Positions 1-64,000 of a stretch of DNA of 64,000 bases are shown piece by piece. The position numbers were made by a program, and so were the translations under genes. The stretch comes from Aotearoamyces nothofagi. Its lineage: Eukaryota; Ascomycota; Leotiomycetes; Leotiales; Tympanidaceae. Location: the NCBI GenBank assembly GCA_015345905.1, contig JADDTR010000003.1:1116001-1180000 (forward strand), given 5' to 3'. Numbering within the stretch: the first letter of the stretch is position 1; the number at the start of each line of letters is the position of its first letter. The notes beneath the pieces were generated by a model. That model was given only the letters and a program-made list of their open reading frames with translations, was not told where the DNA came from and searched no databases.

Positions 1-2
1 AC

Positions 3-407
3 TACCATATCAACGAAACCCCAGAATGGTTCTACCAGTACAAAGGAGCCATGATGTTGAAAGTCGTTGACGAAGGCCAATTCAAAGATATCATTATTGA
101 AGAGGGTTCTATGTTCCTCCTACCCCCAAACACGCCTCATAACCCAGTCCGCTTTGCAAACACCGTTGGCATCGTCCTCGAGCAACCTCGACCTGAGAAA
201 TCGCTTGATAGGCTCCGTTGGTACTGTTTGAAATGTCATAATATCGTGGACGAAGCTGCATTTCACTGTACGAACTTGGGCACACAGATCAAGGAAGCCG
301 TCAATGATTTCAAGGCGGATAGCCAGAGGAGGACTTGTAAGAGTTGTGGAGAGCTGGCAGATTCGGCGCCCAAAGCGGGATCCATACAGGATCCAAATTT
401 GGCATGA
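3..407 (+). CDS. BNA1: 3-hydroxyanthranilate 3,4-dioxygenase, 3' part (5' end outside the window)
   Basis: The enzyme opens the ring of 3-hydroxyanthranilate with O2 to give aminocarboxymuconate semialdehyde, in the kynurenine route to NAD. The open frame runs in from the window edge; the visible protein starts at YHINETPEWFYQYKG, which carries the His and Glu iron ligands of the family (H-x5-E). The third ligand is seen in the LPPNTPHNPVRF segment. Near the C-terminus two Cys pairs, CLKC and CKSC, form the rubredoxin-like metal site found in yeast and bacterial members but not in mammalian ones. About 134 residues are visible of an expected ~175. It ends in TGA 63 bp before the convergent FAH-family gene. 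Family assignment is firm; the start lies outside the window. Confidence 0.93.
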   Translation, partial: YHINETPEWFYQYKGAMMLKVVDEGQFKDIIIEEGSMFLLPPNTPHNPVRFANTVGIVLEQPRPEKSLDRLRWYCLKCHNIVDEAAFHCTNLGTQIKEAVNDFKADSQRRTCKSCGELADSAPKAGSIQDPNLA

Positions 408-470
408 TGAATGAGTTGGGCGAAATATCAAGGGAATAATTATCTAGATAGCCATAAGAAATCATACTAC

Positions 471-1303
471 TTATGTTTCTTTGAACTCATATGTGCTGGT
501 TGACTCCTCAACCACGACCTCTATGTATCCTTCCTTAAGCTCCTTTCCATCCACCCTGATGCCAGCCCTCAACACATCACCTGGTACCACAGGTCCCACA
601 CCTTTCGGCGTACCAGTCAAAACAATATCGCCTTTATTCAACGTCATAACTTTCGATATATCGCTCAAGATTCGAGGAATTCTGAACAGCATGAGCTCAG
701 TCGAATCCAATTGTCGGTGCTCGTTGTTGACTGTCAGATATAGCTCCGCATCATGTGGATCAGGTATCGCAGATTTCTCAATGATATTACTGAGTGGCAG
801 AAATGTGTCGAAGCCTTTGGCAATGTCCCATGGCAGTCCCTTCCTCTTTGCTTCGTTTTGCGCATTGCGTGCTGTCATGTCGATACCGAGCGCATAACCT
901 AGAAATGTTGGCTTACATGCATGTAATATAATGACCATAGCTAGGCTTACTTTCTACGGCATCAAGAGCACCCTTCTCATCTGAAGCCTCAAGGTCCTTG
1001 AGCTCCTTACCAATGATCAATGCCAATTCAACTTCATAATGCAAATCTACCCCTCTTGGTCTCACGACCGGTCCAGCGCCAGGGAGAAGGATTGCCGAAG
1101 AAGGCTTCAAGAAGAAAAACGGCTGCTTAGGCTTTTTATTGTTGAGTTCTGTAACATGGTCTCTGTAAATTTTATCAGCACTCCGAACTCGCAACTCCGA
1201 TGGCTATCAGAATGACTAACGCATAATTGCGCCCAATGCAAACAACCTTGCCAGGTTTAACCTTCAAAGCAGACATCGTAGCGAATGCTCGTCTTAGCAA
1301 CAT
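471..1303 (-). CDS. Fumarylacetoacetate hydrolase (FAH) family protein, FAHD1/acylpyruvase-like
   Basis: Three exons: 1221..1303, 951..1162, 471..898 (minus strand). Introns have GT-AG ends; joining gives the family N-terminus VCIGRNYADHVTELN and the junction ESYALGIDMTARN. Acidic metal-binding residues appear in the LHYEVELALIIGKEL segment, and TGTPKGVGPV is the typical late family motif. FAHD1-type members act as acylpyruvate hydrolase or oxaloacetate decarboxylase, usually in mitochondria. The first ATG (1303) adds a short basic leader, MLLRRAFATM, that could be a mitochondrial presequence; an internal ATG at 1276 would give a cytosolic form. Substrate cannot be told from sequence. About 240 residues, normal for the short single-domain class. 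Confidence 0.88.
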
Positions 1304-1465
1304 ATTGAAGGTTCAAACGGAGTAGAATACAGAGAATTAATCATCGGAGATTGGGGGACAGAGCTCTATTTGGCTTCGAAGCTACTGCTGGCCAGCATTA
1401 AAGCGGCAGCTATTGTCGGGAACAGTTTCCGCGCGGAATAAAAACGGCCGAGACCAAGCTTCAAT

Positions 1466-1510
1466 AATCCGTCAAGGTTTACGAACTAATCCATCAAGGT
1501 TTACGAAGCT
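1466..1510. repeat. Two-copy 22-bp tandem repeat in a divergent promoter
   Basis: The unit AATCC[G/A]TCAAGGTTTACGAA starts at 1466 and again at 1488. It lies between the FAH-family gene (minus) and the small gene starting at 1631 (plus), so it sits in their shared upstream region of about 330 bp. No known binding motif is recognised. Confidence 0.7.
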
Positions 1511-1630
1511 AAGCACAATTTATTGCGAGAGAACAATTACCTATAAGATACATTCTAGTATCAAGAACTACCATTTGTTAGAGGAACTAAGCACAACTCT
1601 GCATCCAGAAACTCACATCGACCTCCAACA

Positions 1631-2207
1631 ATGGTGCCAAAGCAGCTCATAGTAGCACAAGTTCTAGCCGACCTCAGCTCTCTCAACACAGCTGTACGTA
1701 ACCCTCACCCTCCCTTTTGCCATCGACTAATCAATATTCTAGGACCCAGGCGCAGCACTTGATCTAGTCAGCGCGAACAAGACACTAGATAAAAAGCAAC
1801 AGTCGAGCAAGAGAGACTTCACCCCTCCAGACAATACAAAGTTTCACAAACTCAGCCAGCGTGTTTCCAGATCCTCAAGTTCAACACCAGCATCACCTGC
1901 CAAGCTCTCGCGAAACCAGTCAACTGCATCATCTATTTCAACACCCCGAAGCATACTTGTGGAGTCAGAGGTAGGTCCCCTTGAAATCATTCCTCTACGG
2001 GCAATTTATATACTTGGGCTAATGACTATATCTTCCCAGATCGATCCGGATATGGAGCGTGCAAAGACATTAATTACTCTATATGAGTCCAGAGAGAGAA
2101 TTGGACAGAGGGAAGATGCGGGCTTACAGAGGGCGAGAGCAAATGTGTCTGCTGTTGAGTCGAAGTATACGCGGTTATTGCATGACAAGAACAAGAGACA
2201 TAATTAA
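1631..2207 (+). CDS. Small uncharacterised fungal protein (about 152 aa)
   Basis: Three exons: 1631..1693, 1743..1970, 2040..2207. All junctions keep frame and have GT-AG ends (GTACGT, GTAGGT donors). The protein has a short helical N-terminus (MVPKQLIVAQVLADLSSL), a Ser/Thr/Pro-rich basic middle (about residues 40-95) and a charged helical C-terminus (about residues 97-152) rich in Glu, Arg and Lys, likely a coiled coil. I do not recognise the family. The exon structure and composition argue for a real gene. It is divergent from the FAH-family gene. Confidence 0.65.
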
Positions 2208-2414
2208 AAGGCACTCGATTCCGCCCGAGTTTCCGACATTGTAAGGATTGGATAACAATTCGCATTTTCTATGGCCATGGTACGGTGTTTTGGAAGGTTA
2301 TACCCTAGATTAGATTAATAGCATGCCCTTTGCTACATCAATTTATTCCCAAGTAATGGACGATGAAAAATCAAAGTATGGAGTATGCATTCTCACCACT
2401 GTGTGGTCAATTTT

Positions 2415-2744
2415 CTACACCGCTTTAACTCCTATACATACCGGAGATAGAGTCACTGGTGACTTTACTTGATCCTTTGGAATGTAGTCGTGATTTGATC
2501 TTGATATTAAAGTAGTCTCAGACACGGTAGAAGGCCTAATAATATCGATTCGTGGTGTCAGTAGTTCCTCGATTTCCATATCGTGCCCTAACCTAGAAAC
2601 TGCCTTTTCACCATCCGGGGAGTTTATCATTGACTGAGTTAGACCTGCAACTGAGCATTCAGATGCAGCCAATGACTCGACAGCTGATGCTTCGTTCGTT
2701 TTAGAAGGTTTAGTTGATAGTGTGCTACTAGACCAGCTATCCAT
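2415..2744 (-). CDS. Possible small Ser/Thr-rich hypothetical protein (109 aa)
   Basis: A single uninterrupted frame from ATG to stop encodes a Ser/Thr- and acid-rich 109-residue protein with no recognisable domain, signal or membrane segment. Upstream (2772-3014, same strand) is another open stretch but I could not join them with a convincing intron. It may be an exon of a larger gene or non-coding. The call rests only on openness and plausible composition. Confidence 0.3.
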   Translation of the reverse strand: MDSWSSSTLSTKPSKTNEASAVESLAASECSVAGLTQSMINSPDGEKAVSRLGHDMEIEELLTPRIDIIRPSTVSETTLISRSNHDYIPKDQVKSPVTLSPVCIGVKAV

Positions 2745-3403
2745 GGGCTTCCAACTAATTTAAAAGGTAGTTCAAGATATGTACAGGTGGTGTAGATGAA
2801 TCGGACTGAGCGGCTTTGTAACCAGGTTGGTGCCGAGTTGAGACCCTTTAGTTGCTAAATCTGCTGCCAGACTTAACGTGGCTAGATTTCCAGATCGTCT
2901 CAAAGTTGAGACCAGAGAATAACAGAAGTAGGAGGGAAGAAAGGGGTAAGTAAGGTATTCTAAAATAACATCACAAGCCATTCCTTCTATATGTAGAAGG
3001 AAAGGGTATAGCACGAGAAGCTTTTATTAAACAAAAGTTGAGAGATCTGCGACTCTACCAGTTACTAATTCACCGATATAAACAATCCATGAGGTTCTCT
3101 AATTGCTATGGTAATACTCTATGCCGATATATGTAAAAGTATCCCATATGCTTCTATTTTTTCATTACCAGCTTTCTACCTTAGTATATTTCAATCTCGT
3201 CACATTATGAGACTATAAGTATCATATTTTATTTTGCATGTTACGTCTAGGGAGAGAAACGTGAGTCGAGAATAGCCGCTAGAGTTCGCTACTCGATTCA
3301 GTATCGTGACGAAAGATCTAGATTTCCCGAGAGCTTCGCGACCTCAAATCGTCATAACTACTAACCTTGGGAACCGCGACACCGTCGCAAGAACGCTGTA
3401 AAC
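2745..3403. other. Intergenic, AT-rich; upstream region of the PWI gene
   Basis: No supported gene. A weak open stretch lies at 2772-3014 (minus). The last 150 bp before 3404 form the upstream region of the PWI/RS-protein gene. No clear promoter motif or repeat was seen. Confidence 0.5.
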
Positions 3404-5300
3404 ATGGCTGCCACGGTTGATGCAAAATTGCTCAAGTCAACCAAATTTCCTCCTGAATTTAATCAGAAGGTCGATATGCAAAAAGTTAACCTAGAGGTTA
3501 TGAAGAAGTTTGTTTCCCTTAGATTTCCTTCAAACAGACGGCTAACATTGACGTTCACAGATGGATTGCAGGCAAGATTTCCGACATACTAGGCAATGAA
3601 GATGATGTTGTCATAGAGCTTTGCTTCAACTTGATTGACGGATCTCGTTATGTATGCCATTACCAGGGATATTTACATCTGAGGCTTATACTGACTTGTT
3701 TTGACAGCCCGACGTCAAGAAGCTACAAATTCAACTGACAGGCTTTCTTGAAAAGGATACGCCTTCATTCTGCCAGGAACTATGGAAACTCTGTTTAAGT
3801 GCGCAAAGTAACCCACAGGGTGTGCCAAAGGAATTGCTGGAGGCCAAAAAGTTAGAGCTCATCCAAGAGAAAGTATGTCTCCGAGTCCCTTGCTCATATT
3901 CTTCTATACTAATAATATTTCCTAAGATCGAAGCAGAAAGAGCTGCCGATGAGGCACGTCGCCGACGAGAGGATGATTTACGTCGTGATCGGGAGATGGA
4001 CACAATCAGAAATCGCGAACGAGGCGAACGAGGCGAACGTGGTCGAGGACGAGGAGATGGTCGTGGTGGAGACAGCTGGCGAGGTGGACGTGGTGATCGA
4101 GGTTTCGATCGTGGTGGGAGGGATTTTGATCGTCGTGGCCCTCGTAGATCACGGTCTCCCATCCCTAGACGCCGAGATTCAAGAGACAGAGACTTCCGTG
4201 GTCTCCCACCTCCCCGAGATGTTGACACATACGTACCGAGCGGTCGCAGTGGGCGTAGAAGAGATGATTCACGCCGTCGGTCGCCCTCAGTAGAAACATC
4301 ACCTGCAAAGTCTCCACCACGTTCCATCTCGCGTTCTCCGCCGCCACGCCGACGACGTTCCCCCTCGGCTTCTGTTTCGCCACGTCCACGTCGGAGACAT
4401 TCAGCTAGTAGGTCACCATCGCCTGACAGACGTCGTAACAATTATCGAGGCAGAGGAGTTCGAGTACGAGGAAGGAGTCCAGACCGAGGCGATCGCCGAA
4501 GATCCTTTACACAACCAAGCACCTCCAGATCCCGTTCACCACGCAAGCGCAGGAGGTCACCTTCCATTTCGATCAGTCCATCACCTCCAAGATTCCGTAA
4601 ACGCCGTGCTCGGCGCAACTCGAGCTCAATATCAAGATCTCGTTCACCATCCAGAGCATCAAGCCATAGCTCTCGTGATAGGGTCCCAGCAAAAAGCAAC
4701 AACGGCAAGGCTTTGCCAGACCATGACATTGTCAATGCAAACGCCCGTAAGGGTCGTAACCGTGACGAACGCAGGCTAACCCGCAGCAATAGTCGAGACC
4801 ATACCGAAACACCACATCGACGTCGTCGCCGAAGTCTTTCTAGAAGTCGAAGTAGAAGTCGAGATGGGGACCGCAGGCGTCATCGCTCAGTTCAGAGATA
4901 TGCCGCAGCCAGCAAGAGACTAAACTCTTCTTCTGTCTCGTCACCCAATGAAACAAGAGACAAAAGGGCTGATACTTCCGAAGATGAAGATGCAGAAAGA
5001 CCCTCGACCCGAAAAATCAGCACCAAAAGTGGTATTTCCGATGATATCGACATGGCCCAACCTACCAAACACCAAGAGGTGGGTAGTGCCTCATAGCTAT
5101 AGCGGTACTTCATTATCTCATATACAGTTACATGTCACTGTCAAAGGTCTAACATCGACATGGCTGACTTGTCTCTTAACATCCAGATGAAACCGCCACA
5201 AAGGCAGGCAAGCGAGCTTCGGGAAAAATTGTTGAAGGAGAAGATTAAGAAGATGAGGACCTCAAGCACCGATTTCAACCCTCAAACTAACAGTGCTTGA
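3404..5300 (+). CDS. PWI-domain, RS-rich splicing coactivator (SRm160/SRRM1-like)
   Basis: Five exons: 3404..3507, 3561..3651, 3708..3872, 3927..5078, 5187..5300 (541 aa). Residues about 20-110 form a PWI domain: VMKKWIAGKISDILG, then DVVIELCFNLI and QLTGFLEKDTPSFCQELW. PWI domains bind nucleic acid and link SR-type proteins to splicing and 3'-end processing complexes in the nucleus. After a short charged helix the protein is dominated by RE/RD, RGG-like (about residues 150-200) and many RS/SP repeats, as in SRm160. The last exon restores a basic helix, ELREKLLKEKIKKM, like the conserved tail of SRRM1 proteins. Without that last intron the frame would stop at 5096; use of the intron is inferred from this tail. 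Confidence 0.88.
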
Positions 5301-6315
5301 AGAAAAATACCCTGTATTATGAACAAAACACTTGCTCTGGCCAGACATGACGATACGTTGTTTGCTTACGGGGATAGAATCTTTAAATGAAATAAAAGCA
5401 ATGCTAGTATCACTGTTAAAATAGACCATCCATATATGTATTCGGTGACTTCTTTTACAAATGGAGACCTCATAAATTTCAAAAGCTATATGTGTAAGCA
5501 CAATCTAAATGCATGCACAAGCATGTACATAAGCTCGACAACCGTCGTTGCTCAATCATTGCGATCTTGCAAGCATCCTCGCATCGAGGCCAAGTTGAAA
5601 GATATACATGTTTTTGATGGGAAAGTTGCTTCGGGAAATGACAGGTTAATTTTCCGAAACTTTCATTGGGGGTTCAGAAGATGTATTGTTATATTTGTGC
5701 CAGTTTTAGAAAATCCAGTCAAAGCCGTCGTCGTTATATGACAGTTGCAAGTTGCCAAGGTGTGCGTTCAGTGTTGAAAGCAACATTGCATGTCTGGCGT
5801 CGTTAGCCTCAACCCCGGATCCACGTTCTACATTAATTTACGGGCGCATGTTCGGTAACAGTAGATCTAAGCTATAGTGACGAATCGCTTTTTGCACCCT
5901 CTCACCTCGATTCACTTTAGTTTTCCGCCCATCTTTGGTTCACTATATCTTATAATACAAATAAGCAACTCTTTCTAGCTCCATAAGGTAGTACCCTTCA
6001 TATTCACATCACCGTTCAAATACACAAATCACAGCACAACTGACATAATGGCGGCACTAGGACACGAGAAAGACGAGCATCCAAAGTCCAACAGGCGCGA
6101 GCATCTTCCGAGTTAAAGGAAGCTCGAAGACGACGCTTCGGAGGCTGGAGACGAACCGTACGACCTGCCCAGGCGTCCAAGTCCTGCAGGGCATTCGCTC
6201 CGTTCGAATCTTCTCCGGCCGCGTTTGGTTTAACGGCCAAGATTTCTTCGATTGCAAAGACATCGCAACGTTCCCTGGCCAGAATATTGTGAAACCTCCG
6301 CACCCTCGTTAAAAA
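5301..6315. other. Intergenic region with one dispersed-repeat copy and the EAF6 promoter
   Basis: No gene supported. 5641-5790 holds copy A of a small dispersed repeat (see separate entry). 6016-6303 has a longer open stretch on the minus strand and a short ATG frame at 6046, neither with family signal; this is probably the EAF6 promoter and leader. Confidence 0.5.
5641..5790 (+). repeat. Dispersed repeat, copy A
   Basis: Shares recognisable similarity over about 110 bp with the reverse complement of 20765-20870 (both contain GAAACTTTCAT, then TTCAG, CCAGTT and AAAGC[C/T]GT[C/T]GTCGT), and its end matches 28441-28490. This copy keeps CpG where the other copies have TpG or CpA, as expected if the others suffered C-to-T decay. 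No coding capacity. It could be a MITE-like or SINE-like remnant. Confidence 0.6.
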
Positions 6316-6989
6316 ATGGCAGAAAATGTGCCCCCAGCTACATCAAATAGCACCGATGATGATCCAACACGAGGTATGCCTTACCACGACAGCTTAACGG
6401 CAGATTTGAAGGCCCTCCTACAAAGAAGGCGGATGTTGGAAAGAACTGTTGTATGAGCCATGCCTGCATTCAATAAAGCTACTGGTACTAATAGTATACA
6501 TATGCAGACTCAGCTAGATGAGACTATCCACAAGAAGGAGACGGAATATTACGACGACACTCCACATGGGAATATTCTGACTGGCTTCGATAGCTACATC
6601 AAAGGGATTAGCAGTGCGACTAGTAGTAGAAGGAAAGCAGGAATCAGTGACGCGGATCGCATTTTTTCGCGATCATCGGCGCGTTACAATGACGCAGTGG
6701 TAGGTGGCGAAATACTTGCTTGCCCAGTATTAGTAAAGTGCTAACTGATCATTTGCTGTAGGACTCGCCAGGACTTTCATCAGCCCAGTCCACCCCATCC
6801 CACCCAACGCCAGTCAATACCTCATTCCTCAAGGATGCTGTTTCCAATAATGCCACGCCTAACTCGTCAACATCAGCAAACAAGATTGGGGGTGTTGTGA
6901 AGAAGACCAAGAGAAACGGCGACGACAGTGAAACGGACTCAAAGGATACTAAGAAGGCACGTACCAACTTTGGCGCTTCTAGGAAGTAG
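6316..6989 (+). CDS. EAF6: Chromatin modification-related protein EAF6
   Basis: Three exons: 6316..6450, 6508..6699, 6762..6989 (184 aa). EAF6 is a small shared subunit of the NuA4 (and in yeast NuA3) histone acetyltransferase complexes in the nucleus. The middle exon carries the family core: a helix ending IHKKETEYYDDT followed by HGNILTGFDSYIKG, and RIFSRSSARYND further on. The N-terminal helix DLKALLQRRRMLERT matches the expected leucine-rich coiled coil. The C-terminus is a Ser/Thr- and Lys-rich tail, as usual in filamentous fungi. The first-exon donor GTATGA at 6451 was preferred over GTTGTA at 6448; both keep frame. Confidence 0.9.
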
Positions 6990-7551
6990 GGTCTATTTCA
7001 TCAGGCGTTATCGAGATCCAGGATTACAGGGCGGGCATCGGACGGAGTTTCCATGGATACCAGGACCAGCATTCGAGGCATCTACTGGCATAAGGCGTTT
7101 ACTGCTTCATATTAACTTTGTAGTATCAATGATACAAGTACAAATAAATGTATTCCTGTATCACACATACAAATTTACCCCGAGACCTAGCATTACTAAG
7201 CGCCATAATCGGTACCTCTATCGATACATACAGCCAGTCAAAGGTTAGGGGCGGGACGGGTGCGCGGATTGGAGCAAGAGAAAGAAAAGTTATGGTGAGA
7301 GGCGTGAGGAAAGGAATAATAAAGCGTTGGGCAAGCTAGAGCCTCAGCACGTTACTTTCTATCGTTACATTATTTAGTACGCGGTGGCTTGACTACGGTA
7401 TATTCTGAGTTGCATAAGTGACGCAATTTTCCAGAAGATACAAAACTTATTTATTTCTCGATATGGACTAGTCTTAGGCAGCGTTTAGGCCACAAAGCGT
7501 GCTATCGACTCCTAAGAGGAGGTTGTGGGGATACAGTGAGTCCAAATAGCT
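6990..7551. other. Intergenic between convergent genes
   Basis: This is the shared 3' side of EAF6 (plus) and the F-box/JmjC gene (minus). Only short open frames without signal. No repeat or RNA gene recognised. Confidence 0.5.
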
Positions 7552-9347
7552 TCAGGGGATTTCTTCGTCACTATCTCCACTGCCGCCAAATCCGAAGCTG
7601 AATTTCTCTTCACTACTGTCCCCATTACCTATTGCAGCGTCCCATTTCCTCTTCTTTGCTTCAGACTTCTTGGCGAGTTTAATCATGGCTTGGGAGAGGA
7701 CGTCTGGGTGCTCTCTTTCTATGCATTGCATGAAAGTGGCATATGGGTCGATGATGTCTTTCTTGAAGCCGGATACTTGATCGGGCTTGTCCTTTAGGAA
7801 GGAAAGGACGGATGTAAGGTGGCTGCGCGGGACGAAGTTTTGAGTGACGGCGATACTGCTGTCCAGGTTCACTACAAGATGCCACCTACAGTGTTCATTA
7901 GAAAGAACATAGAAACGTCTGCAAGAGGGACATACCATCCACTTGGAACATGGAGGACTTCACCTTCGCCGCAAATCCCTTCTAAGCAACCCTGCGTGCG
8001 GCGAGCCTCCGCATGAAACGCAAGTAACCATTCAGCAATACTCAGTGGGCTCGTAACCTCGCTCTGGTCCTCGGAAACAAACACTCCTGGCGGAGGGGGA
8101 CTGTTCTTGTGGGTGGGGAACATGATCCAATACTTAGAGCCACGGAGAACGGCATTCCATGCACTGGTGGCATTAGGGTCTTTGTGGAACGTACTGCCAC
8201 TGCGAGCAGGTCCAACAATAAGCCATCTGCTATCTGGTCGCTGCTCACCGAGTACCGAGAAGAAATCTTCGCCAAAGCAGTCAGGAATCCAGTAGGCTGC
8301 ATTCTCTTGTTTTCTACCCACTGCTAAGCCCATTTTTTCGACAAAATTTCGATCGAATAGATATAATGGGCTTTCTTCGCTGCTGTTATTCATGTAGTCG
8401 ACATATACACTCAAAGGCCAATCAACAGCTTCTGCACGGAACTCTATATCCCCATATATTCTAAGCAATTCTTTTGTATCCCAAGTCTTGTATATAGGCC
8501 ATTCCTTAACGGGTTCCGAGAGGATAAACGGTCTGTCACTCCACTGGGTGACGAATTCAACTGGCGAAATATCACGGAGGCGTGGTATGGCATTTTTGGC
8601 AGGTATGTTCGTCGTATATGGTACCAGAGAAGTGTATGTACAAAGGAATGGTTGATATAAGACGTCTGAAAATAGGTAGTCACAAGATACGTGAGCGGTT
8701 TGCTCAGGAGTAAAAGATAGGAAGGTTGATCGCCAGCACCCCCGCCATTGGAATTTGCCCGTCGACGTTTTAGTATTGAATTTTCTGAATTGGAAGTGTC
8801 AATCAAATATCTTTTTTGCCCATCTCAAAATTTCAGCACCATATCACCACCTTGCACTTAATATACGAAGATTAATGAAATCAATCATATGGCACATCAT
8901 TTGGTTTCGATGTGCTTCCACAGCGATTCCAATGTGCTTACCGTGCAGCAGTGTGGCCAGTACAGGACAGGAAATAAAAATAGTAAATCAAGTAACGGCG
9001 ACTCACTCGAGAAATAAAGCCTTCCACAGGTCATCCGACCTACAGAAAGCGTACAAGGCCTTACAAGTCGCCCCGAGACGCAGCAAAGACTTTGAATCTA
9101 GAAATTCCAGCACAGTCGCGAGCATCTCGTCTGGAAGGCCCTGGAAGGTACCGGTCGAATGTCGCGCATTCGCCGTTGCTGTGTACTGATTTCCAGCCGG
9201 CTTGATACCCAGAGGATGAGGAGGAATCGAGGCTAGCTCCTCACTCGCCCTCGACCGGCCATCTTGGCTCGTGACATCCTCAGACCGCGAGGGCAAGCTA
9301 AAGACCCTTGAGGCTCCAAATCCGTCTGCATCGGCCGAGGATTTCAT
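7552..9347 (-). CDS. F-box and JMJD6-like JmjC-domain protein
   Basis: Three exons: 9007..9347, 7936..8784, 7552..7885 (507 aa from the ATG at 9347). Residues 71-112 are an F-box (LPDEMLATVLEFLDSKSLL...CKALYAFCRSDDLWKALF), which normally binds Skp1 in SCF ubiquitin ligases. Residues about 200-430 are a JmjC dioxygenase domain of the JMJD6 type: GPARSGSTFHKDPNATSAWN gives the HxD iron pair (about H314, D316), and VLHVPSGWWHLVVN gives the distal His (about H399). These residues predict an active Fe(II)/2-oxoglutarate oxygenase; JMJD6 hydroxylates lysines of splicing proteins. The tail is acidic. The first intron is long for this window (222 nt). An upstream in-frame ATG at 9584 exists, but its extra N-terminus has no family signal. 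Confidence 0.87.
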
Positions 9348-10286
9348 GGCTGTGGCGAAAGCAATTGGACTCGACTCCCAGAATGAGGCGGGAATGTTTG
9401 TGGGGGATTTTTTGATAGTGGCCTCAGACCGCAATGCGCGGAGGCGAGATGGGCACATGGGACGGTGCGGAATCGCTTTGCCGAGAATAGCCACAAGGAC
9501 TGCGTAGCGATGATGTACTGCCAAAGTCCTCGTACATGCCGTTCTTCTATACCAGGACAAGTGGAGACTGGCGATGCATCCCACCGCATGGACTCACGGG
9601 ACAGTGCCGGCGTGTGCAGCGCAGGCGTGAGGCCCTCACGCCACGTCCGGCATGTACAGAGCCAGGACACAGGCACACAGGACGGGCGCACGTGACCGCA
9701 CTGCACCGCACCGCTCGCCGGGCTCCCGCGGCTCACAAATGGCGGAGACGTCTGGAAGAGGGCGGCCTCACGGCGCGGCCTGACAGGGCAGGCATGGCTT
9801 TCCGGGCTCAGCCTCGCGACTCAGTCATGGCGCAGCGGGATTTGCACTAGATTTATGACTCCATAGAGACTCCATTTATCCCATTTGCCCAATAAAATCC
9901 GTTGAATGCTTTAACCTTTCGTTGGCGAAGGGAAGCGCCCTTGGACGACCGAAAACTAGAGGGCGCTCGCTTAAAGTTCGTGGCGGCACTACTCGCATCG
10001 CGGGCAAAAAAAACTTCCATATAACTTCAGCCCTTCCGTTCATCTGATCCGTCTCATCATTCAAACAATCCAAACCCACAACTGAACAACCTCACCTGCT
10101 AGATCCTGTACAGCTCTCTATATCGAGAGTTCTGGAAGCTAGTCTTTTTACAGCATCTATAATACCCCGTCGCAGCGTCTCATCAGAGATCTCTGCGCAC
10201 TTCAAACCCCACCACCAAACCCCTTCGTTTGATCCCTAGGTCTCAAGCACAGCTTGCGATCTAGCTTCCGTCGAGAAACCGCAAAC
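9348..10286. other. GC-rich intergenic region; upstream of F-box/JmjC gene and of eIF4A
   Basis: Divergent promoter space. 9560-9840 is GC- and CpG-rich and contains a 19-bp near-perfect palindrome at 9624-9642. 10080-10286 is pyrimidine-rich and is probably the eIF4A leader. No gene was supported on either strand. Confidence 0.5.
9624..9642. repeat. 19-bp palindrome
   Basis: GGCGTGAGG and CCTCACGCC flank a single central C, giving a perfect inverted repeat. It lies between divergent genes, about 280 bp upstream of the F-box/JmjC start and 640 bp upstream of eIF4A. It may be a dimeric transcription-factor site; no named factor fits with certainty. Confidence 0.7.
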
Positions 10287-11617
10287 ATGGCTTCTACCGA
10301 TAAGGGTCTCGAGGAGATCCCAGAGGGTAAGAACCTGCCCCGCCATATCGCTTTTGCGCACGGGCGACGATGCAGTTTGAGCTGAACTAACATGCTCGAA
10401 ATAGGACAGATCGAGTCCAACTATGACGAGACCGTCGACTCCTTCGACACGATGAACCTGAAGCCCGAGCTTCTCCGAGGTGTCTATGCCTATGGTTTCG
10501 AGCGTCCATCTGCTATCCAGCAGCGTGCTATCATGCCTGTCATCAAGGGTTAGTTTACATGTGCTTTGAAATTTTTACGAAACTGATTTCTAACTTCAAT
10601 GAAGGCCACGATGTGATCGCCCAAGCCCAGTCAGGTACTGGAAAAACGGCCACTTTCTCCATCTCCGTTCTTCAAAAGATCGACCCCAACCTCAAGGCTT
10701 GCCAGGCCCTGATCCTCGCCCCAACCCGTGAATTGGCACAGCAGATCCAAAAGGTCGTTGTTGCCATTGGCGATTTCATGAACATTGAGTGCCACGCATG
10801 TATTGGTGGTACCAGTGTCCGTGACGACATGAAGGCTCTCCAGGATGGTCCTCAGATCGTTGTCGGTACCCCCGGTCGTGTTCATGACATGATCCAACGT
10901 CGCTTCCTGAAGACCGATTCCATGAAGATGTTCGTTCTTGATGAGGCCGATGAGATGCTTTCCCGCGGTTTCACCGAGCAGATCTACGATATTTTCCAAC
11001 TTCTGCCACAATCTACCCAGGTCGTCCTTCTCTCCGCCACCATGCCCCAGGATGTGCTTGAGGTCACCACCAAGTTCATGCGCGACCCCGTCCGTATCTT
11101 GGTCAAGAAGGCCGAGCTTACCCTCGAAGGTATCAAGCAATTCTACATTGCCGTCGAGAAGGAGGATTGGAAGTTGGATACCCTATCCGATTTGTACGAA
11201 ACAGTCACTATTACACAAGCTGTTATTTTCTGCAACACCAGAAGGAAGGTTGATTGGCTTACCGACAAGCTCACTGCCCGTGATTTCACTGTCTCCGCCA
11301 TGCACGGAGATATGGACCAGGGTCAGCGTGATCTGATTATGAAGGAGTTCCGTTCCGGATCATCCCGTGTCCTTATCGCCACTGATCTTCTGGCCCGTGG
11401 TATCGATGTCCAACAAGTTTCACTAGTTATTAACTACGATCTCCCAGCCAACCGTGAGAACTACATCCATCGTATTGGTCGTGGTGGACGTTTCGGACGG
11501 AAGGGTGTTGCCATCAACTTCGTCACCGCCGAGGATGTTCGCATGATGAGAGAGATCGAGCAGTTCTACAGCACTCAAATCGAGGAGATGCCAATGAACG
11601 TTGCTGACCTTATCTAA
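10287..11617 (+). CDS. TIF1: ATP-dependent RNA helicase eIF4A
   Basis: Three exons: 10287..10326, 10405..10548, 10605..11617 (398 aa, the usual length). eIF4A is the DEAD-box helicase of the cap-binding eIF4F complex that unwinds mRNA leaders during cytoplasmic translation initiation. All motifs are visible in order: Q-motif ([12 protein letters not shown]), Walker A (AQSGTGKT), PTRELA, GG, TPGR, DEAD, SAT, then the second RecA lobe with [18 protein letters not shown] and [11 protein letters not shown]. It ends in the family tail MPMNVADLI. The early introns close to the ATG are common in ascomycete eIF4A genes. Very secure. Confidence 0.98.
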
Positions 11618-12181
11618 GCACTCAAAACTTTACATTTAGGTATCACAATATTCGGCAGTTCACGTGTTATTTAATACATTGTTGCCGAAGAACCCTCTGG
11701 GAGGGCAGTGAACGGGAGTGAGACTGGTTCGTCCGGCTCACGGGGATCAAGCTTGGCTGTTGGTACAAAATTCCCTCGGGTGGGATATTTCTAGGCCATG
11801 CGCCTTGCATATTTTGACAGACCTGAAAAGGAGGTTTCTTTATTTGTCTTTGCGCTTTTTTCGTCTCTGTATCTGGAAAGTGCTTACCAGGCATAGAGTG
11901 ACTGGAGTGTTTTCTAGAGGGCGCGATCCACGGCATGCCATCGGCCATAGCGGTGGGTAATACCTCAACTGTTGATAGAGACTTTTCTCCAAAATCTAGA
12001 TCAATACACTCATGAAACTTTAACTTGCATTCTTTCCATCTGTCCTGTGAAGTTGAGCAAGGTGATATTTCTGCCTTAGGACTCCCGAGTATCGCCGCCA
12101 CCATATTTCTAGAATATTTCCCTGAGGAACATCTCCTCAACCACATTCATTTCTTAGAGTAATCTATACCTATATGTCTCA
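11618..12181. other. Intergenic; open minus-strand frame of doubtful status
   Basis: A 159-codon ATG-initiated frame on the minus strand (11667-12146) is open but has a mixed composition, no domain and no conserved feature I recognise. It overlaps the probable eIF4A 3' UTR. I do not call it a gene. Confidence 0.4.
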
Positions 12182-13184
12182 TTGCCCAAGTCGGTCATGG
12201 CATCTGTAACAGATCCAGTTGAAACGCCGCTACAATGGCGCCAAACCGTTGGGCCACCAGTCGACCTCCTCTGGAAGCATCAGCTCCGCGGCGAGCACAG
12301 CGCACTTCTCAAAAAGATGAATGGGTATGAAACTGCCTTTGCCAAATTTGCCGAAGAGATGAGGACCTCGAACCAGAGTATACTAGAAGAATTGTCTGCC
12401 CTAGAGTCTAGACTCGACAAGGTAGCTATCGACAAGAAGAAGCTTGCACAAGAAGCTACCAAAGTCCGGGAGGATCTGAGAGCCTTGAAAGGGCGCCTAA
12501 CGTCTGTAGAAAAAACAGACCACGGCCTTGCAGGTAAGCTTCAACACCAGAGCTCCATCAGAATGACTGTGCCCCATTAAGGTCAGCTAATATCTCCTAG
12601 TGCATCCAGTTTCGTCTCATCCTTCAGTTTCTTCACCAGTTACCATCCCAGCTACCCCTCAACGACCCGCTGTCCCCCCTCGACAACCCCCACCACAGAA
12701 ACCCTCCAGCGGAAATAACTCTACCCCGATCCAAAACGTAGCCAACGTCGGCCTCCGCAAGAGCAAGCGCCGGATGAACGAAGAACCCAAGCAAGGAGCT
12801 CAAGTCCCAGCACAACACGCAAAGGACAGCATCCCACAGCTAGCTCAAGCCGGTGCTACTCTAGATGAATACGTCTCTACTGCCGAAAGAGTCGCAGGCA
12901 CCATCGCAGCAGAGCAGCAAGAACAGTTCGTCGGAGCTTTCCTGGCTGGCCTAGACAGCAACGAGTATCGGAGGGCCCTCGCCGCCGCGCTCAACCAGAC
13001 GGGACTGGCGGAAGCATCGAGTAAGAGAGGCTTGGTCGAGATTAGCTATGCATGGACGGACGTGCAAGAGGCCTTGCAGAAGACGAACTTATTGGGCGCT
13101 AATAGGGCCGGGCAGGGACCGGCGAAGAGGAGAAAGAGGATGCTGATTAGGCCGGATGATATTGCGGCTGGGATTACCATGTAG
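12182..13184 (+). CDS. Uncharacterised coiled-coil protein (about 311 aa)
   Basis: Two exons: 12182..12533 and 12601..13184, joined by a GTAAGC-TAG intron that keeps frame (GLA|VHP). An internal ATG at 12197 could be the true start (306 aa). Residues about 35-115 form a clear coiled coil (leucine heptads, Glu/Lys rich). A proline-rich linker follows (about 118-165), then a basic patch (RKSKRRM), a helical segment (about 200-270) and a basic C-terminal RRKRM sequence that could be a nuclear signal. I do not recognise the family; the layout suggests a nuclear scaffold-type protein, which is inference only. Confidence 0.7.
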
Positions 13185-13794
13185 GGGTCTGAGGAGAACA
13201 CGCAGTGCACTTGCTGCTAGACATCTCTGCTGTAGCTCTCCTGGCGCATATACGCTTGAGGCCGTCCCTTGCTCGTGATTTGTTGCTGCTGTTATACGGG
13301 CAGTCGTTATTTAGCTATGGCGACAGAGCTTTACTATATATATCCGCCTGTTTCAAGATATAACGTACCAGACATGCAGCATGAGCATTGAACAGTCTCG
13401 TATTAAGAGTCGGACATCTGCACGATGGGAGTCTTCTACCCGAAACCCTTGGTCTGACTGGAGGAGCAACGTTTGGATGAGTAATGCCGTACATACGTGT
13501 ATACACTCTCACGCTAGGATGTAGCAAAGAAAATACTGGAAGACCCGAACCTTTCTATTCATACACGTGTAATCGGCACAAGAGTAAGAACCAGGCTGCA
13601 CAGGCAACAAGGCCGTTGAATTTTTTCTTGGGGATTCTGAGAGTGATTCACAAAGATAGGAAACATAGAGTCCCCTCAAATAAAATAGTAAGTCTAAGTA
13701 ACGAGCAAGTTAAGTAATTTGTAGCTGTACCATCAACTTTTACAATGATCATAGCAGACGAAAAATGCTATTTCGAATCTTATTCTCCGCTTGA
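13185..13794. other. Intergenic between convergent genes
   Basis: This is 3' flank of the coiled-coil gene and of the peptidase gene. Only short frames; nothing recognised. Confidence 0.5.
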
Positions 13795-16074
13795 CTACAG
13801 CCTTTCGATACCTTTTACTAGCTGTGCCTGCTCGTCTTCAATACCACTGTACTTATTAATCCATGACAATACCTCATTATGCCACACAAGTGAATTCTCT
13901 GGCTTGAGAACGAAATGGTTCTGCAAGCATTAGTCTATTTCCTTGACAGATTAGTTCGACAAAGCTACATACCTCATCGGGAAACGTCAAAAACTTGCTA
14001 GGGATCCCCTTCGACTGCAAAACATTGAATGGAGCCAGACCCTCCGAGATGGGCAGCCGATAATCAAGCTCATTATGGATAATGAAATGGGGTGTTGCCC
14101 AGTTCTTGACATGCTTGGCCGGATCCCACTTCTCGTACCCCTCCCTGTTATCCCACAATGTTCCGCCGAAGTCATGAACTGGGAAGAATAGTTCTTCCGA
14201 TGAGTACTGGTTGAGGGTACTGAAAACACCATCATGTGTCACTAGGGCCTTAAATTTTCGACCCAGCGGATTGCCTTGAATATAATTTATCATAAACCCA
14301 CCATAGCTTGCTCCTAGAGCCACAGCTCGGTCGGTATCGACATATGGGATGTTCTTTTCAATGTATTCGAAGCCTTTGACTAGATCCTGATATGGACGAC
14401 CGCCCCATTGATTTTTAATGCCATTCTGGAATTCTAGACCATAGCCGCTGCTGCCTGTGAAATTTGGTGTCACGACGACGTAGCCTTGTTCTGCAAAGAC
14501 TGCTGGGTTCCAACGGGTACTCCAACTCTCCTCCCAAGCTCCTTGCGGACCCCCGTGAATGAGATAAGCTAATGGGTACTTTTTGGACTTATCGAAGTTT
14601 GACGGCTTCAGCAACCAAGCGTGTACCTTGAAACCTTCACTTCCCTCATACCAGAAATCACTAACTTGATCTTGAGATAAACCAAATGTTTTACCACCCT
14701 TTGAATTGGACGACACAGTACGTAATTCTAAGGGTTCTGAAGGGTCCAGGATACTGTATATGCTATTGTCAATGAGTGAGGTGCTGGATACCAAAAGTCG
14801 AGAATCTCCCTTGGCTAAATGCTTGACATCACTGATAGAACCCTTGTCGGTGATAGCAACAGGCAGTCCCTGGGCAAGGCGTGGTGACGAAGGTACCTTC
14901 CATAGCTTATTTCTACCCTTCTCTTCAGCTGTCACATATAGCTCTTTCCCATCTTGGCTCCATAATATTGCGCTGGGTTTGATATCCCAACCACCATTTC
15001 CATCTTTGGTTTTGAAAAACTCTTGAATGTTCGACAAGTCGGTAATGTCAGGGATAAGCAAAAGTCGGGGTTTGTCACTCTCATATACGTCGCTTTTCAT
15101 TCTGGTAAATGCAACAGATTTGCCATCTGGAGAGAAGACTGCACTACCACTATAGCCCCTTAAATTACCGGTGGTAACGATGACTGGTGCTGGCAGATCG
15201 GAGTCGGTGAATGACTTGATTGGCACATAATACAGATCTGTTTTTGTGTGTGTCGCAGCATTAAGCATTGGATCTTTAGCAATAAAGACAAGGCCGCTCT
15301 TGCTTATATCAAAATCACCAGTCCCCCCAAAGGGTGGGACGGGTGATTCAAGTCTGAGTTGCTTGCTACCTGCCAGGGCGTTTATGAGCCCTGGAGAAGC
15401 CAGACGATATTTTCCTCCCGTCTTTTTTAATTTTCCGTACCATATTGAATTCTTGTTCTCGGTGACGTATGCGTCCCATTGTCTAAATAAGACATGTATT
15501 AGTATCTAAAGTATACATTTTAAGCCATTAATTACCGAACAAATAGTGATGAATAGACCTTGCCAGTCGAGAGGGGCTTTTCTGCCTTTTCAGGATTGTA
15601 TAGCTCTCCGGAAGGAGTGGATTGAGCAGTGACGGCAATGCCATAGGTACTGTCGTCTAAAGGCACAATCTTGAGATTTCCAGTAGGGCCTTCGAAGGTG
15701 GTAACCATATATGGTCTACGCATATCAGCATACAGTTTCACAGCAGAAAGACACGCTACATACTGCTTCTCAGGCGTGCCTGCATCTGCAAGCAAGAGGT
15801 TTGATATACCACCCTTTCCTGACTGGATCCAAACAAGCAAGTTGCCGTCACCGAGCCATGAGGGTTCGCTATCATTGAGGTTATTGCTAAGCACTGTCGA
15901 TTGCCCCGTGTGCACATCTAGTATTCGAATTTCGCTAGACTTGGAATGCGACTGAAAGGAATACGTCGAGACGGTGTAGGAAGCAAGTGTTCCAGCGCTA
16001 TTTGGAGTGGCAGCGGAGCGCCTAGGTGCTGACAGGAGCACCTCCGGCGTGAACTTGTTGGCGCGGATTGTCAT
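13795..16074 (-). CDS. S9-family prolyl oligopeptidase, dipeptidyl-peptidase 5 / acylaminoacyl-peptidase-like
   Basis: Three exons: 15536..16074, 13973..15482, 13795..13920 (724 aa). The N-terminal part is a WD-like beta-propeller (for example FSPDGKSVAFT and SQDGKELYVT blades); the C-terminal ~260 residues are an alpha/beta hydrolase. Catalytic triad in order: Ser in GASYGGF (about S572), Asp in NELDYRLP (about D653) and His in the short last exon (NHFVL, about H685). HGGPQG supplies the oxyanion region. The last exon is essential, because reading through the preceding intron loses the His. No signal peptide is seen after the ATG, unlike secreted fungal DPP5, so a cytosolic enzyme is likely. 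The exact substrate class is not certain. Confidence 0.9.
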
Positions 16075-16506
16075 GATCACTTCGGGATTTGAAAGCTACA
16101 GGACGGCTCAGGTTTTCATGTTGTACTGTTGAGCAAGTGTCGTGATAGAATCGAGTTCGAGCTCCCACGTTGGTTCAGAGATAGCGCCATGTTCATTCCG
16201 GCTTACGCATTCGCGAGTAGCGAGACCCCGCGTTTCCACTCCGGACGGAAAGACAGAGAGGGGGACATGTTCTTAGAGCATTCACATAAGCAAAGCTTGA
16301 TCAGCGTGGCCTCAACTGAAAGCATGAATCTTTTCATGCTTCACTATTATTTATCTATACACCCCCCGGCTTGCTACAGGAGCAGCAGCGAAGCAGTACT
16401 GGCACGAATCAGCACAAGGCTGCGATTCAGCCTTGCCGTCCGTGGCCGATATATGACGGCATTTTCAATACTCCAAGGGCACAAAGTGCCATAAGCAGCG
16501 TCCCCC
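16075..16506. other. Intergenic between tandem minus-strand genes
   Basis: Contains the NOP14 3' flank and the promoter of the S9 peptidase. No RNA gene or repeat recognised. Confidence 0.45.
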
Positions 16507-19351
16507 TTATTTTTTACCCTTCTTTCTCCATTCCTTTTCCCTCTCGTAACTCTTCGCCTCCCTACCCTCTTCGCCCTGGATTTCTGCCACAAGTCTCTTA
16601 TACTTCTTTTCATAAGCAGCATCTCTCTCCTTCTTTTCACGCAAACTTTCTCTCGCGATGAAGTTTGCATCCTTCCGCAACTCGCGCATGGCACCTTTAC
16701 GCTCACGCTTGTGCTCGGCGCGAAGTTTCGAGGCGTCGGCACGTTCGCGGTCAGGATCGTAGTGTTTATCAGGGTTAAAGGATTCTTCGAATTTAGGAAT
16801 TGAGGTCTTAATAGCAAGAGGTTTATGGTGATGAAGCTCAAGTGGACGGCGGGAGACTTGCGCATGTTTTAGTAGAAGAGAAAGTTTTTGGGACGCCTTG
16901 GTGGTGGACGTCTAATTGAGATGTTAGTTATAATATCGATAGAAATTCGGGATGAAACATACTTGGATAATCTGCGGGAGCTTCTCACGGCAACTCTTGC
17001 CTGCGAGATGCTTTATTGCCTTCAATGCAGGCTCGAATACTTCTGAGAAGGCAGACTTTCCGGTCCACGTGTCTGCAGCAGCCTCCAGAAGCTTAATACT
17101 GGTTTCTAACAGAGCAGCCTTCAGAATCGCTTCATCCTTTGAGGATAAATCTTGCTCCATGGTGTCTGACACCGTGAGTTTCCTTACTACTAAATTTTTA
17201 CCATCTTCCAAAATCATAGAGAGCTTAGGTTCGTGATATGGGAAGCTTCCAGGTATCTTTGGCATTTTACTTGGTGCCAACGCGCACAATGTGTTCAACA
17301 AAAAGCCTATTACTTCAGGAACGTACCGTTTCGATAAGTGTTGGTATTGTAGACATAACGTGACCATGTATGTTCCCAAGGCGTAATCAGACAACTTATG
17401 CGGTATTTTCTGTCCGATATAACGAGACATACTTAAAATTGCAGGAGTGACAACTTGGTGGAAGTGATCCGATGTTGGAAAAACTGACCCAATAGCTGTG
17501 AGGATCACCAGGTCACCGGGGGTTGGTGCAAGAGCACGCGATTTATGCAGTTCTTCCAAATGCCGTCGGAATCCATTAGCAGTCTCCACAGGGTAGGTTT
17601 TCGCCAGAGAGTGAATGTGGCGGATGAGGGTCTCCAGGACATCAAACTGCGGATGTTCCGATTGATTTGCAAGGTATGCAACATGGTCAATGAGAGCCAA
17701 AGTAAATTTCCCCAGCTTTACCTTATTCTCACTCTTAAGCTTAGGATGGTAAAGGGCTCTTATGCGTCGTACGACGGTTGGAAGGTCTCGTATAACAACT
17801 GCCTTGGTAATCTCGAGTAGTTCTTCATGGGACTGCGGACAAGGAAATGTATAAGCCAAGTCTCCATTGACTCCATTACTGGCTGGAAGTTCAGTCTCTT
17901 GTATTGGAGCATTTGCTCCAGTCAGGAATTCTGGTCTTTTGGACTCCTCTTCTGTAAGCAGACCTTCAAGGAAGTCTGTATCTTCGAGTTCCTCAACCTC
18001 GTCTCCACTGTTAGATGAGCTCTCTTCGTCGGAGACATCGACGTCTGAACCGCTTGCAACTAGGTCACCGTCTATAATAAAATCGTCCTCATCCTCCACA
18101 CCAGGTTCGGTATAAGGGTCTCTAGCTTGTATTCCAGCTCCTAATCCAAAGTCGTCATGGCCATCTTCATCTCCATCCAAGACATTTTCTGGTATAGACT
18201 CTTCCACATCGTCATCACTCTGTACCTCTCCATGCATCCGGCGCAATCGCTTCGCCTCCAGCTCCTGGAGTCTTCTCGATTCGTCGGCAAGCTTCTCCTC
18301 TTCTGTCTTGGTACGTTCTGTAGGTTTCGACTTCTTGTCTTGGGCCATTTGGCGGAGTCGCAAATCATATGCCTTGTCGAACTTGATTTTGTCGGTACCA
18401 TTTAGGAGTGCTGCTCGATCAGGATTCATGCCAGCAACTTCTGTAGCCTTAGTCACAAGACGTGCTGGCGCATCTCGTAGTAAAGCATGGATTTCTGCCA
18501 TATCCTTGTCCAATTCTTCTCGCATGTCTTCGTCTTCATCCTTCGCGGCTTGCCGTTCGTACTTGTACATCTTGGATTTTGCAACGACTTCCTTCATAAC
18601 TTCTTGCTTGCTCTTTTTTCGTTCAGGTAGGTTCTGCGTTTCAACCTCATCTTCTTGTGAGCCTTCGGATTGTGATAGTCGCCTCCTCTTCAGATTGCGA
18701 TCTTCGTCGCCGGCATGATCCTCCGCGTCTGAAAGTTCTAACCCTTCTTCGTCGAAATCATCTGCGATTGATGGGCCATTAAGAGATAAAGATTGGCCCA
18801 TATGAGTTAGTTCTCCCTGTTCATCATCATCTTCTAGGTCAAATGCAGAGCTGTTCTTATGTCGTCGTTGAACCTCTTGTGTAAACCGCTCTAGCATCTT
18901 ATCCTCGGGTGCCATAGTTGGATCGTTCTCTCCAAATCGGCGATCCATAATCCCTCCCACCTTGTTCCGGCTTCGCATCTCGACGAGCAAAGTCTGACGG
19001 CGCTATGAAGAAAACAATTAGCCAGAATCTTGACGTTTTACGGTCATTACTTACATTCTCCTCCCCCAATCCCTTTGTCACACCTGGACGAGCCTTCACA
19101 CTTTTCGACACTCTTCCGCCAATAGTTCGGCTATTTGTGACCTCGAATTTTGGACCCCTGGCGGAGGTCTTGATCTCAAAAGGATTGAACTGCTCTCGTA
19201 TGCCATTGAGTGCCATGGTTCTGTGGACTCTTTTGTCCTTATTTGCACCGTTTTGCGCATTTTGTTTCTTTTGCTTCTTCGATTTCTGAGGCCCCACAAT
19301 CCCCTGCTCTCTAAGAGAGGCTTTTAGCCTCTTGAGTTGCGAGGGAGGCAT
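16507..19351 (-). CDS. NOP14: Nucleolar complex protein NOP14
   Basis: Three exons: 19055..19351, 16963..19002, 16507..16911 (913 aa). NOP14 is an SSU-processome component required for 18S rRNA maturation and 40S assembly in the nucleolus. The N-terminus MPPSQLKRLKASLREQGI and the block FNPFEIKTSARGPKFEV are typical. Also visible are NKVGGIMDRRFGENDPTMAP, acidic low-complexity stretches (about 140-400) and the basic helical C-terminus (KGAMRELRKDANFIARESL). All intron junctions preserve frame. RCL1, another SSU-processome factor, lies 37 kb away. It is divergent from the gene at 19579, with a 227-bp shared promoter. Confidence 0.95.
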
Positions 19352-19578
19352 TTTTGAGGAGATTCTATTCTTCTTATTGCCGGAGATAAAAAGATCGAGA
19401 ATCTTCAAATATCAACTCGTTTATCGCCACGCTTTCCCTAAAATAATGAATTTATTGGGCGGTGTGGTTGCCTTGGCGGCAGAACTAACTTTATATCTAA
19501 GCTTCGAGCTCTCTGCACGGATGGTTTGAGATCCTCTCCCCCACCATCATTTCGTGCACTTATGCGGCATCCACAACC

Positions 19579-20609
19579 ATGGCGGCGCTGTCATCAGCGG
19601 CAGATAACCGTATTCTTATGGTTGGTCTTGGACTGACAACTTTCGCTGTCCTCGGCTTGATGCGGCACATGCTCGTCAGCTATCGAAATTCAGTAGAAGT
19701 AAAGCAGCCTACGCCGAAGACACAATACATCACACAAAGCACTGAGGATGCTCTCAAATGCACTACTCTAGAAAAATTACTTGATAGCCACAATTATGGT
19801 ATCCAAGATAGTGCCATCAGAATTATCTACGACCGGGCGCTTCACGATGGCTCCACTATTGAAGCTGTGCTCTGGGAGTCAACTCGGCCTGACCATGACA
19901 CGAGAGAACGGGCTCTGCGAGCAATTTTTGTTTTATGCGAGCAGTGTATGACAATCCTTTGGCTTTCTATTCATTTAGCTGACCAGGATATATAGCGGAC
20001 ATGGCAAAACTCAATACGCCTAAGGTCTATAGTGCCATTGTTAGATCTCTGCAGTATTCCTTGAGCGATGATATACATGATGCATATGACCAGTCCTTTG
20101 ATAACTTCGATTTTCCTAATCCTACAGAACGTCTCTGTCTACTCGTGCTTTCGCGCCTAATAAACGAATTTGGACCAGAAGGGGTCATAAAGTCAGGCTT
20201 CATACCTAAATGGCTGGCAAAGGGGCCATGGGGAGCTACGGACAAGGAAAGACAGGAGAATTTTGCAGATGCCTATAGGGGAAGCACAATATTGTCGGAA
20301 ATAATAATGCGAATAGCTCATCACTCTGCAGGAGTGAAGCAGCTCGTGAAAGCAAAGCTGGTTTCCGAGACTCTTGATTTGTTCAACGACACCATCGATA
20401 TCAGAATGATCAACGGAGAGGGAACTGCTGGAGAGATTATATTACAAGAGGTAGGACTCGTTGAAGGAAACAGAAGGTTGAGAGACCAAAGTGCCGAGGA
20501 GAGGCATTTACGAAGACGGCATAGGGAGGCAATGGTTTTGAATGACGGCGTTCAACCAATAGCGGTTAGTGATATCATCGAAAGGGAGTACATATCACCA
20601 CTTTCCTAG
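19579..20609 (+). CDS. Uncharacterised membrane-anchored helical protein (326 aa)
   Basis: Two exons: 19579..19945 and 19996..20609, joined by a GTATGA-TAG intron giving CEQ|SDMAKLNTP. Residues about 10-28 (ILMVGLGLTTFAVLGLM) form one N-terminal transmembrane segment, suggesting a signal-anchor in a mitochondrial or ER membrane. The remainder is all-helical and contains repeated Leu-rich helices (TLEKLLDSHNYGIQDSAIRI; ERLCLLVLSRLINEFG) suggestive of armadillo-like repeats, then a basic helix (RRLRDQSAEERHLRRRHREA). I know similar proteins occur across Pezizomycotina without assigned function; I cannot name it. Confidence 0.72.
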
Positions 20610-20764
20610 ACGCATCAATAAGATGAAATGCTTCTTGATGTCTAGCTACTGTGGCTGTCCCAATATAGAGCTCTTGTTACGTCTCAGACATCCGCAGCTC
20701 TGCTCATGCTCTCCAACGATGAATAACTAAGCACCACCAATATAGCACGGTGTTGCAGCTATCA

Positions 20765-20870
20765 TATGATATATCACGACAACAGCTTTAGCTTCATTTT
20801 TCCAAAATTAGCATAAATATAGAACTGGCAAATTGCTTCTCCTGAATCTCCTATGAAAGTTTCAGACAAT
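20765..20870 (-). repeat. Dispersed repeat, copy B
   Basis: Its reverse complement aligns with 5650-5745 over about 110 bp, and its end ATCACGACAACAGCTTTAGC is identical to positions in copy C at 28449-28468. Downstream of a gene end, no coding content. Confidence 0.65.
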
Positions 20871-21229
20871 TGTCCCGCCACTTCCTGGTGCGGCATTCCC
20901 ACCAAAAGCATGTATATCGTCGCCTTTGCTGTTCACAGGGGTGCGTCCAATTTTGAAAGTGTCCTTGATCCTCGATCTCCTGATATCATATACCAGCTTT
21001 GAAATGCCATGCACCCCTCAAGATCTCGTTATTGGCTCCCCTGAAAGATGGCGACTCCACCTAATACCCTGTTGGCAGCAGTAACCAGCCATGCAGCGGT
21101 GCTGTTGATGGCAAATTTTCTGATTGGCTGTTGATTTAACTCCTCCGGAGGTGGCGGTGACTGGCTCCTGCGCGCAGGGGAATCCTCCAGGGGCGCTGAT
21201 ATACCGACGACCTTCTTCTACACCACAAC

Positions 21230-21256
21230 GGCTATACCAGAGCATGAGGTATAGCC
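21230..21256. repeat. 9-bp inverted repeat
   Basis: GGCTATACC and GGTATAGCC are separated by 9 nt. A further GGTATAG occurs at about 21274. It could be a regulatory dyad or a random hairpin. Confidence 0.5.
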
Positions 21257-21439
21257 AGCACCTACAGCGATGGTATAGTGCCTACCTTAATCTGTCAATA
21301 TTATACTCAGGGCCTTGATCCCATTGCAAAGCCGAGGACGAGGCCCAGCCGGCTACGCGTTTGCGGCCCGGATGATCGCATAAGACGCGGCAGTAAACAA
21401 GCCCCGAAATATCAATAAAGCGAACGCTTAAGGGTCCTG

Positions 21440-24052
21440 ATGTCGGCTCAAACTCCCAGGCGCGCGCTCGCAAGGCCACGCCCATCAGTTAACCACAGCA
21501 TCAGTACCGCTTCAAGTCCCAATCTCGCCGCATCGTATAACGCGTCACAGGGCTCAAGTAGCGTACTTCTACGAAAGTATTCGTTAAGCGCCCTAACCCA
21601 AGGATCCCTCGCCACGATTCCTGATGCCAGCCAAGGCTACGGTCTAAGTACAGTCTTGGACGAGGATTCGCCCACGAGCGAAAAGATGGTGCCTTTCTCG
21701 CCGACCAGAGGCGATGATGGCGAGGTGTATGTTGGAGATCTCGTTGATGTGCCGGGGAATATGTATGGGACTGTGAAATTTGTAGGCAGTGTGCAGGGCA
21801 AGAAGGGGATCTTTGCAGGTGTCGAGTTGAGTGACGAGTATGCTGCTCGAGGGAAGAACAACGGCGACGTTGACGGGTAAGCTCAGATCTGCCCTTTCGG
21901 CAATGATTGCTACTGACTTCCATGCAGAGTGTCTTACTTTAGGACGTCCATTGATGGCGCCGGTATATTTTTGCCCCTCAATAGGGCTACACGACGAGCA
22001 TCTCCACCGACCTCAGCGAGTTCGTTTCCCCTCACTCCGACAACACCATCGCTCAGTGGCGCTAGGGTCGCAGGGAAGGTATCTAACAATTTCACTTCGC
22101 CAACACCCTCGTTGCCAAAGTTCAGCCAGTCCGTAGGACCTGGCCGAGCTCCAAGCCCCCAGTTCAAGAGGACGCGGCCATCATTACCGCGGCCTGAGTC
22201 ACCCCTTCGAAGACAACAGACCTCAACGCCGGGGCCGCGACCTTCGCTAAGTACACCAACAGCAAAGGGAGGCATTCGCTATGCGCCCAGTCCCACTCCC
22301 GGAAAGTTTGGACAGAGTGTTAGAGGCACGCAAGACTCTAGAGACCCGTCAAAAAAGCTTGGTTTTACACCAAGAACTGGGTTGAAGGCAAGCGTGGGGC
22401 CTAGAAGCGCTTCTGCCTTGGGCCAAGTACCTATGAACTACGGCGACGACGATAGCACACCGGTTGGAGTTGCTCGCACGACCGACAAAAGCAGCCTTGG
22501 CTCAGTATCATCATTCAATACTAAGATGAAGCCTGCTGAATCACGAGCTAATGACGAGGAACTCACAAGACTGCGGAATCAGCTGGAAGAAAGAGATAGG
22601 CAACTAAAAGAGCAGGCTTCAAGTTTGGCGGAGATGGAAAGTAGCCTCGCTGAAGTGCAATCATTAATGGGCGGCTCGGACGCTGGAAGCAGGAATAATA
22701 GAAGCAGTGTTGAGGACAAGGATGCATCTCATTTGCGCACTTTACTTCGCGAGAAAAATGAGAAGATTGCCATGTTGACTGCTGAATTCGACGCTCATCG
22801 AGCGGACTTCAGAAGTACGATTGATACGCTGGAATTGGCTAGCACGGAGACAGAGAGGGTCTACGAGAAACGGGTGGAGGATTTACTACAGGAGGTCCAG
22901 GCATATCAGGATCGAAGCGAAGATGTTGATAGCGTGGCAAGGCAACTAAAGCAACTAGAAGAACTGGTGCAGGAGCTTGAGGAAGGTCTAGAAGATGCCA
23001 GACGTGGAGAAGCTGAGGCTCGGGGAGAGGTCGAGTTTCTTCGAGGCGAGGTTGAACGAGGCCGTTCCGAGCTGCGCCGTGAGAGAGAGAAGGCTGCCGC
23101 AGCTTTAAGTGTAACAGCTATAGGCACCAACGGAGACCAATCTGCTACCGCAAAAGAAGTTGAGCAGCGCGATGACGAGATCCGAGGTCTAAAAGCTATC
23201 ATACATTCTCTCAGCAGAGACGCTATACCAGAGACACCGGATCCACAGAGAACACCAACTCAACGTAATGGTAGCTTCAGCCGCCCTCTGAGGATAAGCC
23301 AAGGCCCTGGGGGGGAATCTACGGAAGATCGACTGAATCGGGAGAAACTGGAGCGAGAGCTCGCAGATCTTCGTGCGATTGTTGAAACCAAGAGTAATCG
23401 GGAAGAAGAACTTGAGCGTGAACTAGAACGGTTCAGAAGGTCATCCGGGCCAATAGGGCTCAGCCATAGCCATCGCGCAAGCGCCATGACAGCCGGTAGC
23501 AATGGTACCGTCACACAAGATCAGCAATCTCTTAGAGATTCGAAAGGTACTGTTGTCAGTTGGCGTGATCGGGATATCCCACGGACACCTGAGCACAGGA
23601 GAGGCAACACTCTTGAAACTATGCCAGAGAGCGATACTTATTCCTCCGCCACTGATAGCAGTGCTCTTTGGTGTGAAATTTGTGAGACCGGAGGTCATGA
23701 TATTCTCACCTGTACGAACATGTTCGGTACCAAGAATGGCGCAGGCAATGGAGACACTGACCACGCGGTCAAACCTATACATTCTCAACAAAGAATAGGC
23801 AAAGACGTTGTTAGAGAGGCCTTGAAAGGCCTTTCCCCAAAAGCTTCCGGTGATGATTATAGACCCGCACCTCTTTCTCCTGCCAAAAGGTCTCCTGCTC
23901 CGACTGCGCCGGTTGCCATTATACCAAATCCAATGGATCAAGGGCCTGTTGCTGGCAAAGAGAGCGGGATTGTGGATCCGAACAGATGGTGTGCCTTGTG
24001 TGAGAGGGATGGGCATGAAAGTGTTGACTGTCCTTTTGAAGACGCATTCTGA
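21440..24052 (+). CDS. CAP-Gly microtubule plus-end protein (CLIP-170 family)
   Basis: Two exons: 21440..21876 and 21928..24052 (853 aa). Residues about 90-165 are a CAP-Gly domain split by the intron: VYVGDLVDVPGNMYGTVKFVG, KKGIFAGVELSD, GKNNGDVDGVSYFRTSIDGAGIFLPL; the key groove residues are present. CAP-Gly domains bind the EEY/F tails of tubulin and EB1. A Ser/Pro-rich basic region follows (about 170-350), then long coiled coils (about 360-490 and 560-600), then two CCHC-like zinc knuckles near the C-terminus (WCEICETGGHDILTC and WCALCERDGHESVDC), as in CLIP-170. The layout matches fungal Tip1/Bik1 relatives that guide nuclear movement and polarity. The exact orthologue name is not assigned. 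Confidence 0.93.
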
Positions 24053-24601
24053 TGATTCAAAACTTCATCAGCTGGATATTTTCTTTTCTTCATAGACAAT
24101 CTCAAGGGTCAAGATGTAACATGGCAGGTTGTCCTTTAGCGTTTACGAGCGAATGATACCCGTCAGTGCTGATTACTTGAGTTCGGGATGACGGAGGATA
24201 TAATTGCACGAATATAAGTAAAGTAATTGATGATATTGGAGGTTCTAATTATGTACTGGCTGTATCTCGTGATATAACGATTTGAACCCCTTGTATACCC
24301 CGGATCGTTATCTTCCGCCGCAGCGGGAGTACGCGACGCGAGCTTGAACAAGCCAACCGTGCCAGCCAAGCTGACGTCTCAATCTAACATCTCGCATCTC
24401 TCGAAGCGCAATTCAGCCGGCCCTTCCAGTGAAACCAAACCCTTACAAAACCAACATCCCCTCCGCAGTCCATATTGAAGCAGACAGTCGGTATATACTT
24501 AGGAGCCTACCAGCCTCTCAAGGCATTGTCACTCTGTTTAGTGCTTGGAGCTTCAAGAAGGGACAGCTTGCCGTAACGACTGCCATAACAGCTCAGTCGC
24601 C
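24053..24601. other. Intergenic between tandem genes
   Basis: 3' flank of the CAP-Gly gene and promoter of the kinase. No gene, RNA or repeat supported. Confidence 0.45.
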
Positions 24602-25956
24602 ATGGCGCAATACTTTCTAGACATATTATACACCTTAACAAATTGCATGAGCTGTTTCCCCGGCTCTCCGAAATTGAAGATCAACAGTAGAAGCTTCAAG
24701 ATTCTGCGACTGCTTGGAGAGGTACTGTCCAATCAACACCAATTGCTCCCACTACACAGTCTAACTTGAACTCCATAGGGTGGATTCTCATACGTCTATC
24801 TCGTTCAAGACACCAGTAATGAAGCGCTTTACGCTCTCAAGAAGATCCGCTGTCCGTTCGGGCAAGAATCTGTTGCGCAAGCAATGAAAGAGGTGGAAGC
24901 TTATGCGCTTTTCTCTCCGCATCCCAACATTATCCACTGCATCGACTACAGCGTCTCTGCTGACCGGTCAGACCCTGGCGCTAAGACTGTCTATATCCTT
25001 CTACCATACTACAGACGAGGTAACTTGCAAGACATCATTAATGCGAACCTGGTCAATCGTACGAAGTTTCCAGAGCGTGAGCTGATGGTCCTATTTCTGG
25101 GTGTCTGTAAAGCGCTCAAGGCAATGCATAATTATAGAGTACAAGGTGGACCTAGAGGAGTGAATAGCCAGAAGAAGGCCGAGAGGGTTCGAGCTGATGC
25201 TGCGAGAGCGGATGAGGATGCGGAAGATGAGGTTGCGCAAAGGAGAGGGAGACAGAATGGGCGGGAAGAAGATCCAGACAGTGAACAGCAAGAGCCCTTG
25301 ATGGAAGGCGAGGTTACAAAAAGCCAGGGGGGGATTGCACCGGGGGGTATCAGGGCATATGCACATAGAGATATCAAGCCTGGTAAGCTCCGATTCGAAA
25401 TAACTCTAGTAAAATAAATCTTGGCTAATAACAAATAGGAAACATCATGATTGATGATGATGGCGTACAACCCATATTAATGGATCTCGGATCCCTCGCC
25501 CCTTCACCAATACCCATAACATCCCGCTCAATGGCATTGGCAGTCCAAGACCAAGCAGCTGAGCATTCGACAATGCCATATCGTGCTCCTGAACTCTTCG
25601 ATGTCAAGACTGGCAGCATAGTCGACACACAGGTTGATATCTGGTCGCTCGGCTGCACATTATATGCTTGCCTAGTGGGGAAATCGCCATTTGAGATGCG
25701 CAGCGATGAGACGGGAGGAAGCTTAAGTATGTGTATATTAGGTGGGGACTGGAGGTTTCCGGATGAAGGCGCTGGAGGAAAGAAGAAGGCTACAAATCAG
25801 ACGGGGCAGTCTGAAGATAGTGGCATATCTGAGAGCATAAGAGAGGTTGTTAGGCAGTGCTTGAAGGTCGAGCCCTCAGAGCGACCAAGCGTAGACCAAT
25901 TGCTGGAAATTGTGGAGGGTGTTATTAACGGACTTCCCGATGATAGCTCATCATAA
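24602..25956 (+). CDS. Serine/threonine kinase of the NAK family (STK16/Env7-like)
   Basis: Three exons: 24602..24721, 24779..25382, 25439..25956 (413 aa). Kinase motifs: glycine loop GEGGFSYVYLV (split by intron 1), catalytic Lys in YALKKIR, Glu in the following helix, HRDIKPGNIM (split by intron 2), DLG in place of DFG (MDLGSLAPS), YRAPELFD and DIWSLGCTLYA. DLG and the N-terminal Cys-containing stretch CMSCFP, a likely palmitoylation site, are typical of STK16/Env7, which acts at Golgi or vacuole membranes. An acidic/basic low-complexity insert of about 75 residues sits just before HRD (about 190-255). Activity is predicted since the Lys, Asp and Gly-loop residues are intact. Confidence 0.9.
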
Positions 25957-26899
25957 TAAGTCGCAGGCTTGTATAGTTATATTGCAAGTGGCGTTGGGAT
26001 TTTACGGTTAATACATTGGCTGAGCTAAAGCTTTAAATGAACAAAAAGGCACCGGCGGATGAGAACCATCTTTGTTCTTGGAAAATGCAGCTGGTGGAGA
26101 TATAAATCAGGTTCGTGCATCAAAAAATAAAAGCCAAAAACCACTACCTACCAAAGGGGCCAAATGCTGATAGACATTGAGTGGACAAAGACTGTTGCTG
26201 TATTGTCTGTTGTACCACGTTGATTATTTATTAGCATAAGATACCGAAGGGTAGCCAGGTTCTTCTATCGTCTAATCTCTTCGTCCAAGTTATCAGCAAA
26301 ACGAACTTCTAGTGGAAGCCATATAACATAGGCATTGAAGTTGTCGAGGTTTGAAAGATGAATAATATAGCCAGTGCTTTATTGCTACTTATTTATTTTT
26401 TTTACTAAAGAAAGCTCCGAGATCAAGAAGAATACAATACCGAGCCTAATGAGTTCTAAAGACGTTTCTAGACAGATATATCTTTAAAGATGTAGATATA
26501 TTTTATAGAGCGCAAGAAACAAGCTGCAGCAAGTTTTATAAACACTCCTGAGTCTTAATTTCACAGAGATTAATATCCTAACAACCTCGTTCATACCTCA
26601 ATTTATATTGTTATTTCTATCTTGATAATTTATAAATTAGAGATAGACAGCAAGGTTTAAAAAACTCTCCTAAGTTTTATATTCACATATCTATTCAACC
26701 TCCCAAAAAGGGTTTTGTTTACTATTACTTATAGCCCAAGAGACTTTATTCACGCAATTATTCAGCAGCAAGTGGCAATGTTTACAAACTTCCCCAAGAA
26801 AAGGACATGTAATCGTTGCAAGGTTTCTTAGAATTTCTAAGTCTATGGGTATCATTGTTCGCCTTTTTCACACTATTCTAGTATTCCTTCCGTTCAGTC
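25957..26899. other. AT-rich intergenic region with degenerate ~122-bp spaced repeats
   Basis: Very AT-rich from about 26330 to 26830, no open frames. A motif resembling AGCAAGGTTTA...AACTCTCCTAAG occurs at 26528, 26649 and 26774 and more weakly near 26401. The composition suggests an old, mutated repeat tract; no coding remnant recognised. Confidence 0.55.
26401..26815. repeat. Degenerate tandem-like repeat (about 121-125 bp spacing)
   Basis: Copies start at 26528, 26649 and about 26774, with a possible fourth near 26401. The first 35 nt of each unit are most alike (AGCAAG[G/T]TTTA.AAAC.CTCCTAAG then TTCAC); the remainder has diverged. C and G are strongly reduced, compatible with repeat-induced point mutation, but this was not counted. 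Confidence 0.5.
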
Positions 26900-27904
26900 T
26901 CAATCGTGATCTTCTTCCGTGACACCTGGACATCCTTCCATCTCTTTGTCGGGATATGTAAATTTACACCAGAAGCAGTAGTTGTACTCCTCCCTAAGGT
27001 AGTCGACAAGCCTTTGTAACCTATCAGCAGGCTGTAAAGCATTGAATAGATCCAATTCCGGATCCTCTTCCTCCAAGTCTTCGACGAGAGTGTGCTGTAT
27101 CGAGTTTTTACCCAGGGCTCTTCTATCATCTTTGTCCTCATCTGGGTCGTCGTAAGTCGGTAGCCGTGACAAGCTTTGCTGTAAATCGTATCGCATTCGT
27201 CGATCTCGTTCTTTCTCTTCCCTTTTCCGAACTAGACCTCTCCATAACACATTGATCTGTTTGAGAGGCTTGCTCCATATCATTTTCTTCTTGGAACCAA
27301 TGTGACCATCTTCCAGTCCAACCCCAGCTTGCAACGCCTCATCCTCTTCCTTCTCTCCGGCCATCCGCTCTGCAACCCTCATAGCGCCAGCAATTAGGCC
27401 TTCTAATCTGGCCTCCTCTCGTTCCCTCCTAACTCTCTCCCTGTATTCCCCCTCCTCAGCCTTGACCTTCTTCCCCTCCCTCTCATACTCCTCCCTGAAC
27501 TTCCTCTTCTTCTCGCTGTCCATGCCTATCCCGCCGCGATCTTCCTTCATATTAATCCCCACTGGCTCGGTTCTCGCCTCCGGATTCTGTTTACTCCCCA
27601 GTGCAGCACCAGGCTTAAATCCCATCTTCGCCATCATCGCTAGGCCCTTGTTCGATGCAGCTGTAGGGTCCGATAGCATGGACTTCGAGAGAGCTTCCTC
27701 GCGCGCTGCAGCCTCGTCTTCTTCCCGCTCTGCTTTTGATTTCACACGCCCGCGGGCTTCGGCTTCACGCTCCTTCCGTATGCGCCGCTGGGTATAGGTT
27801 TCCTTCTGTTTAGGCTTGGTTGGCTCTGCAATGATCATATTCATATAGTCATCCTCATCCTCCGATGCACCCGCATTCGCTGTAATGCTTTCCAACTGTG
27901 CCAT
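26900..27904 (-). CDS. G-patch protein with DUF4187 tail (GPATCH11-like)
   Basis: Single exon, 334 aa from the ATG at 27904, which has a strong context (CACCATGG). Residues about 85-125 are a G-patch: KGLAMMAKMGFKPGAALGSK followed by PVGINMKEDRGGIGMD. G-patch proteins recruit or activate DEAH helicases in splicing and ribosome biogenesis. The middle is a charged coiled coil. The C-terminus holds the small Cys-containing DUF4187 module (LREEYNYCFWCKFTYPDKEMEGCPGVTEEDHD), with a CxxC pair and a later Cys/His that look metal-binding. This pairing is diagnostic of GPATCH11 (CCDC75). Confidence 0.9.
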   Translation of the reverse strand: MAQLESITANAGASEDEDDYMNMIIAEPTKPKQKETYTQRRIRKEREAEARGRVKSKAEREEDEAAAREEALSKSMLSDPTAASNKGLAMMAKMGFKPGAALGSKQNPEARTEPVGINMKEDRGGIGMDSEKKRKFREEYEREGKKVKAEEGEYRERVRREREEARLEGLIAGAMRVAERMAGEKEEDEALQAGVGLEDGHIGSKKKMIWSKPLKQINVLWRGLVRKREEKERDRRMRYDLQQSLSRLPTYDDPDEDKDDRRALGKNSIQHTLVEDLEEEDPELDLFNALQPADRLQRLVDYLREEYNYCFWCKFTYPDKEMEGCPGVTEEDHD

Positions 27905-28072
27905 GGTGATATCTAATCCCAGCCCAGGAATCTTAACCAATTCGAGCCCTTAATTCTGGCATTATTTCGTTGACATTTGCAGGACGACGCAGAGAAGCGA
28001 ACTAAATTGTAGCATAACTTTTTAGTAGTAGTATATATTAAAATAAGCGATTTTTTATTTCAAACATGCCAA
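27905..28072. other. Short region between the G-patch gene and the tRNA
   Basis: Upstream flank of both. An AT-rich TATATTA-like element lies at about 28034, roughly 35 nt before the mature tRNA 5' end, where upstream TATA-like elements assist Pol III in some fungi. Confidence 0.4.
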
Positions 28073-28238
28073 ACTCCAGTGACGCGTAAGTTATCGCCAC
28101 TGCCTATGATCTCAATCAAAGGCTAATCAGTTTGTCGTGTAGAGTGGTTAGCGTGTCGTTCTTATATTCTTCGGGCAACCGATTAATATGATCTTTCAAG
28201 AAATGCGAAAGTCGTGGGTTCGACACCCACCTGGAGTA
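28073..28238 (+). tRNA. tRNA-Ile (anticodon UAU) with an anticodon-loop intron and a 57-nt insertion in the D-arm
   Basis: Acceptor 5' ACTCCAG (28073-28079) pairs 7/7 with CTGGAGT (28231-28237), discriminator A 28238. D-stem ACGC (28082-28085) pairs 4/4 with GCGT (28151-28154) and the D-loop is AGTGGTTA (28143-28150), provided 28086-28142 is removed. Anticodon stem TCGTT/TGCGA (28156-28160/28204-28208) has one T-T mismatch; the loop gives CT-TAT-A, so anticodon UAU. A second intron, about 28167-28202, follows position 37 as in other eukaryotic tRNA-Ile(UAU) genes and contains AATAT that can pair with the anticodon. T-arm GTGGG-TTCGACA-CCCAC holds a perfect B box (GGTTCGACACC). T6 at 28247-28252 is a Pol III terminator. 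Pairs 1-72 and 10-25 are A-T where the human gene has G-C, so both sides changed together, which argues for a working gene rather than a relic. Confidence 0.85.
28086..28142 (+). other. Candidate spliceosomal-type intron inside the tRNA D-arm
   Basis: The 57-nt segment begins GTAAGT, has GGCTAATCA (CTAAT branch-like) ending 15-20 nt from its 3' end, and ends TGTAG. Length, donor, branch and acceptor match the spliceosomal introns of the protein genes in this window. Removal restores a canonical D-arm (ACGC-AGTGGTTA-GCGT). It splits the usual A box between positions 13 and 14. Splicing is inferred; a simple insertion is the alternative. Confidence 0.45.
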
Positions 28239-28244
28239 AATCCT

Positions 28245-28262
28245 TCTTTTTTATCTTTTTTA
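28245..28262 (+). terminator. Pol III terminator of the tRNA gene
   Basis: Six T at 28247-28252, with a second T run at 28256-28261, begin 9 nt after the discriminator base. These are normal Pol III stop signals. Confidence 0.8.
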
Positions 28263-29007
28263 ATCATACCCGTTTCACTTTAATGCTCAGCTCCTTTATT
28301 TTATTTGTTTTTTACTTCTAAGGAGCGTTTTAAGCACTTGCTAGTAATCATTTTTGGATTGGAGGTTCGGTTATTTTGGCGTGCTAGACGAGGCTAATAT
28401 ATGCGATATCTGCTTTCGAGTACTGTATCGTGTCTCTGCAGCTGTTATATCACGACAACAGCTTTAGCTAAATTTCCCCAAATAACCGCGTGATAGTTGA
28501 TATTTATTAGAAGGCTAGCCAGCAAGTAATATACCCGGCCTAGGATACCAGCCCGATGTATGCCAGTTGTACATTTCTTACTGTAATGAAGAGAGATATA
28601 ATGGCCATGATTAATTAAATCGACCACATTACTAGGGCAATCATCGCCTCAAGAGATGCTGAAAACGAGTTGGCTAGCAAGTTCAAATGTATTCTCGACG
28701 ACTCTTGCACATTGTACTCGTGAGTAGATGATGCAAAGGGTGCATTTTTCTCGAACTAGAGACATTATCCAACTAATTAATGTATCCTCCTAAAACAGCC
28801 GAAAGGCTTCTAGGGCTCCTTTACCATGGCTCTCCTGTTTGATATTTATAAGGAGCACACAATGTCAATAGAGGAGCTACGGGCAATATAGAAGGGCAAC
28901 ATGAGGGGATTTGATTTGGTGGGAGTCCGTTTTGGTAGGACCATACGGTAGAGGTATGTACTTGTACAAGTAGAAATGATCTTGGTTTGAACAAATCTTT
29001 AGCCAGC
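28263..29007. other. Intergenic after the tRNA, with dispersed-repeat copy C
   Basis: No gene supported. 28441-28490 is repeat copy C. The stretch up to 29007 is the 3' flank of the PPR gene. Confidence 0.45.
28441..28490 (-). repeat. Dispersed repeat, copy C
   Basis: The string ATCACGACAACAGCTTTAGC (28449-28468) is identical to one in copy B, and the flanking bases remain similar (TTTCCCCAAATAA versus TTTTTCCAAAATTA). The end itself is a small inverted repeat, GCTGTT/AACAGC, which resembles a terminal structure. Confidence 0.6.
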
Positions 29008-31581
29008 TCATGGTATACAAGTTGGAACACCCATTTGCTCTGCGGCTGATGTTATAAGCTCCTCCATGCTGGCAGATTCACCACCTGCCTCTAACTCAGA
29101 ACGTTCTTTTGTCCTTGTCTCTGCGGCGAAGAGAAGCAATTTGCTTAGAAGACGAACTGATTCTTCGGATCTAGCTTTCGTATCTAGATTTTCTAACTCC
29201 ATTCCGTCATTTAGTAGCTCTTCGGTTCTCTTTGCCTGAAGGTTCTGTAAAACCTTCGTCACTCGATTTATCCTGACTTTTGTATCTGCATTTAGGTTGA
29301 GCCGACGTGGACGAAAACCTGCGACGTTTCGTGAACCAGCTTTCGCCAACTGGAGCACTACACTGCGAGCCGTCTGCTCATCTGGATACATGTCGAACAA
29401 GCGCAGCATGGCACGCAGAGCAACAGCAGTGCCTATCTGATCGTCCGCTAGGCCAAAACACAAAATGATCAGGTCATAAAGCTCTTTGTTTAGACGAGTA
29501 GGTTTTGCATGAGGGGCCCACTTGACCATCTCAACAAACAGGCTCCTACAGGAAGGATATCCAACTCTGGTCTGATTGAGTAGGGGATCAACATGTGCCT
29601 TCATTCTCCGCCAAAGGAGCATAAACGTATCATGATCAGGCAGTACACCTTCGTGTTGTACCATCTGAACGAATACACTCCAAGTCCATGCTTTTCGATG
29701 AGTCTTCGCACCTAGTGTGAGCAGGCCATTGAGAAATGCAGTACTTGGGGGTATCTTTGCTGCACGAATTGCGATCATAAGTTCTTGAACGCGATCTAGG
29801 TTTTTCAACCCCTGGTAGTATTCTATGAGGACTGAAAATGTCTCGAGGGTTGCCAATGTAGTGGCTCGTGCTGCAGAGGGTCGACTGAAGTCTTTTTTGT
29901 CATCTCCAAATTGATGAACTCTCACTGGTCCTTCTAACGAGTATTGCCTTGCTCTTGTGTTGACAAAGTCAAGTCTAGCTTTGATCATTTTCCATGCCAT
30001 ATCTTCTGCCTTGCCCTGGTTCTTGGCGGTTCCAGAACGGAACCAGGCGCCTATGATGCCGTTCAAATATTTAGAATCAGGGGATAGACCGCGTTGATAC
30101 ATTAGATCGGTGACTTGGACAGCCCAGTCTATCTCTCCATCCCCAATAAGCTTCTTTATCCAGCTTCCAAAGAAGAACTTATTCTGATATTTTCGTGGAA
30201 GAGTTGTAAAGCGGCCGTCAGATTTCCAGTTTGTTTCTTCTGGGCTGAGTTCGAAAGAACTCAGAGACCCAATGCTCTTTAGGGCACCTAAGTAGAGACT
30301 GACTGAGTCCTGATAGGAAGAACTTCGTTCTCCAGTAAGCATCATATCTCTAAAAACGGCCAAAGCCAGGTCCGTCTGGTTTGCGGCTAGAAATACGCCC
30401 ATAACAGTGTCATAGTCTTGCATCTCTATGTTGGATGCTAAGCGGTATTTCAGCCGAATGTAGATTGCCCACGCTTTCTGAACCGCTGCCTGGTCATTTG
30501 AACGAGTCCAGGCGCGAACGAGAGGAACAAGCACGCGAGGGTCTTTGTCTCCTTTTAGGACGTTGAATAATATATTGGCAGCCTCCTGCGCTCGCTCCGG
30601 TTGGTTGTCCTTTGCCAGCATCCTAACTCCCAATGTCCAGTACTCAACCGCAGTTGAATCACTTAATGTCAAGGCTGGCCTTGTTAGTTCCCATCGCCGA
30701 ATAGCGATATCATGGTCTGAGTCTAAGAACATAGCTTCTATGAACAGCAAAGTTTGTGAAGAGTCTAGTAGGATACTGGCATCTTCCATATCTTCTCCCA
30801 GTCTCCTTATATGTGCCATCCGATCAGGATTATTTATCGACTCAACAGAGAATGCCTTCCATAGTATCGGCCATACACCAAGCGGCACATGGTGCCACGA
30901 GGTGGACAAAGCCTTCCGGCTCATTGCATACCATTTCCACAAGTCTTTACTTGAGCTTTTCGAAGCTCGACTTCCAGTGATTCCGTTGATTGCTGCGTTG
31001 AGGTGTGTAATATGAGTATGTCGGTCTTTGGGATAAGGGTCTCGAGGTATTTCAACGTAATATTGATGAGCTGAGCGTGGACGTCGAACTTGTTTGCTGC
31101 TCCCTTGTATTTCGGCCAGGAGGCTTCCAAAAGGAGACTCAGGCTGCTCTGCATAATGTGATGCTCCAGAATGGCCATGTTGACTCTGCAAATCCTCCGA
31201 AGAATGTATTTGTTTGGTCGCGCTTTTACTTGCGCTATCAAAAATACGGGCTGTTACTGCAGCTAGATCCCGTTCGAGAGATTGGATCCGTGAGTCGAGA
31301 ACCTGCTGAAGATCATCTTCGTCTGCATCCCCATTAACAAGACGCCGTTTACCATCCGCTGTCTGTTCGAATCGTCTGATCACAATCTTGTCGTCTGCCC
31401 CGGGCGCTGTTGTTGCTTCGGTCTGTTGGATCTTCTTGTTTCGACGGTTAGATTTGATACCTTGCGTCGATGCACTTCGTATTAGTTGTATTGGATATTG
31501 TGGTCGTTTTATTTTTGCTAGACATGATGAACACACATATCCCCTACATAAAGATAATGGCGGTGGTCGTAGAGCCGGCAT
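29008..31581 (-). CDS. Mitochondrial pentatricopeptide-repeat (PPR) protein, 857 aa
   Basis: Single exon. I chose the ATG at 31581 because it yields MPALRPPPLSLCRGYVCSSC followed by a basic, Ser/Arg-rich segment (IQLIRSAS), a credible mitochondrial presequence with a conserved CxxC; an in-frame ATG at 31668 adds 29 less typical residues. From about residue 200 the protein is built of 35-residue helical pairs with PPR character, such as NQTDLALAVFRDMMLTGE, EIDWAVQVTDLMYQRGLSPD and AWTWSVFVQMVQHEGVLPDHDTF. Such proteins bind organelle RNA and control its processing or translation. The specific target cannot be read from sequence. It is divergent from ORC3. Confidence 0.85.
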   Translation of the reverse strand: MPALRPPPLSLCRGYVCSSCLAKIKRPQYPIQLIRSASTQGIKSNRRNKKIQQTEATTAPGADDKIVIRRFEQTADGKRRLVNGDADEDDLQQVLDSRIQSLERDLAAVTARIFDSASKSATKQIHSSEDLQSQHGHSGASHYAEQPESPFGSLLAEIQGSSKQVRRPRSAHQYYVEIPRDPYPKDRHTHITHLNAAINGITGSRASKSSSKDLWKWYAMSRKALSTSWHHVPLGVWPILWKAFSVESINNPDRMAHIRRLGEDMEDASILLDSSQTLLFIEAMFLDSDHDIAIRRWELTRPALTLSDSTAVEYWTLGVRMLAKDNQPERAQEAANILFNVLKGDKDPRVLVPLVRAWTRSNDQAAVQKAWAIYIRLKYRLASNIEMQDYDTVMGVFLAANQTDLALAVFRDMMLTGERSSSYQDSVSLYLGALKSIGSLSSFELSPEETNWKSDGRFTTLPRKYQNKFFFGSWIKKLIGDGEIDWAVQVTDLMYQRGLSPDSKYLNGIIGAWFRSGTAKNQGKAEDMAWKMIKARLDFVNTRARQYSLEGPVRVHQFGDDKKDFSRPSAARATTLATLETFSVLIEYYQGLKNLDRVQELMIAIRAAKIPPSTAFLNGLLTLGAKTHRKAWTWSVFVQMVQHEGVLPDHDTFMLLWRRMKAHVDPLLNQTRVGYPSCRSLFVEMVKWAPHAKPTRLNKELYDLIILCFGLADDQIGTAVALRAMLRLFDMYPDEQTARSVVLQLAKAGSRNVAGFRPRRLNLNADTKVRINRVTKVLQNLQAKRTEELLNDGMELENLDTKARSEESVRLLSKLLLFAAETRTKERSELEAGGESASMEELITSAAEQMGVPTCIP

Positions 31582-31655
31582 AAGTCTTGTGTTTGACTTT
31601 TTGAAGCTGGCACAAACGTTCCCGATGTCAAAATAATTTCCACGAGTCGGTCGGG

Positions 31656-31683
31656 ACGCGATTGTCATTTGCCGTTAACGCGT
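31656..31683. promoter_or_regulatory. Two MCB (MluI cell-cycle box) elements upstream of ORC3
   Basis: ACGCG at 31656-31660 and a full ACGCGT at 31678-31683 lie 24-50 bp before the first ORC3 ATG. MBF binds this motif to drive G1/S genes in yeasts. Function here is inferred from motif and target gene. Confidence 0.5.
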
Positions 31684-31706
31684 CTCCTGCGCCTCCTGCA
31701 CACGAT

Positions 31707-34202
31707 ATGCAACACAATACCATATCTATAATGTCTATAAATGGCGAGGAGACAAGCCAAAACGGCTTTGATTCTACTGATCATCAAGTAAGACTTCTTT
31801 TAGTCTCCTGTAGGTTATATATTAACTTAGCATAGACGTCTTATATCTTCACACCCTTTCTAAATACTGAAGCGGAGCCGCAAAGACTTAAAAAGAGACA
31901 AAAGATCTCCAAGCATCAAACAGGGAATCTTCTAATTTCAACAGACCCCCCTGCACTCCAGTTTCCAACTCTGCTTAATGGGGCTGAAAGCTTGAGCTGT
32001 GTATCTTTGCGACAGCGTTTATTTGAAGATTCATGGGCGAGTATAGACACACGTATCCAGGTACTCAAACTCTTCTGCCATATGTTCTCGTTACTAATAT
32101 CCTATTCAGTCCATTCTCGGGGATGCAAATGAAAGCACGTTGAGCGAGGTCACTTCGTTTGTTAATCAGCCAATTCCACCAGGGTAGCTAGCTTTCCTCC
32201 TCGAGTATTGGCATATGATAGCTGATCACGTGAAGGCACGAGAATAAGATCCCAACTGGGTTGATTGTTACTGGGCCTAACATTGCATCCCAAGAGCTTC
32301 TGTTCAGCCAACTTGCGGCACGATTGAGGTATCAGACTGATGGACTTGTGGTGATACTACGGTCTGGCGATGCTTCTAACCTAAAAACGGTTCTTAAGAA
32401 GCTCATCAGAGATGCAACTAATCAAAAAGATGACATTGATGATGATGGTCAAAACGTCTCCAGGCAGGATGTTAGTATTTATGCCTTCCTTGCATATGTC
32501 TGTAGCTAAAGTAAACAGGGCCGGAAACTCCTTAATTATGACCTACATATTTTGCAGGATCACCTGCATTCTTCCAATAAGCGCCAGGTCACCATTGCCA
32601 TTCAAGATAGCGAGGCATTTGACAGTGATCTGCTAGCTGACTTGATAGCTCTGTTCAGGTACGTGACAAGACGAGGTCTAAAAAAGTACAAGGGAAAATG
32701 ACTAATATCATTCAGCTCATGGCTTGATCGTATCCCATTCGTCGTACTCTTCGGTATCGCCACCTCAGTTGAGCTGTTCCACGAAAGACTACCTCGGGAA
32801 GCAACTAAAAGTCTATATGGTGCCCAGTTTGACGTTGAGCAGACGAGCAGAACCCTTGAAACGGTCTTTAGAAAGGTTGTAGCTGGCGGTGAGATCCCTT
32901 TGAGATTGGGACCTGGATTTATAAGCTCGCTTTTAGAGCGTCAGCATGATCAAGTTCAGAGTTTGCAAGCATTTATCAGCGCATTGAAGGCACGTCATCA
33001 CCTAGCTTTTAAGCCGACCCTGCTAACAGATGCAGTACGCGCACATGTGCCATTTCTATGCCAATCCCCTGAGCATTCTTTTGGTAGAAACGAAAGCTAT
33101 ATCTAAGGTTCTTCCGATGCTGCAGCTCGAGCATTTAGAAGCTGTTCGCCTGTTGCCATCATTCCGAACTCTAATCGAAACGCTTATCAATAACTATAAA
33201 CCCAAGACAAAGCAAGCTCGAGATCTCCTCGAGTCAGACGAAATCCTCCTTGAACGGATTGGCGATGCAATCCATGGTAAAGATATCTTCATCAGAACTC
33301 ACTTACAAACAATGTGTATTCTGCTCACGATTCTTTCGTTAACAAAGTACACTGCAATTGAGCCTATAGATCTTTATATCAAGTCATTTTCGGCAAAGTT
33401 CGGAGGCTCTGTCATCATTCAGGATGCACTTGACTCTATCAAGCGTATGGCACCAGATGAGGTAGTAACTTTACTACAGCAACTGGAGTTGAGAGTACTA
33501 ACGGGGTACCCGCAAAGTGATATCCACGGTTGGTCACATGAAGATGATGGCTTTTCACAGCAGGTATCAACCATTCGGATGAAAGTCATTAAATTACAGG
33601 AAGATGCGAATGTGGCAGGGACGGTATTGCAAAGTAAATACGCCATGCAGAGCAAAACCCTCCGAACAACCGTAGTTGCTCAGAAAGTGCAACTTAGCAA
33701 GTCAGAATACATTCTGTCGAAGGAAGATACATCTTTCACTGATCTGATTGATGAACTCACTGGGTACCTAGAAGATCGACTTCAATTTAAGGACCCAAAG
33801 GAGCTGTTTTTACACGAAGTCTGGTTGTTCGATTCGAAGTCACCATATCGAGATGTTTTTATACCTAAGCCCCGCCATGCCATCGAACGTGCTTTGTCTG
33901 TCCCGCATGACTATTTGGGTTGCACTTGTTGCAAGGCGTCAGAGGAAGGTCTTTCATCATCACAACCGTCAACTGCCATCTTGTATCAACTTTACCTCGA
34001 GACCGGTGGTCTCATCAATGTCTTCGACTTATGGTCAGCATTCTTTACCATCGTTAGTGGCGAAGGGGGCGATGATTGCGACGAGAGAACTGCCTTAGTA
34101 TTATTTTATAGGGCATTGGCGGACCTGAGACTACTGGGAATGGTCAAACAGAGCAGAAAGAAGACAGATCACTTGGCAAAGCTGGCTTGGAAAAGTATAT
34201 GA
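31707..34202 (+). CDS. ORC3: Origin recognition complex subunit 3
   Basis: Seven exons: 31707..31787, 31836..32060, 32110..32183, 32236..32470, 32519..32658, 32716..32989, 33036..34202 (731 aa). ORC3 is a core subunit of the hexameric complex that marks replication origins and loads MCM. Diagnostic parts: TSYIFTPF near the N-terminus, ENKIPTGLIVTGPNIASQE in the degenerate AAA+ region, LLNYDLHIL, SWLDRIPFVVLFGIATS, and the ORC3 block LKYAHMCHFYANPLSIL. The last third is the winged-helix/insert region. The sixth intron uses a GC donor (AAG|GCACGT); only that choice keeps frame. ATG 31731 is an alternative start in the same frame. Confidence 0.93.
32990..33035 (+). other. GC-AG intron in ORC3
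   Basis: 46-nt intron with donor AAG|GCACGT and acceptor TGCAG. The GT two bases further on would break the frame, whereas this one yields the conserved ALK|YAHMCHFYANPL. Confidence 0.75.
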
Positions 34203-34320
34203 TCTGATGTGTGTAAATAACCAATACTATATGATAGAGTAAGCTTCGATACCAATGGATACTCCCAACAGAAAATGAAGGCTTGCAACTGGATTCAAAG
34301 CAGCTGTGAATAATGATGAT

Positions 34321-34728
34321 TTAATGCCACCACCCTGTCTTCCGCTTCCACATTTCATCTTCCGCAGCCAGCCTCGCTCTTCTCGCCTCTTCCCAAAGTT
34401 CCTCCTCAGTCTTCACCATGAGCGGCGTGTCACATCCGCGCAATCCGATGAAGTTCCCCAGCTTCCTACGCTTCTCCTCCAAGCTCAAGCCAGACCTCCA
34501 GTTCATGCTCTTGGGATATTGCCCTGTCCAGCAAGAAGGAGTACGCTGATGATAGAAGTGCGCTATGTCGTCTAGTTGCTCGTCGACGAGAAGCCAATAG
34601 TTGAGAAGGGTTCGAGGGAACGCAGGATGTGTGTCGCCGGTGGTTATGCGGACTAGAGGGGCGAGTGGTAGAGCCATTTGCGCAATCTTGGCCTCCAGGG
34701 CAGGATTGTTGGCAGTACGGGCGAACAT
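34321..34728 (-). CDS. Small conserved fungal protein of unknown function (135 aa)
   Basis: Single exon. The sequence has a compact, conserved look: LVRITTGDTHPAFPRTLLNYWLLVDEQLDDIAHFYHQRTP followed by SGLSLEEKRRKLGNFIGLRG and a charged C-terminal helix (EEELWEEARRARLAAEDEMW). No signal peptide or membrane segment. I recall similar short proteins in other Pezizomycotina without assigned role, but cannot name a family. It is convergent with ORC3, 118 bp apart. Confidence 0.72.
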   Translation of the reverse strand: MFARTANNPALEAKIAQMALPLAPLVRITTGDTHPAFPRTLLNYWLLVDEQLDDIAHFYHQRTPSCWTGQYPKSMNWRSGLSLEEKRRKLGNFIGLRGCDTPLMVKTEEELWEEARRARLAAEDEMWKRKTGWWH

Positions 34729-35246
34729 GGTTCAGTCAGTTGACACAGCTTTTGAGGGTATGTTGACTTCCGTTTTCAAAGAGAGCTAGTTTATTATAGT
34801 GGAATAGGAACGATATAAAGCTGCCAGCAGCGAGAACAAGTTAATGCAGTGAATAGGAAGTATTAGCAGACTAGAAAAATTCGATACTCAAATGGCCAGA
34901 TGAAACCAGATCACGGCCGAAGGTGAAGAGTAGGTACTTGTATGAAGTGAGAGTGCCATTGTCGTCGTCCTTCCTTTGTCATCAAGGCACTTACAACCTT
35001 TATATCATTCAAGGAGGCTGTAATGTTCTTTGTATTGTGTACTACCAAATTTAGATATAGCACATGAGACTCCTTTGTTGACGCACGGGCGCCTTCCACG
35101 CCTGAGTGAAGACCCAGGTTAATCAAGGACATCGCTTCTCAACGTATTAAACGCTCCAGCCACCAGAAACGCCATGTAAATGCTAATACCCCAAGTTCTC
35201 ACAAATCTTATATAGCACAGACTTGAAATGCTGCCGGAAGTGCCCA
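34729..35246. other. Intergenic between minus-strand genes
   Basis: Promoter of the 135-aa protein and 3' flank of SEC66. Nothing else supported. Confidence 0.45.
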
Positions 35247-36066
35247 TCATTTCTTGCCCTTCTTTTTTCTCCCGCTAGTAGTACCAGTTGTAGTAGGGCT
35301 CTCCACGAGTACAGTGTCTTCATCACTCAAACTCTTGCTTCCTGGCGCGGCCGCTTTCACTGATGCGGCGTTGGTGGGAGCGTCAAGTTCTTTCATGAAT
35401 TCCGTTTGAATCAAGGCACGTCGCTTCTCCCACCATTCCTTTTCGGCTTGTGTTTGCGCCTGTATTTCATCCAGTCGCTTTCGTAAGATAGTATTGGCAG
35501 CTATCTCATTGGCAGATTGGAAGATAGTTTGTCCCCAATTAGGCGCCAATGCATTTGCCTGATTGAAGATTAGTAGATGCGGGTTTAAGAGGATGTGGAA
35601 TATTCACCTCCATGACCACATCCCGGAGCTCCTCCTCCATCTCCTTCTCGGCTCTTAGAAACCGTTGCCAAAGGTCATCACCTACACTTCCCCGTGCTAA
35701 TAGGGTACTGCATGCTTGTTTCGCGGTTCTGACCTGAATGATTCTATGGATGTCCTCAACTGCTCTTCGCAACAGCGCCGCGCGTACTACACTCTCTGGT
35801 ATTGCAGGCACTTTCTCTTTGCCTGCCTCGGGCTCAATATGTAGAAGTGAAAGATAAATATTGCGTTGAAGGTGAGGGGGGAACCATGGCGCAAGTGTCG
35901 CGGATTGAGCTTGAGCATGTTAGCATGGGACATAGATGAGATCAAGTACGGTGATCGCACCTGCTTTCCGTTTCCGATAGATGGAGGAGAAGGTCATCAA
36001 AGATCCAGCCAGCACGGCTATGTATGCGAATGGCACAGATAGGCCAATCCAATCAATGTCAAACAT
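35247..36066 (-). CDS. SEC66: Translocation protein Sec66 (Sec71)
   Basis: Three exons: 35961..36066, 35608..35909, 35247..35558 (239 aa). Sec66 is a subunit of the Sec62/63 complex for post-translational translocation into the ER. Residues about 7-29 (GLSVPFAYIAVLAGSLMTF) form the single N-terminal membrane span, followed by the cytosolic domain: APWFPPHLQRNIYLSLLHIEPE, VPAIPESVVRAALLRRAVED, RGSVGDDLWQRFLRAEKEME, ANALAPNWGQTIFQSANE. The C-terminus is a Lys-rich tail. The first intron was placed by its CTAAC branch and the restored AAQSATLAPWF. Divergent from NPL4 with a 446-bp promoter. Confidence 0.94.
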
Positions 36067-36512
36067 TTCGAATAGGTGTGATGGCCTGGACTATCGGTAT
36101 AAAATCACAAAACAGGGCGTTAATGCTCGCCGAATAGAGATTACTCGAACCCTGTGGCGAACCCGGAAATCGTGTCCGGAGCAGAAGTTGACAGCTGAGA
36201 GGGTCTTTATTTCATTTTCCTTTCGTCGCCTTCTCCAAAAGTTAAAGAACAGCTACGTGTTCCTATAATAGATTAGTCTCGGTCATGGGTCGGGAACCGG
36301 ATTAACCAGCTCCGATCAATGACGGGTGACGGAGCTCGAAGCTGCCTGTCAACTTTCCACGCGGTTCTTACAGAGCTACTACTCAAGTATCCGCCACTTT
36401 ATTTCACCTTCTCTCTTCTAACTACAACAGCTGTTGACTCTTACGAGAGCAATCATTGCCGGCCTTCTTGCGGTAGGACATTTCAAAGCTGCAATCTACT
36501 GCAAGAGACATC
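36067..36512. other. Divergent promoter of SEC66 and NPL4
   Basis: No gene, repeat or known motif recognised. Confidence 0.5.
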
Positions 36513-38610
36513 ATGCTTCTCAGATTTCGAGGTCCTGATGGAACTGTCCGTCTGACAGTTGAACAAGGAGACACGTTTGCGACACTGGGAGATAAGGTAT
36601 AGGAACCTCCATTTGTGGATTTGAGAATTGATGTTAACCTTACTGCAGCTCTTAGAAGTCTTACCTCCGAAAGTCGACTCAAAGACTATTACACTGTCAA
36701 ACCAACCGGCAGGTGGAGACAGCAAATTTCTTAAGGATATTACCAAGTTCAAAGTTTCACAAATTGGATTAAGGCATGTACTCCCTGGCATTTTGAGGAC
36801 CACTTCTCTGTGACCTAGCATTAACGACGACTGTCTTGTAGTCATGGTGATATTGTTTTTATAAACTATAAACTAGTTGGCGCTGCTTCGAACGGTCATT
36901 CAAACGGCTCCTCGTCGATAGATATCCCTTCACATCCTCTTTCTTCAACAAATCGCCTAAATGGCCATGCCATATTGCCCACTGAAGACCTCCCAATAGA
37001 TCCACTTCCAGTCGCCTCACCTTCACATAAGATTAAGAACCCCTGGGAAGTTGTGCAGCAGTCTGCCCTCGACGATAGGTTAGATAAGCTGGATGGGAAA
37101 ATACCTAGGAAGCGGGATCAAAAGATGTGTAGACATGGTCCTAAGGGAATGTGCGACTACTGCATGCCTCTGGATCCCTTCGACGCAGAGTATCTAGCAG
37201 AGAAAAAGATAAAGAATTTATCTTTTCATGCATACCTCCGCAAGATCAACTCAGCTACCAACAAGCCTGAACTTGGAAGCTCATTCATGCCACCTCTCAC
37301 CGAACCATACTACCGGGTAAAGCATGACTGTCCCTCCGGCCATCCACAGTGGCCCGAAGGTATATGTACGAAATGCCAACCGAGCGCGATCACTTTACAG
37401 CCGCAGAGCTTTCGAATGGTTGACCATGTTGAATTTGCCTCAGCCGGTTTGATCGAATCATTACTCGATTTTTGGCGGAAGACAGGTGCCCAAAGGTTAG
37501 GTATACTGTATGGACGATACGAGGAATACAAAGAAGTTCCTTTGGGTGTAAAGGCTGTTGTAGAGGCTATTTATGAGCCGCCGCAGGTTGATGAGATAGA
37601 CGGTATCACATTGAACACTTGGGAGAATGAGAAAGATGTGGATGCAGTGGCGAAACTATGTAGCATGCAGAAAGTCGGTATCATCTGGACAGACTTGCTG
37701 GATGCGGGAGAAGGAGATGGGTCCGTCATCTGCAAGAGACACATTGACTCGTACTATCTCTCATCCCTTGAGATCGCTTTTATGGCAAGACTGCAAGCAC
37801 AAAATCCCAAGCCAACGAAGTGGAGCGATACGGGCCGCTTTGGATCGAATTTCGTTACTTGTGTAGTTTCCGGGGATGAGAAAGGCCAAATCTCGATATC
37901 CGCTTATCAAGCATCTAATACAGCAGTAGAGATGATCAGAGCCGATATCATTGAGCCGTCTGCTGAGCCTGGAGTTATGATTGTCCGAGGAGAAGAAGAA
38001 GAGGATGGATCCACTAGCCGTACGAGATATATCCCTGAAGTCTTCTATCGAAAAATAAATGAATATGGCGCAAGTGTACAGGAGAACGCGAAACCCGCGT
38101 TTCCGGTAGAATATCTCCTGGTCACTCTCACGCACGGTTTCCCCAGCGAACCAAAACCGTCCTTTACTGCAAAAGCTCCAGGATTTTCTATTGAAAACCG
38201 TGATATCATTGGTGAAAGCCAGGAGTTCAGAAAGGTTAGCCAGCGTATTGGCATCGATAGTAATGGTGAATTGAAGAGACAAGATGAAGGCATTCTGGCT
38301 GTATCTGATTTCCATCTCCTATGTTTCTTGCATAGCATAGGCGCCTTATCTCCGGTAAATATATGTCCTGTAATCTATTGCTTTCAGAGCTGCTACTAAC
38401 ATCTTCTAGGACGAAGAAGCTCTTCTTTGCCGCGTAGCAACACAGCATGATTTGGCGGACGGGTATCAGCTATTATCTACCGATGGTTGGAAGACACTCA
38501 TTGCAATCTTGCAATCGGCTGGTGAGCGACCCCCAAAGCGTCCTTCACCGTTTGACGGTGATGGTACCGAACGTATTGCTAAACGGATTGGTGGGGTCAG
38601 CCTGAAATAA
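36513..38610 (+). CDS. NPL4: Nuclear protein localisation protein 4 (Cdc48 cofactor)
   Basis: Four exons: 36513..36596, 36649..36773, 36842..38354, 38410..38610 (640 aa). NPL4 pairs with Ufd1 on Cdc48/p97 and unfolds ubiquitylated clients, for example in ER-associated degradation. Domains: ubiquitin-like UBX-type fold (1-80, [20 protein letters not shown]), zinc-finger region with [12 protein letters not shown] and [18 protein letters not shown] (about 135-240), then the MPN-like NPL4 domain ([40 protein letters not shown]) without JAMM catalytic residues. The last exon gives [20 protein letters not shown]. The second intron uses a GC donor. Confidence 0.95.
36774..36841 (+). other. GC-AG intron in NPL4
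   Basis: 68-nt intron with donor AAG|GCATGT and acceptor TTGTAG. Splicing at the nearby GT (GTACTC) would give a stop three codons later; the GC donor restores [14 protein letters not shown], the conserved end of the ubiquitin-like domain. Confidence 0.75.
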
Positions 38611-39086
38611 TATGGCCTTGATATAGGATAGATCTTTCGTGCTCGCTTCTACAAATTACGATTGAGTGGGGAGTCTAGTCACCCTTGTGATATTGTACCT
38701 GATGGAATGGAACAATTCTGGGTGGGGTTTGAGGGCATTTTAGGGGCGTTGGTATCATAGCACGCATCTCGAGGAGTATGGACATAATGCCACGATGCGA
38801 TAAGAGAACGTGACAAAGACTACACAGTAATCGAACAATTATTGACAGATTGGAATTTGTGCTTGCAAAAGTTGTAATCAACCCTCAACCTCTGGCACCT
38901 TACGAATCAAGGCTAAAGAATTGATTAATATATATGCAAACAGGACGCTTTACGCTTTTTTTCTTTATATCAATACAATAACCTAACTTACTGATACGAT
39001 TTTTAGTGAGTATATAAACCTATATACTCAAAAGCCATGAAACGCCAAATATAGCGCAAGACGCTGTGATACGACTACGTGAGTAT
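38611..39086. other. Intergenic between convergent genes
   Basis: 3' flanks of NPL4 and the CPSase gene. No gene or repeat recognised. Confidence 0.5.
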
Positions 39087-42000
39087 CTACAGGGGCTTGC
39101 CACCGATGAAGTCAGACCATCTGCGCACCTCCCCTGGAATGCCTTCTTGGCGGGGGAGCCTCTCGCTCATACAGCGGGCAAAAAGCTCAGCAGTCTAGAA
39201 TAGAGGAATGAGTATTTGCTTGGATGAAGGATTAGAGGAGTGGAGGGTGCTTACCTTAGGCTCCATAAACAATGGGACACCGAAATCAACAGCATTTCTA
39301 CGCATAACGTAGTCGACATCTAGTACAGTCTTTCCTCTAGCAAGGGCTAGGTTGAAAACGCCTCGAATATCGTACTTCTGGAACACTTCTCTCAACGCAC
39401 GCTTGTCCTTGGTAGGGAACTCAATAACCTCAACACTAACGTTGTTTTTGGCCTTCGACTCGAGGTATTCTTTGACATCATTCTCAGCCGCGTATAGCTT
39501 GTAGCCGAGAGGCGAGAGATAGTCGACAATGTTGACCAAGGCTTCCTTGGTGACGTCACCACCGAATAAGAGACCTTCTCCAGGCTCGGGCACGCGGAAG
39601 TTCATAGTAGATTGAAGAGCAGCCCAGTAGGCTTCAACAACGTTCTTTCCGAAGCAGGCAATTTCACCAGTGCTTGACATTTCGACGCCTAAGAAGGGAT
39701 CGGCACCAGCGAGACGAGTCCATGAGAATTGGGGAACCTTAATAGCGAGGTAGTCACGCTTTCTGGCCATGAGATCGGTGGGCTCTGGAACATCACGACC
39801 GACGAGCGCCTTGGTGGCAACGTCAATAAAGTTGAGACCAAGAACCTTGCTAACAAATGGGAATGACCGAGAAGCACGTAGATTGCACTCGATAACTTTG
39901 AGTGCAGGCAAGCCACCTTCAGGGTCATCTGCTTTGATTATTTGCATGTTGAAAGGACCCGTGATGCTCCAAGCCTTGGCAACCTTTACAGCAATCTCCT
40001 TAATACGGTCCATAGTCGTCTGATCAAGTGAATTGGGCGGGAGAACAAGAGTAGCATCACCGGAGTGAACACCAGCTTGCTCCACGTGCTCACTGACAGC
40101 ATGTACAATAAGCTTACCAGCGGATCCGACGGCATCGACATCTATCTCTTGAGCGCCTTCAATAAACTTGGTGATAACGACAGGATGGTCGGGAGAGACA
40201 TTGCTGGCAGCTTCAAGCTTCTCCTTAAGATCATCCTTGCTACGAATGACTGTCATGGCAGCACCAGAAAGAACGTAACTAGGTCGGACAAGGACGGGGT
40301 AGCTGACTTCAGCTGCGAAAGCCTCAGCTTCAGCTACGGACGTTAGCTCCCTCCATGCTGGCTGATCAACTCCAATACTGTCTAGAATCTCGGAGAATTT
40401 CTGTCTGTCTTCAGCCTTGTCAATATCCTTGGGATCGGTTCCCAAGATCTTGGCGCCGCCCGATTCTTGGAGACGAAGGGCAATGTTCTGTGGTAATTGC
40501 CCACCAACAGACACGACAACACCACTCGCGGACTCGAGTTCATAGATATCCATAACACGTTCGTAGCTCAACTCCTCGAAGTAAAGCTTGTCAGCGGTGT
40601 CGAAATCAGTCGAATAGGTCTCAGGGTTATAATTGATCATGACGGTCTTCTTGCCCATCTCCTTCAAGGCAAGGGTAGCACTGACAGCGCACCAATCAAA
40701 CTCTACTGAGCTACCGATTCTGTAGACTCCACTTCCGAGAATGATGATTCCATGATCGTCAAAGGTGACATCGTGCGAGGTTGCATTGTAAGTTGTGTAG
40801 AGGTAGTTAGTGTCAGCAGGGAATTCAGCAGCAAGGGTATCGATCTTCTTGACAAACGGCTTGATGCCAAAGCCCTTCCGGCGGGCTCGGACTTCGTCCT
40901 CGGTGCTACCAACGGCATTGGCAATTTGTCTATCGGAGAAACCCATCTTCTTCGCCTTCATTACAAGCTCCTTCTTCAAGCCGAAAAGACTTCCAATATC
41001 TTCGAGCTCATGTGTGCAGTCAACAATGTTCTGGAGCTTGTACAAGAACCACTTATCAATCTTAGTCAAGTCGTGAACACGGTCGACAGTATAGTTCTCA
41101 TGGAGCATAGCTTGACCAACAGCTAGCCACCTTCGGTCAGTAGGATTCTCGAGCTCATAGTCAAGGTCGTCAAATTTATCACCCTGGAAACCAACGAATC
41201 TGGGGTCAACTTGACGAATGGCCTTTTGGATGGACTCCTCGAAGGTTCTCCCTATGGCCATCACTTCTCCTACAGATTTCATAGCACTACCGATATCGCG
41301 CTTGACGTGTTGGAACTTGGCTAGATCCCATCGGGGGATTTTTGTAACAACATAATCCAACGACGGCTCAAAGTTGGCAGTGGTAGTCTTGGTAACAGCA
41401 TTAGGAAGCTCAGGAAGAGTGTGTCCAAGCCCAATTTTAGCAGCAGTATATGCAAGAGGGTATCCAGTGGCCTTCGAGGCAAGTGCGGATGATCGCGAAA
41501 GACGAGCATTGACCTCGATGACTCTGTAGTCGAGTCCATCTGGCTGGAGGGCGTACTGTACATTACACTCTCCAACAACGCCAAGATGTCGGACAATCTT
41601 GATGGCAGCGGAACGAAGCATGTGATATTCCTCATCGCTCAAAGTCTGACTGGGAGCAACGACAATGGAATCACCAGTGTGAATGCCAAGGGGGTCAAAG
41701 TTCTCCATATTGCAAACAGTGATACAGTTATTGCTGGCATCTCGGACAACCTCGTATTCAACCTCCTTCCAGCCCTTTAAGGACTTCTCAACCAAAATCT
41801 GAGGGGACAAGGTAAGTGATCTTGCAGACATATTACGGAGCTCTTCCTCGTTGTCTGCGAAACCAGATCCAAGACCTCCTAGAGCATATGCGGCACGGAC
41901 AATGATAGGATATCCGATACCCTTGGCTGCATCCAGAGCTTCCTCAACAGTACTAACAGCAATCGACTGCGCAATAGGGATGTTGATCTCACCAAGCGCT

Positions 42001-42806
42001 TTGGCAAATAGGTCTCTGTCTTCACTCGTCTCAAGAGTCTTGATGCTTGTACCGAGAACCTTGACACCATAACGCTCGAAGATGCCCATTCGTTCCATTT
42101 GCACCCCGAGGTTTAGTGCGGTTTGACCACCGAAAGTAAGGAAGATGCCATCCGGTCTTTCTCGCTCGATAACGTAGGTGACATATTCAGGCGTGACAGG
42201 CAAATAATAGACTTCATCTGTGAGGACATGGGCGGTCTGAATGGTTGCAATGTTCGGGTTGATCAGTACAGATGCGACACCAGCCTCTTTCAGTGCTTTA
42301 AGTGCTTGGGAACCTATCGATTTGAGTTTAAATGTTAGCATAAAGCAGTAGATAAAACTGTCCGTCTAGCGGTAACTAGATCCGCCGCATTGAAGCATAG
42401 ATATTATGGGGGTCATGAATCATTATGACTCCCATTAAAATGCGATTGAGTAAGCAGAGGCCAACGAACCAGAGTAATCGAATTCCCCTGCTTGTCCAAT
42501 GCTCAAACCACCCGATCCAATAACCAGGACCTTCTTCACATTGACGGGGCTGGCAGCTTGCTTAATGACACCGCTTTCAATATATGCCTTGGCGCTGGGA
42601 GCCGTCTCAATTTGCTCCATTCGAAGAGGAGCACTGGAAAACAGACGGACATATTGGCCGCTCTTCGATGCAGGCTTCTGTGTCTTAGCAAGGAGACACC
42701 TCGCCATGCTTCGAGAGCTAAAAGCTCTGGGGGCAGGAAAATACACAGGACGACATTGGCGGAAGAGGGTGGATGTACGACCTGCGATCCGGCCGGACAG
42801 AGCCAT
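39087..42806 (-). CDS. Arginine-specific carbamoyl-phosphate synthase large chain, mitochondrial
   Basis: Three exons: 42470..42806, 39255..42313, 39087..39195 (about 1,167 aa). It makes carbamoyl phosphate from ammonia (delivered by the small chain), bicarbonate and ATP for arginine synthesis. The N-terminus is an Arg/Ser-rich mitochondrial presequence of about 70 residues, then [21 protein letters not shown]. Two ATP-grasp halves follow (GGQTALNLG ... and [17 protein letters not shown]...), then an MGS-like domain (from about [20 protein letters not shown]). The separate gene without a fused ATCase or GATase fits arg-3/CPA2. Oddity: in the last exon, six T (minus strand; 39180-39185) shift the frame relative to the conserved ending [11 protein letters not shown]...[11 protein letters not shown]; five T would restore it. 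Confidence 0.93.
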
Positions 42807-44021
42807 TGCGCCAGGCGTTTTCTCTCAGACTAGGCTGAGTAGGTCAGGGAGGTGTATAGTAGAGCAGAATTGCGGTTGTTCTGCCCAAAAACTGTCGGCG
42901 CTGTCAATTCCTGATTCTCGAGAGAGAAAGAGTCAGAGGCAGAAATTAATCGCGGTGGGCACGATAGGTCACAGTAGCTCCCGTAGCGTAGCGATAAGAA
43001 CTTGCCCATCTACATTAGCCCTTGCGCGCAGAGAAATTTATCGCCTTCGACGGTTGTCTCTAACTCCCAACTTAGACTAGCAGTGGTTGAAGGTACAGGA
43101 CCATGGCTTGATTCCCTTCGGTTTGTCACGGCTCAGCAAATGCACGGCTGTCGCGGAGGGATTGGGAAGGGACAGTATATATTTCAGACACAGTCCTGTA
43201 TGGGATTGCAAGGTAAACTCCTCTCCAGGCGGCTAGCATGCTCTGTACAGTACATACTGTCTACTCGTACACGCCCGCTGTGCAGTACTGGCCCCGTGGC
43301 CCAGTTCCAACGACGCCAGAAAATTCCAAATTCTTTTCTCGTTTAGGCTGTGGTCGTGCAACGCTCGCAGCTTTCGAGAGCACGAAAGGTAACGAGATCA
43401 CCTATAGCCGTATGTGGTATATCTCAACGGTGTGTTAACTGTGCAAAATTGGCTCTAGTGGTGTTGTCCGCTTGCATTGACTAAATCCGACGCAATCCTG
43501 TGCCTTTATGGTCTTATTTGTCTCGTCTTCAGGAAGAATATGACCAATTCCATGAGATAGCGGCTCTTATCGCCCGTTGGTCGCACGCACGTAGTCGTGT
43601 AAATGTTAATCTGTACACGTGATACGGGGTGTGCAACAATGATTCTGAACCGTCCGAGGGACTACTATACAAGTTTGATAACCGCATCGCCTCCGTCATG
43701 GACTAGATCCATTGCTCTGGTCCCGGTTGCCACCAATACCCAACACAATGTCGCTGTGCTCGATCTTCATCAACGCCTACCTAGCTATAGATTATCATTT
43801 ATCTGAGTAGTCAAGTGCTTCAAGATGTCCAGTAAGCTCTTTCTTAGCATCTACCCTAAGTACATAGTCCATGCCCTCTCTAACCTTGCCGCTGAATTTC
43901 GTTCATTGGAACCAACGTCGACCTGATGTCCTAGAAGCTCTCGAAAATACGAGATAGAACCATATCAAGCCATTGCTCATTTAAAGAAGGTATGCTTCAC
44001 TTGCGTACTGGTCTATCTTGA
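42807..44021. other. Intergenic; CPSase promoter and 3' flank of the coiled-coil gene
   Basis: No gene supported in 1.2 kb; open frames are short or antisense to the CPSase first exon. GAGTCA at 42930-42935 (TGACTC on the other strand) is a possible CPC1/Gcn4 half-match 124 bp upstream of the CPSase ATG. GTACAGTAC-type palindromes occur near 43240. Confidence 0.45.
42930..42935 (-). promoter_or_regulatory. Possible CPC1/Gcn4-type site
   Basis: TGACTC on the coding strand, one base short of the TGACTCA consensus, 124 bp before the ATG of an arginine-synthesis gene. Cross-pathway control is known for this pathway; this single site is only suggestive. Confidence 0.3.
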
Positions 44022-45605
44022 TCAATCTGCGTCCTCTCCGTTTATCATCCCCAGCTCACCATCGAGTAAGCTCCATATATCACTAGAAGCTGGCGATGGT
44101 TTGCCTTCTCGAAGGCCACCTTTGGCGTGTGGTCGCCGTGATGTTGTATTCGAGACCCATATGTCCTCATCAGTATCTCCAATCTCAGGTTCCAGGGTAC
44201 CGCCTTTCTGGCCCAGCAATTCTTCGAGGACCATAAGTATCTGATGGGCCTCCTCGATAGCTAATTTGCCTTCATCGATGTTTTGAGAGACGTTTTCTAT
44301 TGTTGTTATGGTTGCTGTTTCTGCTGCCGCAGTCCATATACGTGCTCTATGGGATGCACTGGGTATTTCCTTTTCTGTCATCTCTTCTGCAAATGTAGCC
44401 ATCTGCTTATGTGACAGGCGGGAATTCTGCGAAGACTGCAGTGAAAATGCCGGCAGCAGATGACTTTCATCCGCAAGTCGATCGAATACATGGAGAGTAT
44501 CTTTGTGATGTTTAGCCAGAGTGACTGTCAGATGAGATCTCTGCTGGATCAAAGACTTCTGCTCATTTGATATGGCAACCAAATCATTCAGGTATGGAGA
44601 AATGATCCGCGTTATCAGAGTTCCATCATTTCTCTGAATATCCATCTGGGTCTCAATTTTCTGGCTAGTCCTTAGAGAAACACCCGGTGCTAAAGGATCA
44701 ATGTTGGCGAGTAGGAACAATTTCCTTGCCTCAAGGTACTGTACGTAGCGCCTTTGAACATCAATAAGCTGGTGGTCGATTGATTTCCCTGAACTAGGAG
44801 CAAGTTGCAAAGATTCATCGATGTCGGCCTGCGATGTAGGCTCTCCAGTCTTGCCCAATTCTTCTTCAACCCACGCAATGAGTTCATTACGCGTTCGACC
44901 TAATGCTTGCAGTGTATTATCATCGGGTAGACCTCGCCTTGAGATTGTTGATTGGTGGGGTTGGACGGCTTTGACTTGCGAAAGGAGTTGCTTTTCTCGT
45001 TTAAGCTGGGCTTTAGCTCGCAGAACAGCTTTCTCAAGATCAGCGACTAGATTTTTAAGATTAATCTTGACTTTTTCTTGATCACTGGGTCCCGGTGTGG
45101 CAAGGACGCTTGCAGGCAGACGAGGAAGAGCGGTAGCAGCAGCTGACGCCTGGTCAAGATACGATGTTGCGGTGCAAGATTTCTGAGCGAGATTTTCAAT
45201 GTAATCCTGGAGAATGCGTAGCCTTTCATGCCGTTGACGCTGTTTAATCAGAGTAATAAAGCCGCCTAGTTGGTCAGAGTCATGAGAGTCATGATCGTTT
45301 CTTCTCAGAGTTTGATTGCTAAGCCTCTCGAATTCTCGGCGAGCCTTGATGTTTGCTCGCAGGCTTCTGAGATATTCCTTCCGTATGCCACGGGTGCTTC
45401 CAGGCGCCGATTTAACATTACATGAATCATTGACCAGAGATATAGGGACTGTAATGGGATCGCCAATTTTGTGCTCCAGTTGAGCGTCAAGATAGGTTGC
45501 AAGAAGTCGCCTAATATGAGATGTATCTTGCCTGGAATATATGTATGGTGCTAGTAAGCTTTGAACTTCTGCAACAGCTGGTTCTTTACTCCTCGGACCA
45601 CCCAT
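44022..45605 (-). CDS. Uncharacterised coiled-coil protein (527 aa)
   Basis: Single exon from the ATG at 45605 (MGGPRSKEPAVAEVQSLLAP). The frame is open further upstream without ATG. The protein is largely helical with several coiled-coil stretches: about 100-150 (basic), 190-240 (NLVADLEKAVLRAKAQLKREKQLL), 290-330, 360-400. A serine- and glycine-containing acidic tail ends it. There is no catalytic motif or membrane segment. The layout is that of a structural, possibly spindle or centrosome-type component, but I cannot identify a family. It is divergent from BRR2 across a 378-bp promoter. Confidence 0.75.
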   Translation of the reverse strand: MGGPRSKEPAVAEVQSLLAPYIYSRQDTSHIRRLLATYLDAQLEHKIGDPITVPISLVNDSCNVKSAPGSTRGIRKEYLRSLRANIKARREFERLSNQTLRRNDHDSHDSDQLGGFITLIKQRQRHERLRILQDYIENLAQKSCTATSYLDQASAAATALPRLPASVLATPGPSDQEKVKINLKNLVADLEKAVLRAKAQLKREKQLLSQVKAVQPHQSTISRRGLPDDNTLQALGRTRNELIAWVEEELGKTGEPTSQADIDESLQLAPSSGKSIDHQLIDVQRRYVQYLEARKLFLLANIDPLAPGVSLRTSQKIETQMDIQRNDGTLITRIISPYLNDLVAISNEQKSLIQQRSHLTVTLAKHHKDTLHVFDRLADESHLLPAFSLQSSQNSRLSHKQMATFAEEMTEKEIPSASHRARIWTAAAETATITTIENVSQNIDEGKLAIEEAHQILMVLEELLGQKGGTLEPEIGDTDEDIWVSNTTSRRPHAKGGLREGKPSPASSDIWSLLDGELGMINGEDAD

Positions 45606-45983
45606 ACCTAGTCCAAGCGAAATCTGCTTATGAGCCACCGTTGTTGTTATATTGAATATCAAGACGCGTCCAGTTGACGCGGTTGCGGCTCAAGTGCACG
45701 CCGCAGCCTACCTAGTTTGCTATATTAAGCTAGTCAACTCCAGCGGCGCTAAATCTTTATATTTTGTAGATACCTTGGGACGACGGCGAAGATGCTTTAT
45801 TTCTTCCCACAAACACTCATCTACAGTAACGTCGACAGGTTGACAGATTAATTTGGCGCCTGTTCGATGGACTGTCAAACAAATTCTTGATTTTGATTTT
45901 CCTTCTTCTCAGTCAGCGACGAAACCCCTCCGCGAGGCCCCAACTATCACCTCGCAACTCACTTGAAACCAATAATCGCCACC
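45606..45983. other. Divergent promoter of the coiled-coil gene and BRR2
   Basis: No gene, repeat or known motif recognised. Confidence 0.45.
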
Positions 45984-48900
45984 ATGGCGGACCAACAACG
46001 AGATGTTTCGCAATACAAGTATTCGGCGATGTCCAATCTGGTCCTCCAGGCAGACAGAAGATTTGTAACGCGCCGAAATGACGAGGTCACCGGAGATCCA
46101 GAATCACTTGCTGGACGTCTCAGCATCCGAGATATGGGCTCACGAAACGCTCGAGAGGATGCGCCAAAACAGAAAAAGAAAGCATCAGGCCTTCCGGACG
46201 TCGAACGAGGCGGCTTTAGGGAAGGTGAAGACGTGTTGGAAAGAGAGCAGCGCAAACGAAAGCGAGGAGAGCCCGCACAACTTCGAGGCACGGGTATCCT
46301 GTCAGCAGCAGATGCACTCGTTGAAGGAATACGGTATAGGCCAAGGACGCCTGCAACCAGAGCTACATATGACTTAATCATCACAACTGTCGCAAATAAC
46401 CTCGGAGATGTCTCACATGAAGTTGTTCGGAGTGCTGCAGACGCTGTCTTGGAATATCTGAAGGATGATGATATGAAAGATTTCGACAAGAAAAAAGAAA
46501 TTGACGACTTGCTAGGAGCTAGCATGAATCCGAAGCAGTTTAACGAACTTGTGAATTTGGGCAAAAAGATTACAGATTACGATGCGCAAGACGAAGATGA
46601 AGTCATGGGAGATGGTGAAAACGGCGCAGAAGATGGAGCTGAGATCGATGACCGACAAGGTGTTGCTGTCGTCTTTGATGACAACTCGGAAGATGAAGAA
46701 GGACAAATGGTCAACGAAGTCCGTGATGAATCATCTGAAGATGAAGCGGACGATCAAGAAGACCGACCCGATGCAGAAGATAGGGCCACAGCTGGTGGTG
46801 CTGGTGAAGATCGTGATGAGGAAGAGCTGGATTTGGTTGAGGGAGAGGCAATAATTCTAGATTCTGGTGCTGGCAATAGTACCACAAAGGCGGCAGCAAA
46901 GGATGACACTTTTATTCCAGCTCGGGAAATTGATGCATACTGGCTACAAAGGCAGATTGGTCTCATTTATTCAGATGCCCACGTTCAACAAGTCAAAACT
47001 CAACAAGCACTGCACATCCTTTCAGGAGTCTCGGACGAGGGGGAAGATGGAGAGGAGAAGCCCCTGCGCGAGATTGAAAACGATTTAATGGAGCTCTTCG
47101 ATTATGAGCATCATGAACTGGTGCAAAGGCTCATTTCTAATCGAGACAAGGTGGTGTGGCTCACACGCCTTACTCGTGCTGAAGATGCGGAGGCTCGAGG
47201 AGTCGTAGAGCGTGAAATTACGGCGGAAGGACTTAGATGGATACTGGATGAGCTGAATGGACGTAGACCATCTGCAGATGGTGCCAAGAAGCTGAAGATG
47301 GAGATTAAGATGGACATCGATGGCCACGCGGAATTGAATGACGCAACGAAAGAGGGCCAGGGTCGTGACGGTGGTCTTGTTGGTGGCCTGCAACCGCGAA
47401 AGCTCATAAATCTCGAGAATCTTATCTTCGATCAAGGGAACCATCTTATGACTAATCCTAAGGTCAAGCTTCCGGAAGGGTCTACTAAAAAAACGTTCAA
47501 GGGGTATGAAGAAATTCACGTGCCCGCGCCGAAGAAACGCAACGAGCCAACTGATCGAGACATACCCGTTTCAGAAATGCCGGAATGGGCGCGTGTGCCT
47601 TTCGCTTCCGCCGCCAAACTCAATAAGATTCAATCCAAATGCTTCCCCCAGGCATTCGGCGACGATGGCAACATGTTGATTTGTGCTCCAACGGGCAGTG
47701 GTAAGACCAATGTTGGCATGTTGACCATACTGAGGGAAATTGGAAAGAATCGAAACCCCGAAACTGGAGAGATCAACTTAGATGCCTTCAAAATCGTCTA
47801 CATTGCACCACTGAAAGCTCTTGTGCAAGAGCAAGTAGGAAACTTTGGGGCTAGGCTTAAGCCCTATGGAATCCAAGTCTCTGAACTCACCGGTGATCGA
47901 CAACTTACTAAGCAGCAGATTGCAGACACCCAAATCATTGTGACAACCCCGGAGAAATGGGATGTCATTACGAGAAAGGCTACTGATATGAGTTATACCA
48001 ACCTTGTCCGCTTAATTATTATTGACGAAATCCATCTTTTGCATGATGACCGTGGTCCTGTCTTAGAGAGCATAGTTAGCAGAACAATACGCAAAACGGA
48101 ACAGACTGGAGATCCAGTGCGGTTGGTAGGCCTTTCTGCGACCCTTCCAAATTACCGCGATGTCGCAAGTTTCCTCCGGGTGGATCCTTTGAAGGGAATG
48201 TTCCATTTCGACGGGTCGTTTCGGCCTTGCCCTCTTCGTCAGGAGTTCATTGGAATTACCGAGAAAAAAGCAATCAAACAGCTTAAGACGATGAATGATG
48301 TTACGTACACAAAAGTACTGGAACATGTTGGCACTAATCGCAATCAGATGATTATCTTCGTCCATTCCAGGAAAGAGACGGCCAAGACTGCGAGATATGT
48401 CAGAGACAAAGCTCTTGAGATGGAGACTATTGGACAAATTTTGCGTAGTGATGCTGGTAGTCGTGAAGCTCTCACTACTGAAGCAGAGTCTGTCAATGAC
48501 CGAGATCTCAAAGATCTGCTTCCATATGGATTCGGAATCCATCATGCTGGCATGACCCGTCCAGATCGAACCTCAGTGGAGGACCTCTTCAATGACGGTC
48601 TCATTCAAGTCCTGGTCTGCACAGCAACCTTAGCATGGGGTGTGAATTTGCCAGCACACACTGTCATCATCAAAGGGACTCAAGTCTACTCGCCAGAGAA
48701 AGGTAGCTGGGTCGAACTTAGTCCTCAAGACGTATTGCAGATGCTTGGACGTGCTGGCCGGCCGCAATATGACACCTATGGAGAAGGTATCATCATTACT
48801 ACTCAAACTGAAATGCAGTATTACCTCTCTCTTCTTAACCAGCAACTGCCTATTGAGAGTCAGTTTGTTAGTCGACTCGCCGACAACCTAAATGCCGAGG

Positions 48901-51900
48901 TAGTTCTTGGCAATGTCCGTAGCAGAGATGAGGGTGTTGAATGGCTTGGTTACACATACCTTTTTGTTCGAATGCTGCGCTCCCCTGGCCTCTATAGTGT
49001 CGGAGCGGATTATGAGGAAGATAATGCCTTGGAGCAGAAGCGAGTTGATCTGATCCACTCTGCCGCTGTAGTGCTAGAGAAGTCGAGTTTGGTCAAGTAC
49101 GACAAGAAAACTGGCAAACTGCAATCCACAGAATTAGGACGCATAGCCTCGCATTATTACATTACACACAGCTCCATGCTTACGTATAATCACCATATAC
49201 AACCTTCAATAACACCGATAGAACTATTTAGAGTCTTTGCTCTAAGTGACGAGTTTAAATACATACCGGTCAGGCAAGATGAAAAACTCGAACTGGCAAA
49301 GCTGCTTGGAAGAGTCCCAATACCAGTGAAGGAGAGTATTGAAGAGCCCCATGCGAAAATCAACGTTCTGTTACAGGCCTACATATCGCGACTCAAACTT
49401 GAGGGCCTAGCTCTGATGGCAGACCTAGTATATGTGACGCAATCAGCCGGCCGTATCCTTCGTGCTATATTTGAAATTACGCTCAAGAAAGGCTGGGCAT
49501 CAGTGGCCAAGACTGCATTGGAACTGTGCAAAATGGCTGAGAAGAGAATGTGGCCCACAATGACCCCTTTGAGGCAGTTTCCTGGATGTCCACGAGATAT
49601 TATCCAGAAAGCCGAGAGAATCGATGTTCCGTGGGCTAACTATTTCGATTTGGACCCTCCTCGTATGGGGGAGCTGCTTGGTCTACCAAGGGCTGGCCGA
49701 ACTGTGTGCAACCTCGTTTCCAAGTTTCCTAGAGTCGAGGTCCAGGCGCAAGTGCAGCCCATGACACGATCGATGTTGAGAGTAGAGTTGACAATTACAC
49801 CTAATTTCGAATGGGATGATGAGGTCCATGGTTTGGCCGAGAGCTTCTGGATCATTGCTGAGGATTGTGACGGTGAGGAAATCCTCTTTCACGACCAGTT
49901 TATTTTGCGGAAGGACTATGCCCAAGCAGAGATGAATGAGCACTTGGTTGAATTCACCGTGCCTATCACCGAGCCCATGCCACCGAACTATTTTGTCACG
50001 GTCGTCTCGGATAGGTGGATGCACTCTGAGACGAAGCTGGCGGTATCGTTCCAAAAGCTGATCTTACCTGAGAAGTTTCCTCCACACACCCCTCTTCTAG
50101 ATCTCCAGCCTTTACCTGTATCTGCTCTCAAAGTCACAGATTACGTAGCACTCTACCCCAAGTGGCAGCGCTTCAATAAGATTCAGACACAGACATTCAA
50201 TTCCTTATATACAAGCGATGAAAACGTCTTCATTGGAGCTCCTACTGGTAGTGGTAAGACGATTTGTGCCGAATTTGCCTTGCTGCATCATTGGTCAAAA
50301 CCTGATGCTGGACGTGCCGTGTACGTTGCACCTTTCCAAGAACTGGTCGATCTCAGGCTTCAAGATTGGAAGCCGCGTCTTGGTGGCCTTCGAGGAGGTA
50401 AGGAGATTGTCAAACTAACTGGAGACACGACCGCGGATCTCAAGTTACTCGACCGGGGTGATCTTATCCTGGCAACGCCAAATCAGTGGGACGTACTCTC
50501 CCGCCAGTGGCAGCGACGAAAGAACATCCAGAACATCCAACTCTTCATCGCCGATGAGCTACACATGCTTGGTGGGCAGTCTGGATTTGTTTATGAAATT
50601 ATTGTCTCACGAATGCATTATATCCGCTCTCAAACACAGCTCCCTTTGCGCATTGTCGGACTAAGTGTGCCACTCTCCAATGCCAGGGATATTGGAGAAT
50701 GGATTGATGCAAAAAAGCATACAATCTATAACTTTAGTCCACACGTGCGACAAGTTCCCCTCGAACTGCATATCCAGTCTTTCACGATACCACACAACCC
50801 ATCGCTAATGCTTGCGATGGCGAAGCCGACATATATATCCATATTGCAAATGTCTCCTGATAAGCCGGCCATTGTATTCGTTCCCAACAGGAAGCAAGCT
50901 CGTGCCACAACCCGTGATCTGTTGTCTGCTTGTGTGGCGAATGACGATGAAGACCGCTTCCTCCATACAGATGCCGAACAATTACAACCTTTGCTTGAAA
51001 GAATACATGAAGAGGCTCTCGCAGAATCTCTCTCTCACGGTGTTGGATATTACCATGAGGCTTTGAGTACAAGCGATAAACGAATTGTGAAGCACCTTTA
51101 TGACAACGGTGCCATCCAAGTCTTGGTTGCATCAAGGGATGTCTGCTGGGAGCTTGATTGTACAGCTCATCTCGTTATTGTCATGGGTACACAGTTCTTC
51201 GAAGGACGAGAACACCGTTATGTCGATTATCCTCTCAGCGAAGTGCTCCAGATGTTCGGCAAAGCGACTCGACCAACGGAGGACAATATTAGCAAGGGTG
51301 TGCTCATGTTGCCTGCGGTGAAGAGAGAGTACTACAAGAAGTTTTTGAACGAGGCACTGCCGATCGAAAGTCACCTTCAAGTCTATCTGCATGATGCTTT
51401 CGTCTCCGAGATCAGTACTAAGATGATCGAATCAGCTGATGATGCTATCAACTGGACTACGTTCACGTATTTCTATCGGAGATTACTAGCAAACCCCAGC
51501 TACTATAGCCTTACGGACACCTCTCATGAAGGACTCAGTGCACACTTATCCGAGCTCGTAGAGACCACCTTGAAAGATCTTGCAGAGTCTAAAATTATTG
51601 ACCTTGACGAAGAGGACGACTCTGTGACTGCATTAAATGCAGCCATGATCGCGGCATACTACAATATCTCGTATATAACCATGCAGACATTCCTGTTATC
51701 ATTGAGTGGCCGAACGAAACTTAAAGGCATACTTGAAATCGTTACATCAGCAACCGAGTTCGAGTCAATCCAGATCCGACGACATGAAGACAGCTTGCTT
51801 CGTCGTATCTATGATCGAGTTCCAGTCAAGATGGCAGAAGCAAGCTATGATTCTCCACACTTTAAAGCGTTTGTACTTTTACAGGCCCACTTTTCACGAA

Positions 51901-52708
51901 TGCAGCTCCCTATCGACTTAGCTAAGGACCAAGAAATCATACTGACCAAGGTCTTGGGACTTCTAAGCGCCACTGTTGATGTATTGTCATCCGACGGGCA
52001 TATTAACGCCATGAATGCGATGGAGATGTCCCAGATGGTCGTGCAGGCAATGTGGGATCGAGACAGTCCCCTTAAACAGATTCCTCATTTTACTCCAGAG
52101 GTCATTAAAGCTGCTAACGCTTCAGGGTATGTTTCTTCCATGATTTGGATTTCATTATGCTAACAAATGTGTATAGTGTCAAAGATATTTTCGAATTTAT
52201 GGAAGCCATGGATCCTTCAGAGAATCCGAACTATGAGGTTCTTGTAAAGAATCTTGGCCTATCTCAGACCCAGCTTGCACAAGCTGCCAATTTCACAAAC
52301 TCGAAATATCCCAATATCGATCTTGAGTTCGAGCTTGAGGATCCCAACGATATAACTGCTGGGTCTCCTGCATATATCAAGGTGAAGATAGAGCGTGAAG
52401 TTGACGATGAAGATGAATCTGTGGAGGTTGATACAACTGTGCATGCACCGTTCTACCCCGTGAAGAAGATGGAGAATTGGTGGCTCGTTGTCGGGGAGGA
52501 AAGCACAAAGACTTTACTTGCTATCAAACGTATCACCATTGGGCGGAAACTCAATTTAAGGCTAGAGTATACGGTACCTACACCTGGCGAGCATCACCTC
52601 AAGCTCTTCTTGATGAGTGATAGCTATATAGGTGTTGATCAAGACCCCTCGTTTACAGTTACAGTTGCAGAAGGCATGGACGAGGATGAAGAGGAGGAAG
52701 ATGAATAG
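45984..52708 (+). CDS. BRR2: Pre-mRNA-splicing helicase BRR2 (U5 snRNP 200 kDa)
   Basis: Two exons: 45984..52126 and 52177..52708 (2,224 aa). BRR2 unwinds U4/U6 to activate the spliceosome. The ATG has an ideal context (GCCACCATGG). N-terminal block: SQYKYSAMSNLVLQADRR. Two Ski2-like cassettes follow. Cassette 1: APTGSGKTN (about 568), DEIH (about 681), SATL, AWGVNLPAHTVI, QMLGRAGRP. Cassette 2: APTGSGKTI (about 1419), DELH (about 1524), but SVPL for SATL and QMFGKATRP for the Arg-rich motif VI, consistent with the known inactive C-terminal cassette. Each cassette ends in a Sec63 domain; the final exon completes the second. An acidic segment (about 215-300) lies ahead of the helicase. One late intron. 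Confidence 0.97.
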
Positions 52709-53479
52709 GACTCCACACTAAGCCGTCGCCGGATCAATCTTGTGTATAGTAGAGTGGTTGGAACAGGAGTTTAGATCATGGCAAAAGCATTCTCTTGGTT
52801 CGTGAATTCTCCGGTACTTCGCAGGACGCCCATAATCAATCAAGGTTTGACCTCGACTGTTATGGACATCTCTTGAACGGCTTTTGTGATATGTTGAAGG
52901 CCTCCGTGGTTACGTCGATGATATTATGGGAATCGGGCCTAGATAGGGCAGGAGTCGATCTATTGTGAGTTTCGAGCACAACGCAGGACGCATCACACAT
53001 ACCTCGATATTGTGTCATCGACGATTGGCGCTGTGCTTTTTCTTCTTTTCAAAATATCACAAAACAATATGAAAGTATTTGTCACGGCTCATTCTCCAAG
53101 ATTTATTTCGCGTTGCAGATCATCTACCTATTGTCAAGCCTTTGACAAGGGCCATTGTGGTATTGTGGGACCATTGAAGCCAGCCTTCTATTATACACGT
53201 GACGTGATTGTCTGACTCTAGCGCGTTCCTATCTTAGAGTCCCATCTTAAGTATTTCAAAGTTCGCCAACGCGGAGCTCATCATTGACTTACACTCAACT
53301 GCACCAGTTCTTCATCCCTTTCTCTAGCACTTCATCTCCCAATATCTACACATCAACGCGATTCACGCTCTTGTCAGTTATCTAAGATTACAAACCCTCG
53401 TTTTTACGCACGGAACGGCCTGCGCCTTCCATTCCGTTCGACTCGACCTCCACCGCAGGACATTTTATAATCCGCAGCA
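52709..53479. other. Intergenic between tandem genes
   Basis: BRR2 3' flank and promoter of the PWWP gene. Pyrimidine-rich leader from about 53300. No gene or RNA recognised. Confidence 0.5.
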
Positions 53480-55586
53480 ATGCCTGACGGAACAAGTGCT
53501 CAGCCTACAGCTGTGTCGCCTACTCCAGACCCATCAGAGCCGCGTCCCGTTGATACTGCGACAGATATCAAGTCTGACGCGGATGTCGCGGTCAGTGTCG
53601 CGAGCAACGGTGTAGACACCACAATCACGACCGAGGCAATGGCACCAGCAATTGACAACACAGGTTTGTATAATTCCGATCTCTTTTTGGTATCCCCGTT
53701 GTTGGAATCTGTTTTCTAACTTTTCACCTTCTCAGATGCCGGCAATAGCGAACCTTTCAAAGCCGAAGAAGATGCAACCGAAACCAAACCTACAGCTGAG
53801 TCTGAGATTGACGCTGAGATTGACGCAAAGCCAGAAGCTGATGATGCTGAGGCCGAGGCTCCAGCAGTTGAGGGCGATTCTACAGCTGATACAAAATCTG
53901 CGAAAGCGCGACGGAAGTCCTCCAGCGCGCCAGAACAGAAGGGCAAGAAGCTCAATAGGAAAGCATCGAAGGCTAAAATCACTCACACTGATGCCAAGCC
54001 TGGCGACCACTTCTATATAAAATTGAAGGGTTATCCGCTTTGGCCTGGAGTTATTTGCGATGAGGCTATGCTACCGCAAACTCTCCTTAAAGGACGTCCC
54101 GTTACTGCGGCTAGACCTGATGGAACCTATCGCGAGGAGTATCAAGATGGTGGAAAGAAAGTTAATGATCGCACATTCCCAGTGATGTATCTTTTCACAA
54201 ATGAGTTGTGAGTGGCCAATCGTTCCACCTTTACAGGTAGAATTCCATCACTGACAACCACGTGCTTCATAGTGGCTGGATTCCAAACTATGATCTTCAA
54301 GATCTAGACCTAGATACTGTTGGAGATTTGGATGAAAACCAAAAGATGCGCAAGGATCTTTACCAAGCCCACAAGCTAGCCGCGGAGAAACACGACTTGG
54401 CTTATTATAAGCAGGTCTTGCAAGACTTCCAGGAACAACGCCAAGCTGAAATTGATGCCAAAGCTGCAGCTAAGGCGGCGAAGAATGCTAGCAAGGGCAA
54501 GAGGAAGAGCAAGGCTGCAACTGATGCCGAAGACGATAACGAAGATGTAGAGATGACAGATGCTCCGGCCGATATAGCTGTTGAGGAGGAGAAGCCAAAG
54601 TCATCAAAAAAGCGAAAGGCCGCCCCAGATGCAGACGATGCCACAGCCGTAAGTCCTATTGTACTAAAACCAACACTTTCTTTTCTGACTTTAGATCGTA
54701 GACACCCCAGCGTGCGGATTCCGTAAAGAAGCTTAAGATCAAGGTGAACACGTCATCTACTCCCAAGGCAAATGGCAATTCAACCCCGAAGTCTACTACC
54801 AAGAAGGATGCGGTTACGAAGCCTACTAAGTCCAAGGCAAAGAAGGCCACGAACGGAGCCATCGCCGAGTCGGTTCATGAGACTCCTAAGGAGCCTGAGC
54901 TCAGTACCGAAGAGAAGAGATTGAAGAAAGAGGTACGTTAGGTTGCTAGACCGTGTATTATGCCCAGGCCGCTAATGACCTAATAGAAGGAAATCTTGTT
55001 CTTAAGACATAAACTGCAGAAGGGTCTCCTCACCAGGGATCAGCAGCCCAAGGAAGAAGAGATGAAGCAGATGTCCGAATTCATCACTAAACTTGAGGGA
55101 TATGCAGACTTAGAAGTCAGCATTATCAGGGCTACTAAGATCAACAAGGTGCTGAAGGCAATCCTGAAATTGGAAGAGATCCCCAAAGAGGCTGAGTTCA
55201 AGTTTAAAGATCGTTCTCATAGTCTCCTTGGCAAGTGGAACAAGATCTTGGAGAGCGAGACACCAGCTGCCTCGGTTTCTGCCCCTGCCACCACTAACGG
55301 AACTGCGGCCGAAGTCACAAATGGGGTGTCCGCTCCTACTAAAGACAAAGAAGCGAAGGCGGTAGGCACGGACGGGAAGACAGAGGAGACTGCTGACGCA
55401 GAAACCACCGCGCAAGATACTATTGAGAAAGATGAAGCGCCAAGGGCAGAAGCAATTGCTGAGGAAGCTGTCAAGGTATGCAAATATCCACACCACAGCA
55501 TTTGAATCATCACTATAGGGCACTATACTTACAAGAACCCAAAGCCTTCTACTAGGGAATCTGTGCCTGTTGAGGCTACTTCATAA
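53480..55586 (+). CDS. PWWP-domain chromatin protein with LEDGF/TFIIS-N-like C-terminal domain
   Basis: Six exons: 53480..53663, 53736..54207, 54273..54648, 54702..54932, 54987..55475, 55536..55586 (600 aa). Residues about 150-240 form a PWWP domain: KPGDHFYIKLKGYPLWPGVICDE (PLWP in place of PWWP), FPVMYLFTNEFGWIPNYDL. PWWP modules bind H3K36-methylated nucleosomes. Basic low-complexity linkers follow. Residues about 430-510 (KEILFLRHKLQKGLL ... KINKVLKAILKLEEIP ... LLGKWNKIL) resemble the TFIIS-N/LEDGF integrase-binding fold that docks transcription-elongation partners. Fungal PWWP proteins such as Pdp3 join NuA3-type acetyltransferases. The fourth-exon acceptor (54702 or 54711) and the last small exon are less certain. 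Confidence 0.85.
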
Positions 55587-56376
55587 TTGGCGTTAATTCA
55601 TCAGTGGACCCCGCGGGCTCTTATGAGCTTGCGAGAAATGATAGCATAGATTTTGAATTTGGCGACGATTTCACTCCAGCGACCAAGGATTGAAGTTTGG
55701 AACGTCAGATCATGGATCACAGGCTATTATTACGTCGAGTTATGGCAGCCCATTGTTACATTTTCTCCGCGCCTCTGTTTGTAACATTACATGGATTCAG
55801 AAGGTCAACTTCTGGCATCAGGCCTGCTTAGCTGGAGTCGGCTTAAACGCAATTCCAACACCGACACTGTACAAATCTCGTTTTCCAGGTTAGCTCAAGG
55901 GGAGGAATGGCATGGGGATTGTCTCGTTCGGGGCTGAAGGTTATCAATCTTGCATTGGTTCGATTAAGCAATAAAAGCACCTAAATGAATTTACTTGATC
56001 AATGAATGAGGACTTGTGATGCATTTTTGACTGCAAAAATATACACTACAGGTATACTACAAGCCGAAAGGGACAACAAATAGATTCACAAGTTATTCGA
56101 GGCTAAGTTCAAGGTTAAACACACACAATTACCAAGATGTGCATTCAACTTTGAAAGTAGCCTCGATTGGTGAGAGTTTTGTTCCTTAGATGCGCTCAAG
56201 AAATGCAAGAAATATCGCGTGGGCGGTGCACGGTCACAACGGGATACGGCGTACTAGGGCGGTGAAGCGGTCAGAATTCTGCCGGATTTGATTTGCGGGA
56301 AAAAAGATTCGAGGGGAATGAAAGAAGAAGAATTCCCCAAATCCCAGACAATAAATATACCACTTCCAGTGCCAAT
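55587..56376. other. Intergenic between tandem genes, with a partial repeat match
   Basis: No gene supported. 56128-56165 resembles the end of repeat copy A (CCAAG[G/A]TGTGC[G/A]TTCA then TTGAAAG). The remainder is the RCL1 promoter. Confidence 0.45.
56128..56165 (+). repeat. Partial match to dispersed-repeat copy A
   Basis: About 36 bp align with 5752-5790 (CCAAGATGTGCATTCA versus CCAAGGTGTGCGTTCA, both followed by TTGAAAG). The differences are G-to-A transitions here, the direction expected of C-to-T decay on the opposite strand. Short, so it could be chance. Confidence 0.35.
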
Positions 56377-57597
56377 ATGGCAGCCCCACCGACTGAATAC
56401 CTTCGTTTCACGACACATAAGTCTCTGACTCACCGTCTGGTCCTCTCCACCCTCACAGGACGTCCAGTCCATATCTCCCAAATCCGATCCTCATCGGCCA
56501 CCTCGCCAGGCCTTGCATCGCACGAGGTCTCCTTCCTCCGCCTCCTCGAAGCCGTGACAAACGGCTCTTCATTACAGATTTCATATACTGGTACTACACT
56601 CACATTCAACCCTGGCCTCATCACGGGTAGCGGTGCTGGCCTGGGCGCAAGCGGCGATGTCATCGAGCATGTACTCCCCGCGACCTGCACACGCGGCGTT
56701 AGCTACTTCCTCCTCCCCCTCTGCATGCTTGCGCCATTTTCCAAAGCTCCGATCAACGTGCGGTTTACAGGACCAGGAGTAATCACATCGGCGACGCAAA
56801 CCGGTGATATAAGCGTGGATAGTGTACGGACGGCAATCCTTCCTCTGTACGAACCGTTCGGCATCTTGGCCTCGAAGCTTGAGCTGCGAGTTCTACAGCG
56901 CTCATGCGCCGGTGCAGGAGGTAAGGGTGGTGGTGGAATTGTGGAGTTACGATTTGGATCGCAGGTTCTGCGGCCCAAGACATTACATCTAAATCGCAAC
57001 CCAGGGAGGATAAAGCGGATCCGTGGCGTCGCATACTGCACAGGTGTGTCGGCAAGTAACAATGCGAGAATGATTCACGCCGCGCGAGGAGTGCTGAATC
57101 CATTGGTGAGCGATGTTCATGTCGCAGCACAGTACGATCAGGCACCATTGATATCGAGTAACGACAAGGCGAATCCAACAGGAAAGAAGAGAACCGGAAT
57201 AGGCTTTGGTCTAAGTTTGGTGGCGGAGAGTAATACTGATGGAGTGTTGTATTCGGCGGATGTTGCAGTGCCGCCACAGGGAGGTGTGACACCAGAGGAT
57301 ATAGGAAAGCAGTGTGCATATCAGTTACTTGAGACTATTTCACAAGGTGGATGTGTGACTGGAGCTGGGGCAGCTACAATCTTGACCTTGATGGCTATGG
57401 GATCAGAAGATGTGGGGCGGTTACGGATGGGCAGAGATGTGGTAGGCACAGAAGATATAGTTGGATTAGGGAAGGACTTGAGGAAATTCGGTGCGAGTGC
57501 ATGGGGTTTGAGAGACGTTGAGGATGATGAGAGTGGGGATATCCTCGTCAGTGTCAAAGGAACTGGTGTAGGAAATGTTGGTAGGAAGATAGCTTGA
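56377..57597 (+). CDS. RCL1: RNA 3'-terminal phosphate cyclase-like protein Rcl1
   Basis: Single exon (406 aa from the ATG at 56377). RCL1 is an SSU-processome factor that works with Bms1 GTPase at the A2 cleavage of pre-rRNA; it has the cyclase fold without known cyclase activity. Family blocks: LRFTTHKSLTHRLVLSTLTG, HEVSFLRLLEAVTNGSSLQI, TRGVSYFLLPLCMLAPFSK, IKRIRGVAYCTGVS, GFGLSLVAESNTDGVLYSAD, then the eukaryotic tail GTGVGNVGRKIA. Length is close to yeast Rcl1. NOP14, another component of the same complex, is also in this window but not adjacent. Confidence 0.95.
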   Translation: MAAPPTEYLRFTTHKSLTHRLVLSTLTGRPVHISQIRSSSATSPGLASHEVSFLRLLEAVTNGSSLQISYTGTTLTFNPGLITGSGAGLGASGDVIEHVLPATCTRGVSYFLLPLCMLAPFSKAPINVRFTGPGVITSATQTGDISVDSVRTAILPLYEPFGILASKLELRVLQRSCAGAGGKGGGGIVELRFGSQVLRPKTLHLNRNPGRIKRIRGVAYCTGVSASNNARMIHAARGVLNPLVSDVHVAAQYDQAPLISSNDKANPTGKKRTGIGFGLSLVAESNTDGVLYSADVAVPPQGGVTPEDIGKQCAYQLLETISQGGCVTGAGAATILTLMAMGSEDVGRLRMGRDVVGTEDIVGLGKDLRKFGASAWGLRDVEDDESGDILVSVKGTGVGNVGRKIA

Positions 57598-57752
57598 AAA
57601 CGGCATCTTTAGAAGCAGTTACCAATTATATGATCATTCCCCATGCCACGCGGTAGTTAGCTAGAGAGGATGAGTTAACCCAAGATATCCGGTAGATGAT
57701 TTCATGATCATTTCTGAGTCGGCATTTATCTAAAGTTCTATACCAAGTAATA

Positions 57753-58792
57753 TCACCGAAGTGTGTCCAGCCGGCTCATGACCCGATGTTGCACTCGAGC
57801 CCATTCATATCCGGCAGAGTGGCTAACAGTATGTAGAGCCGTAGTTGCGGCATTCTCATGGTCATCCCATTGGGTACGCAAAGTGTGCAGAACATGGAAA
57901 TCAGAGACGATAGCGTTTCCGGAATAGAACAAGTCTAACGGTCCATCATCTGCGTCCTCATCCGCACACCTACTCCGCTCTGCGAGCAACTGAGCACGAC
58001 TTTCCTCGTCCTGGGTATCATTTCCTATATACGCTGAGGCAATCTGTTGTAACTCGATATCTTCGGAGCTGGCCCCACCATCCCTCAAAACCCCCCTTTC
58101 TTCTGCATCGTGGTCCTGGGATGAGACAACAGCTGCCGCAAGAGAAGACATTGTATCTTTAGATGCTAGTGCTAGTTTGAGCGTTTCCTGCTCAACATGT
58201 ACTGCAAGCATAAAGCACTGCAAAGCCAGGACTACCAGATCCAAGAGAGCCAGGAATATTTTCGACGAAGGCCCTTTCTGTCCAATAAAGTCTATAACAA
58301 TACCGCCATGAAGATAGCCCCTTGTCAACTCTGACCCAGCAGGCCTCGCAGTGAAGGTATGTAGCAGAAGGCAGAAGGCATTTGTGCCAAGAATCACGGG
58401 AATGTAAGGGCGATGCTTCGCCAAAGGCTGAAGGGATTTAGGATTCGGAGTCAGAAAAGTGACTTGGGTCAAAGCGCGGATGAGGAGTCGGAAGAATGAG
58501 CAGCTATTTAGAAGTCAGATATTGATAAAAGAGGACATATGCAATATGCAGTCTCATACTCCATATAGTACAGCACGCAAAGCTCTGCGTAAATCAACAT
58601 GTCTATGTTGACAATAATGTCGTGAACGAACTCCGCCTTCCTTTTAGTTTGCGCATAGATCCTCTTCCGCAGTACTGCTTGCGGACTGTTTTCATCGCTG
58701 CTGGCGTCTGCAGTTGCAGTCGAAACCGACGTGCCATTGTCAGGATCTGGCGGCCGACCCGCAGCTAGGGTCGAGGAGGGATCATCGCTCAT
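57753..58792 (-). CDS. DUF1746 membrane protein (Dsc4-like)
   Basis: Two exons: 58560..58792 and 57753..58503 (327 aa), with the intron (GTATGA-TAG) joining YYMD|CSFFRLL. The N-terminus is Ser/Thr/Pro-rich; then VHDIIVNIDMLIYAELCVLYYMDCSFFRLLIRALTQ forms the first membrane region, PYIPVILGTNAFCLLLHTF the second and FLALLDLVVLALQCFMLAVHVE a third. A long acidic cytosolic tail follows (about 200-327). DUF1746 is the domain of S. pombe Dsc4, a subunit of the Golgi DSC E3 ubiquitin ligase; that link is from memory of the family. Divergent from RFC2 over 371 bp. Confidence 0.78.
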
Positions 58793-59163
58793 AGCTTAAG
58801 GGAGTCATTGGGCATCGGTGGTCATATCAGGCGGCGTTGGCAAAGATCACATAGTCGAGAGCTGAAGCTCCAAGGTGCCGTGCGATGTAGTGCTGAGATG
58901 CGACGGTGCTGTGGTGAGGTGAAGCTTGAGTGGAGACAGGGAGCCAAGGTGGAGGCTAAGGACTTTATCAACGTGGAGCTCGCATCGGATGAGATGGCAA
59001 GGGCCGTATAAAGTGCTTCTCGAAAAGACGCGCTAAGGATCCGCGGCGCGTCTCCCCAAAACCACAACGCTGCGATATTTCGGAATCCAAAGCGCACTTT
59101 CCAGTCCTCCCTCAATACTTGTCGACATCGTGGTGAATATCCGGCTTAGCATCAGGCATCGCC
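58793..59163. other. Divergent promoter of the DUF1746 gene and RFC2
   Basis: Contains the MCB cores listed separately. No gene supported; the open minus-strand frame at 58822-59115 has no family signal. Confidence 0.45.
59028..59051. promoter_or_regulatory. Two MCB core (ACGCG) sites upstream of RFC2
   Basis: ACGCG at 59028-59032 and its reverse complement at 59047-59051 lie 113-136 bp before the RFC2 ATG. Together with the ORC3 promoter they suggest MBF-type G1/S control of replication genes; inference from motif only. Confidence 0.45.
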
Positions 59164-60432
59164 ATGGCCAGCTTTTTCGATATCAAAGGCCGGAAGGAAG
59201 CTGCTGCGGCGAATGGCACATCATCGAAAGCACCCCCACCAAAGGATACTACCAGACTGCAGCCATGGGTTGAGAAATAGTAGGTTACTAAGTAGCAATC
59301 CAGCATACGATATCCATTCTAATATGTTTTCAGCCGTCCCAAAAACCTCAGCGATGTGACTGCTCAAGACCATACCATCACCGTCCTCCAACGTACCTTG
59401 CAGTCGACCAATGTAAATACGCTCCCTAAACCGAATTCCACAAGAGCCTTCTAACCTCCTTATTAGCTCCCCCACATGCTCTTCTATGGCCCGCCAGGTA
59501 CCGGTAAAACATCCACAGTCCTTGCTCTCGCCAAAGAGCTCTACGGTCCGGAGCTCTTCAAGAGCCGCGTGCTCGAACTCAACGCCTCGGACGAACGTGG
59601 TATCTCAATTGTTCGAGAGAAAGTCAAAGACTTCGCACGCATGCAACTATCGAATCCCTCCGCCGGCTACCGCGCGCAATATCCATGCCCGCCATATAAG
59701 ATTATCATCCTGGACGAGGCGGATAGCATGACGCAAGACGCTCAGAGCGCGCTCAGAAGGACTATGGAGACATACAGCAAGATCACAAGATTCTGCCTAA
59801 TTTGCAATTACGTTACAAGGATTATCGATCCTCTAGCATCGAGGTGCAGTAAATTCCGTTTCAAGAGAATGGAAGAGAGCCATGCGGGAAGGAGGCTAGA
59901 GGAGATCGCCGAGAAGGAGGGGGTACTCCTAGAGGAAGGGGCAATCAGTACCCTAATTAAATGCAGCGAGGGTGATTTGAGAAAAGCCATCACATTCTTA
60001 CAGAGCGCGGCGCGATTGATGGGAGCTGTGAAGACGGAGAGTAAGCATGATGGCGACGAGGATGCCATGGATGTGGACGACGGCGAGAAGGGAATAGTCA
60101 CTGTAAAGAGCGTCGAAGATATTGCCGGCGTCATTCCAAATGCTACGATCCAGAGTCTTGTAGATGCGATGACGCCAAAGTCCAAGGGGCTAGTGTATGA
60201 GGCCGTTGCGAAGGTCGTTGTTGATATGGTTGCTGATGGATGGAGCGCAACACAGGTGCTGACACAGCTCTATCAAGCCATCGTCTACAACGAGTCCATC
60301 CCTGATAAGCAAAAGAACAAGATTGTCATGGTCTTCTCCGAAGCTGACAAGCGTCTTGTCGACGGCTCAGACGAGCACCTGTCAATTCTCGATATGTCCT
60401 TGCGTATCTCGGGAATTATGGCTGGGGCGTAG
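59164..60432 (+). CDS. RFC2: Replication factor C subunit 2 (human RFC4 orthologue)
   Basis: Three exons: 59164..59279, 59334..59412, 59467..60432 (386 aa). RFC loads PCNA at primer-template junctions; this small subunit is also used in checkpoint and cohesion clamp loaders. The start [18 protein letters not shown] leads into [18 protein letters not shown] (RFC box), Walker [10 protein letters not shown], Walker [21 protein letters not shown] and the SRC arginine-finger motif ([10 protein letters not shown]). The collar domain is C-terminal with a short acidic insert ([15 protein letters not shown]). Introns preserve EK|YRPK and QSTN|LPHML. Length and DEADSMT identify the Rfc2/RFC4 class rather than Rfc3, Rfc4 or Rfc5. 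Confidence 0.93.
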
Positions 60433-60848
60433 GGGAAATGGGTGTTTGCAGGGGAGTGGTGGGTATACAATACTTGTAACTTTGCATAGCATATAACCGG
60501 CGTCAATTTGAAAATGGGCATGAGAAATGAGAATATACAATACACCTTAATTCTATTACTTCACTGTAACCTAGCTAAGTGAGCCAAGTGGCCTGCCTGC
60601 ACTAGATACCGACGGATATAGGATCTTGAATGGCACAGGAAAGGTATCATTGTTATATACCTAATTCGTTACAATGATGATACGTCGACATAAAAGAGCA
60701 GCCTCTCCACCCAAGCACCAGGACAAAAATGCACCGAGAACTCAACGCTAGATTACAGACATCTCTGTCAAACTCAGGGACAGATATGATGTCAAACAGT
60801 AAGAAATCCACCTTACATCCTAGCCTTCGCCCCAGCAATTTACTGCTA
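60433..60848. other. Intergenic between convergent genes
   Basis: 3' flanks of RFC2 and the hydrolase gene. Nothing recognised. Confidence 0.5.
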
Positions 60849-62540
60849 TTATTCCCTGACTAACTGGTCTAACCTCTTTTCAATAATTTCTCTTCCATTA
60901 AGAGTCTCCCAGACATGATGTGGTGCCTTATTGACAATATCCCAACTCACCAGATTATTCGTCAAGTGAGACAAGTCTCTTTGTTTTTTCTCCCACGTGC
61001 TATCTCTTCGGAGTTCGATGCCTGAACTGATGAGTGCCAAGGGCGTCTTCTTGGACTGAATAGTCCGCGCGCTAGTAACCTCATTCTTGGTTAAGCTATC
61101 AGCGACCAATGATTCTTGCAGCTTGGCCTTGATAAATTTCCCGCTTTGATACGCAGCGCGACCATATACACGATCTTCACGGGAACGACCCTTGAATAGG
61201 GCTCCGGCGAGACGATCAAGGCCAAGTGGAGACAGTATACCACGAGCCCAGAGCAAAAAGCCTCGATGCGGGCTACCGAGACGGTATAGAAGATCCTCAT
61301 GGAGAGGATCAATAAGGAGAAGGCCCTTGATATCTCTACCATGGCGTGAAGAGAAGATTCGGCTGTAGACGCTACCAACGCCTGCGGAGGCGAGAATCCA
61401 TGGGCCAGTTTCGCCGGCGCGGGCCAAGGCTTCAGAGAGGACGTCTGCGGCCATACCTGCAGAGAACGGAGATGGAGCATTATCAGACCATCCGAAACCT
61501 GGTCTGTCAGCGTAGCAGTATCGCCCAATTGTACCATTCTTCAACGCACCGTCGGCGAATGGAAGGAGGGTCGATTCGAAAGGCAGCTCTCCAGCTTCAA
61601 ATAAGACGGTAGGGATCTTCTTCCCATCTATGCTGGTCTCGTTACCTGCGCAGAACAGGTGAACTCGATACTTATCACCATCGACGTAGTACCGTTCTCC
61701 AGGAGGAGGGAGGGAAGAATCGCGAGCGCGGAGAATTAAAGTTGCAGACAAAAGTATAGCCACAAGTGATAGGATAATTAACAAAATCGTCGACGTCAAG
61801 ACCGAGCACCATTCGCCAAGGGTACGACGAGTCTCTTGTCTACCAGTCAGACGCTCTTCCTCCTCGTGTTTACCCCATGTCACAACTCTGTCAGCAATCA
61901 CAATCCAGATACTAATGATGAGTGTCCAGACGACGCTGGCTATTCCAACCCAACCTTCTTCAATTCGGAGCTTTGCTGCAGCAAAAATGAGGATCACGTC
62001 GGCCAGCAAAAGGACGGATATTATGAGGCACAACACCTGCGCAGCCTTTGAGGGAGAAGAGAAGAATAAGAGGAGCACAAGAAGGCTACCGATAGCCAAG
62101 GTCGTGTATGAGAAGTCGAAGAAACCGGAACCGCGGGAGTGCATGCCGGGTGGGCTAACGAAGACGGATACCAGCAGTATCACCCACCATAAGAAGGAAA
62201 TAACCTGTAGGCTGTTAGGCAGGAGTTTCTAAACGGTACCAACACACGACAGCTTTACCAGAAATAAAACTGTGAGGTAACGTGTGAACCGTACACTCCA
62301 TAGATTGTACGGCGATACCTGATGCCATCGTCAGCATAGTCAGTGGGATTCATATTGGTGTCTTACAGCTGGGTCATCGGGGCTCAAATAGCCATCATGG
62401 CCTGATGGAGGAGGTGGCAGCAGGCGTGTGCGCTCATCTGCTTCTGCATTACGAGGAGCAGCATCGCGACTGGCAGCTTCACCGTTTTCTGGAGAGGCCC
62501 TTCCACTGCCATCCTTCTTACTGCCCCACAGAGAAACCAT
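60849..62540 (-). CDS. Membrane-anchored alpha/beta-hydrolase-fold protein (529 aa)
   Basis: Three exons: 62367..62540, 62259..62318, 60849..62204. All introns are in phase 0 and GT-AG (DPA|VSPYNLW and LFL|VISFLLWW). The N-terminus is acidic/proline-rich (ERTRLLPPPPSG). At least five hydrophobic spans follow (VISFLLWWVILLVSVFV, TTLAIGSLLVLLLFF, VLCLIISVLLLADVILIF, SVVWTLIISIWIVI, LTSTILLIILSLVAILL). From about residue 240 there is an alpha/beta hydrolase fold (VLFEAGE, GRYCYADRPGFGWSD, LLLIDPLHED). The usual nucleophile elbow reads ASAGVGS, with Ser not in a perfect GxSxG, so activity is unsure. Similar fungal proteins are labelled mitochondrial integral membrane proteins; function unknown. 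Confidence 0.83.
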
Positions 62541-63823
62541 ATCAAGCAAACCACGTAGCTATTAAGCCTCCGGGAGTCCTAGAGCAAAGCGATAGATTCG
62601 TTGATGGTCAAGGTTGGTGTTGTAGAAACGAAGGAAGGAGTTGCCAGGCGATAGGGTAGATGCAGTACACAACAGGTGCCGGGTGCTAGATGCAAGGCAG
62701 AGCCTAGACTTCAGCTCCCGGTTACAAGGGAGACGGAGGTATTTGCCAATGAAATGATGATGCTCAACTGAAGCTTGGATTAGCAGCGTATCGGCGAGGA
62801 AGTGTTTTGTTGGTGGCGAGCTGCTTGCACTACTTGTGTTGTTGACTTCGTTCCCCGTTCCCCGTTCTTGCACCGTCATGCCCTGTTACAGTAGATGGTC
62901 GACAACGTCATTGTGGATGGGCCGTGATTCGCGAGCACGGGTACGGTCTAACCCGCCACCACTGGGAACGGGAACCGTACACTGGTAAACGGGACACTGC
63001 AGTACTGTACAGTACACTGAACGAACCCTGCCTTGGACATGGCGGACACGACATGGCGGGAAAGTTGGAAAGTCGAGAGTCGAGAGTCTATAGAAGATCA
63101 ACAGAACGCAAAACACCGTCATTGAAGGCTGGCATTGCATTGATCTGTGCATGCAAAGACGTGATGTCAGCCATCCGTCATCCAGGGGCCATGGTGACTC
63201 TCCATTGCCCGGCACGCAGGATAATGTGTTACGGCACAGCACAGTACAGCACAGTACAGTACAGATACATTGTCTCGCATCGAATTCCGCTGTGTTTCCC
63301 CCGGCACCCAGGCCCTGCAAGGGAATCTTCGCCCTTTCCCCATAGCAGGCGATAGCAGGCGGCCGGTCCTTTATCCCTCCGCCCTCCGCCCTCCGCCCTC
63401 CGCGTCCCCCAGGCACCCAGGCACCCCCGGTTCCAGGTTCCAGGTTCCTCGTTCCTCTGCACTTGAGGTGGATCACGCGCGGCTCTCGTGACACCCTGGC
63501 ACCCCTCACCCTGGCACGTGCCTCGTCTGCCCGACCGGCCGGTGGCATATCGACATGTTTAAGCGACATCACGTGAATCTTGCTTGATACCGTCCCTGTG
63601 CCCAACCAACAAGGACGCCCGCTTTCTACTGCCACCAAGAGACATCGGCAACACCGGACAGAGCTGTAATTTACAATACCAGGCTCTGTAGCAAGGCCTT
63701 AGCTCGACTGCCGCGCTCGTAGATAACGGATACCCTCCAGCCTCTTGAACTGCCTGTCGATGAAGCTTGGCATCTAAAGCATTCTCCCTCGCCTGATCTG
63801 CAGCCCATGTCCCTTCCTGCAGC
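62541..63823. other. GC-rich intergenic region with many short tandem repeats; divergent promoter
   Basis: Between the hydrolase gene (minus) and PPE1 (plus). Open minus-strand frames of up to 250 codons overlap low-complexity GC-rich DNA and show no domain. Short repeats are listed separately. CTGTACAGTAC-type palindromes occur at about 63000 and also near 43240. Confidence 0.5.
62848..63460. repeat. Assorted 7-bp tandem repeats
   Basis: CGTTCCC repeats at about 62849-62868; AGTCGAG at about 63072-63087; CAGCACAGTA-type repeats at 63236-63264; CCCTCCG about four times at 63374-63402; AGGCACCC twice at about 63411-63426; GGTTCCA twice at about 63430-63445. The units differ but share 7-8 bp length. 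Confidence 0.6.
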
Positions 63824-64000
63824 ATGAGTGATTTACAGCGATCCTTCGCAAAAGCAAAGTTCGGTGGCTTGCCTCCTGTACTACCAGCTTCTCGTCACGA
63901 CGAAGAAGAAGAAGAAGAGAGAGATAATTTTTCAGAGCTCCCCATCGATGATGATTCCTCATCTGCATCATCAGCCTCTTCTGCAGGCACAATAAAACCT
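63824..64000 (+). CDS. PPE1: Protein phosphatase methylesterase 1, 5' end (runs off the window)
   Basis: The first 59 residues are visible: MSDLQRSFAKAKFGGLPPVL, an acidic run (EEEEEE), then a Ser-rich stretch. This matches the start of fungal PPE1/PME-1, a serine hydrolase that removes the methyl group from the PP2A catalytic subunit C-terminus. The catalytic domain lies outside the window, so the call rests on the N-terminus alone. The ATG at 63824 is the first in frame. Confidence 0.75.
   Translation, partial: MSDLQRSFAKAKFGGLPPVLPASRHDEEEEEERDNFSELPIDDDSSSASSASSAGTIKP

Follow-up and report, generated by a model that had tools for sequence, protein, structure and literature searches.

Architecture of the tRNA-Ile(UAU) gene

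The window, which is the whole 64,000-nucleotide stretch of DNA analysed here (contig C3, 1116001–1180000, of an assembly of 25,475,336 bases in 55 contigs), carries a tRNA-Ile(UAU) gene on the forward strand at 28073–28238. Letter-by-letter reading shows that the acceptor stem and the D-stem close only with 28086–28142 removed; ACTCCAG (28073–28079) then pairs with CTGGAGT (28231–28237) at 7/7 positions, and ACGC (28082–28085) pairs with GCGT (28151–28154) at 4/4. The 5' exon (28073–28085) consists of the 5' strand of the acceptor stem, positions 8–9 (TG) and the 5' strand of the D-stem. The 57-nt segment 28086–28142, predicted to be a spliceosomal-type intron, lies between tRNA positions 13 and 14, starts with GTAAGT, contains GGCTAATCAG and ends with TAG; its branch-like site is CTAAT (28123–28127), whose second A (28126) precedes the 3' end by 16 nt. 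The second exon (28143–28166) is formed by the D-loop AGTGGTTA (28143–28150), the 3' strand of the D-stem, the 5' strand of the anticodon stem and the stretch CTTATA (28161–28166) with the anticodon TAT (UAU). A tRNA intron at the canonical position 37/38 is a separate segment of 36 nt (28167–28202); it is predicted to base-pair with the anticodon stretch. Position 38, the 3' strand of the anticodon stem, the variable loop, the T-arm with the B box GGTTCGACACC, the 3' strand of the acceptor stem and the discriminator A make up the third exon (28203–28238).

Removal of both introns yields a cloverleaf with a UAU anticodon. Pair 10–25 of its D-stem is A-U, and the anticodon stem has 4/5 pairs, with one G-U pair and one U31/U39 mismatch, the latter being counted against the explanation favoured below. 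The minimum-energy fold of the mature tRNA obtained with ViennaRNA differs from the cloverleaf, which carries little weight because minimum-energy folds of unmodified tRNA frequently miss it. Putative signals for RNA polymerase III (Pol III) accompany the B box. A TATA/AATAAG-type element (28032–28047, with TATATATT at 28032–28039 and AATAAG at 28042–28047) lies 31 nt 5' of the mature end and resembles elements at other tRNA genes, and terminator-like T6 runs follow at 28247–28252 and 28256–28261; the A box is split by the intron. The preliminary description of 28073–28238 had reported the stems that close only without 28086–28142, the GTAAGT start, a CTAAT about 16 nt from the TAG end, and the 37/38 intron, B box and T6 run. 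All of these features were found again, and the closure of the stems was confirmed by reading, by ARAGORN and by the solver described below.

Detection by standard tRNA finders

ARAGORN finds no tRNA anywhere in the 64-kb window and, with its intron options, none in 28000–28300 while the 57 nt are retained. Compared with and without the segment, the locus gives a cloverleaf in ARAGORN only after the 57 nt are deleted, and this cloverleaf is labelled Ser because the second intron is placed at 34/35. No Rfam family matches the window at the Rfam cut-offs, and relaxing the threshold to E up to 1 brings up no tRNA near the gene. ARAGORN with intron options also misnames several of the split tRNA genes described below and puts a false intron in three of them (L029, L030 and L031), and for this reason a solver was used in which tRNA structure takes precedence in placing the cut. 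The solver scores the acceptor together with the D-, anticodon and T-arms and is free to include a 37/38 intron, a GT..AG segment, or both. At the tRNA-Ile(UAU) locus it gives no fold unless a segment is removed, and cutting at GT..AG yields a score of 25.0; among the 256 possible pairs of end dinucleotides, GT..AG ties for the best score with GT..GT alone. In tRNAscan-SE 2.0, non-canonical introns are sought with the archaeal model (PMC8450103), and this restriction may be a reason why such fungal genes escape notice.

Split tRNA genes in the genome

A pentatricopeptide-repeat protein encoded in the window shows 44–53% identity to its 20 best matches, the named ones being mostly from Pseudogymnoascus and one from Claussenomyces, and a carbamoyl-phosphate synthase is 94% identical to those of Chlorociboria and Lachnellula. 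Both proteins are thus closest to Leotiomycetes, a class-level check that bears in part on the Helotiales named in the preliminary description.

tRNA genes were sought with the Rfam model RF00005 in a non-exhaustive search in which 63 of 791 candidates were scored. Reading by eye showed that L029, L030 and L031 have acceptor halves that pair only once a GT..AG segment is taken out of the D-arm. Further candidates were obtained with T-arm patterns, from which 59 stretches were chosen by eye and then fetched. The solver output together with two genes read by eye amounts to 57 entries, and setting aside four doubtful ones leaves 53 resolved tRNA genes, of which 36 are unsplit and 17 are split by spliceosomal-type segments. 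Isotypes were assigned from the anticodon and the initiator Met from its general look. The non-exhaustive list does not include Gln(CUG), Pro(AGG) and Arg(CCU), and a gene that looks by eye like Gly(UCC) (L093) stands outside the 53. tRNA-Phe(GAA) was not found in the genome with two patterns, and it may hold an intron that hides it from pattern searches.

The introns of the 17 split genes are 50–76 nt long. Fifteen of them follow tRNA nucleotides 8–28: nucleotide 8 in Gln(TTG) (L047), 9 in Leu(AAG) (L037), 10 in Cys(GCA) (L029), 13 in Ile(TAT) (the gene in the window, L001) and Arg(TCG) (L033), 17 in Thr(TGT) (L031), 18 in two Lys(CTT) genes (L034 and L038) and Gly(CCC) (L057), 23 in Ala(AGC) (L030), initiator Met(CAT) (L035) and Val(TAC) (L051), 27 in His(GTG) (L040) and Trp(CCA) (L070), and 28 in Ser(GCT) (L068). 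In Asn(GTT) (L032) and Ser(AGA) (L036), both read by eye, the intron lies in the T-stem directly 5' of the B-box core GGTTCGAGTCC. These positions are biased because the gene search was anchored on an unbroken T-loop; likewise, an unbroken B box in all 17 split genes was a requirement of the search, and hence no conclusion is drawn from it. An additional 37/38 intron is present in 12 of the 17, placed by the solver in L001, L030, L033, L037, L038, L040, L047, L051, L057 and L068 and by reading in L032 and L036. The proposal that a predicted spliceosomal-type intron interrupts a tRNA gene that keeps its 37/38 intron is therefore supported by like segments in 16 further tRNA genes, and the preliminary description was not only correct at 28073–28238 but understated.

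The four entries set aside showed no convincing isotype or anticodon arm and were dropped. Two are tandem tRNA-like genes in L062 (G000:C19:381000-382300), with similar bodies, odd anticodon loops (ATCATT.. and ATCGTT..) and 37/38 inserts of 82 and 94 nt placed by the solver. The other two, L054 (G000:C9:145700-146700) and L028 (G000:C23:266621-266764; acceptor scored at 5/7), have an acceptor, a D-arm and a T-arm and may be pseudogenes or contain several introns; no cut in L054 was convincing, hence its removal from the counts.

Splice sites, branch motifs and intron length

All 17 segments start with GT and end with AG, and 16 of them start with GTRNG. The branch motif YTRAY with its A 6–22 nt from the intron end occurs in 17/17 tRNA introns, compared with a mean of 3.5 and a maximum of 10 in 2000 shuffles that kept the intron ends fixed; for CTRAY the corresponding figures are 15/17, 1.8 and 9. 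The ends were also left free, in that any segment of 40–120 nt could be removed from 16 genes, namely the 15 split genes with introns outside the T-stem and L054. GT..AG was then best or tied for best in 13/16, and the next of the 256 end pairs in 5. Four of the 13 (L031, L034, L038 and L057) tell little alone, since 18 to 38 end pairs tie in them. In L030 and L040 another cut outscores GT..AG on the tRNA scoring devised here (26.5 against 26.1 and 26.2 against 24.2), and the third miss is L054.

A splice model comprising the 5' site, the branch site and the 3' site was used for comparison with mRNA introns. Motifs alone gave too much noise in a search for mRNA introns, with 32 found and 18 in the reversed control, and a first filter on coding flanks was too strict, with 11 introns found, four of them with both motifs, and none in the reversed control. 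A looser coding-flank filter gave 17 putative mRNA introns in the window, 46–108 nt long with a median of 65, and five in the reversed control. The model was trained on the 25 introns starting with GTRNG among 95 coding-flank candidates from the window and the loci, all of them putative and the set as such having no control. Median scores are 12.2 for the tRNA introns, 7.6 for the 25 putative mRNA introns in leave-one-out scoring and -2.2 for 5074 decoys, which are random, unfiltered GT..AG segments of the same lengths, although the model favours any GTRNG intron because its training set was itself picked for GTRNG. The score of the 28086–28142 intron is reached by 5/5074 decoys and that of the weakest tRNA intron by 79/5074. 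The segment 28086–28142 thus has the extended GT/AG consensus, the branch site and the mRNA-intron-like length and motif strength of the U2 type. It is very probably a spliceosomal U2-type GT-AG intron, and its host a functional nuclear tRNA-Ile(UAU) gene; at least 17 tRNA genes of this Leotiomycete-like genome would carry introns of this kind.

Paralogues and copy number

Intron-free paralogues exist for Leu(AAG), Ser(GCU), Asn(GUU) and Ala(AGC), and the junctions of the spliced forms align with them without a gained or lost base. Spliced Leu(AAG) (L037) and its unsplit counterpart L022 are equal at 80/82 letters, spliced Ser(GCT) (L068) and L026 at 70/81, spliced Ala(AGC) (L030) and an unsplit neighbour at 58/72, and spliced Asn(GTT) (L032) and L003 at 69/84 columns, 10 of the 15 differences being the short 37/38 intron of L032. 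The two Lys(CUU) genes are alike at 70/73 positions and carry their introns at one position, and these introns, 64 and 59 nt long, differ in sequence. Aligned in all pairs, the 17 tRNA introns score at best 0.62 per base, which gives no sign that one mobile intron was recently copied among these genes. Patterns made from the Lys and initiator-Met introns gave no match in contig collections; as these comprise prokaryotic and viral sequences, little follows from this.

Ten spliced tRNAs (initiator Met, Cys, Trp, His, Ile-UAU, Gln-UUG, Thr-UGU, Val-UAC, Arg-UCG and Lys-CUU) were compared with the genome by BLAST. The 19 pieces obtained fall on 11 loci, all of them among the 17 split genes, and no unsplit copy was seen for any of the ten queries. 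No intact copy of initiator Met, Cys, His or Ile(UAU) was found in the non-exhaustive genome searches, and unsplit copies would be expected among the 63 scored of the 791 Rfam candidates, since unsplit tRNA genes reach up to 67 bits in that search. The only other exact match to the initiator anticodon arm, a second GGGCTCATAACCC at C7:688794, has no tRNA around it by eye. The status of a sole copy is not claimed for Trp, since L053 has two possible readings, CCA and UCC, and may be an unsplit Trp gene.

The tRNA-Ile(UAU) gene and its spliced form match this locus alone in BLAST. A pattern search for UAU anticodons showed no other such gene among the 100 of 144 matches listed, and the spacing of the pattern is such that it misses the gene at 28073–28238 itself. 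The preliminary description had asked whether this is a disrupted copy or the only UAU decoder and had proposed a genome search for other tRNA-Ile(UAU) genes. The single BLAST locus largely removes the concern about a disrupted copy, while a divergent second copy could exist given the 100 of 144 matches that the pattern search covers.

Insertion-disrupted pseudogenes with working copies elsewhere could in principle account for the split genes, and the non-exhaustive genome searches and the odd tRNA-like loci L028, L054 and L062 leave some room for this. It is nevertheless improbable, since all 17 fold into cloverleaves with good stems once cut, the inserts are alike in their GT..AG ends, branch motif and length yet not in sequence, and initiator Met, Cys and His, which are indispensable to any cell, were found as split genes only.

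Transcription signals

An AATAAG-type box matching at least 5/6 letters lies 20–34 nt 5' of the mature end in 37 of the 53 genes, that is, in 11/17 split and 26/36 unsplit genes, whereas shuffled upstream sequences give means of 2.3 and 4.9, respectively. A clear AATAAG box is absent from this interval in 6/17 split and 10/36 unsplit genes. A run of at least four T residues follows 0–55 nt behind all 17 split genes. The boxes and T-runs common to split and unsplit genes suggest that Pol III transcribes both, beginning upstream of the acceptor.

The introns might also be spliceosomal with the split tRNAs made by RNA polymerase II (Pol II) within longer capped transcripts, an explanation that overlaps with the one preferred here and differs only in the polymerase. 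Spliceosomal introns are usual in Pol II RNA, and many of the tRNA introns lie in or beside the A box. Such an origin seems unlikely, given the T-run behind each of the 17 split genes and the upstream boxes like those of unsplit tRNA genes, and the suggestion in the preliminary description that a transcript may need Pol II is not borne out by these signals, which resemble those of uninterrupted tRNA genes.

Among the 53 genes, the first run of five T residues lies at least 25 nt behind the tRNA in 7/17 split and 7/36 unsplit genes (for example L030, L033, L034, L038 and L061). Hairpins of at least five pairs occur in 12 of these 14 long 3' trailers, a raw count given without a shuffle control, and the hairpin in the L030 trailer has a T-loop-like TTTGATT.

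Comparison with other introns of stable RNA genes

According to PMC9602550, the red alga Cyanidioschyzon merolae has a nuclear tRNA-Ile(UAU) with three introns, at 12/13, 37/38 and 53/54, and PMC3978253 treats the disrupted tRNA genes of this alga as mediated by a bulge-helix-bulge (BHB). Interruption of the D-arm or T-arm beside a 37/38 intron is thus a feature shared by the nuclear tRNA genes of C. merolae and those described here, and the split genes could by analogy contain ectopic tRNA introns that the tRNA splicing endonuclease removes at a BHB. The BHB central helix (4/4 pairs, with the register free by 1–2 nt) is, however, possible in only 1/17 split genes, compared with 4.5 for shuffled ends, and the ends of the 28086–28142 intron form at best 3/4 pairs of the central 4-bp helix. 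BHB introns require neither GT..AG ends nor a CTAAC-like site, whereas all 17 segments carry GT..AG and YTRAY. Cleavage at a BHB is therefore highly improbable for these introns, which differ from the BHB-mediated introns described for C. merolae both in their splice-site and branch motifs and in failing the BHB test.

That an unrelated acceptor-like 13-mer lies by chance upstream of a broken 3' tRNA half, as a lone locus could permit and a 13-nt 5' exon too short for a BLAST report would not contradict, is hardly credible and is made very unlikely by the genome-wide recurrence, since 17 loci behave alike, four paralogues show the unsplit form, and BLAST pieces flank the spliceosomal-type intron at one locus for Thr, Lys, Trp, Val and His. 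The pairs of BLAST pieces for Ile and Gln flank the 37/38 intron, and initiator Met, Cys and Arg give the 3' part only.

Canonical eukaryotic tRNA introns, which are processed by the Sen endonuclease and the Trl1 ligase, are represented by the 37/38 intron in the 12 split genes that have one. Unlike them, the introns that split the genes follow nucleotides 8–28 or sit in the T-stem and have splice-site motifs. Introns of the mRNA type have reportedly been described in fungal nuclear rRNA genes. They share with the tRNA introns described here the presence of an mRNA-type intron in a gene outside Pol II transcription, but the host there is an rRNA gene of RNA polymerase I and not a tRNA gene. 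Among the matches listed in the open-access literature, none describes a spliceosomal intron in a nuclear tRNA gene; most subscription papers lie outside that search. The type of intron is thus known, and the tRNA as its host gene appears to be new.

Proposed processing route

The preferred explanation, a spliceosomal intron in a functional Pol III-transcribed tRNA gene, suggests, as the most likely processing route, one in which the enzyme, the order of steps and the polymerase are inferred from the observed motifs and from known pathways. Pol III would start upstream of the acceptor by means of the TATA/AATAAG element and stop at the T-run. The nuclear spliceosome would then use GTAAGT, the branch A in CTAAT and TAG to join 28085 to 28143, thereby rebuilding the D-arm. 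The tRNA body could fold only after this step, and trimming, export, recognition by the tRNA endonuclease and removal of the 37/38 intron would follow, so that one tRNA would pass through two unrelated splicing systems, one after the other. The same general route would apply to all split genes, the D-arm or T-stem intron being removed in the nucleus before 37/38 splicing. Both the tRNA endonuclease and the export factors recognise the folded body of a tRNA, and the spliceosome is hence expected to act before the endonuclease; a contact of Sen54 with the D-arm is reported in PMC4090602.

The mRNA-splicing machine probably has to help make the tRNAs of this fungus. It is also likely that the spliceosome is an essential tRNA-processing machine, in that 17/53 genes, including the only initiator-Met, Cys and His genes found, would need it, twelve would need both systems in a fixed order, and the internal A box, relieved of its role by upstream Pol III boxes, would have become open to introns, which would have been gained many separate times.

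Current teaching sets nuclear tRNA introns apart as a class of their own, cut by a protein endonuclease. If the proposal is correct, the many spliceosomal tRNA introns would tie translation to the mRNA-splicing machine, and Pol III transcripts without an mRNA-type cap could be common substrates of the spliceosome. The split genes would then also offer a natural collection of intron gains in a setting where the exons are hardly free to drift, and the failure of ordinary tRNA finders to detect them would be explained. How the spliceosome handles first exons with merely 8–28 tRNA nucleotides becomes testable.

U6, 5S and other Pol III genes

The introns of fungal U6 genes are reportedly the subject of Canzler (2016). 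The nearest precedent for a spliceosomal intron in a Pol III gene is the mRNA-type intron of fission-yeast U6, and the tRNA introns resemble the U6 introns of fission yeast and other fungi in lying in a Pol III gene for a non-coding RNA, as described in PMC10484740. The U6 introns presented there differ in that they occur in one snRNA, near catalytic bases, and are explained by reverse splicing, whereas many different tRNAs are affected here. In further contrast to fungi with U6 introns, the two U6 genes found in the A. nothofagi genome are unbroken. These two and 16 5S genes match the whole models without an intron, so that spliceosomal-type introns are not general to the Pol III genes of this genome.

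A further locus, L056 (G000:C12:263200-264300), gave no Rfam match at the cut-off and is possibly an unnamed Pol III gene; it has an upstream AATAAGCC box, an A-box-like TGGTGGAGTGGTC, three motifs of the GGGTTCGA type and an end of seven T residues.
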